Positions 1 through 64,000 of a stretch of 64,000 nt of DNA are shown here, one piece after another. The notes below the pieces were generated by a model that was not told the DNA's origin, did no database searches, and saw only the letters and a program-made list of their open reading frames with translations. Positions within the stretch are counted from its first letter, which is position 1. Every line of letters starts with the position of its first letter. Where the stretch lies: the NCBI GenBank assembly GCA_029202445.1, contig CP119321.1, positions 682,001 through 746,000 of the forward strand, written 5' to 3'. The position numbers were made by a program, and so were the translations under genes. This DNA comes from Candidatus Microbacterium phytovorans (lineage in GTDB: Bacteria > Actinomycetota > Actinomycetes > Actinomycetales > Microbacteriaceae).

Positions 1-677
1 GCAACCGCGGCATCGGCCGCGCCATCGCCGAGCGCTTCGTCGCAGCGGGCTACCGCGTGGCCGTCACCGCGCGGTCGGGCGAGGGCCCCGACGGTACCCT
101 GACGGTACGGGCCGACGTGACGGATGCCGCGCAGGTCGACGCCGCCTTCACGGAGGTCGAGCAGCAGCTCGGCCCCGTCGAGATCGTGGTCGCCAACGCG
201 GGCATCACGAAGGACACGCTGCTGCTGCGCATGTCCGAGGACGACTTCGACTCGGTCGTCTCGACGAATCTCGGCGGCACGTTCCGCGTCGTCAAGCGCG
301 CGGCGAAGGGGCTGCTGCGCGCCAAGTGGGGTCGCGTCATCCTGATCTCGAGCGTCGTCGGGCTCTACGGCTCCGCCGGGCAGATCAACTACTCGTCCTC
401 CAAGAGCGCCCTCGTCGGCTTCGCGCGCTCGCTCACCCGCGAGCTCGGCGGCCGCGGCATCACGGCCAACGTCGTCGCGCCGGGGTTCATCGAGACCGAC
501 ATGACCGCGGAGCTTCCCGAAGACACGCAGACCGAGTACAAGCGGAACATCCCTGCGGGCCGGTTCGCCACGGCCGACGAGGTCGCCGGCGTCGTCACCT
601 GGCTGGCATCCGACGACGCGGCGTACATCTCGGGCGCGGTGATCCCCGTCGACGGCGGTCTCGGCATGGGGCACTGA
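1..677 (+). CDS. fabG: 3-oxoacyl-ACP reductase (SDR family), 5' end outside window
   Basis: Cytosolic NADPH-dependent reductase of the fatty-acid elongation cycle. The reading frame is open from base 3, so the start and the first glycines of the nucleotide-binding loop lie upstream; the visible part begins NRGIGRAIAERF, the second half of the TGxxxGIG loop. The NAG motif, catalytic Ser (LISSVVGLYG) and the YSSSK pair (Tyr near 390, Lys near 402) are present, and the C-terminal GAVIPVDGGLGMGH is typical of FabG. It converges on serB with a 100-bp gap and no clear terminator. Another SDR activity cannot be excluded, but the FabG signature is good. Confidence 0.85.
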   Translation, partial: NRGIGRAIAERFVAAGYRVAVTARSGEGPDGTLTVRADVTDAAQVDAAFTEVEQQLGPVEIVVANAGITKDTLLLRMSEDDFDSVVSTNLGGTFRVVKRAAKGLLRAKWGRVILISSVVGLYGSAGQINYSSSKSALVGFARSLTRELGGRGITANVVAPGFIETDMTAELPEDTQTEYKRNIPAGRFATADEVAGVVTWLASDDAAYISGAVIPVDGGLGMGH

Positions 678-777
678 CCGGGCCCGGCGGATTTCGGCGC
701 GAGCCGGAAAACGAAACCCGGCGACGCGCAGAACATCGACCCACCGAGGGGCCCGCGACGCCAGGGCAGAAGCGAGG

Positions 778-1416
778 TCAGGGCAGCAGCGGGATGACCT
801 CTCGGAGGTCGACGCGATCGATCACGAGGTCGGCGCGCGCGCGCACCGTCGGCTTGGCGTTGAAGGCCAGGCCGAGACCGGCATCCGCCATCATGTGCAG
901 GTCGTTCGCTCCGTCGCCGATCGCGATGGTCCGGTGGCGAGGGATGTCGCGTTCGGCGGCCCACTGACGGAGGGCGTCGGCCTTGGCTGCGGCGTCGACG
1001 ATCGGGCCGTCTACGGCGCCCGAGAGATTGTCGCTGTCGTCGACCGCGAGCCGATTGGCGCGCCACACGTCGACGCCGAGGTCGGGGGCCACCGTGTCGA
1101 GGATCTCGTGGAACCCGCCGGAGACGACGGCGGCGACTCCGCCGCGACGATGGATCTCGGCGATGAGTTCGCGCACGCCCGGAGTCGGCTCGATCCGCGC
1201 GAGAACCCGGGAGAAGGCCGCGACCGGCACGCCGCGCAGGGCGTGGACGCGACTGCGCAGGCTGGTGGCGAAGTCGACCTCGCCGCGCATCGCGGCTTCC
1301 GTCGCGGCAGCGACCTCGACGCCGCGCCCCGCCTCGTCGGCGATGAGTTCGATGACCTCGTTGCGGATGAGAGTGGAGTCGGCGTCGAAGACGACGAGGA
1401 AGCGGGCATCAGGCAC
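778..1416 (-). CDS. serB: phosphoserine phosphatase SerB (short form without ACT domain)
   Basis: HAD-superfamily enzyme for the last step of serine synthesis (O-phosphoserine to serine). Motif I is DADST at residues 11-15; motif II is in VVSGGF and motif IV is GDGANDLHMM. At 212 aa it has only the catalytic and cap domains, about the length of stand-alone SerB; the N-terminal ACT domains of mycobacterial SerB2 are missing, so serine feedback through ACT is not expected. The start is GTG at 1416. A TAGGTT -10 hexamer lies exactly six bases before it, which suggests a leaderless mRNA and supports this start. Confidence 0.88.
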   Translation of the reverse strand: MPDARFLVVFDADSTLIRNEVIELIADEAGRGVEVAAATEAAMRGEVDFATSLRSRVHALRGVPVAAFSRVLARIEPTPGVRELIAEIHRRGGVAAVVSGGFHEILDTVAPDLGVDVWRANRLAVDDSDNLSGAVDGPIVDAAAKADALRQWAAERDIPRHRTIAIGDGANDLHMMADAGLGLAFNAKPTVRARADLVIDRVDLREVIPLLP

Positions 1417-1422
1417 GCTCCC

Positions 1423-1428
1423 AACCTA
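1423..1428 (-). promoter_or_regulatory. -10 hexamer TAGGTT of serB (leaderless)
   Basis: TAGGTT, then 6 bases, then the GTG start on the minus strand. The expected transcription start coincides with the start codon, and no Shine-Dalgarno is needed. Confidence 0.6.
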
Positions 1429-1439
1429 CCGAGCCGGGG

Positions 1440-2684
1440 TCAGGCCGTGACGTGCACGTTCTTCCCGACGACCGTGATGCCGCTCTCGGTGATGGTGTAG
1501 CCGCGCGCAAGGTCGCGTTCGCGATCGACGCCCACTGTCGCGCCGGCGTCGAGGACGACGTTCTTGTCGAGGATCGCGCGATGCACACGCGCACCGGGAC
1601 CGACGTTGACGTGGTCGAACAGCACAGAGTCGGTGATGGTCGACCCGCCTCCCGACAAGGTCCACGGACCCACGACGCTGCGCTCCAGGTGCGTGCCCGA
1701 CAGAACGGAACCGAGGGACACGATGGAGTCGATCGCGTTGCCCATCCGGCCGACGCCGTCTCGCACGAACTTCGCGGGCGGCGAGTTCAGCGACTGCGAG
1801 TGGATCGGCCAGTCCGTGTTGTAGAGGTTGAAGATCGGAAGGGTCGAGATGAGATCCATGTGCGCGTCGAAGAACGACTCGATCGTGCCCACGTCGCGCC
1901 AGTAGTCCTTGTCCCGGGCTGTGGAACCGGGCACGTCGTTGCGCTTGAAGTCGTAGACCGCCGCTTCGCCCCGACCGACGAAGTAGGGGATGATGTCGCC
2001 GCCCATGTCGTGGTTCGACGTCGGCAGTTCGCCGTCGGCTTCCACGGCCTCGATGAGGGCCTGCGCATCGAAGATGTAGTTGCCCATGGAGGCCAGCACT
2101 TCGTTCGGGTTGTCCGACAGGCCCGTGGGGTTCTGGGGCTTCTCCAGGAAGTCGCGGATGGTGATGTTGTCGGTCGGGTCCACGTCGATGACCCCGAACT
2201 GATTGGCCAGCGAGATCGGCTGACGGATTCCGGCGACGGTCGCCTTGGCCCCCGACTCGATGTGGGCCTGCAGCATCTGCTCGAAGTCCATCCGGTACAC
2301 GTGGTCGGCGCCGATCACCATCACGATGTCCGGCTTCTCGTCGTGGATGAGGTTGAGGGACTGGAGGATGGCGTCGGCGGAGCCGGAGAACCACCGCTTG
2401 CCCAACCGCTGCTGCGCCGGGACGGAGGTGACGTACGAGTTGAGCAGCGCCGACATCCGCCAGGTCTGTGACACGTGGCGGTCGAGACTGTGCGACTTGT
2501 ACTGGGTGAGCACGACGATCTGGCGAAGGCTCGAGTTGATGAGATTCGAGATCGCGAAATCGATGAGCCGGTACTGCCCTCCGAAGGGCACGGCGGGCTT
2601 GGCTCGGTCGACGGTGAGGGGCATGAGCCGCTTCCCCTCGCCGCCCGCGAGGATGATTCCAAAGACCTTCGGCGCTGCAGGCAT
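1440..2684 (-). CDS. glgC: glucose-1-phosphate adenylyltransferase
   Basis: Makes ADP-glucose from glucose-1-phosphate and ATP, the committed step of glycogen/maltosyl-phosphate synthesis. The 414-aa protein matches GlgC length. It starts with the nucleotidyltransferase loop [11 protein letters not shown] (residues 14-24), and residues after about 290 look like the left-handed beta-helix domain ([20 protein letters not shown]). Upstream lies the divergent glycogen synthase gene, only 47 bp away, so the two starts share a small back-to-back promoter region. The ATG at 2684 is preceded by TAGTGT six bases upstream, another leaderless arrangement. Confidence 0.95.
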
Positions 2685-2690
2685 GGCACC

Positions 2691-2696
2691 ACACTA
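2691..2696 (-). promoter_or_regulatory. -10 hexamer TAGTGT of glgC (leaderless)
   Basis: TAGTGT plus 6 bases plus ATG on the minus strand, inside the 47-bp glgC/glgA divergent region. Confidence 0.55.
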
Positions 2697-2718
2697 TGCC
2701 CCGTGATCGCGTCTGTAC

Positions 2719-2724
2719 TAGCGT
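2719..2724 (+). promoter_or_regulatory. -10 hexamer TAGCGT of glgA (leaderless)
   Basis: TAGCGT plus 7 bases plus the ATG at 2732. This spacing favours 2732 over the in-frame upstream ATG at 2696, which would lie upstream of the transcription start. Confidence 0.55.
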
Positions 2725-2731
2725 TCGTCCC

Positions 2732-3919
2732 ATGCGCGTAGACATCGTCACGAAGGAGTACCCGCCGGAGATCTACGGAGGCGCAGGGGTCCACGTGACG
2801 GAGCTCGTCAAGGCGCTGCGCGACCACATCGACGTGCGTGTGCGGGCGTTCGGCGCCCCTCGCGACGAGCCCGGAACGACCGCCTACGGCGTTCCCGCGG
2901 AGCTGTCCGAGGCGAATGCGGCCGTGCAGACGCTGGGCACGGATCTGGAGATCGTCGGCGACGTCGCGGGCGCCGACGTCGTCCACAGTCACACCTGGTA
3001 CGCCAACTTCGCGGGCCACCTCGCGTCGCTGCTGCACGGCATCCCGCACATCGTGACGGCGCACTCGCTCGAGCCGCTGCGGCCCTGGAAGGCGGAGCAG
3101 CTGGGCGGCGGCTACGCGGTCTCGAGCTACATCGAGAAGACCGCCTACGAGGGCGCGGCGGCGGTCGTGGCCGTGAGTGAAGGCATGCGTCAGGACATCC
3201 TGCGCAGCTACTCGTCGCTGGACCCCGACCGGGTCAAGGTCATCTACAACGGCATCGACGTCGAGTCGTGGCGACCCGTGCGCGATGAGGCGCTCCTGGA
3301 GCGATTCGGGATCGACTCGTCACGACCGTCAGTGGTGTTCGTCGGCCGGATCACGCGGCAGAAGGGCCTGCCGTACTTCCTGCGCGCGGCCGCGCTGCTT
3401 CCCGCGGATGTGCAGGTGATCCTGTGCGCCGGAGCACCCGACACGCCGCAGATCCTTGCCGAGGTCGAAGGGCTGGTCCGTGAGCTGCAGCAACAGCGCG
3501 ACGGTGTCGTCTGGATCGACGAGTTCCTCCAGCGCGACCAGCTCTGCGCGATCCTGACGGCGGCCACGACGTTCGTGTGCCCGTCCGTGTACGAGCCGCT
3601 GGGGATCGTCAACCTCGAGGCGATGGCGTGCGGGGCCGCGGTGGTGGGCACCGGGACGGGCGGCATCCCCGAGGTCGTCGTCGACGGCGTCACGGGTCGC
3701 ATCGTCCCGATCGACCAGGTGCAGGACGGCACGGGCACCCCGACCGACCCCGACCGATTCGTCGCCGACCTCGCCGCCGTCCTCACCGAGGTCGTCACCG
3801 ATCCCGAGACGGCACGTGCCTACGGCGAAGCGGGTAGGCGGCGGGCCGCGGACGAGTTCAGCTGGCAGGCGATCGCGGATGCCACCTCGGCGCTGTACCG
3901 CGAGGTGACGGGGAAGTGA
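2732..3919 (+). CDS. glgA: glycogen synthase / maltose-1-phosphate synthase (Corynebacterium-type, GT4)
   Basis: A 395-aa retaining glycosyltransferase that uses ADP-glucose. It begins MRVDIVTKEYPPEIYGGAGVHV, where the glycine-rich loop binds the sugar nucleotide; the EPLGIVNLEAMACG segment near residue 290 carries the E-x7-E motif of GT4/GT5 enzymes. This family (TIGR02149) includes mycobacterial Rv1212c, shown to act as the GlgM maltose-1-phosphate synthase, so the product may be maltose-1-phosphate for the GlgE pathway rather than glycogen directly. The divergent glgC supplies its substrate. ATG 2732 was chosen over 2696 because the conserved N-terminus and the -10 placement both fit it. 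Confidence 0.9.
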   Translation: MRVDIVTKEYPPEIYGGAGVHVTELVKALRDHIDVRVRAFGAPRDEPGTTAYGVPAELSEANAAVQTLGTDLEIVGDVAGADVVHSHTWYANFAGHLASLLHGIPHIVTAHSLEPLRPWKAEQLGGGYAVSSYIEKTAYEGAAAVVAVSEGMRQDILRSYSSLDPDRVKVIYNGIDVESWRPVRDEALLERFGIDSSRPSVVFVGRITRQKGLPYFLRAAALLPADVQVILCAGAPDTPQILAEVEGLVRELQQQRDGVVWIDEFLQRDQLCAILTAATTFVCPSVYEPLGIVNLEAMACGAAVVGTGTGGIPEVVVDGVTGRIVPIDQVQDGTGTPTDPDRFVADLAAVLTEVVTDPETARAYGEAGRRRAADEFSWQAIADATSALYREVTGK

Positions 3920-3933
3920 CCCCGGCCAGTCGA

Positions 3934-3939
3934 TAGGCT
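3934..3939 (+). promoter_or_regulatory. -10 hexamer TAGGCT of the ABC ATPase gene
   Basis: TAGGCT plus 6 bases (GGGAGC, which could also act as a weak ribosome binding site) plus ATG 3946. Confidence 0.5.
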
Positions 3940-3945
3940 GGGAGC

Positions 3946-4740
3946 ATGCCGCTGGTCCTGGAGTTCGCTGACGTCGTCGTCCGCCGCAATGCTCGAAACA
4001 TCGTCGACCATCTCGCATGGAGTGTCACCGACGACCAGCGGTGGGTGATCCTCGGTCCCAACGGGGCGGGCAAGACGACGATCCTCCAGCTGGCATCCAC
4101 GCTCATCCACCCCACGTCCGGCTCCGTCACGATCCTCGACGAGCGGCTGGGCCGCACGGACGTGTTCGAACTGCGTCCCCGGATCGGATTCGCGTCGTCG
4201 GCGATGGCCAAGCGGGTGCCGCCGGAGGAGACCGTGCTCGATGTCGTCCTGACTGCCGCGTTCTCGGTGCTCGGCCGATGGAACGAGTCGTACGAGGCGA
4301 TCGACGAACGCCGTGCCCGTCGCGTCCTGGCGACGTGGAAGCTCGAGCACCTCGCCGAGCGCACCTTCGGAACGCTGTCGGATGGTGAGCAGAAGCGCGT
4401 GCAGATCGCCCGGGCCGTCATGACCGACCCGGAGCTCCTGCTGCTGGACGAGCCCACCGCCAGCCTCGATCTCGGTGCTCGCGAAGAACTGCTCGCCCTT
4501 CTCAGCGGCTACGCACAGGAGCCGACGACGCCGGCCATGGTGATGGTCACCCATCACGTGGAGGAGATCCCCGTTGGATTCACCCACGTGCTGCTGCTGC
4601 GTGACGGACAGGTGGTCGCTGCCGGTCCGATCGGAGAAGCCCTCACGGCCGAAAACCTGACGGCGACATTCGGGGCCGAGATCGTCCTCACGGAGGACGG
4701 CGGCCGGTACGCGGCGCGCGCGGCGGCAGGCGCCTACTGA
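3946..4740 (+). CDS. ABC transporter ATP-binding protein (single domain)
   Basis: A 264-aa cytosolic ATPase with Walker [10 protein letters not shown] (residues 37-45), signature [14 protein letters not shown], Walker B LLLLDEP and a switch His in VTHHVEE. The signature is LSDGE rather than LSGGQ, as in the YlmA/ModF-like group. No permease or binding protein lies next to it, so the partner and substrate are unknown; a soluble or translation-associated role is possible. It follows glgA by 26 bp but carries its own TAGGCT promoter. Confidence 0.8.
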
Positions 4741-4781
4741 CCGTCTACCACGCTCGGTCGGTTCGCCGGTGCCGGGAGTGG

Positions 4782-4861
4782 TAGAATCGTTCTTTGGTGC
4801 GCTCGCACCGCAGACTTCCACCCGCCCCTGGCAAAATCCAGGGCATCTCGTGAGGAACCCA
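4782..4861 (+). promoter_or_regulatory. promoter and structured leader of rpmE2
   Basis: The -10 TAGAAT (4782-4787) predicts a transcript starting near 4794 and a leader of about 68 nt. The leader holds two perfect stems: GGTGCG/CGCACC (4796-4801 with 4804-4809, loop of 2, so the inner pair must open) and CCCTGG/CCAGGG (4826-4831 with 4838-4843, 6-nt loop). A GAGGAA ribosome binding site follows at 4852-4857. This resembles ribosomal-protein autoregulatory leaders; L31 leader motifs are known in Actinobacteria, but I could not test a covariance match. Confidence 0.45.
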
Positions 4862-5119
4862 ATGAAGACTGACATCCACCCCGAGTACAAGGCTGTCGTG
4901 TTCCGCGACCTCGGCTCCGGTGAGACCTTCCTGACCCGTTCGACGGTGTCCAGCGACAAGACGATCGAGCTGGACGGTGAGACCTACCCGGTCATCGACG
5001 TCGAGATCTCGTCCGCCTCGCACCCGTTCTACACGGGCAAGCAGCGCATCATGGACTCGGCCGGCCGCGTCGAGAAGTTCAACCAGCGCTTCAAGAACTT
5101 CGGCGGCTCGAGCAAGTAA
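4862..5119 (+). CDS. rpmE2: 50S ribosomal protein L31 type B
   Basis: An 85-aa ribosomal protein, [20 protein letters not shown] at the N-terminus. It has no CxxC pairs, so it is the zinc-independent type B paralogue with the usual C-terminal [10 protein letters not shown] segment. In many bacteria this paralogue replaces zinc-binding L31 under zinc limitation and is repressed by Zur; no Zur-like palindrome is visible in the 120 bp upstream, so here it may be the housekeeping L31. ATG 4862 sits after GAGGAA with good spacing; longer in-frame extensions run into the leader and are not conserved. Confidence 0.93.
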
Positions 5120-5131
5120 GCCGCTTCCACG

Positions 5132-5155
5132 AAGGCCCCGCTCCGGCGGGGCCTT
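5132..5155. terminator. bidirectional intrinsic terminator rpmE2 / exonuclease
   Basis: Perfect 10-bp stem AAGGCCCCGC / GCGGGGCCTT with loop TCCG, then TCCTCGTTT. It lies between two convergent genes and can serve both. Confidence 0.85.
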
Positions 5156-5179
5156 CCTCGTTTCTGCGGCCACGGGTCC

Positions 5180-5965
5180 TCAGCGGATGGGCCAGCTGCC
5201 GTCGAGAGCGTCTTCGGGGCTCAGCCGCCCCACCGAGATGAAGTACTCGGTCAGGCTCTCCGCCTGCGAGCGAGCCCACCCGATCTGTTGGGTGTGCAGC
5301 TCTTCGACCGCGTGCGAGAGTGCGTAGCGAGCGGCCAGCGCCTGCGCGACGCGGCCGGCGGCCACGGCATCCGCCGACGCGTCGTGCGCGCCCTCGAGCG
5401 TGACGGCATAGTGCGCAGCGACGACTTCCAGCGTGCGCTTGCCTTTGCGGTACCGGTCGTACGTCTTGTCGAGGACGAGCGGATCGACGACGGGCGAGGG
5501 CGAGGCGATGGGGGCGAGGCCGTGGCGCAGAGCCTCGTACTTGAGCAGGGAGAAGTCGTAGGGGGCGTTATAGGCGACGACGGGGATGCCGAGATCGAAC
5601 AGCCGCCGGAGATCGTCGACCACGTCGGCGACGACGTCGCGCGCCGGGCGCCCGTGTGCCCGGGCGTACTCCGTCGTGATGCCGTGGACGGCGGTGGCCC
5701 CGGCGGGGATGTCGATCCCGGGGTCGGCGATCCAGGAACGGGCGGAGACGACCTCCCCGGTGTGGTCGAGGACGCCGACGTGCGCCGTGACGATGCGGTC
5801 GTGCGTGACGTCGACCCCCGTGGTCTCCAGGTCGAACACGCCGACGCGCCGCGCCCAGGGCGGAAGCGCGGACGCGGGGGTGAGGGTAGGGGTGCTGATG
5901 ACCGGCTGTTCGGCGACCTCGTCGTCATCCCACAGCGGGAGCGATACGGAGAGCCAATCGACCAT
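5180..5965 (-). CDS. DnaQ-like 3'-5' exonuclease (DEDDh family)
   Basis: A 261-aa exonuclease domain protein related to the DNA polymerase III epsilon subunit. ExoI is FDLETTGVDVTHDRI near residue 44, ExoII sits around VAYNAPYDFSLL, and ExoIII around EGAHDASADAVAAGRV, giving DEDDh acidic residues and the catalytic His. It is a free-standing domain, not fused to DnaE or UvrC, so it could be a proofreading partner or a repair/RNA-trimming nuclease. Start ATG 5965 is supported by TAGCGT six bases upstream. Confidence 0.85.
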   Translation of the reverse strand: MVDWLSVSLPLWDDDEVAEQPVISTPTLTPASALPPWARRVGVFDLETTGVDVTHDRIVTAHVGVLDHTGEVVSARSWIADPGIDIPAGATAVHGITTEYARAHGRPARDVVADVVDDLRRLFDLGIPVVAYNAPYDFSLLKYEALRHGLAPIASPSPVVDPLVLDKTYDRYRKGKRTLEVVAAHYAVTLEGAHDASADAVAAGRVAQALAARYALSHAVEELHTQQIGWARSQAESLTEYFISVGRLSPEDALDGSWPIR

Positions 5966-5971
5966 GTTTCG

Positions 5972-5977
5972 ACGCTA
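5972..5977 (-). promoter_or_regulatory. -10 hexamer TAGCGT of the exonuclease gene (leaderless)
   Basis: TAGCGT plus 6 bases plus ATG on the minus strand. Confidence 0.55.
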
Positions 5978-6021
5978 CGGGTGCGCTCCGACATCCGGGA
6001 CGCGGCGCGCGCGGCGCCTCG

Positions 6022-6027
6022 TAGACT
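6022..6027 (+). promoter_or_regulatory. -10 hexamer TAGACT of the alpha/beta hydrolase gene (leaderless)
   Basis: TAGACT plus 6 bases plus GTG 6034. It supports GTG as the true start. Confidence 0.6.
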
Positions 6028-6033
6028 CGACGG

Positions 6034-6930
6034 GTGGTCATCAACCCGTACGCCGCGCGCCTCGCGAGTATCCCGGTCGAGCGTCGCGAGATCGATGTCC
6101 TGGGTGGCCGCACCGCGTACTGGGTGTACGGCCCGGCCGACGCGCCCGTCACCCTCCTCGCGGTGCACGGCTTCCGCGGTGACCACCACGGTCTCGAACC
6201 CGTCGTGGCATACCTGGACGGCATCCGGGTGATCTCACCCGACCTTCCGGGGTTCGGCGAGACTCCGCCCTTGCCCGGGCTGACGCACACGCTGGAGACC
6301 TACGCGCGGTGGCTGACCGCATTCGCGGCGGCCGCAGCACCGGGAGCGATCGTGCTCGGCCACTCATTCGGGTCGATCGTCGCTTCCGCCGCGGTGGCGG
6401 GCGGCCTCCCCACCGATCGCCTCGTGCTCGTCAACCCCATCGGCGCCCCTGCGCTCGACGGGCCGCGCGGCATACTCACCCGCCTCGCGGTCTTCTACTA
6501 TGCGGCGGGTGCCCGTCTGCCGCGGCGCCTCGGGGAGGCTCTGCTGCGCAATCGCCTGGTGGTGCGCGTGATGAGCGTCTCGATGGCGAAGACCCGCGAT
6601 CGCGGGTTGCGTGCCTTCATCCACGATCAGCACGACACGTACTTCTCGGACTTCGCCGATCGGGATGTGCTGCGCGACGCGTTCGTCGCCTCGGTGTCGC
6701 ACGATGTGCGGGCTTTCGCGCCCCGCATCGCGCAGCCGACGCTGTTGGTCGCCGCCGACCGCGATGACATCACGCCGATCGAGGCCGAACGCCACCTGCA
6801 GACGCTGTTCGCCGACGCGACGCTGGTCGAGATCCCGGGTGTCGGGCATCTCATCCACTACGAAACACCCGATCAGGCCGCCGCCGCGGTCACGCGCTTT
6901 CTTTCGCCCTCCGACGCCGGTACGCGTTGA
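6034..6930 (+). CDS. alpha/beta-fold hydrolase
   Basis: A 298-aa hydrolase of unknown substrate. The N-terminal HGFRGDHHG forms the oxyanion strand-loop, the nucleophile elbow is GHSFGSIVAS (Ser near residue 112), the acid Asp is likely in AADRDDITP, and the His is in PGVGHLIHYE. There is no signal peptide, so it should be cytosolic. Its 3' end overlaps the convergent CGNR gene by 41 bp. The family is too broad to name a reaction (esterase, lipase or epoxide hydrolase are possible). Confidence 0.75.
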   Translation: MVINPYAARLASIPVERREIDVLGGRTAYWVYGPADAPVTLLAVHGFRGDHHGLEPVVAYLDGIRVISPDLPGFGETPPLPGLTHTLETYARWLTAFAAAAAPGAIVLGHSFGSIVASAAVAGGLPTDRLVLVNPIGAPALDGPRGILTRLAVFYYAAGARLPRRLGEALLRNRLVVRVMSVSMAKTRDRGLRAFIHDQHDTYFSDFADRDVLRDAFVASVSHDVRAFAPRIAQPTLLVAADRDDITPIEAERHLQTLFADATLVEIPGVGHLIHYETPDQAAAAVTRFLSPSDAGTR

Positions 6931-7450
6931 CGTTCATGCGATTGCCGCAGTTCCCGGTGTCGCAGTACCGCTTCGACCCGTTCTTCGAGTAGTCGACGTA
7001 GACCGACCGGCAGTCGTCTGCGTCGCAGAGGCGCACCCGGTCCCACTGGTCGGCGCGGATGACCTCGACGAACGCCATGGCGACCTCGACGAGGATGCGC
7101 GTCGCGAGGGGTGCGGAGTCGTCGGTGGCGTGGATGTGCCAATCGAACTGGTCGTGGATGACGAGCTGGGGGAGTGCGCGGCCGTCACGCAGCATGGCGT
7201 TGACGATGGGCACGGCGCCGTCTCGATCGACATCCCACAGGGCGCGGAGCGGGCCCCGGATGCCGCGTACGGCAGAGAGTTCGGCCTCGTCGCGCGTCAT
7301 CGTTCCCGTGTACGGATAGTCGGCGAGGAACGCGGCCAAGTCGGCCGGGGTATCGAGGCGATCCACGCCCTCGGTGTCGGTGTCGGGCAGGGTGTTCACG
7401 AGGGCGACCCCGGCGCGCAGCGCGAGCTCGGTGTCACGAATGAAGACCAT
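6890..7450 (-). CDS. ABATE/CGNR zinc-finger transcriptional regulator
   Basis: A 186-aa protein with the N-terminal ABATE domain and a C-terminal CGNR zinc finger: LCDADDC followed by YCDTGNCGNRMNVNAYRRR (residues about 140-182). The family is predicted to bind DNA through the CGNR finger and to sense stress or small molecules. It is divergent from the EamA transporter with a 55-bp gap, the usual layout for a local regulator and its target. AGGAG lies about 6 bases before the ATG. The tail overlaps the end of the alpha/beta hydrolase gene on the other strand. Confidence 0.85.
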   Translation of the reverse strand: MVFIRDTELALRAGVALVNTLPDTDTEGVDRLDTPADLAAFLADYPYTGTMTRDEAELSAVRGIRGPLRALWDVDRDGAVPIVNAMLRDGRALPQLVIHDQFDWHIHATDDSAPLATRILVEVAMAFVEVIRADQWDRVRLCDADDCRSVYVDYSKNGSKRYCDTGNCGNRMNVNAYRRRRAKESA

Positions 7451-7505
7451 GTTGACTCCTGACTGAAGGGGGCAGTACTGTCACCAGTGTAAACAACGAT
7501 CACTC

Positions 7506-8543
7506 ATGACATCCGAGGTTCCCGTGACCCAGACCGCGCCGCTCCCCGTGATCCGCCCCATCGTCGGCGAGGCGGGTCGATCGTCGCACGGACGCGGCGT
7601 CGGCGTGCTCATGGCGGTGGCGTCGGCACTGGCGTTCTCGTCGAGCGGACCGCTCGTCAAGCCGCTTCTGGAGGCCGGCTGGTCGCTGTCGGCGGCCCTC
7701 ATCGTGCGTATGGGACTCGCGGCACTCGTGCTGTCGCCCGCGCTGGTCCGTGCCGTTCGGCGGGAGCGCGCCTTCGTGCGACGCCACGGACTCGCACTGC
7801 TCGCCTTCGGGCTCATCCCCGTCGCCGGGTGTCAGCTGCTCTTCTTCTCGGCGATGCAGCGGATGCCGGTCGCCGTCGCGCTGCTCATCCAGTACCTCGC
7901 GCCGGTGTTCCTCGTGGGCTTCGTCTGGCTGCGCACGCGCCGGGCTCCGTCGCGTCTCGTTCTCGTGGGCTCGGCGGTCGCGATGGCCGGACTCGTCCTC
8001 GTCGTCGACATCTCCGGCGCGCGCTTCGACCTCCTGGGCACGCTGCTCGCACTCGGGGCTGCCCTGTGCGTCTGCGTGTACTTCGTCATGTCGGAGCGCA
8101 CCGGTGACGACCTGCCCCCGCTCGCCCTCGCATCGGGCGGGCTCGTGGTGGGCGCGCTGTTCACGGGGCTCCTGGCGCTTGTCGGCATCCTGCCCTTCGC
8201 CGCCCCCGACGTGACGGTCGTCTTCCGCGGGGTCGAGGTCGCCGGTTGGGTTCCGCTCCTGTGGGTCGGCGGGGTGGCGACGTCTGTGGGTTACGCGCTG
8301 GGCGTGATGGCGGTACCGCGCACCGGTTCGCGCCTCGCGTCGTTCATCGGCCTGTCGGAGGTGCTCTTCGCGCTGATGTTCGCGTGGCTCCTCCTGGCGG
8401 AGACGCCCGCGCCGATCCAGTTCCTCGGGGGAGCGCTCATCCTCGTCGGCGTCGTGCTCGTTCGTATGGACGCCGAGGCGACGCCCGCCGTCACGACTCT
8501 CGCCGAGCCGCTTCCAGCAGAGGTCGCACCCGATAGCCGATGA
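7506..8543 (+). CDS. EamA/DMT-family transporter (RhtA-like exporter)
   Basis: A 345-aa inner-membrane protein with about ten hydrophobic segments between residues 30 and 325, forming two EamA repeats (the second ends in FLGGALILVGVVLV). Members export amino acids such as threonine or homoserine, nucleobases or other metabolites; the substrate here is unknown. The CGNR regulator lies immediately upstream on the other strand and an Lrp/AsnC gene overlaps the 3' end by 53 bp on the other strand, so amino-acid export is plausible but only inferred. Confidence 0.82.
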   Translation: MTSEVPVTQTAPLPVIRPIVGEAGRSSHGRGVGVLMAVASALAFSSSGPLVKPLLEAGWSLSAALIVRMGLAALVLSPALVRAVRRERAFVRRHGLALLAFGLIPVAGCQLLFFSAMQRMPVAVALLIQYLAPVFLVGFVWLRTRRAPSRLVLVGSAVAMAGLVLVVDISGARFDLLGTLLALGAALCVCVYFVMSERTGDDLPPLALASGGLVVGALFTGLLALVGILPFAAPDVTVVFRGVEVAGWVPLLWVGGVATSVGYALGVMAVPRTGSRLASFIGLSEVLFALMFAWLLLAETPAPIQFLGGALILVGVVLVRMDAEATPAVTTLAEPLPAEVAPDSR

Positions 8544-8964
8544 CCTCGCCCATGACGAGCGACGTCTCGGTGCGTTCGACGCCGTCGATGGCCAGGATGC
8601 GGGCGTCGATGCCGAAGAGGTGCTGCGTGTCGCGTGCGGCGACGCGCGCGAGGAGGTCGACCTGCCCGCTGAGGCCGTGGGCCTGCAGCACTTCGGGGAT
8701 ACGGGAGAGCTCTTCGGTGATGCGCGGAAGGTCGGCCTGACGGACCACGATGCTCACCATCGCCTCGATCGGGTACCCCAACGCGACGGGCGCCATGGCG
8801 CGCTCGAAGGACCCGAACACGCCGGAGCGCTCGAGTTTCGCCATGCGTGCCTGCACGGTGTTGCGTGACAGTCCCAAGCGCTCGGCGAGCGCCACGACGG
8901 TCGCACGGTGGTCGTCGGCCAGGGCGTTCAGCAGCTCGAGATCGACGTGGTCAAGAGATCCCAT
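8491..8964 (-). CDS. Lrp/AsnC-family transcriptional regulator
   Basis: A 157-aa regulator with an N-terminal winged HTH (VDLELLNALADDHRATVVAL, then ERLGLSRNTVQARMAKLE) and a C-terminal RAM ligand-binding domain (about residues 70-150). It is divergent from the branched-chain 2-oxoacid dehydrogenase operon, the position held by BkdR-type Lrp activators, so branched-chain amino acids are the likely ligand. Start ATG 8964 (MGSLDHVDLELL) is preferred over the in-frame ATG at 9027, because the upstream residues do not resemble Lrp and a TATGGT hexamer lies at 8973-8978. Confidence 0.87.
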   Translation of the reverse strand: MGSLDHVDLELLNALADDHRATVVALAERLGLSRNTVQARMAKLERSGVFGSFERAMAPVALGYPIEAMVSIVVRQADLPRITEELSRIPEVLQAHGLSGQVDLLARVAARDTQHLFGIDARILAIDGVERTETSLVMGEVIGYRVRPLLEAARRES

Positions 8965-9009
8965 AGTGCGAAACCATAGCATCGCGATCGGATCGTGTCT
9001 GCGCAACAT

Positions 9010-9036
9010 GCTCAATACGAATGGCAATGCTTGAGC
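9010..9036. promoter_or_regulatory. candidate Lrp operator (dyad GCTCAA-N15-TTGAGC)
   Basis: A 27-bp interrupted palindrome in the 177-bp region between the Lrp and E1-alpha genes. It also contains a partial direct repeat, GCAACATGCT (9003-9012) and GCAATGCTTG (9024-9033). Interrupted dyads of this spacing suit Lrp oligomers. Confidence 0.45.
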
Positions 9037-9141
9037 TAGGTGCGCGAGCGACGTAGCCTCGGGTCACCGGCGACGAGGCCGGCGAAGGGAAGCGACCGCG
9101 TCGTCCACAAGATGTCGCGGCTTCTCGCAGAAGGGACGACG

Positions 9142-10263
9142 ATGACGTACACCCCGACGACCGACACCGCGCAGCACACGGATCTCGACGCACCGCTGCA
9201 GCTGCTGACCCCCGAGGGCGAGCGACGCCACGACGCTCGACTGGAACCGTGGATCGCCGACCTCGACGCTGAGGCGCTGCAGGGCCTGTATCGCGACATG
9301 GCCATCGCGCGCCGCGTGGATGCGGAGGGGGTGGCGCTCCAACGGCAGGGGCAGCTCGGCCTGTGGGCTCCGGCGCAGGGCCAGGAGGCCATTCAGATCG
9401 CCAGCGCCCGCGCCTGCCGGCCCGACGACTTCCTCTTCCCCAGCTACCGCGAACTCGGTGTTCTCCTGGTTCGGGGGGCGGCACCCGCCGACCTCGTGCT
9501 GTCGTGGCGCGGAGAGGTGCTCTCGACCTACGACCCGCACGAGCTCCATGCCGCCCCGCCGCAGATCATCATCGGGGCGCAGGCTCTCCATGCGGTGGGC
9601 TACGCGATGGGCGTGCAGCGCGACGGAGGCGACCAGGTCGCCGTCGCGTACTTCGGCGACGGGGCGACGAGCCAGGGCGACGTGAACGAGGCCATGGTGT
9701 TCGGGTCGTCGTTCGGCGCGCCGGTCGTGTTCGTCTGCTCCAACAACCAGTGGGCGATCTCCGAACCCGTCACGGTGCAGTCGAAGTTCCCGATCGCCGG
9801 ACGTGCGCCGGGCTTCGGCATCCCGAGCCTGCGCGTGGACGGCAACGACGTGCTCGCCTGCACGGCGGCGATGCGCTGGGCCCTCGATCATGCACGGCGC
9901 GGTGAGGGACCGGCGTTCCTCGAAGCGGTGACGTACCGGATGGGTCCGCACACGACCTCCGACGATCCGACGCGTTACCGCGACTCGGCCGAACTCGAGA
10001 AGTGGCGGACACGTGACCCGTTGCTGCGCCTGGAGGCCCACCTCCGCGAGATCGATGCGTTCGACGATGCGTTCCGCGCCGATGTCGACGCCGATGCGCT
10101 TTCGTACACGACGCAGATGCGTGCGGCCGCCGTCGGCGCGACCACGCGTCCGCCGCTCGCGCTGCTGGACTCCGTGTACGCGGAGCCTCACACCGGCATC
10201 GACGAGGAGCGCGAGCACTTCGCCGCGTACCTCGCCGGATTCGCGGACGAGGAGACGCGCTGA
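9142..10263 (+). CDS. bkdA: branched-chain 2-oxoacid dehydrogenase E1 component, alpha subunit
   Basis: The 373-aa thiamine-diphosphate subunit of the E1 decarboxylase. The ThDP/Mg motif starts at FGDGATSQGDVNEAM and ends in CSNN about 30 residues later; the phosphorylation-loop-like RMGPHTTSDDPTRYRD is typical of BCKDH/PDH E1-alpha. ATG 9142 follows AGAAGGGA at a suitable distance; the longer in-frame start at 9040 has no family similarity. It overlaps E1-beta by one base and is translated with it. A pyruvate dehydrogenase of the alpha/beta type is the alternative, but the Lrp and acyl-CoA dehydrogenase neighbours favour branched-chain amino-acid catabolism. Confidence 0.88.
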   Translation: MTYTPTTDTAQHTDLDAPLQLLTPEGERRHDARLEPWIADLDAEALQGLYRDMAIARRVDAEGVALQRQGQLGLWAPAQGQEAIQIASARACRPDDFLFPSYRELGVLLVRGAAPADLVLSWRGEVLSTYDPHELHAAPPQIIIGAQALHAVGYAMGVQRDGGDQVAVAYFGDGATSQGDVNEAMVFGSSFGAPVVFVCSNNQWAISEPVTVQSKFPIAGRAPGFGIPSLRVDGNDVLACTAAMRWALDHARRGEGPAFLEAVTYRMGPHTTSDDPTRYRDSAELEKWRTRDPLLRLEAHLREIDAFDDAFRADVDADALSYTTQMRAAAVGATTRPPLALLDSVYAEPHTGIDEEREHFAAYLAGFADEETR

Positions 10264-11273
10264 TGCCGGAGATGACGATGGGGAAGGCGCTCGGGGCCGG
10301 GCTGCGTCAGGCGATGGCGGACGACGACCGCGTGCTGATCATGGGGGAGGACGTCGGCCGTCTCGGCGGGGTCTTCCGCATCACGGACGGCCTGCTGGAC
10401 GAGTTCGGCGCGGCCCGCGTCATCGACACCCCGCTGGCGGAGTCGGGCATCGTCGGCACGGCCGTCGGCCTGGCTCTCCGGGGGTTCCGCCCGGTCGTGG
10501 AGATCCAGTTCGACGGCTTCGTCTACCCGGCCTTCGACCAGATTGTGTGCCAGGTCGCGAAGCTCCACTATCGGACCGGCGGCAAAGTGCGGCTGCCGAT
10601 CACCATCCGCATCCCCTGGGCCGGCGGCGTGGGCGCGGCCGAGCACCATTCCGAGTCGCCCGAGGCCTACTTCGTCCACACGGCGGGACTGCGGGTGGTC
10701 GCGGTGTCGAACCCGCAGGACGCGTACACCATGCTCCGCCAGGCGATCGCGAGCGACGACCCGGTGATCTTCTTCGAACCCAAGCGGCTCTACCACGCGA
10801 AGGGTGAGGTCGATCTCGCCGGTCACGTCGCCGATGCGGCGCCGCTCGGGCTCGCCCGCGTCGTCCGAGAGGGGACCGACGTCACGCTTCTGACGTATGG
10901 GGCACAGGTGACCACGGCGATGGATGCCGCGACCGCTGCCGAAGACGACGGCATCTCGATCGAGGTGATCGATCTTCGTTCCCTCTCGCCCGTGGACTAC
11001 CGGACCGTGACGGCCTCGGTGCGCAAGACCGGTCGTGTCGTGGTGACGCACGAGGCGGCCCGTGAGGCGGGCGTGGGTGCGGAACTCATCGCCAGCGTGA
11101 CGGAGAAGTGCTTCCACTATCTCGAGTCGGCTCCGGTTCGGGTGACCGGTCACGACATCCCGTATCCGCCCGCAAAGCTCGAGCGGCACCATCTTCCCGA
11201 CCTCGACCGCATCCTCGATGCCGTCGATCGCGTGCTGGATCGGCCCCACAGCCTCTCGGAGGTCGCGCAATGA
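10263..11273 (+). CDS. bkdB: branched-chain 2-oxoacid dehydrogenase E1 component, beta subunit
   Basis: A 336-aa transketolase-like subunit that completes the ThDP site of E1. It shows MGEDVGRLGGVFRITDGL near residue 29, PLAESGIVGTAVGLALRG, and the C-terminal transketolase domain (DVTLLTYGAQVTTAMDAA; VVVTHEAAREAGVGAEL). The ATG overlaps the E1-alpha stop (TGATG) and its own stop overlaps the E2 start (ATGA), so the three subunits are translationally coupled. Confidence 0.9.
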   Translation: MPEMTMGKALGAGLRQAMADDDRVLIMGEDVGRLGGVFRITDGLLDEFGAARVIDTPLAESGIVGTAVGLALRGFRPVVEIQFDGFVYPAFDQIVCQVAKLHYRTGGKVRLPITIRIPWAGGVGAAEHHSESPEAYFVHTAGLRVVAVSNPQDAYTMLRQAIASDDPVIFFEPKRLYHAKGEVDLAGHVADAAPLGLARVVREGTDVTLLTYGAQVTTAMDAATAAEDDGISIEVIDLRSLSPVDYRTVTASVRKTGRVVVTHEAAREAGVGAELIASVTEKCFHYLESAPVRVTGHDIPYPPAKLERHHLPDLDRILDAVDRVLDRPHSLSEVAQ

Positions 11274-12643
11274 TCGCTCAGTTCCGCCTCCCAGACCTCG
11301 GCGAAGGGCTCCCCGAGGCCGAGATCGTGGAGTGGCACGTGGCCCCCGGGGACAGCGTGACGCTGAATCAGACGATCGCGGAGGTCGAGACCGCCAAAGC
11401 CATCGTGGAGCTGCCCTCGCCTTTTGCCGGTGTCGTCAGCGAACTCTCGCGCGCCGCGGGGGATGTCGTCTCGGTGGGGGAGCTGCTCATCACGTTCGAC
11501 ATCGAAGAGGCTTCCGCGGATGCGGCCCCCGAGGGTGACTCGGGAACCGCGTCGACGTCGCCCGACGAGGTGCGGACGCCCAACCTCGTCGGGTACGGCG
11601 CGCCGCCTCGCGCCGCCGGACGGCCGCAGCGTCGTGCGCGGGCGGGCTCGCGAGCCGCGACCGGCGACACCGCGGTGCTCGACGCGCCGCATGACCTCCT
11701 CGCGCCTGCCCCTCCGGAGGAGCCGCGTCACGAGCGACCGCGATCGACGCCGCCGGTGCGCAAGCTCGCGAAGGACCTCGGCGTCGATCTCGCGCTGGTC
11801 GAGGCCTCCGGCGTCACGGGGGTCATCACCCGCGCCGACGTCGAGGCTTTCGCCCTGCGGCTCGCTCCGTCGTCGGCGGGTTCGTCGGACGAGGCGCACG
11901 CCGTCGACACCGGCGCCGCTCCGATCGGCGACGGCCGCGGTGCGCGGGAGACCCGGTTCCCGATTCGCGGGGTGCGGAAGGCGACCGCGGCCGCCATGGT
12001 GCGAAGCGCATTCACCGCGCCGCACGTCACCACCTTCCTCACGGTGGACGTCACCGCCACGATGCGGCTGCTGGATGCGCTGCGCGAGGATCGGCGGTTG
12101 GACGGACACCGCGTCGGCGTGCTCGCCGTGGTTGCCAAAGCGGTCTGTCTCGCCCTCGGACGGCATCCGGAGCTCAACGCCCGGTGGGACGAGGAGGCGG
12201 GCGAGATCATCCAGTACGGCTACGTGAACCTCGGCATCGCGGCCGCGACCGAGCGTGGACTGGTGGTTCCGAACATCAAGGATGCCGAGACGCTCGATCT
12301 CGTCGCCCTCGCTGATGCGCTGGGGGAGCTGACCTCGGTGGCGCGCGGTGGTCGGGCGGGACTTGACCGGCTCACGGGTGGGACGTTCTCGCTGACCAAC
12401 TTCGGCGTGTTCGGCGTCGACGCCGGTACGCCGATCCTCAATCCAGGTGAGGCGGGCATCCTCGGTCTCGGCGCGGTGCGCCGGCAGCCGTGGGAGTTCG
12501 AGGGCGGTATCGCGCTTCGCGACGTCATGACGCTGAGCCTCTCGTTCGACCACCGGCTGGTCGACGGCGAGCAGGGTTCGCGCTTCCTGCGCGAGGTGGC
12601 GGACGTGCTGCGGGAACCCGGCCGCGCGATGCTCCTGCGCTGA
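11270..12643 (+). CDS. bkdC: branched-chain 2-oxoacid dehydrogenase E2, dihydrolipoamide acyltransferase
   Basis: A 457-aa E2 with, in order, one lipoyl domain (residues about 3-78, lipoyl Lys43 in EVETAKAIVE), a charged linker, a peripheral-subunit-binding domain (TPPVRKLAKDLGVDLALVEA, about residues 160-197) and the catalytic domain ending with the DHRLVDGEQGSRFL active-site motif. The single lipoyl domain and ETAKA motif fit BCKDH E2. The start ATG 11270 overlaps the E1-beta stop; the in-frame extension to 11108 lies inside E1-beta and is rejected. No E3 (lpd) gene follows, so a shared E3 must be encoded elsewhere. Confidence 0.9.
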   Translation: MIAQFRLPDLGEGLPEAEIVEWHVAPGDSVTLNQTIAEVETAKAIVELPSPFAGVVSELSRAAGDVVSVGELLITFDIEEASADAAPEGDSGTASTSPDEVRTPNLVGYGAPPRAAGRPQRRARAGSRAATGDTAVLDAPHDLLAPAPPEEPRHERPRSTPPVRKLAKDLGVDLALVEASGVTGVITRADVEAFALRLAPSSAGSSDEAHAVDTGAAPIGDGRGARETRFPIRGVRKATAAAMVRSAFTAPHVTTFLTVDVTATMRLLDALREDRRLDGHRVGVLAVVAKAVCLALGRHPELNARWDEEAGEIIQYGYVNLGIAAATERGLVVPNIKDAETLDLVALADALGELTSVARGGRAGLDRLTGGTFSLTNFGVFGVDAGTPILNPGEAGILGLGAVRRQPWEFEGGIALRDVMTLSLSFDHRLVDGEQGSRFLREVADVLREPGRAMLLR

Positions 12644-12674
12644 GCGGGCCGTGTCCGGGCGGTCGAGAACGCGA

Positions 12675-13271
12675 TCAGGCGCGGAGCGCGGCCAGCGCCA
12701 TGTCCCGCAGGATGCCGTGGAGTCCCTCGGTGTCGGTCGTGCCGCGCGCGGTGCGCACCGTGTGCGGTGTCGAATTGATGAGGCCGAACGCGGCGTGGAC
12801 CCGGATCCGGAGTTCATCGGTGCTCCGCGCGGGGTGCAGGCCCCGCAGTGCGTCGATCCACACGTCGACGTAGGAGCGCTGCAGTTCGCGCACCGCGGCG
12901 CGGTCGTCGGTGGTGAGGCTGGCGAGATCGCGGTCCTGCACACGGATCACGTCGGCATCCGCGAGGGCGAAGTCGACGTGGAAGTCGACGAGGGCCGTCA
13001 GCTGCGCGGCGGCGTCGGTGGTGCCGGCGACGACCTCGCGTCCGCCGTCGAGCAGGCGCCGGCTGACGCCGACGAGGATCTCGGCCAACAGTGCCTGCTT
13101 GTTCGCGAAGTGCCGGTACACGGCGGGGCCGCTGACCCCGACCGCCGCCCCCAGCTCCTCCAGACTCACGCCGCTGAAGCCGCGTTCGGCGAACAGGCGC
13201 GCCGCGGCGCGCAGAAGAGAGTGGTGCCGCTCCGCCTTGGCGCGGTGGCGCTCCGTCGTCCCCGTTGCCAT
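12675..13271 (-). CDS. TetR-family transcriptional regulator
   Basis: A 198-aa regulator with a TetR HTH (LLRAAARLFAERGFSGVSLE, then ELGAAVGVSGPAVYRHFANK, residues about 20-63) and an all-alpha ligand-binding region. It is divergent from the acyl-CoA dehydrogenase, and two identical operator-like dyads lie in the 107 bp between them, one starting 3 bp from its own ATG. It therefore probably represses itself and the dehydrogenase, with an acyl-CoA as the likely inducer. The inducer is inference from position only. Confidence 0.88.
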   Translation of the reverse strand: MATGTTERHRAKAERHHSLLRAAARLFAERGFSGVSLEELGAAVGVSGPAVYRHFANKQALLAEILVGVSRRLLDGGREVVAGTTDAAAQLTALVDFHVDFALADADVIRVQDRDLASLTTDDRAAVRELQRSYVDVWIDALRGLHPARSTDELRIRVHAAFGLINSTPHTVRTARGTTDTEGLHGILRDMALAALRA

Positions 13272-13273
13272 CT

Positions 13274-13292
13274 CAGTTAATCCTCGCTAACC
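13274..13292. promoter_or_regulatory. TetR operator candidate 1 (CAGTTA-N8-TAACC)
   Basis: Dyad GTTA-N8-TAAC at 13276-13291, three bases upstream of the TetR start codon. The outer bases match operator 2. Confidence 0.65.
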
Positions 13293-13302
13293 TACAGAGA
13301 AT

Positions 13303-13321
13303 CAGTTAGTGAAACCTAACC
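13303..13321. promoter_or_regulatory. TetR operator candidate 2 (CAGTTA-N8-TAACC)
   Basis: Second copy of the same 19-bp pattern, 29 bp from the first and with a different N8 core, so the conserved arms are not just a local duplication. It lies 57 bp before the acyl-CoA dehydrogenase start. Confidence 0.65.
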
Positions 13322-13378
13322 GGTCGGGTCTTCGAGCGACAACGGCTGTGACGGGATCGTGACGTCGATGGAGATGAC

Positions 13379-14521
13379 ATGACACTCACCGAAGAGGAGC
13401 GCGAACTCGCACACCTCGTCCGGCAGTTCGCCGACGAGGTCGTCGCGCCGCGCTCCTACGAAGCCGATCGCACGAAGACGCTGCCGCTGGACGTGGTCGC
13501 CGCTATGGGGGAGATGGGGCTGTTCGGGCTCCCGTTCCCCGAGGAGTACGGCGGGCAGGGCGGCGACTACATGGCGCTCTGCCTCGCGATCGAAGCCCTG
13601 GCCCGTGTCGACCAGTCGATCGCGATCACCCTCGAAGCGGCCGTCAGCCTCGGGGCGATGCCCGTCTTCCGCTTCGGCACCGAGGAGCAGAAGCGCGAGC
13701 TGCTGCCGGCGCTCCTCGCGGGCGAGGCGCTCGCGGGATTCGGTCTGACCGAACCGGAGGCGGGCTCCGACGCGGGGGCCACCCGCACGACCGCACGTCG
13801 CGACGGCGAGGAATGGGTCATCGACGGGGCCAAGCAGTTCATCACCAACTCGGGAACGGCGATCACCCGCTTCGTCACCGTCACCGCCGTGACGGGAGAG
13901 CACGAGGGGCGCAAACGCATCTCGACGATCATCGTGCCCTCGGGGACGCCCGGCTTCGAGGTCGGACCCGCCTACGACAAGGTCGGGTGGCACGCCTCCG
14001 ACACGCACCCGCTCTCCTTCGCCGGTGCGCGCGTGCCTGCCGAGAATCTGCTGGGGGAGGAGGGGCGAGGTTTCGCGAACTTCCTGCACATCCTCGACGA
14101 GGGCCGCATCGCGATCGCCGCGCTCTCGACGGGAGCAGCGGAGGGATGCCTCGAGGCGGCCGTCGATTACGCCCGCCAGCGCACCGTCTTCGGTGAAGCG
14201 CTCTCGACTCGACAGAGCGTTCAGTTCACGATCGCCCGCATGCAGCAGCGCGTGCACGTCGCGCGGCTGGCGTGGCAGCACGCGGCCCGCTTGCGGGATG
14301 CCGGACGGCCCTTCAAGACCGAAGCAGCCATCGCGAAGCTCACGGCGAGCGACGCCGCGATGGACAACGCGCGCGATGCGACCCAGATCTTCGGGGGCAA
14401 CGGGTTCATGAACGAGTACCCGGTCGCCCGCCACTACCGCGACTCGAAGATCCTCGAGATCGGTGAGGGGACGAGCGAGGTGCAGCTGCTGGTGATCGCC
14501 CGCGCTCTCGGCATCGCGTGA
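13379..14521 (+). CDS. acyl-CoA dehydrogenase
   Basis: A 380-aa FAD enzyme for alpha,beta-dehydrogenation of an acyl-CoA. It shows GFGLTEPEAGSDAGATRTTA (FAD/substrate loop, near residue 120), FITNSG, the QxFGGNGFMNEYPVARHYRD signature, and the catalytic base Glu in ILEIGEGTSEVQ. Its length and motifs fit short/branched-chain dehydrogenases (isovaleryl- or 2-methylbutyryl-CoA), consistent with the adjacent BCKDH operon, whose products are those CoA esters. It is preceded by GGAG (13369-13372) and by the TetR operator pair, and is followed after 16 bp by the CitE-like gene. Confidence 0.9.
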   Translation: MTLTEEERELAHLVRQFADEVVAPRSYEADRTKTLPLDVVAAMGEMGLFGLPFPEEYGGQGGDYMALCLAIEALARVDQSIAITLEAAVSLGAMPVFRFGTEEQKRELLPALLAGEALAGFGLTEPEAGSDAGATRTTARRDGEEWVIDGAKQFITNSGTAITRFVTVTAVTGEHEGRKRISTIIVPSGTPGFEVGPAYDKVGWHASDTHPLSFAGARVPAENLLGEEGRGFANFLHILDEGRIAIAALSTGAAEGCLEAAVDYARQRTVFGEALSTRQSVQFTIARMQQRVHVARLAWQHAARLRDAGRPFKTEAAIAKLTASDAAMDNARDATQIFGGNGFMNEYPVARHYRDSKILEIGEGTSEVQLLVIARALGIA

Positions 14522-14525
14522 CCGG

Positions 14526-14531
14526 TAGCGT
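14526..14531 (+). promoter_or_regulatory. -10 hexamer TAGCGT of the CitE-like gene (leaderless)
   Basis: TAGCGT plus 6 bases plus GTG 14538. The gene can therefore be expressed apart from the acyl-CoA dehydrogenase despite the 16-bp gap. Confidence 0.55.
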
Positions 14532-14537
14532 GACATC

Positions 14538-15380
14538 GTGACGCACCCCGTGGCATCCCCGGCCCCGCTCGGTCCGGCTCTGCTGTTCTGTCCCGCCGAC
14601 CGTCCCGAACGCTTCGAGAAGGCGCTCGCGCGCGCCGACGCCGTGATCCTCGACCTGGAGGATGCCGTCGGGCCCGGCGCGAAAGCCGCTGCGCGCGGGC
14701 ACCTCATCGACGTGCCGATAGACCCCGACCGGGTGATCGTGCGCGTCAACCCGACGGACAGCGCCGACTTCCTCGCCGACCTCGCCACCCTCTCCCAGAC
14801 GGACTACCGGACGATCATGGTCGCCAAGGCGGAATCGTCCCGGCGCCTCGGCGAGATCGATCCCCGCTACCGGCTGATCGCGCTGTGCGAGACGGCCGCG
14901 GGGGTGGCGGAGGCCGAGGCGATGGCCGCGCTCGACGCGGTCGTCGGACTCATGTGGGGCGCGGAAGACCTCATCGCCTCGCTGGGCGGAACCTCGAGCC
15001 GCAAGAAGAAGGGCGGCTACCGCGACATCGCACGCTACGCCCGCTCTCGTGTGCTCCTGGCCGCGGGGGCGCGGGGAAAGGCGGCCTACGACGCCGTGCA
15101 CCTGGACATCGCCGACGAGCGCGGTCAACGACGGGAAGCGGAGGATGCCGCGGCGAGCGGCTTCACGGGCACCGCCTGCATCCACCCGTCGCAGGTCGCG
15201 GTCGTGCGCGCGGCGTACCGGCCGCATGCCGACGACCTCGCCCGTGCCCGCCGCCTGCTCGCGGCGGCGGCCGACCAACCGGGCGTGTTCCGCTTCGAGG
15301 GGCGAATGGTCGACGAACCCGTGCTCCGCCATGCCCGCACCATCGTGGCGCGCGCGACTCAGACGGAGATGCCGGAGTAG
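14538..15380 (+). CDS. HpcH/HpaI aldolase, CitE-like (malyl-CoA / beta-methylmalyl-CoA lyase family)
   Basis: A 280-aa TIM-barrel lyase. Motifs visible are LLFCPADRPERFEKAL at the start, VILDLEDAVGPGAKAAAR (metal-binding acidic residues), a conserved RVNP, CETAAGVAEAEAMAA and GLMWGAEDL. No CitD or CitF gene accompanies it, so it is not part of citrate lyase; stand-alone CitE-like enzymes act on malyl-CoA, beta-methylmalyl-CoA or citramalyl-CoA. Placement after an acyl-CoA dehydrogenase suggests CoA-ester catabolism. Its 3' end overlaps the convergent phosphatase gene by 22 bp. Confidence 0.8.
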   Translation: MTHPVASPAPLGPALLFCPADRPERFEKALARADAVILDLEDAVGPGAKAAARGHLIDVPIDPDRVIVRVNPTDSADFLADLATLSQTDYRTIMVAKAESSRRLGEIDPRYRLIALCETAAGVAEAEAMAALDAVVGLMWGAEDLIASLGGTSSRKKKGGYRDIARYARSRVLLAAGARGKAAYDAVHLDIADERGQRREAEDAAASGFTGTACIHPSQVAVVRAAYRPHADDLARARRLLAAAADQPGVFRFEGRMVDEPVLRHARTIVARATQTEMPE

Positions 15381-15964
15381 TCCAGGAGGCTCAACCGGTC
15401 GCGTTCCATGAGGAACGTGTGCGCCGAGCCGTTGGCCAGCCGCTCGCCCGCCAGCGGGAAGTCGCCGCCGGACGCGTGGCGGATGACCTCGCGGATGAGC
15501 GCGCCGTGCGAGACGACGATGAGCGACGGTGCGATGGGAAACGATGTCCGGCGGGCATCGCGGATCGCGGCGCGCAGCCCCGACAGCGCCCGTACGCGGA
15601 CATCCGCCCACGCCTCCGCGCGGGGAACGACGGCGTGATCCCAGTCGCCCCAGCGCTCGCGGAACTCGCCGATGTCGACGCCCTCGGCATCCCCGTAATT
15701 GCGCTCCCGCAGCTCCGGGTAGGTGCGCGGCTCGGTCGCACCGAGAGTGGCGGCGATGATGCCGGCCGTCTCCCGCGCTCGGGAGAGGTCACTGGCGGCG
15801 ACCACGAGCGGTCCGTCTCCGGCCAGCCGCGCCCGCAGCGCCTCCGCCGCGTCGCGGGCCTGCCGCCGCCCGGTGTCGTTGAGCGGGATGTCAGTGGATC
15901 CCTGGATTCGTCGCTGCAGGTTCCAGTCCGTCTCGCCGTGGCGGACGAGCGTCAGGGTCGTCAC
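15359..15964 (-). CDS. histidine phosphatase family protein (phosphoglycerate-mutase-like)
   Basis: A 201-aa enzyme with the RHG catalytic motif LVRHGETDWN at residues 6-15 (phospho-accepting His) and the second His in VVSHGALIRE. The size and lack of the dPGM insertion fit a GpmB/CobC-like phosphatase rather than a glycolytic mutase; the substrate is unknown. Start GTG 15964 lies six bases after a TAGGCT hexamer on the minus strand. Confidence 0.85.
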   Translation of the reverse strand: MTTLTLVRHGETDWNLQRRIQGSTDIPLNDTGRRQARDAAEALRARLAGDGPLVVAASDLSRARETAGIIAATLGATEPRTYPELRERNYGDAEGVDIGEFRERWGDWDHAVVPRAEAWADVRVRALSGLRAAIRDARRTSFPIAPSLIVVSHGALIREVIRHASGGDFPLAGERLANGSAHTFLMERDRLSLLDYSGISV

Positions 15965-15970
15965 ACTTCG

Positions 15971-15976
15971 AGCCTA
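15971..15976 (-). promoter_or_regulatory. -10 hexamer TAGGCT of the histidine phosphatase gene (leaderless)
   Basis: TAGGCT plus 6 bases plus GTG on the minus strand. Confidence 0.55.
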
Positions 15977-16022
15977 ACCGCGTACGACCCACCGCCCGAC
16001 CGCCGCCCGACAGCATGGGGCG

Positions 16023-16874
16023 TCAGTGCAGCGCCGCGAGGGCCGAGGTCAACGCACGGAGCACCTCGGTCGTGCCCGCATCGATCTTGACGGTGGCCTT
16101 GGCATCCGCGCGGGTCTCGCCGCGGTTGACGATCACCACCGGCAGCTTGCGGCGGCGAGCGCGTTCGACCAGCCGCACCCCGGAGTTCACCACGAGTGAT
16201 GACCCCGCCACCAGGAGCGCATCGCTCGAACGGACGAGCTGCTCGGCCTCTTGGAACTTCTCCACGGGCACGAACTCGCCGAAGAAGACGACGTCGGGCT
16301 TCAACATGCCCTTGCACACGCTGCACGCCGGGACGACGAAGCCGTCGCTGGACTCGGGCAGCACGTCCCCGTCGGGACCGAGACGCACGTTCTCCGGCAC
16401 CGTGATCCAGGGGTTCTCGGCTTCCACCCGCACCGCCAGGTCGCGGCGGTCGAACACCTGGCCACAGTGGGTGCAGAACACGCGCCGCATCGTGCCGTGG
16501 AGCTCGACCACGCGGCGACTGCCCGCACGCACGTGGAGTCCGTCGACGTTCTGGGTGATGATGCCCGTCGCGATCCCGACGTGCTCGAGCGCGGCGAGGG
16601 CTTCGTGGCCGCCGTTGGGTGAGGAGGCTGCGAACGCGTTCCATCCGAGGTGACTGCCGACCCAGTAGCGTCGCCGGGCCGCTTCGCTGGAGAGGAACTC
16701 CTGCGCCGTCATGGGCGTGCGGACGGGCGCGCCCTTGCCTCGATAGTCGGGGATGCCGGAGTCGGTCGAGACGCCGGCGCCGGTGAGCACGGCAACGCGG
16801 CGGCCGGCGAGCACATCGACGGCACGGCCGACGGCGGCGGTCGCTGCATGATCGAGGTCCAGCACGCTCGTCAT
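16023..16874 (-). CDS. NAD-dependent protein deacetylase, SIR2 family
   Basis: A 283-aa sirtuin. The NAD-binding motif TGAGVSTDSGIPDYRG is at about residue 35, TQNVDGLHVRAGSRRVVELHG contains the catalytic His, and two zinc pairs (CTHC and CSVC) are present, so it is zinc-binding and catalytically complete. It removes acyl groups from lysines using NAD; targets commonly include acyl-CoA synthetases. It is divergent from the SpoU methyltransferase gene. A G-rich GGGGGTGGGACG precedes the ATG. Confidence 0.9.
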   Translation of the reverse strand: MTSVLDLDHAATAAVGRAVDVLAGRRVAVLTGAGVSTDSGIPDYRGKGAPVRTPMTAQEFLSSEAARRRYWVGSHLGWNAFAASSPNGGHEALAALEHVGIATGIITQNVDGLHVRAGSRRVVELHGTMRRVFCTHCGQVFDRRDLAVRVEAENPWITVPENVRLGPDGDVLPESSDGFVVPACSVCKGMLKPDVVFFGEFVPVEKFQEAEQLVRSSDALLVAGSSLVVNSGVRLVERARRRKLPVVIVNRGETRADAKATVKIDAGTTEVLRALTSALAALH

Positions 16875-16967
16875 CGTCCCACCCCCTTCGCGTTCGCGTC
16901 GCGTCCGACACTACGCCTGCCCGTTTTCGGGGATGTTACGGCGGCGGCCCGTGCCACAGTGGATGCC

Positions 16968-17774
16968 ATGGACATCTCCCGGATCGACGCCGCCGATGAC
17001 CCTCGGCTCGCCGACTACCGTGACCTCACCGACGTCGCGCTGCGACGCGTGCGGGAGCCGGAGGGCGGCCTGTACATCGCCGAGTCCGCGAAGGTGCTCC
17101 GTCGGGCGCTGAGCGCCGGCCACCGGCCGCGCTCCGTGCTGGTGCAGGAGAAATGGCTCGACGAAGTGACGGCGCTCCTCGAAGAGGCGGATGCGGTCGA
17201 CGTGCCGATCTTCGTCGTCCCCGCCGACGTGGCGGAGGCCGTGACCGGTTATGCCGTGCACCGGGGCGCACTGGCGGCGATGCACCGACCCGCTCTTCCG
17301 TCGGTGGCCGACGTGATCGCCTCGGCGCGCACCGTGCTCGTGCTCGAAGACATCGTCGACCACACCAACGTCGGAGCGGCCTTCCGCGCGGCGGCGGGCC
17401 TCGGCGCCGATGCGGTGCTCGTGAGCCCCCGCTGCGCCGACCCGCTCTACCGCCGCAGCGTGCGCGTCAGCATGGGCACCGTCTTCCAGGTGCCGTGGGC
17501 GCGGCTGCCGGAGTGGCCGGATGCCGGAGCGGTGCTGCGCGATGCAGGCCTCCACGTGGCGGCGCTCGCCCTCGCCGACGGCGCCGTGCCGTTGGACGCG
17601 TTCGCGGCCGCGCGACCCGAGCGAGTGGCGCTGCTGCTCGGTGCCGAGGGCGACGGGCTGTCGAGGCGCGCGCTCGCGGCGGCCGACACCGTCGTGACCA
17701 TCCCGATGGCCGGCGGGGTGGACTCGCTCAATGTCGCGGCGGCGGCGGCCGTCGCGTTGTGGGCGCTCCGCTAG
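16968..17774 (+). CDS. TrmH/SpoU-family RNA 2'-O-methyltransferase
   Basis: A 268-aa knotted SPOUT methyltransferase acting on rRNA or tRNA. The C-terminal half shows the three SpoU motifs (NVGAAFRAAAGLGADAVL; LLGAEGDGLSRRAL; IPMAGGVDSLNVAAAAAVAL). The N-terminal region (ALRRVREPEGGLYIAESAKV) is the RNA-binding substrate domain. ATG 16968 gives the conserved N-terminus. Its TAG stop shares a CTAG palindrome with the stop codon of the convergent SGNH gene. Specificity (TsnR-like or RlmB-like) cannot be decided from sequence alone. Confidence 0.85.
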   Translation: MDISRIDAADDPRLADYRDLTDVALRRVREPEGGLYIAESAKVLRRALSAGHRPRSVLVQEKWLDEVTALLEEADAVDVPIFVVPADVAEAVTGYAVHRGALAAMHRPALPSVADVIASARTVLVLEDIVDHTNVGAAFRAAAGLGADAVLVSPRCADPLYRRSVRVSMGTVFQVPWARLPEWPDAGAVLRDAGLHVAALALADGAVPLDAFAAARPERVALLLGAEGDGLSRRALAAADTVVTIPMAGGVDSLNVAAAAAVALWALR

Positions 17775-18643
17775 ACCGAGTGACCGCGCGGAGCGTCGAA
17801 GTCGGCGCCCGGGGCGAGGGTGACGATCGGCAGGGCGTCGGGGCGCTTGGCGACGATCTCGTCGCCGGAGGACTGCTGGCGGAGGCGTCTCAGCACCCAC
17901 GGCACGAGGTACTGACGCGCCCAGACGATGTCGTTCCCCCGCGCTTCGCGCCACGTCAGGGACGGGAGAGGATCGGGCTGCATGGGACGCAGATCGTTGG
18001 GGACGTTGAGCGCCCGCAGCACCATCCGCGCGACCTCGTGGTGGCCGAGGGAGTTGTAGTGCAGGCGATCGTCGTCGAAGAAGCGCATGTCCTGCACCTC
18101 CTTGAGTGCCCACTGATCGGCCACGATGCAGTCGTGACGATCGGCGATCGCGCGGATGTTCTCGTTGTAGATCGCGACACGCCCACGGATGCCGCGGAAC
18201 ACGGGGGTGAAGTCGGTGTCGATGCCCGTGAAGACCACGACCGTCGCGCCCCGGGACGACAGCCGGACGACGGCATCCTCGAACTGTGCCGCCACGGCGT
18301 CGGGGTCGCCGCCCGGACGGATCACGTCGTTCCCCCCGGCGGAGAAGGTCACCAGGTCGGGGTTGAGAGCCAGCGCCGGTTCCACCTGATCGGCCACGAT
18401 CTGCCCGATCAGCTTGCCGCGAACGGCGAGGTTCGCGTACGCGAAGTCGTCCACCTGCGCTCCGAGGACCTCGGCGACCCGGTCGGCCCAGCCGCGGTGC
18501 TCACCGGGGGAGCCGGGGATGGGGTCGCCGATGCCCTCCGTGAAGGAGTCGCCGATCGCCACCATGCGCTGCCAGGGATGGGCGACCTCGATCGGCGCGG
18601 ACGGTGTGCGGTGGTCGTCGTTCGGTGGTTCGTTTCGGCGCAT
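17771..18643 (-). CDS. SGNH/GDSL-type hydrolase (paralogue 1)
   Basis: A 290-aa esterase/lipase-fold protein. Block I is AIGDSFTEG near residue 31 (nucleophile Ser), block II NLAVRG, block III GGND, and block V DRLHYNSLGH (catalytic Asp and His). There is no signal peptide. The C-terminal tail carries PWVLRRLRQQSSGDE, which is also found in the second SGNH protein of this window (50332-51090), so the two are paralogues sharing more than the catalytic core. The ribosome binding site is GAGGAAG. The natural substrate is unknown. Confidence 0.85.
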   Translation of the reverse strand: MRRNEPPNDDHRTPSAPIEVAHPWQRMVAIGDSFTEGIGDPIPGSPGEHRGWADRVAEVLGAQVDDFAYANLAVRGKLIGQIVADQVEPALALNPDLVTFSAGGNDVIRPGGDPDAVAAQFEDAVVRLSSRGATVVVFTGIDTDFTPVFRGIRGRVAIYNENIRAIADRHDCIVADQWALKEVQDMRFFDDDRLHYNSLGHHEVARMVLRALNVPNDLRPMQPDPLPSLTWREARGNDIVWARQYLVPWVLRRLRQQSSGDEIVAKRPDALPIVTLAPGADFDAPRGHSV

Positions 18644-18721
18644 GCTTCTTCCTCGACACAGACAGGCCCCGGTCCGGGGGTCAGGGGGGTCGTTTCGAGG
18701 CTACTCCCGCCCGCGAGCGTC

Positions 18722-18727
18722 TAGGGT
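18722..18727 (+). promoter_or_regulatory. -10 hexamer TAGGGT of the helicase gene
   Basis: TAGGGT plus 8 bases plus GTG 18736, slightly longer spacing than the other leaderless promoters. Confidence 0.4.
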
Positions 18728-18735
18728 GGTCACTC

Positions 18736-20565
18736 GTGACAGGGGACGAGCAGACGCATTTCGGCAGCTTCGCCGCCGAGCATCTGTCGCCCGCGTTCCC
18801 CCAGCGCGCACCGTGGGGGACCGCCCAGAATCTCCGCGCCTGGCAGGCTGAGGCCCTCGAGGCGTACTTCGCGGCCGACGGTCCCGACGGGGTCGGCAAC
18901 GGACCGCGCGACTTCCTCGCCGCGGCGACACCCGGTGCCGGCAAGACCACGTTCGCACTGCGGCTCGCCTCCGAGCTCCTGCGCCGTGGCGTGGTCGATA
19001 GCATCGTCGTGGTCGCTCCCACCGAGCATCTGAAGACACAGTGGGCCGACGCCGCCGCCCGCGTCTCCATCCGCCTCGACCCGCGCTTCAGCAATCGCCA
19101 CCACGCGCCCGCCCGGCACTATCACGGGGTGGCGGTGACGTATGCGCAGGTCGCGGTGAAGGCGTCGGTGCATCAGCGACTCGTGATGGACGCCCGCACA
19201 CTCGTCATCCTCGACGAGGTGCACCACGGCGGCGATGCGCTCAGCTGGGGGGAGGCGCTGCGCGAGGCCTACGGCCGGGCGACTCGTCGCCTGCTCCTGT
19301 CGGGAACGCCGTTCCGCAGCGATACCGCCCCCATTCCGTTCGTCGAGTACCACCCGAACGCGAAGGGCATCCGCCTCTCCCGTACCGACTACAACTACGG
19401 CTACGGGCGGGCGCTCGCCGACGGCGTCGTGCGTCCGGTGCTCTTCCTCGTCTACGCGGGCAAGATGCGGTGGCGCACGCGCGCGGGAGACGAGCTGGAA
19501 GCCCATCTCGGGCAGGACAACACGAAGGACATCACGGCACAGGCGTGGCGCACCGCCCTCGATCCCGAGGGGGACTGGATACCGGCCGTCCTCCAATCCG
19601 CCGACCGGCGCTTGAGCGAGGTGCGACAGGACGTGCCGGATGCCGGCGGCCTCGTGATCGCGACCGACCAGACGGCCGCACGCGCCTACGCGGCGATCCT
19701 CCGCGACATCACGGGCGAGCAGCCGACCGTCGTCCTCTCCGACGACAAGGCCGCGTCGCGGCGGATCGAGACCTTCGCCCAGTCGACGTCGCGCTGGATG
19801 GTCGCGGTGCGCATGGTGTCCGAAGGGGTCGACGTGCCTCGGCTGGCGGTGGGTGTGTACGCCACGAGCGCCTCGACGCCCCTGTTCTTCGCGCAGGCCA
19901 TCGGTCGATTCGTTCGCGCGCGGCGTCGCGGCGAGACGGCATCCGTCTTCCTGCCGAACGTTCCGCAGCTGCTGAACCTGGCGGGGGAGCTCGAACGTGA
20001 ACGCGATCACGCGCTCGATCGCGAGACCGACGGCGACGGCGATGGGCTCGACGACGACCTGTTGGACTCCGCAGAGCGCGAGGATTCGGCCTCCGACGCG
20101 CTCACCGAGGAGTTCAGCTACCAGGCGCTCGGTTCGGTCGCCCACTTCGACCGCGTGCTCTTCGACGGGAAGGAGTTCGGGCAGCTGGCTGTGCCCGGGA
20201 CGCCCGAGGAGGAGGAGTTCCTCGGCCTTCCCGGCCTGCTCGAGCCCGAGCACGTCCACGAGCTCCTGATGCAGCGGCAAGCGCGTCAGTCCCGCCACCG
20301 TCGGTTGCGCGAGTCGTCGACGTCCGAGGCGGGGAGTGCCCCGGATGCCGGTGACGGACTCCCCGCGCCGCTCCACCGCACTCTGCGCGAGCAGCGGCAG
20401 CTCCTCAACAGCCTCGTCGGTTTGTACGCACGTCAGAGCGGCGAGCCGCATGGGTCGGTGCACGCGGAGCTGCGTCGAGTGTGCGGCGGACCGGAGGTCT
20501 CGCGTGCCACCGTCGCCCAGCTGCAGGCGCGCATCGAGCTCCTCCGCGCTCGCGTGCGGGCTTGA
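18736..20565 (+). CDS. DEAD/DEAH-box (SF2) helicase
   Basis: A 609-aa SF2 ATPase. Walker A is ATPGAGKTTFA (near residue 70), the DEAH-type box is LDEVHHGGD, and motif III-like LLSGTPFRSD follows; the C-terminal helicase domain includes MVSEGVDVPRLAVGVYAT and QAIGRFVRARRRGE (motif VI). The region after about residue 420 is acidic and lacks a recognisable accessory domain. It belongs to the ResIII/UvrB-like helicase group, but no nuclease or methylase is adjacent, so a restriction or defence role is not supported. GTG 18736 is preferred because residues upstream are not conserved and the -10 sits there. Confidence 0.8.
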   Translation: MTGDEQTHFGSFAAEHLSPAFPQRAPWGTAQNLRAWQAEALEAYFAADGPDGVGNGPRDFLAAATPGAGKTTFALRLASELLRRGVVDSIVVVAPTEHLKTQWADAAARVSIRLDPRFSNRHHAPARHYHGVAVTYAQVAVKASVHQRLVMDARTLVILDEVHHGGDALSWGEALREAYGRATRRLLLSGTPFRSDTAPIPFVEYHPNAKGIRLSRTDYNYGYGRALADGVVRPVLFLVYAGKMRWRTRAGDELEAHLGQDNTKDITAQAWRTALDPEGDWIPAVLQSADRRLSEVRQDVPDAGGLVIATDQTAARAYAAILRDITGEQPTVVLSDDKAASRRIETFAQSTSRWMVAVRMVSEGVDVPRLAVGVYATSASTPLFFAQAIGRFVRARRRGETASVFLPNVPQLLNLAGELERERDHALDRETDGDGDGLDDDLLDSAEREDSASDALTEEFSYQALGSVAHFDRVLFDGKEFGQLAVPGTPEEEEFLGLPGLLEPEHVHELLMQRQARQSRHRRLRESSTSEAGSAPDAGDGLPAPLHRTLREQRQLLNSLVGLYARQSGEPHGSVHAELRRVCGGPEVSRATVAQLQARIELLRARVRA

Positions 20566-20657
20566 CCGCCCCTGTCCGCTGGCGGCGGTGAACCGCTTCG
20601 GAACCCCGAAATGCTGGCAATGTCGCGCTCGGCGACGGTTGGGCCGTGAGGCCGCTC

Positions 20658-20663
20658 TAGCGT
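20658..20663 (+). promoter_or_regulatory. -10 hexamer TAGCGT of the VIT1-family gene (leaderless)
   Basis: TAGCGT plus 6 bases plus GTG 20670. Confidence 0.55.
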
Positions 20664-20669
20664 AAGGGG

Positions 20670-21761
20670 GTGAATTCCCCCGGTTCCCCTGCGTCCGCCA
20701 CGCCCCGCGACCACCGCCGCTGGGCGCAGTATCTCGTCGACGAACGGAGCGAGGCGCGCGTCTACCGCGAGCTCGCCGACCGGCGCGAGGGTGAAGAACG
20801 CGAGATCCTGCTGGCGCTCGCGGATGCCGAGGGCCGCCACGAGGCGCATTGGCTGGAACTCCTCGGAGGAGAGCCGCAGCGACTGCCGGCGCCGAGTGTC
20901 GGTTCGCGTCTGCTGGGGTGGATGGCGCGGCGGTTCGGCTCGATCTTCGTGCTCGCCCTCGCCCAGAACGCCGAGTCGCGCTCGCCGTACGACTCCGAGC
21001 CCTTCGCGACCTCGCGGATGGCCGCCGACGAGAAGATCCACGGCGAAGTCGTCCGCGGGCTCGCGGCGCGCGGCCGGCGACGCCTGTCGGGCACGTTCCG
21101 TGCGGCCGTCTTCGGCGCCAACGACGGTCTCGTCTCGAACCTCGCCCTCGTGATGGGCATCGGCGCGACGGGGGTGGGCGCGCAGTTCGTGCTCTTCAGC
21201 GGGATCGCCGGCCTGCTCGCGGGCGCCCTCTCGATGGGGGCGGGGGAGTACGTCTCGGTACGGTCGCAACGCGAGCTGCTCGAGGCCACCGAGCCGAACG
21301 ACCACGCCGACGACGTGCTGGCGGAGCTCGACATCGACGCGAACGAACTCGCGCTCGTGTACCGCACGCGGGGCATGACCGAGGACGAGGCGCTCGCGCA
21401 CGCCCGAGAGATCGTGGCCCGCGCGCAGGGGGAAGAGGCGGGCGTCGTGCGGACGCATGAACGCAGCACCGACCACGAGGTCGTCGGCAGCGCGCTGGGC
21501 GCCGCCGGGTCGAGCTTCCTCTTCTTCGCGTCGGGCGCCATTATCCCGGTGCTGCCATGGCTCTTCGGTCTCTCGGGCGTCGCCGCGATCGTGCTGGCGC
21601 TCGCACTCGTCGGCATCGCGCTCCTCGCGACCGGCGCGACCGTCGGGCTGCTCTCGGGTGCACCGCCCCTGCGCCGGGGGCTGCGCCAGCTGGCGATCGG
21701 GTTCGGCGCCGCCGCGATCACCTACATCCTCGGTCTCGTCTTCGGGGTCTCGGTCGGCTGA
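20670..21761 (+). CDS. erythrin-VIT1 fusion transporter (MbfA-like iron/manganese exporter)
   Basis: A 363-aa protein in two parts. Residues about 12-140 are a ferritin-like (erythrin) domain with acidic/His pairs EARVYRELADRREGEE, DAEGRHEAHW and ADEKIHGEV that can form a di-iron site. Residues about 150-360 are a VIT1/CCC1 membrane domain: FGANDGLVSNLALVMG, SMGAGEYVSVRSQRELLEA, and a hydrophobic C-terminus. The same architecture is found in MbfA, a membrane-bound ferritin that exports iron in rhizobia, so a role in iron detoxification is likely. No Fur-like box is visible upstream. Confidence 0.85.
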   Translation: MNSPGSPASATPRDHRRWAQYLVDERSEARVYRELADRREGEEREILLALADAEGRHEAHWLELLGGEPQRLPAPSVGSRLLGWMARRFGSIFVLALAQNAESRSPYDSEPFATSRMAADEKIHGEVVRGLAARGRRRLSGTFRAAVFGANDGLVSNLALVMGIGATGVGAQFVLFSGIAGLLAGALSMGAGEYVSVRSQRELLEATEPNDHADDVLAELDIDANELALVYRTRGMTEDEALAHAREIVARAQGEEAGVVRTHERSTDHEVVGSALGAAGSSFLFFASGAIIPVLPWLFGLSGVAAIVLALALVGIALLATGATVGLLSGAPPLRRGLRQLAIGFGAAAITYILGLVFGVSVG

Positions 21762-21791
21762 CTCCGGTTCGTCGGGGTCTCCGGAACGTGC

Positions 21792-21797
21792 TAGGCT
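21792..21797 (+). promoter_or_regulatory. -10 hexamer TAGGCT of tRNA-Leu(GAG)
   Basis: TAGGCT about 33 bases before the mature 5' end, leaving a short leader to be trimmed. No strong -35 is evident. Confidence 0.4.
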
Positions 21798-21829
21798 CGA
21801 TCCTCGGTTGGCGACAACCACACACCCAT

Positions 21830-21914
21830 GCGCGGGTGGCGGAATAGGTAGACGCGCTAGCTTGAGGTGCTAGTGCCCGTATAGGGCGTGGGGGTTCAAG
21901 TCCCCCCTCGCGCA
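21830..21914 (+). tRNA. tRNA-Leu, anticodon GAG
   Basis: Complete class II cloverleaf of 85 nt. Acceptor GCGCGGG pairs with CTCGCGC (one G-U). The D arm is GCG...CGC, the anticodon stem CTAGC/GCTAG encloses TTGAGGT (anticodon GAG), there is a long variable arm, and the T stem GGGGG/CCCCC encloses TTCAAGT. The discriminator is A, and CCA is not encoded. It reads CUC and CUU codons. Confidence 0.95.
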
Positions 21915-21921
21915 CAGAACG

Positions 21922-21947
21922 AAAAGGGTCCCGATAGGGGCCCTTTT
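21922..21947 (+). terminator. intrinsic terminator after tRNA-Leu(GAG)
   Basis: An 11-bp stem, AAAAGGGTCCC with GGGGCCCTTTT (one T-G pair), closes a GATA tetraloop, and the 3' arm ends in TTTT. It starts 8 bases after the tRNA. Confidence 0.85.
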
Positions 21948-21996
21948 CGCATTCCCGGATGCTCCCTCGCCGACGGGTGGACGGCGCCGTCTCCGG

Positions 21997-22002
21997 TAGC
22001 GT
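21997..22002 (+). promoter_or_regulatory. -10 hexamer TAGCGT of the M20 peptidase gene (leaderless)
   Basis: TAGCGT plus 7 bases plus ATG 22010. Confidence 0.55.
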
Positions 22003-22009
22003 GGAGCGC

Positions 22010-23308
22010 ATGCCCGAGCCCGTGCAACTGCCCGAGGTCGTCCGCATCGCGCGAGACCTCATCCGGATCGACACCACCAATTGGGGAGAGGGTCGTTCTG
22101 CGGGGGAGCGCGAGGCCGCCGAGTACGTCGGCGCCTACCTCGAAGGCCTCGGCCTCGAGCCGGAGTACTTCGAGCCCGTGCCGCGCCGCACGAACCTGTC
22201 GGTGCGCGTCCCCGGTCGTGATCGCACCAAGCCCGCCCTCGTCCTGCACGGTCACCTCGATGTCGTGCCCGCCGTCGCAGAGGACTGGAGCGTCGACCCG
22301 TTCGGCGGCGAGATCCGCGACGGCATGCTGTGGGGCCGCGGCGCCGTCGACATGAAGGACATGGACGCCATGATCCTGGCATCCCTCGGCACCATCCTCC
22401 GAGCAGGTGAGCAGCCGGAACGGGATCTCGTCGTGACGTTCTTCGCCGATGAGGAGAACGGCGGCGTCGAGGGCTCGCAGCTCGTCGTCCGCGAGCGACC
22501 GGAATGGTTCGCCGGAGCCACCGAGGCGATCAGCGAGGTCGGCGGCTACTCGATTCCCGTCGGCGACCGGCAGGCCTACCTGCTCCAAGTCGGCGAGAAG
22601 GCTCTCGTGTGGCTGCGCCTGCGCGCCCGCGGGGTCGCCGGCCACGGCAGCCGGTTCCACACCGACAACGCGGTCACCCGGCTGGCCGAGGCCGTCGCCG
22701 CACTCGGGCGCACCGCCTGGCCCCTTGCGCTCACCGACACGACGCGTCAGACGGTGGCAGGCCTGGCCGATCTCTGCGGAGGCGACCCGAGCGATCCGGA
22801 TGCCGTCGCCGACAGCACCGGCCCGGCATCCGGGTTCCTCCGGTCGACGCTGCGCACGACGACCAATCCGACGGGCCTCACCGCCGGCTACAAGCACAAC
22901 GTCATCCCCGACGCCGCGGTCGCCACGATCGACGTGCGCACGCTTCCGGGGCGCGAGGACGAGGTGCTCGCAGAGATCCAGCGCATCGTCGGCGACGACA
23001 TCGTCGTGGAGATCTCCCATCGCGACATCGGGCTGGAGGTGCCGTTCTCGGGCCCGCTGGTCGAGGCGATGGTCGGCGCCCTGGACCGCCACGATCCCGG
23101 CGTGCCGGTGATCCCGTACCTCATGGGTGGCGGCACCGACAACAAGGCGCTCGCGGAGCTCGGCATCGCCGGGTACGGCTTCGCCCCGTTGCGCCTGCCG
23201 CGCGAACTCGACTTCACCGGTATGTTCCACGGGGTGGACGAGCGCGTGCCGCTCGACGCGCTCACCTTCGGGCAGCGCGTGCTCACCGACCTTCTCCGCA
23301 GCTACTGA
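22010..23308 (+). CDS. M20-family metallopeptidase (ArgE/DapE/CPG2-like)
   Basis: A 432-aa two-zinc peptidase or deacylase. Metal-binding motif LVLHGHLDVVPA (His and Asp near residue 80), GRGAVDMKDMDAM with the bridging Asp, and DEENGGVEGS with the catalytic Glu are all present; the lid/dimerisation domain follows, and the last metal-binding His is in GMFHGVDERVP. The subfamily is hard to fix: it resembles acyl-amino-acid deacylases and succinyl-diaminopimelate desuccinylases, but no lysine-pathway genes are near. Nine bases separate it from uppP, so the two may be co-transcribed. Confidence 0.85.
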   Translation: MPEPVQLPEVVRIARDLIRIDTTNWGEGRSAGEREAAEYVGAYLEGLGLEPEYFEPVPRRTNLSVRVPGRDRTKPALVLHGHLDVVPAVAEDWSVDPFGGEIRDGMLWGRGAVDMKDMDAMILASLGTILRAGEQPERDLVVTFFADEENGGVEGSQLVVRERPEWFAGATEAISEVGGYSIPVGDRQAYLLQVGEKALVWLRLRARGVAGHGSRFHTDNAVTRLAEAVAALGRTAWPLALTDTTRQTVAGLADLCGGDPSDPDAVADSTGPASGFLRSTLRTTTNPTGLTAGYKHNVIPDAAVATIDVRTLPGREDEVLAEIQRIVGDDIVVEISHRDIGLEVPFSGPLVEAMVGALDRHDPGVPVIPYLMGGGTDNKALAELGIAGYGFAPLRLPRELDFTGMFHGVDERVPLDALTFGQRVLTDLLRSY

Positions 23309-23317
23309 GAGGCCCTC

Positions 23318-24154
23318 ATGGGTTCGTTCTTCGACGCGATCATCCTCGGCATCGTGCAGGGGCTCACCGAATTCCTGCCGATCTCCTCGAGCGCTCACCT
23401 GCGCATCGTCGGCGAGATCCTGCCCGCGGCTCAGGACCCGGGCGCGACCTTCACGGCGATCACCCAGATCGGCACCGAGCTCGCGGTGCTCGTCTACTTC
23501 TGGCACCGCATCGTCCGGATCATCGCGCAGTGGTTCCGCTCGCTCACGGGGCGTGTGCCGCGCAACGACCCTGACGCGCGGATGGGGTGGATCGTGATCC
23601 TCGGGACGTTGCCGATCGGCATCCTGGGATTCCTGTTCCAGGACGTGATCCGCGACACGTTCCGCAACCTGTGGCTCGTCGCCATCGTGCTCATCGTGTT
23701 CGGTCTGCTGCTGGGCGCGGCCGACGCGCTCGGCAAGCGCGTGCGCACCGAGAAGGACCTCACCTATCCTCACGGTCTGGCCCTCGGTGTCGCGCAGGCG
23801 CTGGCGCTGGTTCCCGGTGTCTCGCGCTCCGGCGCGACCACGACGATGGGTCTCGCCCTCGGGTACACGCGACCGGCCGCCGCCGAGGTGGCGTTCCTCC
23901 TCGCCGTCCCGGCGGTGTTCGGCAGCGGGCTCTATGAGCTGTACCACGCGATCCGCGAGCCCGGAGCGCAGGTCTTCACGATGGTCGAGACCGCCGTCGC
24001 GACCGTCATCGCCTTCGGAGTGGGCCTCGCCGTGATCGCCTTCCTCATGCGCTACCTCAGCCGGGGGAGCTTCCTCCCGTTCGTGCTGTACCGACTTGCG
24101 CTGGGCACCGTGCTGATCATCCTGCTCGCGACGGGCGTGATGCAGGCCTACTGA
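23318..24154 (+). CDS. uppP: undecaprenyl-diphosphate phosphatase
   Basis: A 278-aa integral membrane enzyme that recycles undecaprenyl diphosphate to the monophosphate for peptidoglycan synthesis and confers bacitracin tolerance. The N-terminal signature [18 protein letters not shown] holds the catalytic Glu-rich motif, and the second signature [17 protein letters not shown] lies near residue 167. About eight hydrophobic segments are present. It is downstream of the M20 gene by 9 bp and converges on the PAC2 gene with a 4-bp gap. Confidence 0.95.
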
Positions 24155-24158
24155 GCTC

Positions 24159-25034
24159 TCAGCGGCGAGGGTCGTCGCGGCCGGGCTTCTGCGGGCCCTC
24201 GCCGCCGCGACGGAGGTACTTCTCGAACTCCTGTGCGATCGCGTCGCCGGAGGCCTCGGGGGAGTCCCACGTGTCGCGCGTCGCCTCGAGCTGATGGATG
24301 TACTCCGTCATCTCCTCGTCGTCCGCGGCGGCCGCGTCGATCGAGGCCTCCCACGCGAGCGCTTCCGCCGGAAGCTGACCGCGCTCCACGTCGGCGCCCG
24401 TCATGTCGGACAGCCGGTCGAGGAGCGCCAGGGTCGCCTTGGGGGAGGGCGTGTGCCCCGCGACGTAGTGGGGAACGCTCGCCCACAGGGCCACGGTGGG
24501 GATACCCGCCTCCTCGGCGACGGCTCCCAGCACGCTCAGGATGCCGACGGGGCCCTCGTAGGTGGGGCGCTCCAGCGACAGCGTCGTGCGCAGGGCGTCG
24601 TTGTCGCTGCCGGCGAAGATGGAGATCGGGCGGGTGTGCGGCACGTCCGACATCATCGACCCCAGTGCGACGATGCCGGTGATGTCCTCGCTGAGCGCCG
24701 CGTCGACGAGTTCCGCCGCGAACGCCTGCCACGCCCGCGCGGGCTCGACGCCGGTCAGCAGCCAGAGCCTCGGGGCTTCGGGATCGCTCCCGGGGAGATG
24801 GGGCGGTCGCCAGAGGGTCGCGTCCGGCCAGACCAGCTCGCGTGCACCTTCGGCCGTGAGACGGACGTGCGGGCGCGTGTACTGATAGTCGAAGTACAAC
24901 TCGGGATCGACGGCGTACACCTGCTCGTAGTCGCGCGTCGTGCGCAGGTGAGCGGCCGCCGCCGAGGCGGCTTCTCCGGCATCGTTCCACCCGTCGAAGG
25001 CGATGACGAGTACCCGTTGACCCAGACCGTCCAC
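24159..25034 (-). CDS. PAC2-family (proteasome-assembly-chaperone-like) protein
   Basis: A 291-aa protein of the PAC2 family: it begins VDGLGQRVLVIAFDGWNDAG and contains WPDATLWRPPHLPG, VALGSMMSDVPHTRP and SVPHYVAGHTPSPKATLALL, typical of actinobacterial members such as Rv2125. The archaeal and eukaryotic relatives assemble 20S proteasomes; the bacterial function is unproven. GTG 25034 follows AAGGAG with 5-base spacing, and the long in-frame extension upstream to 25307 is arginine-rich antisense translation of the HAD gene. The last 40 residues are acidic and probably disordered. Confidence 0.85.
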   Translation of the reverse strand: MDGLGQRVLVIAFDGWNDAGEAASAAAAHLRTTRDYEQVYAVDPELYFDYQYTRPHVRLTAEGARELVWPDATLWRPPHLPGSDPEAPRLWLLTGVEPARAWQAFAAELVDAALSEDITGIVALGSMMSDVPHTRPISIFAGSDNDALRTTLSLERPTYEGPVGILSVLGAVAEEAGIPTVALWASVPHYVAGHTPSPKATLALLDRLSDMTGADVERGQLPAEALAWEASIDAAAADDEEMTEYIHQLEATRDTWDSPEASGDAIAQEFEKYLRRGGEGPQKPGRDDPRR

Positions 25035-25126
25035 CCCGCTCCTTCCGTCCGTGCGGCGTTCCCCCACGATACGCCCGCCCGCCCTGACCGGGGCGTCGGC
25101 CCGCGGGGATGACGCCCTGCGCTCGT

Positions 25127-25132
25127 TACGAT
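25127..25132 (+). promoter_or_regulatory. -10 hexamer TACGAT of the HAD gene (leaderless)
   Basis: TACGAT plus 6 bases plus GTG 25139. It picks GTG 25139 over the in-frame ATG at 25109. Confidence 0.5.
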
Positions 25133-25138
25133 GGAGAC

Positions 25139-25819
25139 GTGACTCCCGCTCTCCCCGCCGCGGTCCTCTGGGACATGGACGGCACCCTCGTCGATACCGA
25201 GCCCTACTGGATCGCTGCGGAGGCGCCCCTCGTCGAACGCTTCGGGGGCACGTGGACGCACGAGCAGGCGCTGCAGATGGTCGGCATGGGGCTGGAGGAT
25301 GCCGCACGCATTCTGCAGGATGCCGGCGTGCGGATGCCTGTCCACGAGATCATCGACGTCCTCACCACCGAGGTCATGCGGCAGTTGCGTTCCGAGGGTG
25401 TGCCGTTCCGGCCGGGTGCCAAGGAGCTCCTCCTCGGTCTGCGGGACGCCGGCATCCCGACGGCGCTCGTCACGATGTCGATGCGGCGGATGGCCACCGA
25501 GATCGTCGATCTCATCGAGTTCGAGGCGTTCGATCTGGTCATCGGCGGCGACGACGTGGCCCGGCCCAAGCCGTTCCCCGATCCCTACCTGCAGGCGTGC
25601 GAGGCGCTGGGAGTGCGACCCGAGGACGTCGTGGCGATCGAGGATTCGCCGAACGGTCTGCGTTCGTCGCTCGCGGCCGGGATCGCCTCGCTCGGCGTGC
25701 CGAACGTGGTCTCGCTGGTCGGAGTGGGGGCACACGAGCTGTGGCCCACGCTCGACGGACGAACCGTCGCCGATCTTGCCGCCTTCCATGCCGCTCACCG
25801 CCAGGAGACCCCCGCGTGA
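25139..25819 (+). CDS. HAD-superfamily phosphatase (subfamily IA)
   Basis: A 226-aa hydrolase with motif I LWDMDGTLVDTEPYW (nucleophile Asp near residue 11), motif II VTMSM, a Lys in ARPKPFPDPY and motif IV VVAIEDSPNGLRSS. The alpha-helical cap between residues 20 and 85 places it with beta-phosphoglucomutase- and phosphoglycolate-phosphatase-like enzymes; the substrate is not predictable. Its TGA overlaps the GTG start of trmI, so it is coupled to that gene. Confidence 0.85.
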   Translation: MTPALPAAVLWDMDGTLVDTEPYWIAAEAPLVERFGGTWTHEQALQMVGMGLEDAARILQDAGVRMPVHEIIDVLTTEVMRQLRSEGVPFRPGAKELLLGLRDAGIPTALVTMSMRRMATEIVDLIEFEAFDLVIGGDDVARPKPFPDPYLQACEALGVRPEDVVAIEDSPNGLRSSLAAGIASLGVPNVVSLVGVGAHELWPTLDGRTVADLAAFHAAHRQETPA

Positions 25820-26829
25820 ACACCGATCTGCGACCGAGCGGCCCGTTCCGCTACGGCGACCGCGTCCAGCTGACGGGACCCAAAGGTCGCCTTCACACGA
25901 TCACGCTCCGCGACGGCGGCGAGCTCCACACTCATCACGGTGTGCTGAAGCACGCGAGCATCGTCGACCAACCCGACGGCTCTGTCGTCACCAACAGCGG
26001 CGGCCACGAGTACCTCGCCCTGCGACCCCTGCTGCGCGACTTCGTCATGTCGATGCCGCGCGGCGCGGCGATCGTGTACCCGAAGGATGCCGCCCAGATC
26101 CTCGCCGCGGCGGACATCTTCCCCGGGGCGAGCGTGGTCGAGGCCGGGGTGGGCTCCGGAGCGCTGTCGCTGTGGCTGCTGCGGGCGATCGGTACGGCGG
26201 GCCGTCTGGTGTCGTTCGAGCGACGGGAGGAGTTCTCCCAGGTCGCCGAGGCCAACGTTGAGACGTTCCTGGGTCACTACCCCGACACGTGGCAGGTCGT
26301 CGTCGGAGACCTCGTGGAGCAGCTGCCGCAGGCGGTGGCCCCGGCATCCGTCGATCGCGTCGTTCTCGACATGCTGGCGCCCTGGGAGTGCATCGACGTC
26401 GTCGCCGACGCGCTCACCCCCGGTGGTGTCGTGCTCTGCTACGTCGCCACCGCGACCCAGCTGAGCCGCGTCGCGGAGTATCTCCGCGCGACGGGGCTGT
26501 TCACCGATCCCGAGGCGACGGAGACCATGGTGCGGGGCTGGCACGTCGAGGGACTCGCCGTGCGCCCGGACCACCGGATGGTCGCGCACACGGGATTCCT
26601 CCTCACCGCCCGACGACTGGCCCCGGGGGCCGTTCCGCCGGACGTCCGCAAGCGTGCGCTCAAGAAGCCGTCGTACGCCGACGAGGACGTCGAGATCTGG
26701 ACCCCGGGGGCTGTCGGCGACCGGCAGATCACGGACAAGAACCTGCGCAAGCGCGTGCGGGAGGCGCAGCGCGCGGTCGACGGAGCGCGCCGCGCGTCCG
26801 AGTCCGGTGGCGCCGACGCCGTAGACTGA
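25816..26829 (+). CDS. trmI: tRNA (adenine-58-N1)-methyltransferase
   Basis: A 337-aa class I methyltransferase that forms m1A58 in the T-loop of tRNA. An N-terminal beta domain (RYGDRVQLTGPKGRLHTITL) precedes the SAM fold: VVEAGVGSGALSLWLL near residue 110, VSFERREEF, and DRVVLDMLAPWE. The C-terminus has a basic tail. GTG 25816 overlaps the HAD stop and follows AGGAG by 8 bases; the extension upstream to 25051 runs through the HAD gene in another frame and is rejected. In other actinobacteria trmI sits directly before the arc/mpa proteasome ATPase; here the next gene is an FKBP lipoprotein 4 bp away. Confidence 0.93.
   Translation: MNTDLRPSGPFRYGDRVQLTGPKGRLHTITLRDGGELHTHHGVLKHASIVDQPDGSVVTNSGGHEYLALRPLLRDFVMSMPRGAAIVYPKDAAQILAAADIFPGASVVEAGVGSGALSLWLLRAIGTAGRLVSFERREEFSQVAEANVETFLGHYPDTWQVVVGDLVEQLPQAVAPASVDRVVLDMLAPWECIDVVADALTPGGVVLCYVATATQLSRVAEYLRATGLFTDPEATETMVRGWHVEGLAVRPDHRMVAHTGFLLTARRLAPGAVPPDVRKRALKKPSYADEDVEIWTPGAVGDRQITDKNLRKRVREAQRAVDGARRASESGGADAVD
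26822..26827 (+). promoter_or_regulatory. -10 hexamer TAGACT of the FKBP gene (leaderless)
   Basis: TAGACT overlaps the last codons and stop of trmI; 6 bases later comes GTG 26834. Confidence 0.55.
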
Positions 26830-26833
26830 TCCG

Positions 26834-27790
26834 GTGCTGCGTCGGATCCCTGCTGCTCTCGCCGTCATCGGCCTGTCCGCCCTCGCCCTCGTGGGCTGCT
26901 CGTCATCGGCGCCCGCGGCGTGCGAACGCCCCGATGCCGGTTCGTCCGCTCTGGGGCTGATCGACGCCTCCGGCGCAGAGGGCTCGCCCGCGGTGACGTT
27001 GGCCGACCCGGTCTACGTCGACGAGACGTCCTTCGAGGACGTGACCGTCGGCGACGGTCCCGCCGTCACCTCCGACGCGCAGGACGTCGTCTTCTCCGTT
27101 GCGATCGCCAACGGCGCGTCGGGTGAGACGCTCATCTCGTCGGGCACCGACGTCCGTCCGGTCTCCGGCTGGGCCGAGCACTATGCGGGCCTGGCAGACA
27201 TGATGCAGTGCGCCACCGAGGGGTCGCGCATCGTCGGGGCCCTCCCGTTCGACGCCGTCTCGGCCGAGGCGGCCTCGAGCATGGGGCTCACCGAAGGTCA
27301 GTCGCTCGCCGTCGTGCTCGACCTGCAGAAGGTCTACCTGCCCGCAGCGAACGGCATCCCGCAGTACAACGACCGACCGGGTATGCCGTCGGTCGTGCTC
27401 GCCCCCAGCGGCGCCCCCGGCATCATCGTGCCCGACGCCGCTCCGCCGGCGGAACTGGCCGTCGAGGTGCTCAAGCGCGGCGAAGGCCCCGCGGTCACCG
27501 CTGACGACAGCATCCGCATCCACTACACGGGCGTCACGTGGGCCGAGCGCACCGTGTTCGACTCGACATGGGACAAGGGCGCATCGGCGGCCGTGACCCT
27601 CGACGGCGTCGTGCCGGGATTCGCCCAGGCGCTCGAGGGTGCGACGGTGGGCTCGCAGCTGCTGGTCGTGATCCCGCCCGACCTCGGATACGGCGAGGAA
27701 GGCACCGGGTCCATCCCCGGCAACGCCACTCTCGTCTTCGTGATCGACGTCCTCGGCGTCGACGCGCCCGCCCCCGCGCCTACGGAGTAG
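26834..27790 (+). CDS. FKBP-type peptidyl-prolyl isomerase lipoprotein (tandem FKBP)
   Basis: A 318-aa exported lipoprotein. The signal peptide ends in the lipobox LVGC with Cys22, so it is anchored to the outside of the membrane. Residues about 220-312 form a good FKBP domain (IHYTGVTWAERTVFDSTW; VPGFAQALEGATVGSQLLVV; ending in ATLVFVIDVLGV). The region 45-165 looks like a degenerate FKBP repeat (VTVGDGP...; QCATEGSRIVGALP). FKBP genes occupy the same place between pafA and pafB in Streptomyces, so its position supports the view that pafA was lost here. Confidence 0.88.
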   Translation: MLRRIPAALAVIGLSALALVGCSSSAPAACERPDAGSSALGLIDASGAEGSPAVTLADPVYVDETSFEDVTVGDGPAVTSDAQDVVFSVAIANGASGETLISSGTDVRPVSGWAEHYAGLADMMQCATEGSRIVGALPFDAVSAEAASSMGLTEGQSLAVVLDLQKVYLPAANGIPQYNDRPGMPSVVLAPSGAPGIIVPDAAPPAELAVEVLKRGEGPAVTADDSIRIHYTGVTWAERTVFDSTWDKGASAAVTLDGVVPGFAQALEGATVGSQLLVVIPPDLGYGEEGTGSIPGNATLVFVIDVLGVDAPAPAPTE

Positions 27791-27817
27791 TCGCGCCGGA
27801 GGTGCCGGTGACCGTCC

Positions 27818-27823
27818 TAGGAT
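27818..27823 (+). promoter_or_regulatory. -10 hexamer TAGGAT of pafB (leaderless; decides the start)
   Basis: TAGGAT plus 7 bases plus GTG 27831. The in-frame ATG at 27822 lies inside this hexamer and upstream of the expected transcript. Confidence 0.55.
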
Positions 27824-27830
27824 GAGTCGC

Positions 27831-28844
27831 GTGGCCACCGAATCGACGCGCATCGCACCCGAGGAGCGGCTGGTCAACCTCGTCGTCGCCCTCTTGGCGA
27901 CCGAACAGGGGCTGACGAAAGACACGATCCTCACCTCCGTCTCGGGGTATCGGGAGCAGAGCGAGGCCGGAGCGGGCAAGGACGCGCTCGAGAAGATGTT
28001 CGAGCGCGACAAGGAGAACCTCCGTGGTCTCGGCGTCCCGATCGAGACGATCGGCGATTTCGCCGATCCCGACGACCTCCGCGAGGCGCGCTACCGCATC
28101 CCGACGAGTGAGTATGAGCTGCCGGTGGACATCGACTTCACCTCCGCCGAGCTGGCGGTGCTGAATCTCGCCGGAGGCGTCTGGAGCGAGAGCTCCATGT
28201 CGTCCCAAGCCCGTAGTGGCTTGCGCAAGATCCGTGCTCTCGGCAACGAGGTTGACGCGCCCATCATCGGGTACTCGCCGCGCATCAGCCTGCATGAGCC
28301 GGCGTTCGCCCCGCTGCAGCGCGCCATCGAGCAGGCGCGCGAGGCGGAGTTCGACTATCTGAAGCCCGGCGGAGGCGCCGCGATGCGTCGTCGCGTGCGC
28401 CCGCTGGCGCTGCTGGAGTACGAGGGGCGTTGGCACGTGTACGGCTTCGATCGCGACCAGGATGCCATGCGCACCTTCCTTCTGTCGCGCATCTCGTCCG
28501 CCGTCCAGGTCACCAAGCGCGGTTTCGATCCCGCGCTGCGCGAGGGCGCGGGGGAGCAGGCGCTTCGGGGACTCCAGGAGGTGGCGGCTCGGCAGCGGGC
28601 GCTCGTGGAGGTCGCACCCGGCACGGAGGCTGCGCTGCGGCTGGAGCGCCGTGCGGTCGCCGGCTCCGAGGACGCCCCCCGACAGGGCATCCTCGTGCCT
28701 TTCGTCGACGTGCACGTGTTCGCCGACGAACTGGCCTCCTACGGTCCGGAGGTTCGGGTCGTGGAACCTGCGGAGCTGCGTGAGCAGGTCATCGTGCGTT
28801 TGGAGCGCACGGTGGCGACCCATCGAGACGGAGACGCTTCATGA
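27831..28844 (+). CDS. pafB: WYL-domain transcriptional activator PafB
   Basis: A 337-aa subunit of the PafBC activator, which in mycobacteria switches on the LexA-independent DNA-damage regulon. The N-terminal winged HTH (ERLVNLVVALLATEQGLTKD, residues about 11-75) is followed by a WYL domain (RRRVRPLALLEYEGRWHVYG; FLLSRISSAV), in which the WYL triplet itself reads WHV. A C-terminal WCX-like region follows. It overlaps pafC by 4 bases (ATGA). GTG 27831 is preferred to ATG 27822 because the -10 covers the latter. Confidence 0.88.
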   Translation: MATESTRIAPEERLVNLVVALLATEQGLTKDTILTSVSGYREQSEAGAGKDALEKMFERDKENLRGLGVPIETIGDFADPDDLREARYRIPTSEYELPVDIDFTSAELAVLNLAGGVWSESSMSSQARSGLRKIRALGNEVDAPIIGYSPRISLHEPAFAPLQRAIEQAREAEFDYLKPGGGAAMRRRVRPLALLEYEGRWHVYGFDRDQDAMRTFLLSRISSAVQVTKRGFDPALREGAGEQALRGLQEVAARQRALVEVAPGTEAALRLERRAVAGSEDAPRQGILVPFVDVHVFADELASYGPEVRVVEPAELREQVIVRLERTVATHRDGDAS

Positions 28845-29800
28845 CCGCGGGCCCCCTGTTGGCGACCGACCGGGCGGCGCTCATCCTGCAACTCGTGCCG
28901 TATCTCATCGGCAAGGGCGAGGTATCGCTGGCCGAGGCGGCCGACGAGTTCGACGTGACCGAGGCGCAGATGCGCTCGATGGTCGAGAAGCTCACGGTGA
29001 TCGGGCTGCCGGGTGACGGCGGCTTCTGGCAGATGGCGAACGACCTCTTCGACATCGACTGGGATCTGTTGGACGAGCACGGCGTCGTCTCGATCACGAA
29101 CACGGTCGGACTGGAGCGCACGCCGCGTCTCACGGCGCGCGAGGCCGCCGCGCTGCTGGCGGGCCTGCAGCTGGCTGCGACGCTTCCGGGAGTCGGCGAC
29201 AGCGGTCTCGTGCAGGGGCTGCTGGCCAAGCTCGCACGCGGGGCGTCCGCCGTTCCCGCGGAGGTGATCGTCGCGCCGGAAGCCGTCGACGACGTGCGCG
29301 TGGCCGTGGCCGAGGCGCTGCGTGAGGGCGTGGCCGTCTCCTTCACCTACCAGGCCCCCGACGCGCCGATCACGACGCGGACGGTCGATCCGGTCAAGGT
29401 CCACATCGCCTCGGGCCAGTGGTACCTGCAGGGCTGGTGTCATCTCCGGCAGGCGGTGCGCACGTTCCACCTCGACCGCGTATCCGACGTCCGCCTCACC
29501 GACATCCCGATCACCCACGGCGGCGACCCCGTACCGGGGCTGTTCGCGCCGAGCGATTCGGATGCCGTCGTCGACCTCCGGGTGCGTGCCGCGGTCGTCC
29601 CGCTCCTGTCCGACTTCCTCGATCTGTCGACCGTCGCAGGCGAGGGCGAGTTCCGTACCGCGCAGGTACGGGTGGCAGATGAGCGGAGCCTGAAGCGGGT
29701 GGCCGCCCGGCACAGCGGCGACGTCGAGGTGCGTGCGCCGGGGGAGGCGCGCCACGCCGTCGCCGCCTGGGCGGAGGCGGGCCTGGCCCAGTACCGCTGA
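28841..29800 (+). CDS. pafC: WYL-domain transcriptional activator PafC
   Basis: A 319-aa partner of PafB. The N-terminal HTH (LIGKGEVSLAEAADEFDVTE, residues about 20-75) precedes a canonical WYL domain (SGQWYLQGWCHLRQAVRTFH), with the ligand-binding arginines in the TFHLDRVSDVR segment; a WCX extension ends in AVAAWAEAGLAQYR. PafB and PafC act as a heterodimer that responds to single-stranded DNA in mycobacteria. It is translationally coupled to pafB and is followed by tatA with its own promoter. Confidence 0.9.
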   Translation: MTAGPLLATDRAALILQLVPYLIGKGEVSLAEAADEFDVTEAQMRSMVEKLTVIGLPGDGGFWQMANDLFDIDWDLLDEHGVVSITNTVGLERTPRLTAREAAALLAGLQLAATLPGVGDSGLVQGLLAKLARGASAVPAEVIVAPEAVDDVRVAVAEALREGVAVSFTYQAPDAPITTRTVDPVKVHIASGQWYLQGWCHLRQAVRTFHLDRVSDVRLTDIPITHGGDPVPGLFAPSDSDAVVDLRVRAAVVPLLSDFLDLSTVAGEGEFRTAQVRVADERSLKRVAARHSGDVEVRAPGEARHAVAAWAEAGLAQYR

Positions 29801-29837
29801 CCCGGAGCGGGAGAGCGTTCCGCGTCACTCGGCGGGT

Positions 29838-29843
29838 TAGACT
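29838..29843 (+). promoter_or_regulatory. -10 hexamer TAGACT of tatA
   Basis: TAGACT 28 bases before the ATG, with a GAGGGG ribosome binding site at 29861-29866, so this transcript has a normal leader. Confidence 0.5.
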
Positions 29844-29871
29844 TGCGGACAAGCTCTGACGAGGGGATGCC

Positions 29872-30132
29872 ATGTCCAACCTGTTTGCCGGTCCTCACCT
29901 GTGGATCCTGCTCATCGTCATCCTGCTGCTGTTCGGCGCCGCCAAGCTCCCCGCGCTGGCCAAGAGCATGGGTCAGTCCGCCCGGATCTTCCGCGGTGAG
30001 ATGAAGGCGATGAAGACCGACGACGCGACGGTCGCCTCCGCGGCCGCCGACGCACCCGTCGCCGAGCCGACGGCATCGGCACCGGCCGATCCGACCGCGG
30101 GCGCGGGCGGCGTCGACACACCCAAGCCGTAG
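29872..30132 (+). CDS. tatA: twin-arginine translocase subunit TatA
   Basis: An 86-aa single-span membrane protein: a hydrophobic helix at residues 6-21 (LWILLIVILLLFGAAKLP with the FG-x-LP hinge), an amphipathic helix (ALAKSMGQSARIFRGEMK), and an Ala/Pro-rich acidic tail. It forms the Tat pore for folded proteins. tatC follows after 6 bp and helY overlaps tatC, so the three form one operon. The protein could serve as TatA or TatE; no TatB is nearby. Confidence 0.93.
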   Translation: MSNLFAGPHLWILLIVILLLFGAAKLPALAKSMGQSARIFRGEMKAMKTDDATVASAAADAPVAEPTASAPADPTAGAGGVDTPKP

Positions 30133-30138
30133 CCTCGC

Positions 30139-30945
30139 GTGGCCACAGTCCAGCGAGCGGACACCGCCGAAGACTCGCCGCGCCGTGACCGGCGCATGTC
30201 GCTCGCCGAGCACCTCAAGGAGCTCCGCCGGCGATTCATCATCGCCCTCATCGCGCTCGTCGTGTCCGGCATCCTCGCCTTCTTCCTCACCGACTTCATC
30301 ATCTGGGCGATGACGGAGCCGATCCGCATGGTCGCGGAGCAGCGCGGCATGGAGGACAAGGTCGGCCTCATGTACCAGACGGTCACGGGGCCGTTCGACA
30401 TGCGTCTGCGCATCGCGTTTGCGGTGGGCTTCCTGCTGTCCGCCCCGATCTGGATCTGGCAGATCTGGGCCTTCCTCATGCCCGGCCTCACCCGCAAGGA
30501 GATCCGCTACACGGTGGGCTTCGTCGCGGCAGCCGTCCCGCTCTTCTTCGCGGGCGTGTACGTCGGCTGGTGGGTGATGCCGCACATCGTCGAGATCATG
30601 GCGACCTTCACGCCCGACGGCGCCGCGAACTGGTTCGACAGCAAGTACTACTACGACTTCGTCTTCAAACTCCTCCTCGTCGTCGGGGTCTCGTTCGTCG
30701 TCCCCGTCTTCCTCGTCGCGCTGAACCTCGCCGGGGTCATGAGCGGTCGGGCCATCATCAAGGGCTGGCGGGTCGCGGTGATCATCGCGGTCGTTTTCGC
30801 GGGCCTTGCGACACCGGCTGCCGACGTGGTCAGCATGCTGCTGCTCGCCGGCATCCTCGTCGTGCTGTTCTTCGCCGCCGCCGGGGTGTCGATGCTCTTC
30901 GATCGCCGTCGCGCCAAGCAGGCCGCGAGAGACGGGCTCGTGTGA
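30139..30945 (+). CDS. tatC: twin-arginine translocase subunit TatC
   Basis: A 268-aa inner-membrane receptor of the Tat system with six hydrophobic segments. The cytosolic N-terminus MSLAEHLKELRRRFIIALIA is the TatC hallmark with the conserved LxELR, and the FxxxGxxFAxPv-like loop (FKLLLVVGVSFVVPVFLV) is present. It starts with GTG 30139, six bases after tatA. Its stop overlaps the GTG of helY. Confidence 0.95.
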   Translation: MATVQRADTAEDSPRRDRRMSLAEHLKELRRRFIIALIALVVSGILAFFLTDFIIWAMTEPIRMVAEQRGMEDKVGLMYQTVTGPFDMRLRIAFAVGFLLSAPIWIWQIWAFLMPGLTRKEIRYTVGFVAAAVPLFFAGVYVGWWVMPHIVEIMATFTPDGAANWFDSKYYYDFVFKLLLVVGVSFVVPVFLVALNLAGVMSGRAIIKGWRVAVIIAVVFAGLATPAADVVSMLLLAGILVVLFFAAAGVSMLFDRRRAKQAARDGLV

Positions 30946-33419
30946 GCGCAGCGAACGATCCCGCGTCGAGGTTCGCCCGCGCGGAGGCGGCCCGCACGCA
31001 TCCTGTGACGACCGCATTCGCCGCGGCACAGCGCTTCGACCTCGACCCCTTCCAGATCGCGGGCTGTCACGCGCTCGAGGCGGGACGCAGCGTTCTGGTG
31101 GCCGCCCCGACGGGCGCAGGAAAGACCATCGTCGGAGAGTTCGCCATCCACCTGGCCATGCAGGAGCCCGGTGAGAAGGCGTTCTACACGACGCCGATGA
31201 AGGCGTTGTCGAACCAGAAGTTCCGTGAGTTGCAGGACGTCTACGGCGAGAGCGAGGTGGGGCTCCTCACCGGCGACACGAACATCAACGGCAGCGCGCG
31301 GATCGTCGTGATGACGACGGAAGTCCTGCGCAACATGCTGTACGCCGACTCACCCGCGCTGCGGGGACTCCGCTATGTCGTGATGGACGAAGTGCACTAC
31401 CTGGCCGACCGTTTCCGCGGAGCCGTCTGGGAAGAGGTGATCATCCACCTGCCGCCCGCCGTCCGGCTCGTGTCGCTCTCGGCGACCGTGTCCAACGCGG
31501 AGGAGTTCGGCGACTGGCTCGACACCGTGCGCGGCGACACGGAGGTCATCGTCTCGGAGACGCGCCCCGTTCCCCTCGAACAGCACGTCCTGGTGCGCGG
31601 CGACCTGCTGCCGCTCTTCGACGATCGCGCCGGGATCGCGACCGCGCAGGTCAATCAGGAGCTCATGCGCATCCGCTCGGTGAAGGGCGCGAACTTCGAC
31701 AACAACCGGCGGGTGCAGGAGTTCCGTTCGTCCGGCGGGTACGAAGCGCAGCGAAGGCGACCGAACAAGGGCGGACGCCGGCCGGTGCGCTCCGCCAACG
31801 TGCAGCGGATCGAACGAATCGACCGCCCGCAGGTCGTGGAGCTGCTGGGGCGCGCGAACCTGCTTCCGGCGATCTTCTTCATCTTCAGTCGCGCCGGGTG
31901 CGACGGGGCGGTGCAGCAGGTGCGTCGCGCCGGCGTGCGGCTGACGACGCGTGAGGAACGCGACGAGGTGCGTCAGATCGTCGACGAGCGCACTCGCACG
32001 ATCCCCGACGAGGATCTCGCCGTCCTCGGGTTCTGGGAGTGGCGCGACAACCTCGAACGAGGGGTCGCGGCCCATCACGCAGGGCTTCTGCCCGCCTTCA
32101 AGGAGATCGTCGAAGAACTCTTCCAGCGCAAACTCGTGAAGGTCGTCTTCGCGACGGAGACGCTCGCGCTCGGGATCAACATGCCGGCCAGGACCGTCGT
32201 GCTCGAGAAGCTCGAGAAGTTCAACGGTGAGGCGCGGGTGGCGATCACCGCGGGGGAGTACACCCAGCTCACCGGGCGCGCCGGCCGCCGTGGCATCGAT
32301 GTCGAGGGCCACGCGGTCATCCAGTGGACCGAGGGTCTCGACCCGCAGGCCGTGGCCGCGCTCGCCTCCCGGCGCACCTATCCGCTGAACTCCAGCTTCC
32401 GTCCGACCTACAACATGGCCGTCAATCTCATCGACCAGTTCGGTCGCCCTCGCGCGCGCGAGATCCTCGAGTCCTCTTTCGCGCAGTTCCAGGCCGACCG
32501 CGCGGTCGTCGGGCTGGCGCGGCAGGTGAAGGATGCCGAGGAGTCGCTCGCCGGTTACGAGAAGGCGATGGCGTGCGACCGAGGCGACTTCGCGGAGTAC
32601 GCCGCACTCCGGCGTGAGCTCAGCGACCTAGAGAAGCTGAACCGCGCCGACCGGACGGCGCCGGCGAAGATCCGACAACAGCGGCAGAATCAGATCCAGA
32701 GCCTCCGCCGCGCGCTGCAGCGGCATCCGTGTCACACCTGTCCCGACCGCGAGAGTCACGCGCGGTGGGGGGAGCGCTACGGAAAGCTGCGGCGCCAGGC
32801 CGACAAGCTGCGTCAGCAGATCGACACCCGCACCGGCACCGTGGCGCGCGTCTTCGACCGTGTCGTCGAGGTGCTCGCCGCGCTCGAGTACGTCACCCCG
32901 GACGTCGATGGCGGACTGCGCCTCACTCCCGCCGGTGCGACCATGAAGCGGATCTACGGCGAGAGGGACCTGCTCGTCGCGGAGTCGCTGCGTACCGGCA
33001 TCTGGACGTCCCTGGATGCGCCGTCGCTCGCCGCTCTCGCCTGCTGCCTGGTCTACGAGCCGCGACGCGACGAAGGCGGCGATCGCGCCCTGCCCCGCGG
33101 TGCGTTCCGTGCGGCGCTGAGTGACACGCAGCAGCTCTGGGCAGTGCTCGACGACCTCGAGCGGGATCACCGCCTGCCCGGCTCCGAGCCGGTCGCGGCC
33201 GGCCTCGCCCAGGCGATACACTCGTGGGCGCGTGGTGCGGCGCTCGATCGAGTGCTCGCCGAAGCCGACCTCGCGGCCGGCGACTTCGTGCGGTGGACGA
33301 AGCAGACGATCGATCTGCTCGATCAGCTGTCGATCGTCGCCGACCCGCCCGTCGCGACCACGGCGCGGCAGGCGCTCGACGCTGTGCGCCGCGGCATCGT
33401 GGCGTACTCGGCCGTCTGA
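30942..33419 (+). CDS. helY: Ski2/Mtr4-like RNA helicase HelY
   Basis: An 825-aa SF2 helicase. Walker A is AAPTGAGKTIVGEFA (near residue 53), motif Ia TTPMKALSNQKF, the DEVH box VMDEVHYLADRFRG, motif III LSATVSN and motif VI QLTGRAGRRGID. The C-terminal region (from about residue 590) has a basic stretch (ALQRHPCHTCPDR) and the DSHCT domain. The mycobacterial homologue is also next to tatC. GTG 30942 overlaps the tatC stop by 3 bp; the extension upstream lies inside tatC in another frame. Confidence 0.92.
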   Translation: MSAANDPASRFARAEAARTHPVTTAFAAAQRFDLDPFQIAGCHALEAGRSVLVAAPTGAGKTIVGEFAIHLAMQEPGEKAFYTTPMKALSNQKFRELQDVYGESEVGLLTGDTNINGSARIVVMTTEVLRNMLYADSPALRGLRYVVMDEVHYLADRFRGAVWEEVIIHLPPAVRLVSLSATVSNAEEFGDWLDTVRGDTEVIVSETRPVPLEQHVLVRGDLLPLFDDRAGIATAQVNQELMRIRSVKGANFDNNRRVQEFRSSGGYEAQRRRPNKGGRRPVRSANVQRIERIDRPQVVELLGRANLLPAIFFIFSRAGCDGAVQQVRRAGVRLTTREERDEVRQIVDERTRTIPDEDLAVLGFWEWRDNLERGVAAHHAGLLPAFKEIVEELFQRKLVKVVFATETLALGINMPARTVVLEKLEKFNGEARVAITAGEYTQLTGRAGRRGIDVEGHAVIQWTEGLDPQAVAALASRRTYPLNSSFRPTYNMAVNLIDQFGRPRAREILESSFAQFQADRAVVGLARQVKDAEESLAGYEKAMACDRGDFAEYAALRRELSDLEKLNRADRTAPAKIRQQRQNQIQSLRRALQRHPCHTCPDRESHARWGERYGKLRRQADKLRQQIDTRTGTVARVFDRVVEVLAALEYVTPDVDGGLRLTPAGATMKRIYGERDLLVAESLRTGIWTSLDAPSLAALACCLVYEPRRDEGGDRALPRGAFRAALSDTQQLWAVLDDLERDHRLPGSEPVAAGLAQAIHSWARGAALDRVLAEADLAAGDFVRWTKQTIDLLDQLSIVADPPVATTARQALDAVRRGIVAYSAV

Positions 33420-33426
33420 GCTCGCC

Positions 33427-33432
33427 TAGGCT
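33427..33432 (+). promoter_or_regulatory. -10 hexamer TAGGCT of lnt (leaderless)
   Basis: TAGGCT plus 6 bases plus GTG 33439. Confidence 0.55.
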
Positions 33433-33438
33433 TTTTCC

Positions 33439-35118
33439 GTGGCTTCCCCCGTGGCTCTCCCTGCATCCGATTCCGATGGTGGGCGCGCGGGCCGCGTGAG
33501 CCGCACCGATCGACCGCTCCTGCCGCTGTGGTCGGCCGTCCTCGTCGCCGTCGCCGGGGGCGTCATCCTCGACCTCGCTTTCCCCGACATCGGCTGGTGG
33601 CCGCTCGCGTTCGTCGGGGTGATGGCATCCCTCGTGACTCTGGTCGGACGCTCCGCGCCGGGGGCACTGGCCGTGGGAGCCGCGTTCGCGGCCAGCTTCT
33701 ACCTCGTCCACATCGTCTGGATCACGCGTTATCTCGGTCCCGTGCCGTGGTTCGCGCTCGCGGGGGTGGAGACGATCCTCAGCGCGGTCGGGGCGATCGC
33801 GATCGCGCTCGCCTACCGATGGCTTCCCCGGGTCGCGCCCGGGGGCTGGGCGCGCCGTCTCGCTCTGCCCGTACTGGTCGCGGGACTGTGGACGGCCCGC
33901 GAGCTGTGGCTCGGCGGGTGGCCGTACACCGGGTTCCCATGGGGCCGCATCGGCATGAGCCAGGCGGAGAGCCCTCTGGCGCACATCGCGTCGTGGGCCG
34001 GCGTCAGCGGTCTCACGTTCTTGATGGTCTTCTTCTGTGCAGCCGCCGTCGAGGTGGTGCTCGAGGTCGTTCGCGGGCGGAAGCGGCGCGCCACCGACGC
34101 GCCGGAGCGATCCACGTCATTCTCCCCGACACGCCTGCTCCCGGTCGCTGTGGCCGCCCTGCTCCTCGTCCTCACTCCCGCGTTCCCCACGACCGATGCC
34201 GGCACGATGCGGGTCGGGGCGGTCCAGGGCAACGGTCCGACGGGATACTTCGACGAGCGCGAGCCGTACGCCGTGCTCCAATCCCAGCTGGATGCCTCGG
34301 CGCCCCTGTTCGGTCAGGATGTCGACGTCGTGCTCTGGCCGGAAGGGGGTATCGATGCCGACCCCACTCGCAACGACTCCGTGGCGCGGGTGCTCGATAG
34401 GCTCTCCGCCTCACTGGACGCCCCCCTCATCGTCAATGCGGCCACGCAGCGCGGACCCGACACGTTCAACACGTCGATGCTGTGGCAGGCGGGCGCCGAC
34501 AATCCGGTGGCCTTCCACGACAAGAGCCACCCGGTGCCGATGGGGGAGTATGTCCCGGACCGCTGGTTCTTCGAGAAGCTCGCCCCCGACCTGGTCGGGC
34601 TCATCCAACGCGAGTACACCCCCGGTACCAACGCGCCGTTCATGGACGTCGACGGTGTCGGTGTCGGGCTCGCGATCTGCTTCGACGTGATCTACGACGA
34701 CGTGATCTGGAGCGGGGCGCGGGAGGGCGCCGAGGTCTACATGTTCCAGACGAACAACGCCGACTTCCGTGACACCGACGAGAATCTCCAACAACTGGCG
34801 TTCGCGCGCATGCGTGCGATCGAGACGGGACGCGCGGTCGTCAATCTGTCGACGGTTGGCACGAGTCAGGTCATCGCTCCGGACGGTACGACCGTCGACT
34901 CCCTTCCGGCAGGCAGAGCGGGCGCGCTCGTGACCGACGTGCCGCTGCGCACGGGGCTCACGCCGGCGGTGCTGTTCGGCGGCGCGATCCAGACGTCGAT
35001 CGGGGTGGGGAGCCTCGTGGCACTGCTCGCGCTCGGCATCCTGCAGCGGGTGCGGCGACGCACGACGACGCCGACCCCCGTGGTGGAGGCCGGCGTCGTG
35101 GATGGTCAGCGAAGCTGA
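33439..35118 (+). CDS. lnt: apolipoprotein N-acyltransferase
   Basis: A 559-aa membrane enzyme that adds the third acyl chain to lipoproteins. Seven or so hydrophobic spans (residues 30-250) precede a nitrilase domain whose catalytic triad is visible: Glu in VLWPEGGID, Lys in FHDKSHPVPMGEYVP and Cys in LAICFDVIYDD. It matches the length of Lnt. In many actinobacteria Lnt is followed by, or fused to, the dolichol-phosphate-mannose synthase Ppm1; here it converges directly on rbpA and no ppm is present. Confidence 0.93.
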   Translation: MASPVALPASDSDGGRAGRVSRTDRPLLPLWSAVLVAVAGGVILDLAFPDIGWWPLAFVGVMASLVTLVGRSAPGALAVGAAFAASFYLVHIVWITRYLGPVPWFALAGVETILSAVGAIAIALAYRWLPRVAPGGWARRLALPVLVAGLWTARELWLGGWPYTGFPWGRIGMSQAESPLAHIASWAGVSGLTFLMVFFCAAAVEVVLEVVRGRKRRATDAPERSTSFSPTRLLPVAVAALLLVLTPAFPTTDAGTMRVGAVQGNGPTGYFDEREPYAVLQSQLDASAPLFGQDVDVVLWPEGGIDADPTRNDSVARVLDRLSASLDAPLIVNAATQRGPDTFNTSMLWQAGADNPVAFHDKSHPVPMGEYVPDRWFFEKLAPDLVGLIQREYTPGTNAPFMDVDGVGVGLAICFDVIYDDVIWSGAREGAEVYMFQTNNADFRDTDENLQQLAFARMRAIETGRAVVNLSTVGTSQVIAPDGTTVDSLPAGRAGALVTDVPLRTGLTPAVLFGGAIQTSIGVGSLVALLALGILQRVRRRTTTPTPVVEAGVVDGQRS

Positions 35119-35128
35119 CGCACGTGCA

Positions 35129-35506
35129 TCAGGCGGTCAGCCGGGTGGTCCCGTCACCGTCGCCACGCCGCGCGCGCACGAGAGCGAGGCGCTCTTCGAG
35201 CAGTTCCTCCAGCTCCGGGATGGTGCGACGCTCCATCAGCATGTCCCAGTGGGTGCGCGGGGTCTTGTCACCGGAGTGATCGACCTCCGCCACGGTGTCA
35301 CCCGTGCGGAGCACGGCCTCTCCGCCGCAGGTGCGGCACTCCCACGCCTCGGGGGCCTCCGCGTCGGCCGCGAAGGTCATGACGGTCTCTCGTGAGCACT
35401 GCGTGCACACGTACGTGAAGTTCGCGCGCTCATGGAAAACGACGCCATCCTCGCTCTGTAGGCTGGATGCGCCGATCCGCATGCCGCGCAGGCTGCGATC
35501 TGCCAT
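35129..35506 (-). CDS. rbpA: RNA polymerase-binding protein RbpA
   Basis: A 125-aa actinobacterial transcription factor that binds the sigma factor and stabilises the open complex. The N-terminus MADRSLRGMRIGASSLQSED is conserved; the zinc ribbon uses VCTQCSRE and ECRTCGGEAV, and the C-terminal sigma-interaction helix is RRTIPELEELLEERL. It is convergent with lnt (10-bp gap). Upstream lies a good SigR-type promoter, as known for Streptomyces rbpA, with an AGAGGA ribosome binding site before the ATG. Confidence 0.95.
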   Translation of the reverse strand: MADRSLRGMRIGASSLQSEDGVVFHERANFTYVCTQCSRETVMTFAADAEAPEAWECRTCGGEAVLRTGDTVAEVDHSGDKTPRTHWDMLMERRTIPELEELLEERLALVRARRGDGDGTTRLTA

Positions 35507-35535
35507 TGTGTGGTCCTCTCGTCTCCGTCAGGTAT

Positions 35536-35561
35536 AACGCCCTCACCTGTGCGCATCATCC
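35536..35561 (-). promoter_or_regulatory. SigR-type promoter of rbpA (GGATG-N18-GTT)
   Basis: On the minus strand GGATG (35557-35561) is followed after exactly 18 bases by GTT (35536-35538). This is close to the SigR/SigH consensus GGAAT-N18/19-GTT. The transcript would start near 35528, about 22 bases before the ATG. Confidence 0.5.
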
Positions 35562-35652
35562 GAACGGGCAGGCGCAGGCGGTCTTTCACAGCCGATGCCC
35601 AGCGTCTTCCGAGACTCACCGGGGCGGCGCGGGTTATGGGGGATTGCCCACC

Positions 35653-36423
35653 TCAGCGTTCGGAGGCGACAGCCTCCACCGCGAGGTCGGCGCGGTCACT
35701 CACGAGTCCGTCGACGCCGAGGTCGAGCAGGCGGAGCATGTCGTGCCGGTCGTTCACCGTCCACACGTGCACTTCGGCACCCGCGCCGTGGACGGCATCC
35801 ACGAGTCGCCGCGTCACGATACGGACGCGACCGTATCGCTCGGGCACCTGCACGGCATCCACACCGGCGAGGGCACGCCGCACGAGCCGAGGCGACCGAG
35901 ACGTTACGGCGGCCAGCAGCGTCGTGATCACCGCGCGGCCTCCGGAGGTCGCCGGGTCACCGCCGGACGCGCGGGCTGCGGCGAGGGCCCGGCGCCGCCG
36001 ATCGTCGGAGAAGCTCGTGAGCAGGACGCGGGAGGACTCGCGGGCGACGCCGCGCCCGACGGCATCGGCTGCGGCGGCGGCCTTCACATCGAGGTTGAAT
36101 CGCAGCGTCGGGAACGCATCGAGCGCCTGGCCGAGTCCGAGGAGGCCGCCGCGGTCCGACATGATCCGTTCCAGCTCGGCGAAGGTGACGGCCGAGACCG
36201 GTCGCGGGTCGCCGGCGACCCGCGAGAGATCGTCGTCGTGGAACAGGACCACCTGTCCGTCCACCGTCAGGTGGCAGTCCGACTCCACGTAGGCAGCTCC
36301 GGCGGCGTGTGCCGCCGCGAACGCCGCGGCCGTGTTCTCGGCCACGCCCTCCGACCCGGGCGGGACGAAGCCTCGGTGGGCGAGCACGCGCGGAGACGCG
36401 GATGCCGCGAACCACGGATGCAT
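35653..36423 (-). CDS. ugpQ: glycerophosphodiester phosphodiesterase
   Basis: A 256-aa GDPD TIM barrel that releases sn-glycerol-3-phosphate from glycerophosphodiesters. It shows VLAHRGFVPPGSEGVAENTA (catalytic His and metal-binding Glu), ESDCHLTVDGQVVLFHDDDL (metal-binding residues and second catalytic His), and EVHVWTVND near the C-terminus. It has no signal peptide, so it is cytosolic. It follows the stomatin gene by 14 bp on the same strand and probably belongs to the nfeD-stomatin operon. Confidence 0.9.
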   Translation of the reverse strand: MHPWFAASASPRVLAHRGFVPPGSEGVAENTAAAFAAAHAAGAAYVESDCHLTVDGQVVLFHDDDLSRVAGDPRPVSAVTFAELERIMSDRGGLLGLGQALDAFPTLRFNLDVKAAAAADAVGRGVARESSRVLLTSFSDDRRRRALAAARASGGDPATSGGRAVITTLLAAVTSRSPRLVRRALAGVDAVQVPERYGRVRIVTRRLVDAVHGAGAEVHVWTVNDRHDMLRLLDLGVDGLVSDRADLAVEAVASER

Positions 36424-36437
36424 GGATACGACGGTGC

Positions 36438-37517
36438 TCAGGAGGTCGGCGTCGGCGCGGAACCGTCGTCGATGGTCGGGGGAGTGGTGGCTTGCGCCTC
36501 ACTCGCGATCTCGTCGGCGGCGGAGGCGGCGGCGCGCGCGGCGGCAGCGGCCTCAGCCGCCGCAGAACCGCCTGCGTGCCCGGGGACATCTTCGGACGGC
36601 CGGGGAGAGGGTGCCGTGGCGCGACCGGCGAATGCGTCGCCGATGCCCTTGAGTGCTTCGGTCAACTCGCTGGGGATGACCCACAACTTGCTCGACGGGC
36701 TCTGGGCGATCTTCGGCAGAGTCTGCAGATACTGGTATGCCAGGAGCTTCTCGTCGGGCTGCCCGCGATGGATGGCGTTGAAGACCATCTGGATAGCCTC
36801 CGACTCACCCTGCGCACGGAGCACGGCGGCCTGCTTGTCTCCCTCTGCACCGAGGATCGCGGCCTGCCGGCGACCCTCTGCTTCGAGGATCTGCGACTGC
36901 TTGGATCCTTCCGCCGTGAGGATCGCCGCGCGGCGATCGCGCTCGGCCCGCATCTGCTTCTCCATGGAGTCCTGGATCGAGTGCGGCGGATCGATCGCCT
37001 TCAGCTCGACGCGCGAAACGCGGATGCCCCACTTGCCCGTGGCTTCGTCGAGGACGACGCGGAGCTGGCCGTTGATCTCGTCACGGCTCGTGAGCGCCTC
37101 TTCAAGGTTGAGACCGCCGACGACGTTTCGCAGCGTCGTGGTCGTCAGCTGCTCGACGGCACCCAGATAGTTGGCGATCTCGTATGTCGCTGCGCGAGCA
37201 TCGGTCACCTGGAAGTACACGACCGTGTCGATCGACACGACGAGGTTGTCCTCCGTGATGACGGGCTGCGGCGGGAACGAGACGACCTGCTCGCGCATGT
37301 CGACGAGCGGGCGGAGCCGGTCGATGAAGGGCACCAGGAGGTTCAGTCCGGGGGAGAGGGTGCGCTGATAGCGCCCGAGACGTTCCACGACACCCGCGTA
37401 GGCCTGCGGGATGATGCGGATCGACCGGAAGAGCACCACGATCACGAAGATCGCGACGACGACCAGCAGGACGATGATGAAGATCTGACCGATGAAAGCG
37501 CCGACGTCGACGGCCAT
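36438..37517 (-). CDS. SPFH/band 7 (stomatin-like, QmcA-type) membrane protein
   Basis: A 359-aa flotillin/stomatin-family protein: one N-terminal hydrophobic segment (residues 9-30), the SPFH domain starting IRIIPQAYAGVVERLGRY, and the ANYLGAVEQLTTTTLRNVVGG helix. A coiled-coil of EAEGRRQAAILGAEGDKQAA repeats spans about residues 180-250. The tail is rich in Ala and Pro. It forms membrane scaffolds and usually pairs with NfeD, which here immediately precedes it (ATGA overlap). An HflK-like protease regulator role cannot be excluded. Confidence 0.9.
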   Translation of the reverse strand: MAVDVGAFIGQIFIIVLLVVVAIFVIVVLFRSIRIIPQAYAGVVERLGRYQRTLSPGLNLLVPFIDRLRPLVDMREQVVSFPPQPVITEDNLVVSIDTVVYFQVTDARAATYEIANYLGAVEQLTTTTLRNVVGGLNLEEALTSRDEINGQLRVVLDEATGKWGIRVSRVELKAIDPPHSIQDSMEKQMRAERDRRAAILTAEGSKQSQILEAEGRRQAAILGAEGDKQAAVLRAQGESEAIQMVFNAIHRGQPDEKLLAYQYLQTLPKIAQSPSSKLWVIPSELTEALKGIGDAFAGRATAPSPRPSEDVPGHAGGSAAAEAAAAARAAASAADEIASEAQATTPPTIDDGSAPTPTS

Positions 37518-38014
37518 CAGATGCTCCTCTCCGAAGTGGGCTCACCGGGGGTGGCCTCGATGATGGGGGAGACTTCGACAGTCGCCCCCCGGACAGCGGT
37601 GACGGTGACGCGGGAACCGGCATCCAGACCGGGATCCGTGCCGACGAGCCGAGCGGTCCACGTCTCGCCGTTGTCGAGCTTGACCGAGCCGTCGCCGTCG
37701 ACGAACGGGCGGAGGACGCGAGCGCCGAGCCCGTAGAGGGCGTCGACGTTCGTCGGTTGCAGAGTGCTGCTGCGGTGCAGGGCGCGCAGGAGCAGCGGCC
37801 GGATCGTGAAGAGGAGGAGCGCCGCGATGGCGGCGGCAGCGAGCACCTGAGCCCACCAGGGGCCGCCGAGGAGGTTGACGCCGAGTCCGCCGATGAGCGT
37901 GCCGGCGGCCAGCATGAGGAAGGTGAACTCGAGCGTCAGCAGCTCGATGATGACGAACACCAGCGACAGGACCAGCCAGGCGATCCAGAGGTACTGCGTG
38001 AGATCGGGCAGCAC
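37517..38014 (-). CDS. NfeD-family membrane protein (short form)
   Basis: A 165-aa protein with three hydrophobic segments (residues 5-25, 28-52 and 55-78) and a C-terminal OB-fold domain (VDALYGLGARVLRPFVDGDG; GETWTARLVGTDPGLDAGSR). It is the NfeD1b type without the serine protease. GTG 38014 follows AAGGAG by 7 bases (38022-38027), and a TAGGGT hexamer lies at 38045-38050. It is the first gene of the nfeD-stomatin-GDPD operon. Confidence 0.88.
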   Translation of the reverse strand: MLPDLTQYLWIAWLVLSLVFVIIELLTLEFTFLMLAAGTLIGGLGVNLLGGPWWAQVLAAAAIAALLLFTIRPLLLRALHRSSTLQPTNVDALYGLGARVLRPFVDGDGSVKLDNGETWTARLVGTDPGLDAGSRVTVTAVRGATVEVSPIIEATPGEPTSERSI

Positions 38015-38079
38015 GGCCAGGCTCCTTCCGGGGTGCGTCCTCGAACCCTAACACCCCGTCGGGAAGGGGGGTCGATTGA

Positions 38080-38085
38080 TAGGCT
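38080..38085 (+). promoter_or_regulatory. -10 hexamer TAGGCT of the SDR gene (leaderless)
   Basis: TAGGCT plus 7 bases plus ATG 38093, divergent from the NfeD promoter. Confidence 0.55.
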
Positions 38086-38092
38086 CGGCAGC

Positions 38093-38857
38093 ATGTCTCA
38101 CCCCATTCCCGCCGGCGCTCTGGCCGGCCGCACCGCCCTCGTGACCGGCTCCTCGCGGGGCATCGGCGCCGACACCGTGCGCTACTTCGCACAGGCGGGC
38201 GCGAACGTCGTCATCAACTTCCGCAACAAGGCGCCGCGTGCCGAGAAGCTCGCCACGGAGTTGCGCGAACTCGGGGTGGAGGTCCTGGTCGTCGGCGCCG
38301 ATCTCACCGACGCGGACTCGGTGCGCGAGATGTTCGCGGCCGTGAGGGAGCGCTTCGGATCGCTCGACATCCTCGTTCTCAACGCGTCGGGCGGGATGGA
38401 GGGCGGAATGGCGGAGGACTACGCGATGACCCTCAACCGTGACGCGCAGGTGGGCGTGCTCGACGCCGCGCTGCCCGTGCTGCACGACGGTTCCCGCGTC
38501 GTGTTCGTGACGAGCCACCAGGCGCACTTCATCCGCACGACGCCCACGATGCCCGAGTACGAGGTGGTCGCGCTGTCCAAGCGTGCGGGGGAGGATGCGC
38601 TTCGTGAGCGCATCCCATCGCTCACCGAGCACGGCATCGGATTCGTGGTCGTGTCGGGCGACATGATCGAAGGAACGATCACGGCGACGCTGTTGGAGCG
38701 CGCCAACCCGGGAGCGATCGAGTCCCGTCGCGAGTCGGCCGGCAAGCTCTACAACGTCTCGGAGTTCGCTGCCGAGGTCGCGCTGGCAGCGGTGGAGCCG
38801 ATCCCGGCGGACAACACGCGCCTCATCGGCGACGTGGCGTCGTTCGGCGGGGAGTGA
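38093..38857 (+). CDS. short-chain dehydrogenase/reductase
   Basis: A 254-aa SDR with the cofactor loop TGSSRGIGADTVRYFAQAGA (residue about 19), NASGG and an active-site region VTSHQAHF. The usual Y-x3-K is present as YEVVALSKRAGE, shifted to Y-x6-K, so the catalytic geometry differs from classical SDRs and activity is not certain. The start is ATG 38093; longer in-frame starts read back through the NfeD gene. It is followed after one base by the S9 peptidase, so the two are co-transcribed. Confidence 0.8.
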   Translation: MSHPIPAGALAGRTALVTGSSRGIGADTVRYFAQAGANVVINFRNKAPRAEKLATELRELGVEVLVVGADLTDADSVREMFAAVRERFGSLDILVLNASGGMEGGMAEDYAMTLNRDAQVGVLDAALPVLHDGSRVVFVTSHQAHFIRTTPTMPEYEVVALSKRAGEDALRERIPSLTEHGIGFVVVSGDMIEGTITATLLERANPGAIESRRESAGKLYNVSEFAAEVALAAVEPIPADNTRLIGDVASFGGE

Positions 38858-38858
38858 A

Positions 38859-40844
38859 ATGCGCGCTGACGACATCGACACTCTCATCAGCGTCGGCCGT
38901 CCGGCCATCTCGGCAGACGGCGGGTTCGCCGTGTTCGCCACCTCACGTCCCGACACTCTCGCCAACCGGAACGTCGGTCAGCTCTGGCGAATCGACCTGC
39001 CCGAGGGAGCGCCGCGACGACTGACCCGCGGCGTGGCCGACTCGGCTCCGCAGGTCTCGCCCGACGGGCAGGCGGTTGCGTTCCTCCGTGCCGACGCGCG
39101 CGGGAAGACTCAGATCCACGTCGTCGCGTCACAGGGCGGGGAACCCGTCCAGGCGACCGACGCCCCCGGCGGCGTCGGGAGCTTCGCGTGGTCGCCGACG
39201 GGCGACGCGTTCGCCTACACGTCGCGCGTCGTCGAAGCAGGTCGTTACGGCAGCGTGGAGGGACTCGAGCCTGCGGCCGAGTCCCCGCGGCGGATCACCG
39301 GCATCCGCTGGCACGCCAACGGGCTCGGCTACCTGGCCGATCGTCCCGCGCACGTCTTCACGGTCGCCGTGCCCGCCACCGACGCCGAGCCGTTCTACGA
39401 GCCCGCACCCGCCGTGCTGCCGGAAGGCGCCGAGGCGCCCACGAAGCGCATCGTCGCCGCCGAGCCACGCCAACTCACCGCCGGGGATACCTCGTACTCG
39501 GGTGTCGTCTTCGCGGCGGACGGCTCCGAGGTGCTGACGGTGCCCGACGAGATCGAGCGCGATCGGCGCGACCTGCGCTCCCGGCTCGTGGCGGTTCGGA
39601 CCGATGGGAGCGGCCAGCGAGAGGTCGTGGGAGCCGACCGCGGCCTGGCGATCGACGACGTCTTCGTCGCGCCCGACGGCGTCATCGCCATGATCGCCGC
39701 CGACATGGGGGAGAGCGGAGTCGATTTCATCGCGCCCGGCGACGCACTGTGGCTTCTCGAGGGCGACGGACCGCGCCGACTCACCGATCCCGAGACGATC
39801 GACCTCGGAGAGGTCGGGTCCCACATCGGCGCCGCCGGCACCGATTTCCTCGTGCAGAACCGTACGCGGGGTCGCGTCGAGCTGCTTCGGGTGACGCGCC
39901 AGGGGGAGATGTCGGTGGTCATCGGCGGTGACGTCGAGGTGTCCGGTCAAGCCGCCAGTGGTACGGGCGAGCGGATCGTGGCATCCGTGGCCACGCCCGA
40001 GTCCGCCGGGGAACTGTTCCTCGCGGATGCCGGGCCGCTCACGCACTTCGGCAAGGCTCTGCAAGACGCCGGGGTCGTCATTCCAGTGGAGAAGGAAATA
40101 CCTGGTCGTGACGGATATCCGGTGCATGGTTGGGTGGCCGTCCCGGAGGGCGACGGCCCGTTCCCCGTGATCCTGCAGATTCACGGCGGACCGTATGCCT
40201 CCTACGGCATCCATGCGTTCGACGAGACGCAGGTTCTCGTCGACGCCGGGTATGCCGTCGTCTACTCGAATCCGCGCGGCAGTGCGGGATACGGTCGCGA
40301 GCACGGCCGCAGCATCCGCCAGCGCATGGGCACCGTCGACTTCCACGACGTCATCGACTTCCTCGACGCTGCACTCGACGCAGACCCGCGTCTGGATGCC
40401 GCGCGCGTCGGCATCATGGGCGGTTCTTACGGCGGCTACCTCACCGCCTGGGTCATCGCGCACGATCACCGCTTCGCCGGAGCGATCGTCGAGCGCGGTT
40501 TTCTCGATCCGGCCACCTTCCAGGGCACGAGCGACATCGGATCGTTCTTCGGTGACGAGTACGTGGGCGTCGATCCGCAGGCGATGGCCGCCCAGAGTCC
40601 GATGGCCGTCGTCGGACAGGTGAAGACGCCGACGCTCGTACTGCACTCGGAACTCGATTTCCGTTGCCCGCTCGAGCAGGCCACCCGCTACTACGCGGCG
40701 CTGAAACGGCAGGGCACGGATGCCGAGATGCTGATCTTCCCGGGGGAGGATCACGAACTCACACGATCGGGTCAGCCGCGCCACCGCCGGGAGCGGTTCG
40801 CTGCCGTCCTCGACTGGTGGCAGCGCTACCTGCCCACCGTCTGA
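38859..40844 (+). CDS. S9-family (prolyl oligopeptidase/acylaminoacyl) peptidase
   Basis: A 661-aa serine peptidase: an N-terminal beta-propeller (residues about 15-390, with repeats such as PQVSPDGQAVAFLR) and a C-terminal alpha/beta-hydrolase domain with HGGPYASYG, the nucleophile GIMGGSYGGYLTAW (Ser near residue 525), the acid Asp near TLVLHSELDFRCP and the His in GEDHELTRSG. There is no signal peptide, so it is a cytosolic oligopeptidase. It is coupled to the SDR gene and ends in a strong hairpin terminator. Confidence 0.9.
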   Translation: MRADDIDTLISVGRPAISADGGFAVFATSRPDTLANRNVGQLWRIDLPEGAPRRLTRGVADSAPQVSPDGQAVAFLRADARGKTQIHVVASQGGEPVQATDAPGGVGSFAWSPTGDAFAYTSRVVEAGRYGSVEGLEPAAESPRRITGIRWHANGLGYLADRPAHVFTVAVPATDAEPFYEPAPAVLPEGAEAPTKRIVAAEPRQLTAGDTSYSGVVFAADGSEVLTVPDEIERDRRDLRSRLVAVRTDGSGQREVVGADRGLAIDDVFVAPDGVIAMIAADMGESGVDFIAPGDALWLLEGDGPRRLTDPETIDLGEVGSHIGAAGTDFLVQNRTRGRVELLRVTRQGEMSVVIGGDVEVSGQAASGTGERIVASVATPESAGELFLADAGPLTHFGKALQDAGVVIPVEKEIPGRDGYPVHGWVAVPEGDGPFPVILQIHGGPYASYGIHAFDETQVLVDAGYAVVYSNPRGSAGYGREHGRSIRQRMGTVDFHDVIDFLDAALDADPRLDAARVGIMGGSYGGYLTAWVIAHDHRFAGAIVERGFLDPATFQGTSDIGSFFGDEYVGVDPQAMAAQSPMAVVGQVKTPTLVLHSELDFRCPLEQATRYYAALKRQGTDAEMLIFPGEDHELTRSGQPRHRRERFAAVLDWWQRYLPTV

Positions 40845-40860
40845 GTTCGAGGTAGATACG

Positions 40861-40897
40861 GAAGAGGGCCCCGGGATGCGATCCCGGGGCCCTCTTC
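40861..40897. terminator. bidirectional intrinsic terminator S9 peptidase / HdeD
   Basis: A perfect 16-bp stem, GAAGAGGGCCCCGGGA with its complement, and a 5-base loop between two convergent genes. Both flanks run into T-poor sequence, so termination may rely on stem strength. Confidence 0.8.
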
Positions 40898-40930
40898 GTG
40901 TCGACGTCAGAGTCGGTCGGCGTCAGCTCC

Positions 40931-41482
40931 CTACTTGCCGAACGTGAACGCGCGGACGAGGTTCAGGACACCCATGGCGATGAGCATGATGCCCAGCAGC
41001 CACCACAGGACGACGGCTCCCCACAGCGGCGAGAACAGCAGGTAGAGCCCGGCGATGACACTCACGATCGCGAAGAAGACGGTCCAGGCCTTCGACTTCG
41101 AGTCGCCGAGCGTGGAGAGCGAGACGATGCCCTCGACGATCCAGCTGATACCGATGAAGACGGAGACGAAGACCGCGAGCCAGACCGTCGTGGCGGTGAG
41201 GTTCGAGAACGTGATGATTCCCGTGATGACGAAGAGCAGGCCGAGGGCGATATGGCCGACACGAGCCCAGCCACCCTTCGTCTTGCTGAAGATGCCCAGG
41301 CCGGCGTAGACGAGGCCGGCGGCGATGATGTAGATGGCGAGGATCCACGTCACGACGACGGCGGTCTGGCCCGGCCAGACGAGGATCAGGATGCCGGCGA
41401 CGAGGGTGAGGAGTCCGGCGAGACCGAGTGTCGTGCGGATGCCGTTGACCTCGGACTTCGCGAGCGGAACGTCAGTTGACAT
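40931..41482 (-). CDS. HdeD-family (DUF308) membrane protein
   Basis: A 183-aa protein with six predicted hydrophobic segments, made of DUF308 repeats (LTLVAGILILVWPGQTAVVV; FAIVSVIAGLYLLFSPL). E. coli HdeD contributes to acid resistance, but most DUF308 proteins are uncharacterised and a function here is not inferable. It is preceded by AAAGGGG at a long distance from ATG 41482. Confidence 0.82.
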   Translation of the reverse strand: MSTDVPLAKSEVNGIRTTLGLAGLLTLVAGILILVWPGQTAVVVTWILAIYIIAAGLVYAGLGIFSKTKGGWARVGHIALGLLFVITGIITFSNLTATTVWLAVFVSVFIGISWIVEGIVSLSTLGDSKSKAWTVFFAIVSVIAGLYLLFSPLWGAVVLWWLLGIMLIAMGVLNLVRAFTFGK

Positions 41483-41597
41483 GGGTGAGTGCCCCTTTCT
41501 GGGAGTTCCCTGAGTGGGATCAGCGCCAGAATATCCCCATCCGGACCGCCGCGCGGGTATGCGCGCGGAACCGGTTACACATCCCGTAGGCGAAGTG

Positions 41598-42521
41598 TCA
41601 GCTTCCGAGGAGAACCGTGATCAGCAGGAGTACGGGAACGCAGCCGATGGTGGTGAGGAAAACGGTGTCGCGCGCGATCGGCTCGCCGATGTCGAACCGC
41701 TGGGCGTAGTTGAAGACGTTCTGAGCCGTGGGAAGAGCGGCCAACACGGTGACGATGAGAACATCAGCGGGGGAGAGGCGGAAGACGAATGCCGCCACTG
41801 CCCAGGCGATCACGGGCATCACGAACAGCTTGAGCCCGGAGGCGACCAGGACATCTCGGCGCCGTCCGCGGGTTCCGAGCACACGCCGGCCGTGCAGGGA
41901 GATGCCGTACGAGATCAGCATGACCGGCACGCAGGCGTTGGCGATGAGCGTGGCCGGCTCGATGATCATCGGGGGCGGCGACCAGCCGGAAAGCGAAACG
42001 AGCATTCCGAGCACCGAGCCGACGACGAGCGGGTTGCTCACGGTGCGTCGGACGATCGGGGTCACGCGGCGCTGACCGGTGGAGACGGCCTCGAACACCG
42101 CCATCGCGATCGGCGTGAACACCACGAGTTGCAACAGGATCACCGGCGCCGGATACGCCGCGCTGCCGAGGAGATACAACGACAGGGGGATGCCGATGTT
42201 GTTCGAGTTGACCTGTCCCGCCGACAGTGCGCCGATGAGGGTCTCGCCGACGCTCCGCCGCCACCAGAGCCGAGCCACGAGGCCGTACACGACGAAGATC
42301 ACGACGGCGGCGATCGCCGAGACCGGGAGCATGGCGGAGAAGAGCGTGTGGACGTCGGCCTGCGAGAGCACGACGAACAGCAGGAACGGTGAGAGGACGA
42401 AGAACACGAGCCGTCCGAGCACGTGGCGCGCGTGAGGCCCGAGCAGATCGATGCGCCCGAGGAGCCATCCCACGAAGATGGCGACGCCGATGACGACGAA
42501 ACCCGTGAGCGCCTCCAGCAT
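41598..42521 (-). CDS. AEC-family transporter (auxin efflux carrier-like)
   Basis: A 307-aa membrane protein of the AEC/malate-permease family, with about ten hydrophobic segments and the central discontinuous helix region (AGQVNSNNIGIPLSLYLLGS), typical of the family's crossover motif. Known members move dicarboxylates such as malate or malonate; the substrate here is unknown. ATG 42521 is six bases after TAGGCT on the minus strand. Confidence 0.85.
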   Translation of the reverse strand: MLEALTGFVVIGVAIFVGWLLGRIDLLGPHARHVLGRLVFFVLSPFLLFVVLSQADVHTLFSAMLPVSAIAAVVIFVVYGLVARLWWRRSVGETLIGALSAGQVNSNNIGIPLSLYLLGSAAYPAPVILLQLVVFTPIAMAVFEAVSTGQRRVTPIVRRTVSNPLVVGSVLGMLVSLSGWSPPPMIIEPATLIANACVPVMLISYGISLHGRRVLGTRGRRRDVLVASGLKLFVMPVIAWAVAAFVFRLSPADVLIVTVLAALPTAQNVFNYAQRFDIGEPIARDTVFLTTIGCVPVLLLITVLLGS

Positions 42522-42527
42522 CCTTCG

Positions 42528-42533
42528 AGCCTA
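42528..42533 (-). promoter_or_regulatory. -10 hexamer TAGGCT of the AEC gene (leaderless)
   Basis: TAGGCT plus 6 bases plus ATG on the minus strand. Confidence 0.5.
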
Positions 42534-42579
42534 GAGCCGCCGGGAACACCGCGCTGTCACATCGATCGATCATTCTCCG

Positions 42580-42593
42580 ATAATGCACATTAT
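42580..42593. promoter_or_regulatory. AT-rich inverted repeat ATAATG-CA-CATTAT
   Basis: A 14-bp dyad in the 164-bp gap between the AEC and VOC genes, conspicuous in 70% GC surroundings. It could be an operator or a promoter element; no regulator gene is adjacent. Confidence 0.3.
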
Positions 42594-42672
42594 GTCAACT
42601 CAACCGAACGGAGCAGGTGGGAAGTGACTCCCCTCCGGACTCCCGACGCTGCGTGCGAGCGCGGCACGGGCG

Positions 42673-42678
42673 TAGGGT
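42673..42678 (+). promoter_or_regulatory. -10 hexamer TAGGGT of the PCD-like/VOC gene (leaderless)
   Basis: TAGGGT plus 7 bases plus ATG 42686. Confidence 0.5.
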
Positions 42679-42685
42679 GTCGCGC

Positions 42686-43342
42686 ATGAGCGAAGACGGC
42701 TGGCGCGCGTTTCTCGACGACGACCCGACGGACTGGGTCATTCTCCACGGCGGCCCGACGGCGGTGTTCCGCGTCGGCTCACTGGCCGAGGCTGCGCGGC
42801 TGGCCGCCGCAATCGCCGAGGTGCCCAGACTCGGCGACCGCACCCTGCTCTCGGCGACATCCGACCGCCTCACGGTAAAGCTCACGCGGGAGATGTGGGG
42901 CACCGAGGCGGAGCACATCGCCGTCGCTCGCGCAATCTCCGACGTGGCGCGCGCACACGGGGCGGTCGCCGACCCGTCGTCGGTGCAGGAGGTCCAGGTC
43001 GCCGTCGCCGCTCAGCCCGACGCGATCGATCTGCCGTTCTGGCGGGCTGTGCTCGGCTACGCGCCTCTGCACGATGACAACGGCCTCGATCCGCTCGGCC
43101 AGGGGTCGACGGTGTGGATGCAGGAACTCGACTCCGGCAAGCCGCTGCGTCACGCCATGCACCTGGATGTGTCACTCCCCCGTGAGCACATCGTGGCGCG
43201 GCTGGAGGCCGCTGTCGCCGCCGGCGGACGCATCGTCGACGAGAGCGAGGCGCCGAGTGCGTGGATCCTCGCCGATCGGGCGGGCAACAAGGTGTGCCTC
43301 GCGGCGTGGCCGGACGGCGCGCACCCCTCGTCGGATTCGTGA
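42686..43342 (+). CDS. PCD-like / VOC (glyoxalase) fusion protein
   Basis: A 218-aa two-domain protein. Residues about 1-95 look like a pterin-4a-carbinolamine dehydratase fold (LHGGPTAVFRVGSLAEAARL; DRLTVKLTREMWGTEAEHIA, then AVARAISDVA) but lack the catalytic HHP motif, which is replaced by DRTLLSA. Residues about 108-215 are a VOC domain (VQVAVAAQPDAIDLPFWRAV; VWMQELDSGKP; HLDVSLPREHIVARLEAAVA). Metal ligands in the VOC part are not obvious. It may be a binding or scaffold protein instead of an enzyme. The start at 42686 is supported by the -10 seven bases upstream. Confidence 0.7.
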   Translation: MSEDGWRAFLDDDPTDWVILHGGPTAVFRVGSLAEAARLAAAIAEVPRLGDRTLLSATSDRLTVKLTREMWGTEAEHIAVARAISDVARAHGAVADPSSVQEVQVAVAAQPDAIDLPFWRAVLGYAPLHDDNGLDPLGQGSTVWMQELDSGKPLRHAMHLDVSLPREHIVARLEAAVAAGGRIVDESEAPSAWILADRAGNKVCLAAWPDGAHPSSDS

Positions 43343-43371
43343 GACCTCCCGGCGTACCCTCTCCCCCCTGC

Positions 43372-44094
43372 TCAGTCCGCACCCCCTGCGGCCTCACCGA
43401 GGCGATACATGCGAACGTGCCGGTGGCCATGCTTGAACGAACGGGTCGCGTTCGGCAGCGGCCGCAGATCGTCACGTTCCGTCGTCACGAACACGACGAC
43501 GGCGCCCGTGGGGAGCACCGCCCCAAGAGTCTCGAGAGCGGCCGCCGCCGGAGGTCCGGCGGAGGTCGCCGCCGACCACGAGGTCTGTGTGCCGTAGGGC
43601 AGGTCGCAGAGCGCCACATGGATGCCGTCGAGGTCGAGCCGTGCCAGTGAACCGGCATCCGTGACATCGGCCTCCACCGCGTCGGTGCGCAGTGCGGAGG
43701 AGCGCCCGGGAACATCGAGCAGCCGATCGATCGCGGCCAGGCGGTCGGCGTCGGCGCCGCGGGCGGTCAACTCGCGTCGCCGCTCCGCGAGCCCGGCGGG
43801 TGTCGCCAGTGCGAGGTTCTTCGCGGCGAGTGTGACGGCGGCGGGATCGACGTCGCTCGCCAGCACCCGCTGGACTCTCTCCGGTCGCAGCATCGCGACG
43901 GCGGTGGGGATGCCACCCGCGCCGCACATCGGATCCCACAGGCCGACGCGCTCGCGACCGGTCAGGAGACGCGCCCGCTCGAAGAGTTCGACGGCCAGGC
44001 GCGGCGGGAAACCCGGGAACCCGGGGGCCGAATGGATGACCCGGCCTCCTCCGGCATCCTCGTAGCTCTCGCCGTTCGCGTGATCGAACCTCAT
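43372..44094 (-). CDS. class I SAM-dependent methyltransferase (Trm11/Trm14-like)
   Basis: A 240-aa methyltransferase. The SAM site is WDPMCGAGGIPTAVAML (near residue 55), followed by LASDVDPAAVTLAAKNLALA, and the target-base motif is DLPYGTQTSW, of the (D/N)xPY type used for amino-group methylation of RNA bases; an rRNA or tRNA guanine-N2 or adenine-N6 target is plausible. There is no THUMP domain. The start ATG overlaps the stop of the AHSA1 gene (ATGA), so it is the last gene of the arsR operon. The upstream in-frame extension to 44610 lies antisense-free inside the AHSA1 gene and is rejected. Confidence 0.75.
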   Translation of the reverse strand: MRFDHANGESYEDAGGGRVIHSAPGFPGFPPRLAVELFERARLLTGRERVGLWDPMCGAGGIPTAVAMLRPERVQRVLASDVDPAAVTLAAKNLALATPAGLAERRRELTARGADADRLAAIDRLLDVPGRSSALRTDAVEADVTDAGSLARLDLDGIHVALCDLPYGTQTSWSAATSAGPPAAAALETLGAVLPTGAVVVFVTTERDDLRPLPNATRSFKHGHRHVRMYRLGEAAGGAD

Positions 44095-44993
44095 CGGGTG
44101 CCCTCCTCCCCGAGGCTGACGCGCAACGCCGCGAAGACGAACTCCCACCCCTGTCGATACGACTCGACAGGGCCGTCGTCCGTCCACGGACCCGTGTGCC
44201 GCAGAGTCAGGACGCACCCGGCGGCGGTCTCGCGGAGGTCGATGTCGCACGCTTCGTCGCGGCTCTCGCCGTCGGCGTCGCTCCACCGCCACGTGAACGC
44301 CAGGCGGTGCGGGGCCTCGACGGCGAGGTAGCGCCCCGCCACGGCGATGCCTGCCGCTCCCGCCGCGAACCGGTAGGCGCCACCCGGGCGGGCGTCGGCC
44401 GTGATCTCGACGTCGTCCCAGTGGTTCCACCACCAGGTGCGCAGCCTCTCGGGCCGTGTGAGGGAGGCCCACACGTCGGCCACCGGCGACGACAGCTCGA
44501 TCTCCAGGTGGAGCGGGCGCTGTGCGAGCAGGGCCCACGGTGCGGCAGCATCCGTGCCATTGTCCGCTCCCCCGTGGAGCTTGGCCAACGCGCGAAGGTG
44601 CGACTCCCACCCGCCGCCGTAGTCCGCGACGTGATCGGGCTCGCCGAGACGGTGCTCGAGGGTGAGAATCGTGCCGTCGCCGTCACGTCGGAGGTCGACG
44701 CGCACGCGGCTCGGGGCTTCGGCATCCCAGGTCCACCCCACGGCGAGGGTCTCCGCGGGAGCGCACTGCTCGATGCGCAGCGCAGCGGGGCCGTCGGGAT
44801 CATCCGCGAAACGGATGCGCACGAGGGCGGGGTCATCGGCATCCCGTTCGACGTCGCCGAGCCAGCGGGCGAGGCGGGAGCTGTCGGTGAGCGCCGACCA
44901 CACGTCGTCGGGAGTCGCGGCGTAGCGCCGCACGATCGTCACGATCGGCTCGTGCGACGAGCCTGTCAGGCCTCGAAGAAGCAGGTCACGCAT
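44091..44993 (-). CDS. tandem AHSA1/SRPBCC-domain protein
   Basis: A 300-aa protein with two START-like AHSA1 domains: residues about 15-140 (IVRRYAATPDDVWSALTDSS; WLGDVERDADDP) and about 160-295 (LEIELSSPVADVWASLTRPE; WNHWDDVEITADARPGG). Each resembles activator-of-Hsp90-ATPase homologues that bind hydrophobic ligands. It sits between arsR (8-bp overlap) and the methyltransferase. ArsR-AHSA1 pairs are common in bacteria, but the ligand and target are usually unknown. The start is ATG 44993, after residues of the ArsR tail. Confidence 0.82.
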   Translation of the reverse strand: MRDLLLRGLTGSSHEPIVTIVRRYAATPDDVWSALTDSSRLARWLGDVERDADDPALVRIRFADDPDGPAALRIEQCAPAETLAVGWTWDAEAPSRVRVDLRRDGDGTILTLEHRLGEPDHVADYGGGWESHLRALAKLHGGADNGTDAAAPWALLAQRPLHLEIELSSPVADVWASLTRPERLRTWWWNHWDDVEITADARPGGAYRFAAGAAGIAVAGRYLAVEAPHRLAFTWRWSDADGESRDEACDIDLRETAAGCVLTLRHTGPWTDDGPVESYRQGWEFVFAALRVSLGEEGTR

Positions 44994-45336
44994 GGTCCTC
45001 TCGCCTCTCTTGCTCGGAGTGTGCGATCCCGCGTCGCAGTTCGGTGTCGAGGGCGTCGAGCCGGTGCGTCCATCGAGCTCGTTGCTCGGCCACCCAGGCT
45101 GCGGCCTCGTCGAGCGCTTCGGGCCGCAGTGCGTACAGTCGCCGGGCGCCGTCTGCGCGTGCCTCGGCGACTCCCCCGTCGCGCAGCACACGCAACTGGT
45201 TCGAGACGGCGGGCTGTGAGATGCCGAACTCCGAGCCGATGGCTCGACTGATCTCACCCGAGGTGCGGTCGGCGTTGGCGAGGATCTCGACGATGCGCCG
45301 ACGCACCGGATCGGCGAGCAGATCGAAGGAGTTCAC
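44986..45336 (-). CDS. ArsR-family transcriptional regulator
   Basis: A 116-aa winged-HTH repressor: FDLLADPVRRRIVEILANAD and ISQPAVSNQLRVLRDGGVAE (recognition helix, about residues 39-58), then RRLYALRPEALDE. There are no Cys pairs of the SmtB/ArsR metal sites, so it is unlikely to sense metal. The start is GTG 45336. An inverted repeat (ATATCA-N8-TGATAT) lies 9 bp upstream, in the gap with the divergent GNAT gene, so it probably controls both genes. Confidence 0.87.
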   Translation of the reverse strand: MNSFDLLADPVRRRIVEILANADRTSGEISRAIGSEFGISQPAVSNQLRVLRDGGVAEARADGARRLYALRPEALDEAAAWVAEQRARWTHRLDALDTELRRGIAHSEQERREDHA

Positions 45337-45345
45337 GATGCATTT

Positions 45346-45370
45346 ATATCAGGCAACAGTGATATTGCCT
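45346..45370. promoter_or_regulatory. candidate ArsR operator, overlapping dyads
   Basis: Two overlapping inverted repeats: ATATCA-N8-TGATAT (45346-45365) and AGGCAA-N8-TTGCCT (45351-45370), both with 8-base spacers, inside the 65-bp arsR/GNAT divergent region. Confidence 0.6.
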
Positions 45371-45401
45371 AGACGTCCCCTCGCACGGGCAGAATGTCGG
45401 G

Positions 45402-46025
45402 ATGGCGCCCGCCCGCATCCACCTCGATCTGATCCCCCGCGTCGACACGACATCATGGACTCTTCGTGTCGACGGCGTCGATGTCGGCGTGCTGCGCGGA
45501 AGTGTGCGCAGCAGCGACGTCGAGCTGTTCGTCGAGGTGGACGAGTCGGCGCGGCGCCGCGGGATCGCACGTGCAGCGATCGGCCGCCTTCTCGGCTCCG
45601 CGCCGTGGGGCCACGACGTGCGCTACATCGCCGAGGTCGACGCGGGCGACGAGGCTGCTGCGTCTCTCGCGCGCCGGCTGGGGTTCACGCCCGAGGATGC
45701 CGGGGGTGCCGGCCACAAGTGGAGTCGCTCCGCCCCGCGCGCCCGGGCCGCCGCCGACGATATCGCCCGCTTCCTCGACCGCGACGGACGGATCGACCGC
45801 TACCCGCTGCGCAGCGCCGACCGGAAGGCTCTTCTGACGTGGGTCGCGGCGCGGGCCCTGCCGCACGGTGTGGTGCTCGATGAGGCCGCGGTGAACGCGC
45901 GGCTGGAGCCGTACGCCCCCGCGGGCGATGTCGCCGTGCTGCGGCGGTATCTGGTCGATCACGGACTCGTCGAACGCACGCGATCGGGCTCGGAGTATGT
46001 GAGGGTCGAGCGCGTCGCAGGTTAG
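45402..46025 (+). CDS. GNAT acetyltransferase fused to DUF2087
   Basis: A 207-aa protein. The N-terminal half is a GNAT domain: VELFVEVDESARRRGIARAA contains the Q/RxxGxG/A acetyl-CoA loop, followed by EVDAGDEAAASLARRLGF. The C-terminal part (about residues 118-205) is a DUF2087 domain with ARFLDRDGRIDRYPL, AAVNARLEPY and VLRRYLVDHGLVER. DUF2087 commonly occurs in ArsR-like regulators and is a nucleic-acid or ligand-binding candidate. It is divergent from the ArsR gene and converges on the sigma-factor gene with a 4-bp overlap of stop codons. Confidence 0.75.
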   Translation: MAPARIHLDLIPRVDTTSWTLRVDGVDVGVLRGSVRSSDVELFVEVDESARRRGIARAAIGRLLGSAPWGHDVRYIAEVDAGDEAAASLARRLGFTPEDAGGAGHKWSRSAPRARAAADDIARFLDRDGRIDRYPLRSADRKALLTWVAARALPHGVVLDEAAVNARLEPYAPAGDVAVLRRYLVDHGLVERTRSGSEYVRVERVAG

Positions 46026-47260
46026 TCCAGTGCGGCCGCCTTCTCCTCGAGCACTCGGCGCTGCGCGTCGTTGGCGGTCAGGGCTATGGCGTGCGCGAAC
46101 TCCTCCCGCGCCTCCGTGGCGCGCCCGAGCCGTGCCAGGAGTTCACCGCGCACGCTCGGCAGCAGCGGCGAGCCTCGGAGCTCTCCGCGCCGCGCCAAAT
46201 CGTCGACGATCCGTAGCGCGGTGGCGGGACCGGTCGCCATCGATACGGCGACGGCGCGGTTGAGTTCGACGATCGGGCTCGGCGCGATCCGTCCGAGCGC
46301 CTCGTAGAGCACGACGATCGTCTCCCAGTCGGTGTCGTCGACGTGCGATGCCACAGTGTGGCACTCGGCGATGGCCGCCTGCAGCGCATACGTGCCCCGT
46401 CCCCGACCGGATGCCAGGAGGTCTGCTCGCCGCAGGGCCGCTCGCCCGCGTGCGATCTGTCGCCGGTCCCACATCGTTCGGTCCTGATCGGCGAGCAGCA
46501 CCGGGCGCCCGGCGGCGTCCTCTCGGGAGGCGAACCGGGCGCGCTGGAACTCCATGAGAGCCACGAGCGCCACCGGCTCCGGCTCTCGAGGGACCAGCCC
46601 GCACAGCACCCGTCCGAGGCGCAGGGCCTCGTCGGCGAGCTCCGGGCGCATCCACCGTTCCCCTGCCGTCGCCGCGTAGCCCTCGGTGAAGATCAGATAC
46701 ACCACGCCGAGCACGCCGTCCAGCCGCGCCCGCCACTCCGACGGTTCCGGCGTCTCGAAGGCGACACCTGCCGCCGACAGGGTCTTCTTCGCTCGCGTGA
46801 TCCGTGCCTGCACGGTGGCGACAGGAACCAGCAGCATTCGGGCGATCTCGGCCGAGGTGAGACCGCCGACGACGCGGAGGGTGAGGGCGACCTGCGACTC
46901 CCGTGACAGCGCCGGATGGCACGCCGTGAAGACGAGCCTCAACAGGTCGTCGTCGATCGGCTCCCACGAGTCTTCCGCCGACTCCGACAGCTCGTGCGCG
47001 ATGAGCCGATAGCGATCGTCGCGGCGCTCGCGCCGACGCCACGCGTCGATGGCACGGCGTTTGGCCGTCGCCGTGAGCCAGGCGCCCGCGTTCGCGGGTA
47101 TCCCGGCCTCCGGCCAGGACGTCAGAGCCTCCGCGAGCGCTTCCTGGGCGACGTCCTCCGCCTGGCCGAGGTCGCCCGTCATCTTCGCGAGCGTCGCGAC
47201 GATGCGGGGGCCCTCGATCCGCCAGACGGCCTCGACGGCTCGCGTGGCCTCGAGCGGCAT
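46022..47260 (-). CDS. ECF42-type RNA polymerase sigma factor
   Basis: A 412-aa extracytoplasmic-function sigma factor of the long ECF42 type. Region 2 spans about residues 10-80 (DLGQAEDVAQEALAEALTSW), region 4 about 110-170 (LTSAEIARMLLVPVATVQAR), and the remaining 230 residues form the helical DUF6596/TPR-like C-terminus (CGLVPREPEPVALVALMEF; IAPSPIVELNRAVAVSMATG). ECF42 factors pair with YCII (DGPF) proteins, and the YCII gene overlaps its start by the ATGA arrangement. No anti-sigma factor is adjacent, consistent with this group. Confidence 0.88.
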   Translation of the reverse strand: MPLEATRAVEAVWRIEGPRIVATLAKMTGDLGQAEDVAQEALAEALTSWPEAGIPANAGAWLTATAKRRAIDAWRRRERRDDRYRLIAHELSESAEDSWEPIDDDLLRLVFTACHPALSRESQVALTLRVVGGLTSAEIARMLLVPVATVQARITRAKKTLSAAGVAFETPEPSEWRARLDGVLGVVYLIFTEGYAATAGERWMRPELADEALRLGRVLCGLVPREPEPVALVALMEFQRARFASREDAAGRPVLLADQDRTMWDRRQIARGRAALRRADLLASGRGRGTYALQAAIAECHTVASHVDDTDWETIVVLYEALGRIAPSPIVELNRAVAVSMATGPATALRIVDDLARRGELRGSPLLPSVRGELLARLGRATEAREEFAHAIALTANDAQRRVLEEKAAALD

Positions 47261-47682
47261 CAGACCGTGCCGAGCTGCTCGCGCCAGCCGGCCTCCTTCT
47301 GCACGAACTCGTTGTCAGCGAAGTCGGCGAAGTCGGACTCGTCGGTGATCCGCCGGACCTCCAGCGTGTTCCCGGGGCCGAGAGGGCAGCGCTTCGCCCA
47401 CTCGATCGCCTCCTCCGCCGTCGCCGTGTCGAGGATCCAGAAGCCGTTGAAGAGCTCGTGCACTTCCCCGTACGGGCCGTCCGACACGAGCGGCGGCTCA
47501 TCCGCCGAGAACGTCACCAGGTAACCGGCCTCGGGCGCCAGCCCGTCTCCGCCGGCGAGCACTCCCGCCTTGATGAGCGACTCGTTGTAGGCGCCCATCG
47601 CGTTGATGACCGCCTCGAAGTCGAGTTCCTTCGACGCCTCCAGCGCTTCGGCCGTGGTCCGCATGATCAGCATGTGCTTCAT
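47260..47682 (-). CDS. YCII-domain (DGPF) protein
   Basis: A 140-aa protein of the YCII family; the conserved DGP motif appears as VSDGPYGEVHELFNGFWILD. These proteins accompany ECF42 sigma factors and are their likely targets or modulators; the biochemical role is unknown. MKHMLIMRTT at 47682 is the start, preceded by AAGGAG. The stop overlaps the ATG of the sigma gene (47260), so the pair is translated together. Confidence 0.88.
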   Translation of the reverse strand: MKHMLIMRTTAEALEASKELDFEAVINAMGAYNESLIKAGVLAGGDGLAPEAGYLVTFSADEPPLVSDGPYGEVHELFNGFWILDTATAEEAIEWAKRCPLGPGNTLEVRRITDESDFADFADNEFVQKEAGWREQLGTV

Positions 47683-47731
47683 CTGTCCGTCTCCTTCATC
47701 CGGATGCCCGCGGCATCCTCTCACTATGACG

Positions 47732-47757
47732 TCGAACGAGAATCGACGAAATCGACA
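47732..47757 (-). promoter_or_regulatory. ECF42-type promoter (TGTCGA-N17-CGA) before YCII
   Basis: On the minus strand TGTCGA (47752-47757) is followed after 17 bases by CGAC (47731-47734). The -35 TGTCGA and -10 CGA/TC pair matches the reported ECF42 promoter pattern, which argues for autoregulation of the YCII-sigma operon. The start would be near 47725, about 43 bases before the YCII ATG. Confidence 0.55.
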
Positions 47758-47800
47758 CGTCGACCGAGTATTTGCGGCGAGGCGACATGGAGCCCACCCT

Positions 47801-47850
47801 AGGTCAGCGCAGGTCAGCGCAGGTCAGCGCAGATCAGCGCACGTCAGCGC
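47801..47850. repeat. five tandem 10-bp repeats (AGGTCAGCGC)
   Basis: Three exact copies of AGGTCAGCGC followed by AGATCAGCGC and ACGTCAGCGC, with an exact 10-bp period. The array spans the stop codon of the SUMF1-like gene and the gap to the YCII promoter. Confidence 0.9.
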
Positions 47851-48587
47851 AGCGGCGTCCACCCCGTAGGCAGCGGCCCGTCGGCATCCGCCCGCTCTCG
47901 GTCCGCGGCTGCCGACCAACCCTGGGCCGCGGCCGGGGAGTCGAAGCCGCCGCGCGCCAACCGCACGCCGACGTCCTCGTGATGCATACGGGGGGCTCCG
48001 CCGCGGCGAGTGGACGCGCGCACGCTCCAGGCGTCGTCGGCGAACCCCCCGCCGCGAAAGACGCGATAATCGCCGTACCGGGCGGGGTCGAGCAGGTCCC
48101 AGCACCATTCCCACACGTTGCCGAGCGTGTCGAAGAGACCATGGAGGTTGGGGTGCTTGCCGCCGACGTCCTGAGGGCTCGTCACGCCGTCTGCCGCGGT
48201 CCACGCGACGTCGGCGAGCGGCCCGTAGTGCGGTCCCGTCGAGCCGGCCCGGCATGCGAACTCCCACTCCGCCTCCGTCGGCAGGCGGAATCCGTCGCTA
48301 TCGACGTGCCACGTGACATCCTCGCCGTCGAATGTGTACGCGGGGTCCAGGCCCTCCCACTCGGATGCCGCATTGCACAGCCGTACGGCACGCAACCAGG
48401 AGATGTCCGCTGCGGGGCGCCGCGGATGACGCGCGGTCTCACCGAGGAGTTCTGCCCGCATCTCTTCGGTGAGCGGGAACACACCGATCTCGAAGGGCTC
48501 GAGGTCGACCGCGCGTCGCATCTTCCGACGCGCGTCGTGCAGTTCGACCCGCCCGCCGGCGATCGCCCTCATCTCGATGTCGGTCAC
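47844..48587 (-). CDS. SUMF1/FGE-fold protein, probably not a formylglycine-generating enzyme
   Basis: A 247-aa protein with the FGE fold: ISWLRAVRLCNAASEWEGL, GFRLPTEAEWEFACRAGSTG, GNVWEWCWDLLD and RVFRGGGFADDAWSVRASTR. The two active-site cysteines expected in the R-G-G-S-x-C region are absent (GGGFADDAW), so it should not make formylglycine; no sulfatase is adjacent. It may bind carbohydrate or act like EgtB-type relatives, but the DinB domain is also missing. GTG 48587 is six bases after TAGAGT. Its 3' end reads into the 10-bp tandem repeat. Confidence 0.78.
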   Translation of the reverse strand: MTDIEMRAIAGGRVELHDARRKMRRAVDLEPFEIGVFPLTEEMRAELLGETARHPRRPAADISWLRAVRLCNAASEWEGLDPAYTFDGEDVTWHVDSDGFRLPTEAEWEFACRAGSTGPHYGPLADVAWTAADGVTSPQDVGGKHPNLHGLFDTLGNVWEWCWDLLDPARYGDYRVFRGGGFADDAWSVRASTRRGGAPRMHHEDVGVRLARGGFDSPAAAQGWSAAADRERADADGPLPTGWTPLR

Positions 48588-48593
48588 CGACGC

Positions 48594-48599
48594 ACTCTA
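48594..48599 (-). promoter_or_regulatory. -10 hexamer TAGAGT of the SUMF1-like gene (leaderless)
   Basis: TAGAGT plus 6 bases plus GTG on the minus strand. Confidence 0.55.
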
Positions 48600-48623
48600 G
48601 CGCTCGGTAACGTGGACGGTGTC

Positions 48624-49946
48624 ATGACAGTCTCCGCCGCCAGCGCGCCGAGTGCCCGGGCGTGGATCATCTGGACGGTCGGCGTCGCGGCCTACGTGCT
48701 CGCGATCACCAACCGCACCTCGCTCGCTGCCGTGGGCGTGGATGCCGCGGAGCGCTTCCAGGCGGACGCCGCGACCCTGTCCCTCTTCGCGGTCGTGCAG
48801 CTCGCGATGTACGGGGGCATGCAGATCCCCGTCGGAGTGCTCCTCGATCGCTACGGTGCGAGGCCCGTCATGACGGTGGGGATGATCCTCATGGCGATCG
48901 GGCAGTTGACGATGGCCCTCTCCCCCAGCGTCGGCGTCGCCATTCTCGCTCGCGTGCTCCTCGGCGCCGGCGACGCCGCGATCTTTCCCGGCGTCCTCCG
49001 ACTGATCGCGCTCTGGTTCCCTGCGCAGCGCGCGCCGCTCATGGTCCAGTTGACGGGCATCGTCGGGCAGTCGGGTCAGCTCGTGGCGCTCATCCCGCTG
49101 GCCGCCCTGCTGCACGCCACGTCGTGGACGATCGCCTTCGGGAGCATCGCGGGGCTCGGGGCGCTCTTCACGGTCCTCGTGGTGCTGCTGATCCGCAATC
49201 GGCCGCCCGAACTCGCCTCCGACGTGGCCGTCGACACCGACACGGGCGCCATCCGCGTCGTCACCTCCGCGGTCGACACCGGCGTCGGCATCCGCGCGGC
49301 CTGGTCACACCCCGGTACCCGCCTGGCCTTCTGGTCGCACTTCACCTCTCCCTTCGCGGGAACGGCGTTCATCCTCCTGTGGGGCATGCCGTTCCTCACC
49401 GCCGGCGAAGGACTCAGCAAGGCGGCGGCATCCGCGATCATCTCGACCTACGTCGTCGTGGGTATGGTCATCGGTCCGGTCATGGGCGACCTGTCGCGAC
49501 GCATTCCCCATTTGCGCTCGCGGGTCCTCGTGCTCCCCTCGATCGGCGTCCAGTTCGTGGCCTGGGTCGCCGTGATCGTCTGGCCGGGCCCCGCACCGAT
49601 CTGGCTCCTCGTCGCGCTCGCCGTCGCGCTCGCGATGGGCGGTCCCGCCTCGATGATCGCTTTCGACCACGCGCGCACGCACAACCCCGCCCACCGGTTG
49701 AGCACCGCCACAGGCGTGACCAACGCGGGCGGATTCCTCGCGGCGCTTCTCGCCATCCTCATGATCGGCCTCGCCCTGGACCTGCAGGGGGCCGGAACGC
49801 CCGCGACCTACACGCTCGACGCGTTCCGCCTCGCGTTCCTCACCCAGGTGCCGCTGTGGCTGCTGGGCTCGGCGTTCATCGTCGTCGAGCGGCGACGGAC
49901 GCGCATCCGCCTGGGCATGGAAAAGCCGCGCCGCCGCACCCGGTGA
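48624..49946 (+). CDS. MFS transporter
   Basis: A 440-aa major-facilitator protein with about twelve hydrophobic segments. The A-motif-like loop is VLLDRYGARPVMTVGMILM between TM2 and TM3, and an ALSPSVGVAILARVLLGAGD helix follows, typical of the ACS/nitrate-like MFS families; the substrate is unknown. ATG 48624 is the usual start; an in-frame GTG at 48612 is possible, and TAACGT (48608-48613) would start transcription about 4 bases before the ATG. Confidence 0.85.
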   Translation: MTVSAASAPSARAWIIWTVGVAAYVLAITNRTSLAAVGVDAAERFQADAATLSLFAVVQLAMYGGMQIPVGVLLDRYGARPVMTVGMILMAIGQLTMALSPSVGVAILARVLLGAGDAAIFPGVLRLIALWFPAQRAPLMVQLTGIVGQSGQLVALIPLAALLHATSWTIAFGSIAGLGALFTVLVVLLIRNRPPELASDVAVDTDTGAIRVVTSAVDTGVGIRAAWSHPGTRLAFWSHFTSPFAGTAFILLWGMPFLTAGEGLSKAAASAIISTYVVVGMVIGPVMGDLSRRIPHLRSRVLVLPSIGVQFVAWVAVIVWPGPAPIWLLVALAVALAMGGPASMIAFDHARTHNPAHRLSTATGVTNAGGFLAALLAILMIGLALDLQGAGTPATYTLDAFRLAFLTQVPLWLLGSAFIVVERRRTRIRLGMEKPRRRTR

Positions 49947-49963
49947 GGATGCGGCGGCGCGGC
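49925..49963. terminator. hairpin spanning the MFS stop codon
   Basis: A perfect 14-bp stem GCCGCGCCGCCGCA / TGCGGCGGCGCGGC with an 11-base loop holding the MFS stop codon. There is no T tract; it lies between convergent genes. Confidence 0.55.
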
Positions 49964-49970
49964 GAGCGAC

Positions 49971-50228
49971 TCAGATGGTCTGGTCGCCCGACGTGCGGGA
50001 CTCCGTGTGGGTCACGCGCTCCCCGGCGACGGGGTCGACCGTCCGCGTGACCGACTCGGTCGAGCGCCGCCGTGCGACGAGGACCAGTCCGATCACGAAG
50101 ACGACGGCACCGGCACCCATGAGGATGTAACCGATGAGGTCGAGGTCGACGTACTCGACATCGACGTTCACGGCGAACGCGAGGATCGCGCCGATGACGA
50201 AGAGAGCGATACCTGCTCCGATACTCAT
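49971..50228 (-). CDS. DUF6458-type small membrane protein
   Basis: An 85-aa protein with two hydrophobic segments (MSIGAGIALFVIGAILAFAV and YILMGAGAVVFVIGLVLVAR), then a charged tail. It matches the pattern of DUF6458 small membrane proteins common in Microbacteriaceae; no function is known. GGAG precedes ATG 50228. It converges on the MFS gene with the hairpin between them. Confidence 0.7.
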   Translation of the reverse strand: MSIGAGIALFVIGAILAFAVNVDVEYVDLDLIGYILMGAGAVVFVIGLVLVARRRSTESVTRTVDPVAGERVTHTESRTSGDQTI

Positions 50229-50331
50229 GTGCACACTCCGATCAGCTGGATGTGATGCCATGGTCCTCTGCAGAGGGCGCGGAAGGAACCCCTTGACACG
50301 GCACCACGCGCCGTGTGTAGGCGGCCCCGGC

Positions 50332-51090
50332 TCAGGACGGCGAGATCTCCGTCCAGGTGCCGTACTTCGCCTCCCGGCCATCGCCCGACGAGGTTCCCGT
50401 GAGCCGGCGGCGCACCCACGGCCCGAGGTGATCCCGCATATAGTCACCACGCGCCAGCCGCACCGCGTCGGGAAGGGGCGGCAGCGACCACCATCCGTCG
50501 GGAACGCGCTCGCCGAGAGCGTCCAGCACCCGTGCGGCGACACGGTGATGTCCGCGGCTGTTCATGTGGAGGCGGTCTTCGGACCAGTAGGAAGGGTCGG
50601 AGAGCTCGCGGTCCGGCCAGTTCAGCGCGCGGACGACGTCGGGTCGATCCGCCACGCGCCGGACCACCTCGGCGGACATGAGGTCGCCCCGTCTTTGCAC
50701 GACGCGACCGAGGGGAAGCTGACCGGACGGGTTGGCTCCCGACAGCAGGATGAGGCGGACGCCCTGTTCGTCGCACCGACGCAGGACGTGGCTGAAGGCG
50801 TCGGCGATGTGCGAGACCGACGTGCGCGGACGCAGCATGTCGTTGCCGCCGCCGTTGAACGACAGGTGCGTGGGTTCCAGGGCGAGCGCGCGCTCGAGTT
50901 GCTCGCGGACGATCGGCCACACCAGCTTGCCGCGGATCGCGAGGTTGGCGTAGTGCACGCTCTCCCCGCGGGAGTCCGCCCATCCCCGCGCGGCGAGGTC
51001 TGCCCAGCCCCGGACGGTGCCGTCGGCGCGTTCGTCTCCGACGCCCTCGGTGAACGAGTCGCCGATCGCGACGAAACGGACGGATGCCAT
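50332..51090 (-). CDS. SGNH/GDSL-type hydrolase (paralogue 2)
   Basis: A 252-aa protein with blocks AIGDSFTEG (Ser near residue 11), NLAIRG, GGGND and DRLHMNSRGHH. The tail PWVRRRLTGTSSGDGREA mirrors that of the protein encoded at 17771-18643, so the two are paralogues. No signal peptide is present. ATG 51090 lies seven bases after TAGAGT; an in-frame extension upstream is not conserved. The substrate is unknown. Confidence 0.85.
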   Translation of the reverse strand: MASVRFVAIGDSFTEGVGDERADGTVRGWADLAARGWADSRGESVHYANLAIRGKLVWPIVREQLERALALEPTHLSFNGGGNDMLRPRTSVSHIADAFSHVLRRCDEQGVRLILLSGANPSGQLPLGRVVQRRGDLMSAEVVRRVADRPDVVRALNWPDRELSDPSYWSEDRLHMNSRGHHRVAARVLDALGERVPDGWWSLPPLPDAVRLARGDYMRDHLGPWVRRRLTGTSSGDGREAKYGTWTEISPS

Positions 51091-51097
51091 GGCATCC

Positions 51098-51103
51098 ACT
51101 CTA
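51098..51103 (-). promoter_or_regulatory. -10 hexamer TAGAGT of SGNH paralogue 2 (leaderless)
   Basis: TAGAGT plus 7 bases plus ATG on the minus strand. Confidence 0.55.
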
Positions 51104-51158
51104 TGGTCCGGCGACCGCGGCTCGGCGCTCGGCCGGAGCACCCGCCGCGACCGGAGGG

Positions 51159-52220
51159 CTACGGACGCGGAGCCTCCGAGGCTTCGTGGAGGAGCTCGGC
51201 GACCCGCGGCATCACGACGCTGCCGTAGAGCTCGATCGAGCGCATCATGCGCGTGTGCGAAAGCGTGCCGTTGGAGTATTTGAGGTCGAAGCGATCCGCC
51301 CCGAGCGTCCGCACGGTGTCGGCGATCTTCCGCGCGACCCGCTCGGGTGAGCCCGCGTAGACCGAGCCCTCCGGCCCCACGTCGTGCTGGAACTGGAGCC
51401 GGCTGTAGGGAGGCCACCCGCGCTCCGCGCCGATCGCGTTGCGGTTGGCTTCCATCGCCGGATACAGCTCCTCCCAGGCCTGCTCGTCGGTGTCGGCGAT
51501 ATGGCCCGGCGAATGGATGCCGATGGGCAGGCGGTCGCGGCCGAACGAGTCGAGCGATCGGTGGAACAGGTCCACGTAGGGGCGGAAGCGTGCCGGCGCA
51601 CCGCCGATGATGGCCAGCATCAGCCCGTAGCCGTAGCGGGCGGTGCGCACGACCGACTCGGGCGAGCCGCCGACACCGACCCACGCCGTGAATCCGTTCT
51701 CGGTCTTCGGGTACACGTCGGCGTCGCGGAGTGCGGCGCGCGTCGTGCCCTCCCACGTCACGGGCTTCTCCTCGCGGAGCCTCGCGAACAGTTCGAGCTT
51801 CTCCTCGAAGAGCACTTCGTAGTCCGACAGGTCGTAGCCGAACAGCGGGAAGGACTCGATGAACGAGCCGCGCCCCAGGATCACCTCAGCGCGTCCGCCG
51901 GACACGGCATCCAACGTTGCGAAGCGCTCGTACACGCGCACGGGATCGTCGCTGGAGAGCACCGTCACGGCCGTTCCGAGGCGGATGTCGCGGGTGCGGG
52001 CCGCCGCCGCGGCCAGCACGATCTCCGGGCTCGACACCGCGAACTCGTGACGGTGGTGCTCTCCCACGCCGAAGAAGTGGAGACCCACCTGGTCGGCGAG
52101 GACGGCCTGGTCGACCGTGTCGCGAATCGCCTGTGCGTCGGTGACGCGCGCGCCGTCGTCGCCGACGGTGACGTCGCCGAACGTGTCGAGTCCGAGCTGC
52201 ACCTGATGCGCCGTGTCCAT
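51159..52220 (-). CDS. LLM-class flavin-dependent oxidoreductase
   Basis: A 353-aa luciferase-like TIM-barrel oxidoreductase (FMN or F420). Motifs: GLHFFGVGEHHRHEFAVSSP near residue 45, IRLGTAVTVLSSDDPVRVYE, SGGRAEVILGRGSF and GSPERVARKIADTV. The bipartite GEHH/LG-T pattern fits the alkanal monooxygenase-like branch. The cofactor and substrate are unknown. ATG 52220 has a GAGGAGA ribosome binding site, so this gene has a normal leader, unlike its neighbours. Confidence 0.87.
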   Translation of the reverse strand: MDTAHQVQLGLDTFGDVTVGDDGARVTDAQAIRDTVDQAVLADQVGLHFFGVGEHHRHEFAVSSPEIVLAAAAARTRDIRLGTAVTVLSSDDPVRVYERFATLDAVSGGRAEVILGRGSFIESFPLFGYDLSDYEVLFEEKLELFARLREEKPVTWEGTTRAALRDADVYPKTENGFTAWVGVGGSPESVVRTARYGYGLMLAIIGGAPARFRPYVDLFHRSLDSFGRDRLPIGIHSPGHIADTDEQAWEELYPAMEANRNAIGAERGWPPYSRLQFQHDVGPEGSVYAGSPERVARKIADTVRTLGADRFDLKYSNGTLSHTRMMRSIELYGSVVMPRVAELLHEASEAPRP

Positions 52221-52271
52221 GGCTGTCTCCTCTGCCGACGTTCTATTCCGGTGAATGGAACAGGGAAGGAG

Positions 52272-52316
52272 GACGCGGCATTCCCGCCCACGCGAACGGG
52301 GCGGGAATGCCGCGTC
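52272..52316 (-). terminator. hairpin terminator of the DUF885 gene
   Basis: A perfect 18-bp stem GACGCGGCATTCCCGCCC with its complement and a 9-base loop, 5 bp after the DUF885 stop. The 3' flank has few T residues on the minus strand (TCCTCCTTCCC). Confidence 0.75.
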
Positions 52317-52320
52317 GGAA

Positions 52321-54012
52321 TCAGCCCTGTGCCAGCGCCATCCGGAGCGTGTCGAGACCGACGCCGCCCAGGCGGAGCGCACGCATGTGGAAACGCTTGA
52401 TGTCGAAGGCGGCGCCTTCGCGCTCCGCCACGTCGTCGCGGATCTGCTCCCAGATCCACTGTCCGACCTTGTACGACGGCGCCTGTCCCGGCCAGCCGAG
52501 GTAGCGGTTGACCTCGAACTGGATGAACTCGTCGGACATGTTGACGTTGCGACGCATGAACTCCAGCGCGAAGTCCGCGTCCCACACGCCCTGACCGTCG
52601 GGCCGCGGCTTCTTCAGGTGCACGCCGATGTCGAGGACGACGCGCGCGGCGCGCATGCGCTGCCCGTCGAGCATGCCGAGCCGGTCTGCCGGGTCATCGA
52701 GATAGCCGAGTTGCTCCATGAGGCGCTCGGCGTACAGGGCCCAGCCCTCTGCATGCCCGCTGGAGCCGGCCAGCAGGCGGCGCCACGAGTTCAGCTCGGA
52801 GCGGTTGTACACGGCCTGCGCGATCTGCAGGTGATGCCCCGGCACACCCTCGTGGTAGACCGTGGTCAGCTCCCGCCACGTGTCGAACGAATCGACGCCC
52901 TCGGGCACCGACCACCACATGCGGCCCGGACGCGAGAAGTCGTCGGTGGGCCCCGTGTAGTAGATGCCGCCCTCGTTCGTCGGGGCGATCATGCACTGGA
53001 GGTGAGTGATCGGCTCGGGAATGTCGAAGTGCGTCTTGCCCAGCTCGGCCACGGCGCGGTCGCTCGTCTCCTGCATCCACTTCTGCAGTGCATCGGTGCC
53101 GTGGAGCTTCCGGCTCTCGTCGCCCTCCAGGAAGGCGACGGCCTCCTCGACCGTCGCGCCCGCCTTGATCTCGCGCGCGATCGACTCCTGCTCGGCGACC
53201 ATGCGGGCCAGCTCCTCGAGCCCCCACTCGTACGTCTCGTCGAGGTCGATCACGGCGCCGAGGAAGCGACGCGAGTGGAGCGCGTACAGGTCGCGGCCGA
53301 CGGCATCCTCCTCCGAGGCTTCGGGAGCCAGCTCGGTGGCGAGGAAGGTGGCGAGCTCGTCGTACGACACGCGCGCGGCGTTGGCGTGGTCGGTGAGGTC
53401 GCGCGCCAGGGAGGCCGGCAGGTTGCCCTCGGCGGGCGCGGCGTCACCCGCGAAAGTGGCGAAGAAGCCGTTGTCGGAGGTGTAGCGACCGATCTGCGTG
53501 ACGACCTCGGTCACCTGCCGGCGTGCGGGAACGACCCCCTCGGCCATGCCGGCGCGAAGGGTCTCGATGTAGCCGGCGATCGCGCCGGGGACAGCGCCGA
53601 GGCGCGCCGCGATGACGGACCAGTCGTCGACGGAGTCGGTGGGCATGAGATCGAACGTGCTGCGGATCTCCTGCGCCGGCGAGGCGATCACATTCACGTC
53701 GCGGAGGTGGGCGGAGGCCTCATGGAGCTCGAGGTGAAGACGAAGGTCGCCCGCGAGATCGGCCTGCGTCACGATATCGACCTGGTCCACCGGCTCCGCG
53801 GCCTCCAGGGCCGCCAGCGTCGCCTTCGCGGCGTCGTAGCCGCGCTGCGCGCCCTCCGGCGAGAGGTCGTCGAGCCGGTCGTTGTACTCGAAACGTCCGA
53901 TGTACGTGGCCAGGCCCGGCGAGAGTTCGGCAGCCGTGTCGACCCAGGCGTCGGCGATGGCATCGATCTGCGTGGGGGTGCGCTCTTCTGAAGCGCGCTG
54001 TGCATCAGTCAT
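52321..54012 (-). CDS. DUF885-family metallo-carboxypeptidase-like protein
   Basis: A 563-aa predicted zinc peptidase. The central YHEGVPGHHLQIAQA (near residue 370) is a HExxxGHH metal motif, followed by GHAEGWALYAERLMEQLG, both signatures of DUF885, which is related to M32-like carboxypeptidases. There is no signal peptide, so a cytosolic peptide-degrading role is likely. ATG 54012 is six bases after TAGGCT. Confidence 0.85.
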   Translation of the reverse strand: MTDAQRASEERTPTQIDAIADAWVDTAAELSPGLATYIGRFEYNDRLDDLSPEGAQRGYDAAKATLAALEAAEPVDQVDIVTQADLAGDLRLHLELHEASAHLRDVNVIASPAQEIRSTFDLMPTDSVDDWSVIAARLGAVPGAIAGYIETLRAGMAEGVVPARRQVTEVVTQIGRYTSDNGFFATFAGDAAPAEGNLPASLARDLTDHANAARVSYDELATFLATELAPEASEEDAVGRDLYALHSRRFLGAVIDLDETYEWGLEELARMVAEQESIAREIKAGATVEEAVAFLEGDESRKLHGTDALQKWMQETSDRAVAELGKTHFDIPEPITHLQCMIAPTNEGGIYYTGPTDDFSRPGRMWWSVPEGVDSFDTWRELTTVYHEGVPGHHLQIAQAVYNRSELNSWRRLLAGSSGHAEGWALYAERLMEQLGYLDDPADRLGMLDGQRMRAARVVLDIGVHLKKPRPDGQGVWDADFALEFMRRNVNMSDEFIQFEVNRYLGWPGQAPSYKVGQWIWEQIRDDVAEREGAAFDIKRFHMRALRLGGVGLDTLRMALAQG

Positions 54013-54018
54013 CCTCCG

Positions 54019-54024
54019 AGCCTA
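54019..54024 (-). promoter_or_regulatory. -10 hexamer TAGGCT of the DUF885 gene (leaderless)
   Basis: TAGGCT plus 6 bases plus ATG on the minus strand. Confidence 0.55.
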
Positions 54025-54101
54025 TCCCCGGGGCGCGTGAATCTCAGGGAGGTCGTCGGAGCCCGGAGCGTGCGGCCGCGGCGACGAGATCCCGCCTGCC
54101 G

Positions 54102-56738
54102 TCAGTGGCCCGCAGTATCCCAATCGCCGCCGCGACCGATCTGCACATCGAGCGGTACCGACAGATCGGCGGCATCGCCCATCCGGGCACGCACGATGCC
54201 CTCGACGGCATCCCACTCCCCCTCGGCGACCTCGACGACCAGTTCGTCGTGGATCTGGAGGAGCACGCGCGATGCGAGTCCCCGCGTCACGAACTCGTCG
54301 TGAATGCGGAACAGCGCGATCTTCATGATGTCGGCGGCGCTCCCCTGGATGGGGGCGTTGAGGGCGGCGCGCTCGGCGTTCTCCCGCAGCACCCGGTTGG
54401 GACTGGCCAGATCGGGGAACGGACGGCGCCGACCGAAGATGGTCTCCGTGTAGCCGTCGATCCGCGCCTGCCCGACCGAGGAGCGGAGGTAGTCGCGCAC
54501 GGCCCCGAACCGGGCGAAGTACTCGGTCATGAGCTGCTTGGCTTCGGCCTGTTCTATGCGCAGCTGCTTGGAGAGCCCGAACGCACTCAAACCGTAGACG
54601 AGGCCGTACGACATGGCCTTCACCTTGGTGCGCATCGCCGGTGTGACATCGCTCGGCTCCACGCCGAACACTCGGGCGCCCACGAAACGGTGGAGGTCTT
54701 CACCCGAATTGAACGCCTCGATGAGACCGGGGTCTGCCGACAGGTGCGCCATGATGCGCATCTCGATCTGCGAGTAGTCCGCGGTGAGGAGCGTCTCGTA
54801 TTCGGCGCCCACCTGGAAGGCCGCGCGGATACGCCGGGACTCCTCGGTGCGGATAGGGATGTTCTGCAGGTTGGGATCGGTGCTGGACAGGCGTCCCGTC
54901 TGGCTGCCCGTCTGCACGTAGGTCGTGTGGATGCGTCCGTCCGCCGCGATCGCGGCATCGAGCGACTCGATGATCTGCCGGAGCTTCGTGGCCTCGCGGT
55001 GCTGAAGCAGCAGATCCAGGAAGGGGTGCGGGTGCGATTCCTGCAGATCTGCGAGGACCGCGGCATCCGTCGAGTAGCCGGTCTTCGTCTTGCGCGTCTT
55101 GGGGAGCTGCAGCTGCTCGAACAGCACCTCCTGGAGCTGCTTGGGCGACCCCAGGTTCACCTCGCGATCGATCTCAGCATAGGCGAGCTGGGCGACGGCG
55201 TCGGCGCGCGCGCCCAGATCTGCCGAGAACGACGACAACTGCTGGTGCGAGACCGCGACGCCCGCGAGCTCCATGTCGGCGAGGGCATCGAGCGTCGGCA
55301 GCTCGATCTCGGTCAGGACGCGCGAGACGCTGTCGGGCAGTTCCGCCCGGATGGCCTCGGTCACCCGGAGGACGTACCACGACAGCTGCCCCGGTGTCGC
55401 GCCCTCGGTCTCGGGAACGAGCTGAGTGGGGTCTGCCTCCGGCAGCTTCTCATCGAGGTAGCGCCCCACGAGGTCGCCGAGGCCCTTGTCGGGGAAGCTC
55501 GGACGCAGGAGCCAACCGGCCAGCAGCGGGTCGAACGTGAGACCGCCCAGACGGATGCCGGCACGTCGCAGTGCCTTCACCTGCGGTTTCGCGTCGGACA
55601 CGGCCTTCGGCGCGTCGCCCTCGAGCCACGGACGAAGTGCCGCCTCGACCTCGGCCGACCACGTCGCTTCGACGGCGCCCTGCATCGTCGCGAGGCCGAT
55701 GCGCTGCGGTAGCCCGCCGGAAAGCGTGAGCGTCAGTCCCACGGTCGCCCCCTCCGCCGCGGCGACCCAGGCGGCGAGGCCCGCGGCATCCGGTTCGGCG
55801 GGCACGGGAGCGTCGGCGACGGGTGCTTCGTGCGCGGTGTCGCCCGACTCCCCCATCGCCTCGAACACGCGCGGGAGCAGGGTGCGGAACTCGAGGCGCG
55901 CGAAGATGTCGCGGACCTGCTCGGCGTCGATCGGGCGCACCGCGAGGTCGGCGGGCGTGACGTCGAGGTCGACATCGCGCAGGAGCGCGTTGAGCGTGCG
56001 ATTGCGGCGCACGGTGTCGAGATGGTCGCGGAGGTTGCCTCCCACGACGCCCTTGATCTCATCGGCACGATCGAGCAGGGATTCGAGCGAACCGAACTGC
56101 GTGAGCCACTTGACGGCGGTCTTCTCGCCGACCTTCGGCACGCCGGGGAGGTTATCGCTGGTCTCGCCGACCAGCGCCGCGATGTCGGGATAGTTCGCGG
56201 GGGGAAGCCCGTACTTCTCGACGACGGCGTCGGGTGTGTACCGCTTGAGCTGCGACACGCCCTGCACGCTCGGGTAGAGAAGGGTGACGTCGTCGGTGAC
56301 GAGCTGGATCGTGTCGCGGTCGCCCGAGCACACCAGCACGTCGTAGCCCTGCGCGGCACCCTCGGTGGCGAGGGTGGCCAGGATGTCGTCGGCCTCGACG
56401 CCCTCGCGCGTGAGCACGGTCACGTTCATGGCGGCGAGACAGTCCTGCAGGAGCGGGATCTGCCCCTTGAACTCGGCGGGCGATTCGGAGCGGTTCGCCT
56501 TGTACTCGGCGTACTGCTCGGTGCGGAACGAGTGGCGCGAGGTGTCGAAGGCCACCGCGAGGTGCGTCGGCTTCTCGGCCTTCACGAGGTTCACGAACAT
56601 CGACAGGAACCCGTAGATGCCGTTGGTGTGCTGCCCGTCCTTCGTCGAGAAGTTGTCGACCGGGAGGGCGAAGAATGCGCGATAGGCCAGCGAATGGCCG
56701 TCGACGACGAGAAGGGTAGGCTTTCCGGAGTCCGTCAC
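54102..56738 (-). CDS. polA: DNA polymerase I
   Basis: An 878-aa repair and Okazaki-fragment polymerase. Residues about 5-290 are the 5'-3' exonuclease (GHSLAYRAFFALPVDNF; GVEADDILATLA; VCSGDRDTIQLV; GVPKVGEKTAVKWL). Residues about 310-480 are a degenerate proofreading domain without the DxE motif, as in mycobacterial PolA. The polymerase domain has ADYSQIEMRIMAHLS (motif A), APIQGSAADIMKIAL and QIHDELVVEV (motif C). GTG 56738 is six bases after TAGGCT. The convergent-strand frames antisense to it are shadows. Confidence 0.96.
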   Translation of the reverse strand: MTDSGKPTLLVVDGHSLAYRAFFALPVDNFSTKDGQHTNGIYGFLSMFVNLVKAEKPTHLAVAFDTSRHSFRTEQYAEYKANRSESPAEFKGQIPLLQDCLAAMNVTVLTREGVEADDILATLATEGAAQGYDVLVCSGDRDTIQLVTDDVTLLYPSVQGVSQLKRYTPDAVVEKYGLPPANYPDIAALVGETSDNLPGVPKVGEKTAVKWLTQFGSLESLLDRADEIKGVVGGNLRDHLDTVRRNRTLNALLRDVDLDVTPADLAVRPIDAEQVRDIFARLEFRTLLPRVFEAMGESGDTAHEAPVADAPVPAEPDAAGLAAWVAAAEGATVGLTLTLSGGLPQRIGLATMQGAVEATWSAEVEAALRPWLEGDAPKAVSDAKPQVKALRRAGIRLGGLTFDPLLAGWLLRPSFPDKGLGDLVGRYLDEKLPEADPTQLVPETEGATPGQLSWYVLRVTEAIRAELPDSVSRVLTEIELPTLDALADMELAGVAVSHQQLSSFSADLGARADAVAQLAYAEIDREVNLGSPKQLQEVLFEQLQLPKTRKTKTGYSTDAAVLADLQESHPHPFLDLLLQHREATKLRQIIESLDAAIAADGRIHTTYVQTGSQTGRLSSTDPNLQNIPIRTEESRRIRAAFQVGAEYETLLTADYSQIEMRIMAHLSADPGLIEAFNSGEDLHRFVGARVFGVEPSDVTPAMRTKVKAMSYGLVYGLSAFGLSKQLRIEQAEAKQLMTEYFARFGAVRDYLRSSVGQARIDGYTETIFGRRRPFPDLASPNRVLRENAERAALNAPIQGSAADIMKIALFRIHDEFVTRGLASRVLLQIHDELVVEVAEGEWDAVEGIVRARMGDAADLSVPLDVQIGRGGDWDTAGH

Positions 56739-56744
56739 CCTGCA

Positions 56745-56750
56745 AGCCTA
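56745..56750 (-). promoter_or_regulatory. -10 hexamer TAGGCT of polA (leaderless)
   Basis: TAGGCT plus 6 bases plus GTG on the minus strand. Confidence 0.55.
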
Positions 56751-56795
56751 GACGCGAGGGCGGACACCCCGAACGGCCCCCTTCGAAGGTGAGCG

Positions 56796-57257
56796 ATGAA
56801 GCCCGATTCCGCCCCCGCCGCATCCGATCGACCCGACTCGTCCGACGCGTCCGCCGGCCTGGAGTGGGCCGCCCGCCGAGGGATGGGTGCGCTTGCCGAG
56901 AAGATGGGCATGCAGTTCCTCGAGTTCTCGGTCGATCGGTGCGTCGCCACGCTTCCGGTCGAAGGCAACACGCAGCCGGTGGGCCTGATGCACGGCGGGG
57001 CATACGTCGTGCTCGGTGAGTCGCTCGGCTCGATGGCGGCGAACCTGCATGCCGGCCCGGATCGGCTCGCCGTCGGCGTCGACATCAACGCGACCCACAC
57101 CCGTTCGGCCACGTCGGGCACCGTGACGGGCGTGTGCACGCCCGTGCATCTCGGTCGCAGCATCACGGTGCACGAGATCGTCGTCACCGACGATCAGGGG
57201 CGCCGGTGCTCCACGATCCGGATCACGAACATGATCCGCGACCTCGCTCAGCGCTGA
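56796..57257 (+). CDS. hotdog-fold thioesterase (PaaI family)
   Basis: A 153-aa acyl-CoA thioesterase-like protein. The PaaI-type motif VGLMHGGAYVVLGESLGSMA holds the conserved HGG and the catalytic Glu/Asp position; GVDINATHTRSATSGTVTGV follows. The first 25 residues are Asp/Ser/Ala-rich and probably disordered. It is divergent from polA with a 57-bp gap and has a GAAGGTGAG ribosome binding site. Acyl-CoA or 1,4-dihydroxy-2-naphthoyl-CoA substrates are possible. Confidence 0.85.
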   Translation: MKPDSAPAASDRPDSSDASAGLEWAARRGMGALAEKMGMQFLEFSVDRCVATLPVEGNTQPVGLMHGGAYVVLGESLGSMAANLHAGPDRLAVGVDINATHTRSATSGTVTGVCTPVHLGRSITVHEIVVTDDQGRRCSTIRITNMIRDLAQR

Positions 57258-57290
57258 CGCGCGGCCGCTCGATCGCGGCTCAGCCTCCCT

Positions 57291-57312
57291 GGGCCCCAGC
57301 TTTCTGGGGCTC
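57291..57312. terminator. weak hairpin between the thioesterase and pdtaR genes
   Basis: Stem GCCCCAG/CTGGGGC (57293-57299 with 57304-57310) with a 4-base loop in the 53-bp convergent gap, extended by a G-T and a G-C pair. The last part touches the end of pdtaR. Confidence 0.4.
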
Positions 57313-57931
57313 AGCCCTTCTTGGGCGACAGCTGCTCGATGATCGCCTTCGCGACGTCCTGCATGGTCAGTCGGCGGTCCATCGACGCCTTCTGAATCCA
57401 GCGGAAGGCCTCCGGCTCGCTCAGACCCATCTTCTCGTTCAGAAGGCCCTTGGCACGGTCGACGAGCTTGCGGGTCTCGAACCGCTCCACCATGTCGGCG
57501 ACCTCGGCCTCGAGCGTGATGATCTGCTCGTAGCGGGCCAGCGCGATCTCGATCGCCGGCAGCAGGTCGTTCGGGGTGAACGGCTTCACGACGTAGGCGA
57601 GGGCACCTGCCTCGCTCGCGCGCTCCACGAGCTCCTTCTGGCTGAATGCGGTGAGGAGCACGACGGGCGCGATGTGCGCTTTGCTGAGCTTCTCCGCGGC
57701 GCTGATGCCGTCGAGGACGGGCATCTTCACGTCCATGATCACGAGGTCGGGCCGAAGCTCGGTGGCCAGCTGTACGGCGGTCTCGCCGTCGCCTGCCTCA
57801 CCCACCACGTCGAACCCGCTGTCGCGGAGGATCTCGACGATGTCGAGGCGGATCAGCGACTCGTCCTCAGCGACGACGACGCGTCGGGGGGCGGGTGCCG
57901 TGGCGGCTGCGCTCAGTTCCTGCTCTGTCAC
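57311..57931 (-). CDS. pdtaR: ANTAR-domain response regulator (PdtaR-like)
   Basis: A 206-aa two-domain regulator. The receiver domain has VVAEDESLIRLDI, phospho-acceptor Asp in LVIMDVKMPVLDG (near residue 66), Thr in LLTAFSQ and Lys in YVVKPFTP. The C-terminal ANTAR domain (about residues 150-205, ETRKLVDRAKGLLNEKMGLS; EAFRWIQKASMDRRLTMQDV) binds RNA hairpins to prevent termination. The mycobacterial homologue PdtaR (Rv1626) works with PdtaS; no kinase is adjacent here. GTG 57931 is six bases after TAGGAT. Confidence 0.93.
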   Translation of the reverse strand: MTEQELSAAATAPAPRRVVVAEDESLIRLDIVEILRDSGFDVVGEAGDGETAVQLATELRPDLVIMDVKMPVLDGISAAEKLSKAHIAPVVLLTAFSQKELVERASEAGALAYVVKPFTPNDLLPAIEIALARYEQIITLEAEVADMVERFETRKLVDRAKGLLNEKMGLSEPEAFRWIQKASMDRRLTMQDVAKAIIEQLSPKKG

Positions 57932-57937
57932 CTGTCC

Positions 57938-57943
57938 ATCCTA
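57938..57943 (-). promoter_or_regulatory. -10 hexamer TAGGAT of pdtaR (leaderless)
   Basis: TAGGAT plus 6 bases plus GTG on the minus strand. Confidence 0.6.
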
Positions 57944-57970
57944 GAGCCAGGACCGTGCCTGCTTCTGCGG

Positions 57971-57976
57971 TATCGT
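57971..57976 (+). promoter_or_regulatory. -10 hexamer TATCGT of tRNA-Leu(CAA)
   Basis: TATCGT 13 bases before the mature tRNA 5' end. Weak evidence on its own. Confidence 0.35.
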
Positions 57977-57989
57977 CGATTCGACGTGC

Positions 57990-58072
57990 GCCGGTGTGGC
58001 GGAATGGCAGACGCGACCGACTCAAACTCGGTTGCCCGCGAGGGCGTGTGGGTTCGACTCCCACCACCGGCA
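57990..58072 (+). tRNA. tRNA-Leu, anticodon CAA
   Basis: Complete class II cloverleaf of 83 nt. Acceptor GCCGGTG pairs perfectly with CACCGGC. The anticodon stem ACCGA/TCGGT encloses CTCAAAC (anticodon CAA), there is a long variable arm, and the T stem GTGGG/CCCAC encloses TTCGACT. The discriminator is A, and CCA is not encoded. It reads UUG codons. Confidence 0.95.
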
Positions 58073-58087
58073 CGACAACACTCGGAA

Positions 58088-58131
58088 AACGACGAAGAGC
58101 GGATGCCGTCCGGCATCCGCTCTTCGTCGTT
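58088..58131. terminator. bidirectional terminator tRNA-Leu(CAA) / pyk
   Basis: A 21-bp perfect inverted repeat (AACGACGAAGAGCGGATGCC plus one G, then its complement) with only 2 bases between arms, so a 4-base loop would form. It lies between the tRNA and the convergent pyk stop. Confidence 0.85.
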
Positions 58132-58135
58132 CGAC

Positions 58136-59584
58136 CTACTTGGCAGCCTGGTAGATCGGCGCCTTGCCATGCACGGCGTCGCCGATCCGGTGCACCCGGA
58201 TGTCGTTGGTCGAGCCGATGATTCCGGGAGGCGAGCCGGAGATCACGACGACCTTGTCACCCTCTTCGGCGAGCTTGTTGTTCAGGAAGAACTCGTCCAC
58301 CTGCACGAACATCAGGTCGGTGTGCTCGACGTGCTCGACGAGGGTCGACTGCACGCCCCAGGTCAGCGCCATCCGGCGTCGGATGGCGGGATCGACGGCG
58401 AAGGCCATCATGGGGATGCCGGAGCGCAGACGCGACATCCGGCGCGCGGTGTCGCCGGACTCGGTGAAGATCGCGATGTACTTCGCTTCGACGAACTCGG
58501 CGACATCGTGAGCGGCGAGTGTGATGATGCCGCCCTGCGTGCGCGGCTTCGCCGTGAACGGACGAATGCGCTCGAGGCCGTGCTCCTCGGTGGACTCCAC
58601 GATGCGCGCCATCGTCTCGACGACGACGACGGGGTATTTGCCGACGCTCGTCTCGCCCGAGAGCATGACCGCATCCGCGCCGTCGAGGACGGCGTTGGCG
58701 ACGTCGCTCGTCTCGGCGCGCGTGGGAACCGGGTTCTCGATCATCGTCTCGAGCATCTGCGTAGCGACGATGACGGGCTTCGCCATGCGGCGGCAGAGCT
58801 CGACCGCACGCTTCTGCACGATCGGCACGGCTTCCAGCGGAAGCTCGACACCCAGGTCGCCGCGGGCGACCATGATGCCGTCGAAGGCGTCGATGATCTC
58901 TTCGAGGTTGTCGACCGCCTGCGGCTTCTCGATCTTGGCGATGACGGGGACCTTGCGGCCCTCCTCCGCCATGATCTCGTGGACCCGCGTGACGTCGGCG
59001 GCGTTGCGCACGAACGACAGCGCGATGATGTCCGCACCGGCCTGGAGGCCCCAGCGCAGGTCGGCCTCGTCCTTCTCGGACAGCGCCGGCACGCTCACGG
59101 CCACGCCGGGCAGGTTGATGCCCTTGTTGTTGGAGACAGGACCGGCGACGATGACCTTCGTCGTCACCACGGGGCCGTCGACGCTCTCGACCTGGACGCG
59201 CACCTTGCCGTCGTCGATGAGCAAGAAGTCGCCGGGCTTGACGTCCCCGGGAAGCCCCTTGAAGGTCGTGGAGACGAGCTCCTTGGTGCCGGGGACGTCT
59301 TCCGCGGTGATCTTGAAGATGTCACCGACGGCGAGTTCGTGCGGGCCGTCGGTGAACTTGCCGAGCCGGATCTTCGGTCCCTGCAGGTCGACGAGGATGG
59401 CGACGGCGCGACCGGAGTCGTCGGCGGCCTTGCGGACGTTGGCGAAGCGGACCTCGTGCTCCGCATACGATCCGTGGCTGAGGTTCATGCGGGTCACGTC
59501 GACACCGGCGTCGATGATCGCGCGGATCATCTCATACGACTCGGTGGCGGGACCCAGGGTTGCGACGATCTTCGCGCGTCTCAC
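58136..59584 (-). CDS. pyk: pyruvate kinase
   Basis: A 482-aa glycolytic enzyme that converts phosphoenolpyruvate and ADP to pyruvate and ATP. Motifs: RRAKIVATLGPATES at the start, NLSHGSYAEHE, AKIEKPQAVDN (catalytic Lys), GIMVARGDLGVELPLEAVPI and MLETMIENPVPTRAETSDVA. The domain order A-B-A-C is full length. It follows gltD by 48 bp on the same strand. The start is GTG 59584 (RRAKIVAT). A TAGGCT hexamer at 59631-59636 overlaps the gltD stop and may be its promoter. Confidence 0.97.
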   Translation of the reverse strand: MRRAKIVATLGPATESYEMIRAIIDAGVDVTRMNLSHGSYAEHEVRFANVRKAADDSGRAVAILVDLQGPKIRLGKFTDGPHELAVGDIFKITAEDVPGTKELVSTTFKGLPGDVKPGDFLLIDDGKVRVQVESVDGPVVTTKVIVAGPVSNNKGINLPGVAVSVPALSEKDEADLRWGLQAGADIIALSFVRNAADVTRVHEIMAEEGRKVPVIAKIEKPQAVDNLEEIIDAFDGIMVARGDLGVELPLEAVPIVQKRAVELCRRMAKPVIVATQMLETMIENPVPTRAETSDVANAVLDGADAVMLSGETSVGKYPVVVVETMARIVESTEEHGLERIRPFTAKPRTQGGIITLAAHDVAEFVEAKYIAIFTESGDTARRMSRLRSGIPMMAFAVDPAIRRRMALTWGVQSTLVEHVEHTDLMFVQVDEFFLNNKLAEEGDKVVVISGSPPGIIGSTNDIRVHRIGDAVHGKAPIYQAAK

Positions 59585-59632
59585 TGACTGACTCTCCGGT
59601 CTGTGTTTGGTTGTTCGGGAAGGATTTCCAGC

Positions 59633-61102
59633 CTACGCGGGCTGGAGGCCGATAGCGATGTCGGTCGGGCGCACGGGCGACGGCAAAGTCGTCCGGCCCA
59701 TGAGGTACTCGTCCACGGCCGCGGCGGCGGCACGACCCTCGGCGATCGCCCACACGATGAGCGACTGACCGCGGCCCGCGTCACCCGCGACGAAGACGCC
59801 CGGGGTGGTCGACTGGTAGTCGTCGCCGCGCTCGACATTGCCGCGGCCCGTGAACACGGTACCGAGCTGGTCCTCGAGGGCGCTGCGCTCCGGGCCGGTG
59901 AAACCCATCGCGATGAGTACCAGGTCAGCCGGGATCTCGCGCTCCGTGCCGCTCTTGGGCACGCGACGGCCGTCGGAGGTGTACTCGGTCTCCGCGATCC
60001 GCAGCGCACGGACCTCCCCCGCATCGTTCGCGAGGAACTCGACCGTCGAGGCGAGGAACGTCCGCTCGCCGCCTTCTTCGTGCGCGGACTGCATCTCGAA
60101 CACCGTCGGCATCATCGGCCACGGCTGGTGGTCCGGGCGCTGGGAGGGCGGCTGCTTGCCGATCGCGAGGTTGGTGACGCTGAGCGCCCCCTGGCGGTGC
60201 GCCGTGCCGATGCAGTCGGCTCCCGTGTCGCCGCCACCGATCACGATGACGTGCTTGCCTTCCGCGTGGATCTGGTGCGGAACCTGGTCGCCCGCGACCG
60301 CCTTGTTGGACTCGACGAGGTACTCCATGGCGAAGTGGACGCCGTCGAGGTCGCGCCCCGGGATGGAGAGGTCGCGAGGGAGCGTGGAGCCCGTGGCGAC
60401 GACGACCGCGTCGTAGCGCGCCCGCAGGTCGTCCCACGAGATGTCCCGCCCGATCTCGACACCCGCCCGGAAGCGAGTGCCCTCGTCCTGCATCTGACGC
60501 AGGCGCGACTCGAGATGGCGCTTCTCCATCTTGAAGTCGGGGATGCCGTAACGCAGCAGCCCGCCGATGCGGTCGTCTCGTTCGTAGACGGCGACCGTGT
60601 GGCCGGCGCGGGTGAGCTGCTGCGCGGCGGCGAGCCCCGCGGGACCGGAACCGACGACCGCGACGGTCTTGCCGGTGAGGCGGCCCGGCGGCTCGGCTTC
60701 GACCCAGCCGTTCGCGAAGGCCTCGTCGATCGTGCTGACCTCGATCTGCTTGATCGTGACGGCGGGCTGGTTGATCCCGAGCACGCACGAGCTCTCGCAG
60801 GGTGCCGGGCACAGCCTGCCGGTGAACTCCGGGAAGTTGTTCGTCGCGTGGAGCCGCTCGATCGCAGCGCGGCCCTCGCCGCGCCACATCAGGTCGTTCC
60901 ACTCCGGGATGAGGTTGCCCAGCGGACAGCCCTGATGGCAGAACGGCACACCGCAGTCCATGCAGCGTCCGGCCTGGCGTCGGAGCACGGCCGAGTCGCC
61001 CGGCTCGTACACCTCTTTCCAGTCCATGATGCGGACGGGAACGGGCCGGCGCGGCGGGAGCTCGCGCTCGGTGGTCTTCAGGAAGCCCTTCGGGTCAGCC
61101 AC
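59633..61102 (-). CDS. gltD: glutamate synthase (NADPH), small subunit
   Basis: A 489-aa NADPH-oxidising subunit of GOGAT. The N-terminal Fe-S cysteines are [17 protein letters not shown] and [14 protein letters not shown] (residues about 40-115), the FAD loop is [15 protein letters not shown] and the NADPH loop [13 protein letters not shown]. It feeds electrons to GltB for glutamate synthesis from glutamine and 2-oxoglutarate. GTG 61102 overlaps the gltB stop by 8 bases. Confidence 0.96.
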
Positions 61103-64000
61103 CGGTCACCTCCAGGATGCGGTTCCAGACGACGTCGCCGTCGGGGTCCAGCCCCTCGGCGGCCGCCTCCTGGCGGGTCTGCAGCACCGCGGCGTAATCG
61201 CGCGGCAGGACACGGACGAAGTTCGCGATCTCGGCGTCGAAGTCGTCCAACATGCGCGCCGCGAGCGTCGATCCCGTCTCGGCGACATGCTGCTCGAGCA
61301 GATCGCGGAGAATCTCGGCATCCCCCGAACCGAGATCGAGGAGCTCGAGCTCGCCGTTCGCGATCGCCTCTCGGTTGACGAGGCTGCGATCGAGCTTGTA
61401 GACGTAGGCGGAGCCGCCCGACATACCGGCGCCGAGGTTCCGGCCCGTGGTGCCGAGGATGACCGCCAGGCCTCCGGTCATGTACTCCAAGGCATGGTCG
61501 CCCACGCCCTCGACGACGGCGGTCGCGCCGGAGTTGCGAACGAGGAAGCGCTCCCCCACGACGCCGCGCAGGAACATGGTGCCCTGCGTTGCGCCGTAGC
61601 CGATGACGTTGCCGGCGATGACGTTCTGAGAAGCGTCGAAGGTCGCCGACTTCGGCGGACGCACGACGACCTGACCGCCCGACAGTCCCTTGCCGACGTA
61701 GTCGTTGGAGTCGCCCTCGAGTCGCAGGGTGATGCCCGCGGGGAGGAACGCACCGAACGACTGACCGGCAGAACCCGTGAGGTTCACCTCGATGGAGCCG
61801 GACGGCAGTCCGTTCGCGCCGTGTGCGAGCGTGACGCGGTTGCCCAGCATGGTGCCGACGGCGCGCTCGGTGTTGCGGATCGGCAGGTCGATCGAGATGT
61901 GACCGCCGTGGGCGATGACATCCTGCGCGCGCTCGATCAGGCCCACATCGAAGTGCTCCTCGAGCTCGTGGTTCTGCGTGCGCATCGCGCGGCGCGGCGC
62001 TTCGGGCGCGAACGCGGGGCCGTGGAGGATCGGCGTCAGATCGAGACCGTTCGCCTTCCAGTGATCCACGGCGCCGTTCACGTCGAGGAGGTCGTTTCGA
62101 CCGATCGCCTCGTCGAGGCTGCGGAAGCCGAGCTCGGCGAGATACTCGCGGACCTCCTCCGCGATGAACTCCATGAAGTTGACGACGAACTCGGGCTTGC
62201 CGCTGAACCGGCTGCGCAGCACCGGGTTCTGCGTCGCGACGCCGACGGGGCACGTGTCGAGGTGGCAGACGCGCATCATGATGCAGCCTTCGACCACGAG
62301 CGCCGTCGTCGCGAAGCCGAACTCCTCGGCGCCCAGCAGCGCCGCGATGATGACGTCGCGGCCCGTCTTCAGCTGCCCGTCTGCCTGCACCACCACGCGG
62401 TCGCGCATGTCGTTGAGCATGAGCGTCTGCTGTGTCTCGGCGAGGCCGAGCTCCCACGGCGTACCCGCGTGCTTGAGCGAGTTCAGAGGGCTCGCGCCGG
62501 TGCCGCCGTCGTGTCCGGAGACGAGGATGACGTCGGCAAGGGCCTTGGCGGTGCCCGCCGCGACCGCGCCGATGCCGGACTGGCTGACGAGCTTGACGTG
62601 CACGCGGGCAGCCGGGTTGGCCCGCTTCAGGTCGAAGATCAGCTGCTTGAGGTCCTCGATGGAGTAGATGTCGTGGTGAGGCGGCGGCGAGATGAGCCCG
62701 ACGCCGGGCGTGCCGCCGCGGGTGCGTGCGATCCACGGATACACCTTGCCGGGCGGCAGCTGACCACCCTCGCCGGGCTTGGCGCCCTGCGCGAGCTTGA
62801 TCTGGATGTCCTCGGCGTGAGTGAGGTACATGCTCGTCACACCGAACCGACCCGACGCGACCTGCTTGATCGCGCTGCGCCGCTCGGGGTCGAGGAGACG
62901 ATCGACGTCCTCGCCGCCTTCGCCGGTGTTGGACTTCGCGCCCAGCCGGTTCATGGCGATCGCAAGCGTCTCGTGCGCCTCCTTGGAGATGGAGCCGTAA
63001 CTCATGGCACCCGTAGAGAACCGCTTCACGATGGACGACACCGGCTCGACCTCGTCGATCGGCACCGGCGGCCGCTGACCCGACTTCAGCCGGAACATGC
63101 CGCGCAGCGTCTTCAGTTCGGCGGCCTGGTCGTCGACGAGCTTGGTGTACTCCCGGAACACGTCGTAGCGCCGGGTCCGCGTCGAGTGCTGAAGCCGGAA
63201 GACCGTGTCGGGGTTGAAGAGGTGCGGAGCCCCGTCACGACGCCACTGGTACTCGCCGCCCGTCCAGAGCCGCTCGTGGGCACGCGCCGCCCCGTCCTCC
63301 GGGTAGGCGAAGTCGTGACGCGCCTGGTTCTCGATGGCGATCTCGGCGATGCCGATGCCAGCGAGCTTGGTTTCGGTGCCGGTGAAGTAGCGGTCGACGA
63401 ACTCCTGCGAGAGACCGACCGCCTCGAAGACCTGAGCTCCGGCGTACGACGACACCGTGGAGATGCCCATCTTCGACATGATCTTCAGGACGCCCTTGCC
63501 GAGCGCGTAGATGAGGTTCTTCACCGCCTTCTCAGGGGTGACGCCGGTGATGTACCCGGCGCGGACGAGATACTCCGCGGTCTCCATCGCGAGGTACGGG
63601 TTCACCGCCGACGCGCCGTAGCCGATCAGTGTCGCGACGTGGTGCACCTCACGGACATCGCCGGCCTCGACGACGAGACCGACCTTCATGCGGTTCTCGC
63701 GTCGGATGAGATGGTGGTGGACGGCGGACAGCGCGAGGAGCGACGGGATGGGGACGAGGTCCTTGTTCGAGTCGCGGTCGCTCAGGATGATGAACTCCGC
63801 GCCGTCGGCGATCGCCGCGTCGACCTCGTCGCACATCGCCGCCAGCCGCGACTCGAGCGCGTCGGGTCCCTGCTCGACGTGATAGAGGCCGCGGATCGTC
63901 ACCGAACGGCGACCGGGCAGAGCCTTGTCGATGTTCTGGAGCTTCGCGAGTTCATCGTTGTCGATGACCGGGAAGTCCAGCGTCACGGTGCGCGTGTGCT
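61095..64000 (-). CDS. gltB: glutamate synthase (NADPH), large subunit, 5' end outside window
   Basis: At least 967 aa of the alpha subunit are visible; the frame stays open to the window edge, so the N-terminal GATase II domain (the first 500 or so residues of a roughly 1500-aa protein) lies beyond 64000. The visible part covers the central domain, the FMN-binding synthase domain ([30 protein letters not shown]), the 3Fe-4S cysteines in [19 protein letters not shown], and the C-terminal beta-helix ([17 protein letters not shown]). It is co-transcribed with gltD. Confidence 0.95.

Follow-up and report, generated by a model that had tools for sequence, protein, structure and literature searches.

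A conserved ECF42-type promoter motif and a covarying leader hairpin precede a YCII-sigma factor operon in Candidatus Microbacterium phytovorans

The window analysed here, a 64,000-nucleotide stretch of DNA, belongs to a complete 3.03-Mb genome and encodes a YCII-domain protein directly upstream of a sigma factor. The genes and the elements preceding them are as follows.

47757-47752, minus strand: -35 element TGTCGA, identified from sequence; the next base is T
47731..47738, minus strand: -10 region CGTTCGAC with the core CGAC at 47734-47731, identified from sequence and ortholog conservation
47725 or 47724, minus strand: predicted transcription start (A47725 or G47724), 6-7 bases 3' of CGAC
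47702..47718, minus strand: hairpin GGATGCC-GCG-GGCATCC, 7-bp stem and 3-nt loop, -11.6 kcal/mol, z -1.64
47691..47696, minus strand: Shine-Dalgarno sequence AAGGAG, identified from sequence, 8 nt before the ATG and outside the hairpin
47260..47682, minus strand: YCII-domain protein, 140 aa, with a DGPY motif (Pfam PF03795, 2e-13)
46022..47260, minus strand: ECF42-type sigma factor, 412 aa (Pfam Sigma70_r2, Sigma70_r4_2 and DUF6596, the last at 1.5e-35)

The YCII start codon is backed by an ortholog alignment (ATGAAGCACATGCTG). Because the YCII stop overlaps the ATG of the sigma gene (TGATG), the two genes very likely form one operon. The sigma factor comprises regions 2 and 4 without region 3 (PF04542 at residues 17-80, PF08281 at residues 111-161) and a C-terminal extension of ~200 residues in which DUF6596 occupies positions 179-279; no Pfam TPR hit was found in this extension at E 0.001. 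Based on its Pfam domain architecture and its YCII neighbour, we classify the protein as ECF42-type. Its nearest named relative, from Microbacterium sp. T2.11-28, shares 84% identity, and a single-protein scan of genome contigs with the sigma factor returned few true ECF42 relatives. No anti-sigma gene was found among the neighbours examined, which encode FGE-sulfatase, MFS transporter, GNAT/DUF2087, ArsR and AHSA1 proteins. Near the operon, at 44091-45336, an ArsR-type regulator is followed by an overlapping AHSA1-domain protein.

Upstream of the operon, the minus strand reads TGTCGA TTTCGTCGATTCTCGTT CGAC GTCATA GTGAGAGGATGCCGCGGGCATCCGGATGAAGGAGACGGACAG ATG, ending in the YCII start codon. 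The original prediction of TGTCGA and CGAC separated by 17 bases is borne out at 47757-47731, with the spacer spanning 47751-47735. The interval first assigned to the motif, 47732-47757, omits the last C of CGAC and has to be extended to 47731. Likewise, the distance of 43 bases then given to the YCII start suits the predicted transcription start at 47725/47724 and not the motif, as 48 bases lie between the end of the -10 element and the ATG (47682-47680). The site carries TGTCGR and CG[A/T]C at a spacing of exactly 17, the pattern that defines an ECF42-type promoter. As had been proposed, it resembles known ECF42 promoters: its geometry equals that of Sinorhizobium meliloti promoters with mapped starts (PMC6180224), and it is therefore another example of a known promoter type whose geometry has already been described for ECF42. 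The predicted transcription start is based on a conserved RTGAGAGG sequence and on the spacing of the mapped S. meliloti starts. Two repeats were observed in this region. Inside the promoter spacer (47736-47756), a unit of 9-10 bases that reads ACGAGAATCG on the plus strand occurs in 2.2 copies, a feature not shared by orthologs. The other, the 10-base tandem repeat AGGTCAGCGC (47801-47852; 5.2 copies, 90% match), is located around the point where the FGE-sulfatase gene ends, immediately upstream of the promoter.

Lack of conservation in orthologous loci had been named as a refutation of the proposed promoter. The YCII gene was sought in 198 same-genus genomes and the upstream DNA was read for 110 orthologs, 104 of which carry exact TGTCGA-N17-CG[AT]C (102 at first reading, plus L049 and L059, reread as L400 and L399). 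Exceptions include L123, with a spacing of 18, and L158 and L181, whose motif finishes with CGAT. The 102 aligned orthologs were chosen by motif, so that the motif bases themselves are a selection criterion. In this alignment the T after TGTCGA, which was not among the criteria, is invariant; CGTT before CGAC is conserved at 95-96% per column, and the mid-spacer is variable. At the family level, the N17 motif is found in 21/30 DUF6596 loci, and at the phylum level in 13/29 and 17/40 loci, denominators that also count loci truncated at contig ends and perhaps some that lack a YCII gene. Other spacings occur in 0-4 loci each in the family and phylum sets, except for N20 with 8 in the family set, a count that comes partly from a conserved CGACGTC context. 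Many loci in these conservation counts share descent.

The orthologs also share RTGAGAGG at the probable mRNA start, followed by a short hairpin. In our operon the hairpin lies close to where the mRNA is predicted to begin, and the Shine-Dalgarno sequence is unpaired in the fold. The mean folding z is -1.48 in 48 non-redundant leaders, versus -0.12 for the DNA upstream of the promoter. When the arms were swapped between leaders, own 3' arms paired better by a mean of 2.9 kcal/mol (z -9.0; 0/5000 permutations), and no such effect was seen in two adjacent control windows. When stems of a fixed 6-5-6 geometry were placed by anchoring on RTGAGA alone, pairing extended to 71% of positions, versus 46-57% when slid. 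Several genomes from other families show the hairpin as well. When 39 leaders were aligned with MAFFT, RNAalifold returned no structure, since stems and loops differ in length and the alignment did not bring the arms into register; the hairpin claim therefore rests on the arm-swap test. Rfam yielded no family match for the leader hairpin and one sub-threshold chance match elsewhere.

Single non-Watson-Crick pairs inside the stems comprise 13 G-U and 3 A-C, which suggests an RNA rather than a DNA element. Sense and antisense folding energies differ only slightly (p 0.018), and a similar tendency, though not significant, is seen in a control. Several roles for the leader were considered and rejected. 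A DNA operator palindrome does not fit, as conservation applies to the pairing and not to the sequence of the stem; an intrinsic terminator would be followed by a U run, which is missing here; and masking of the ribosome-binding site is at odds with the free Shine-Dalgarno sequence. A leaderless frame starting from GTG 47724 was also discarded, the frame to the YCII start being unconserved (29, 35 and 14 of 78 loci in the three frames). We tentatively suggest, as the most likely role, that the hairpin protects the 5' end of the mRNA. Alternatively, the hairpin might be a regulatory element alongside the promoter, with a protein or small RNA binding the leader and controlling the operon after transcription starts. 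The covarying arms, the conserved RTGAGAGG, the predominance of G-U over A-C pairs expected for RNA and the persistence of the hairpin in two loci that have lost the sigma gene (L397 and L398; sequences L058 and L077) would fit such control. However, the widely varying stem and loop sequences argue against a sequence-specific stem binder, and the position of the Shine-Dalgarno sequence, the missing terminator and the weak strand difference in folding energy likewise count against this reading, which we regard as unlikely.

The link between the promoter and the adjacent sigma gene was assessed in a sample of 149 genomes, of which 83 contain this YCII ortholog, 79 with a DUF6596 sigma and 4 without. 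The exact motif is present in 78 of the 79 genomes that have the sigma. In G053, G119 and G092 (loci L395, L397 and L398) the motif is broken, and no trace of a sigma was found behind the YCII gene. In G062, motif and YCII gene are intact and the sigma gene is reduced to fragments, as expected of a recent loss:

792-1270 of locus L396, reverse strand of the locus: ECF42 sigma fragments

The association between motif and sigma presence is significant (Fisher p 1.7e-4), with few losses and a p value that ignores kinship. Motif decay upon sigma loss is the strongest evidence that the sigma factor maintains the motif.

The genome contains only three YCII genes and two DUF6596 sigmas. The sequence TGTCGA-N13-CGTTCG occurs just three times in the genome, at 362183, 729733 and 1791055, and each copy lies ~40-45 bases upstream of one of the three YCII genes. 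As a background, a hand tally gave 18 copies in 32 same-genus genomes without a DUF6596 sigma, or ~0.6 per genome. The second ECF42 locus has the -10 sequence CGTTCGCT; TTCGCT is found in 30/30 orthologs read and TGTCGA in 29/30. In its operon (L032 1432-1857; C1:362183-362608) the promoter reads TGTCGA-N17-CGCT, and the leader, GTGGGGATGAAACGGTTCC, is highly conserved; TTCC in this leader could pair with GGGGA as a candidate pairing. The third YCII gene, C1:1791122, is an orphan without its own sigma (L033 1434-1836; C1:1791055-1791457). It lies downstream of a 445-aa frame resembling malate synthase (named by eye only), and its leader has a conserved block, CACGTAACGTC, in place of the hairpin. 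The orphan carries CGTTCGAC, the type of the sigma at 46022..47260, and its close orthologs have CGTTCGAC too, or a CGAC form with a spacing of 18. Given this CGTTCGAC and the distinct, conserved -10 of the second ECF42 locus, the orphan is probably read by the sigma at 46022..47260 and is the best further target.

Since the genome has two ECF42 factors, cross-recognition is possible: the promoter might be read mainly by the other ECF42 (C1:363k) or by both, the two YCII-sigma operons cross-activating each other. In line with this, both promoters share TGTCGA-N13-CGTTCG. The -10 of the second locus nevertheless differs from CGTTCGAC, many same-genus genomes without the second locus keep this promoter (a close match to that locus is found in only 37/149), and the promoter decays when the adjacent sigma is lost. 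We regard this reading as very unlikely.

The original prediction had also offered TGTCGA-N16/17-CGA as a simple way to search for the regulon, a pattern that proved too loose. TGTCGA-N16-18-CGA matches nine times in the window, against 5.84 expected, and at least nine matches were obtained in 14/100 shuffles; genome-wide, even TGTCGA-N16/17-CGAC has 55 matches. Being at chance level, the loose pattern is therefore no proof by itself and unable to find the regulon. The idea of finding the regulon by its promoter motif holds once the pattern is tightened to N17 and CGTTCG. These counts are what a chance match in GC-rich DNA would give, but the exact spacing of 17, the CGTTCGAC context, the place before the YCII start and the conservation in orthologs, where the spacing stays fixed though the mid-spacer varies, are far beyond chance and already refute that reading.

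Taken together, the evidence makes it highly probable that this site serves the YCII-sigma operon as its promoter and is read by the operon's own ECF42-type sigma in positive autoregulation, as originally proposed. The ECF42 architecture, the adjacent YCII gene, the conserved motif and its decay with sigma loss all support this. RNA polymerase with the sigma encoded by the second gene of the operon would read the promoter, region 4 contacting TGTCGA and region 2 contacting CGAC 17 bases away, and transcription would begin at about 47725. The resulting mRNA would open with RTGAGAGG and the small hairpin, which may guard its 5' end and would leave the ribosome-binding site free. The same sigma probably drives the orphan YCII gene at C1:1791122 too, whereas the second ECF42 would rely on a different -10 variant, CGTTCGCT, in front of the YCII-sigma operon to which it belongs. 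By analogy, one observation speaks against autoregulation: overexpressed S. meliloti RpoE10, an ECF42 factor, did not raise its own YCII-rpoE10 operon (PMC6180224).

The sequence TGTCGA-N13-CGTTCG names a small predicted regulon, here consisting entirely of YCII genes, which makes YCII proteins the likely main output. ECF42 factors are widespread and are not known to have an anti-sigma factor or a defined signal. The -10 difference between the two ECF42 paralogs provides a testable rule for promoter choice, and the covarying hairpin in the leader suggests an additional level of control that would escape promoter studies. In a literature search, which did not include the key ECF42 papers Liu 2018 and Wu 2019, we came across no account of the leader hairpin, nor of paralogs that differ by CGAC versus CGCT. 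With somewhat less than even confidence, we propose that actinobacterial ECF42-YCII operons carry an undescribed structured RNA leader, composed of RTGAGAGG and a covarying hairpin at the mRNA 5' end, which ties the promoter to control of mRNA stability or of early elongation, and that paralogous ECF42 factors within one cell are insulated by having CGCT in place of CGAC as the -10 core.

Some stem-loops at the 5' end stabilise mRNAs, as in ompA of E. coli. The predicted leader is reminiscent of ompA in having a short stem-loop a few bases from the (here predicted) 5' end and a free ribosome-binding site. Organism and gene are different, and the conserved RTGAGAGG leader is absent from the ompA example.

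For the ECF42 factors of Streptomyces venezuelae, a different organism, Liu et al. 2018 reportedly published a motif of TGTCGA and CGA/TC, similar to the site described here. The literature already covers ECF42 factors together with the neighbouring YCII genes and the long extension at the C terminus, S. venezuelae having Sven_0747, Sven_4377 and Sven_7131 (PMC8999054). Like the sigma factor described here, these proteins combine sigma domains 2 and 4 with a C-terminal extension of ~200 residues, have a YCII (DGPF) gene as neighbour and lack an anti-sigma factor.

The S. meliloti ECF42 promoters with mapped starts (SMc01149, SMb20475 and SMc01151) read TGTCGG-N17-CGTC (PMC6180224). They differ in having TGTCGG and CGTC where our site has TGTCGA and CGAC, and in the case of SMc01151 motif and mapped start overlapped. 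The RpoE10 promoters share the same elements at the same spacing of 17, and in both organisms the YCII gene precedes the sigma gene.
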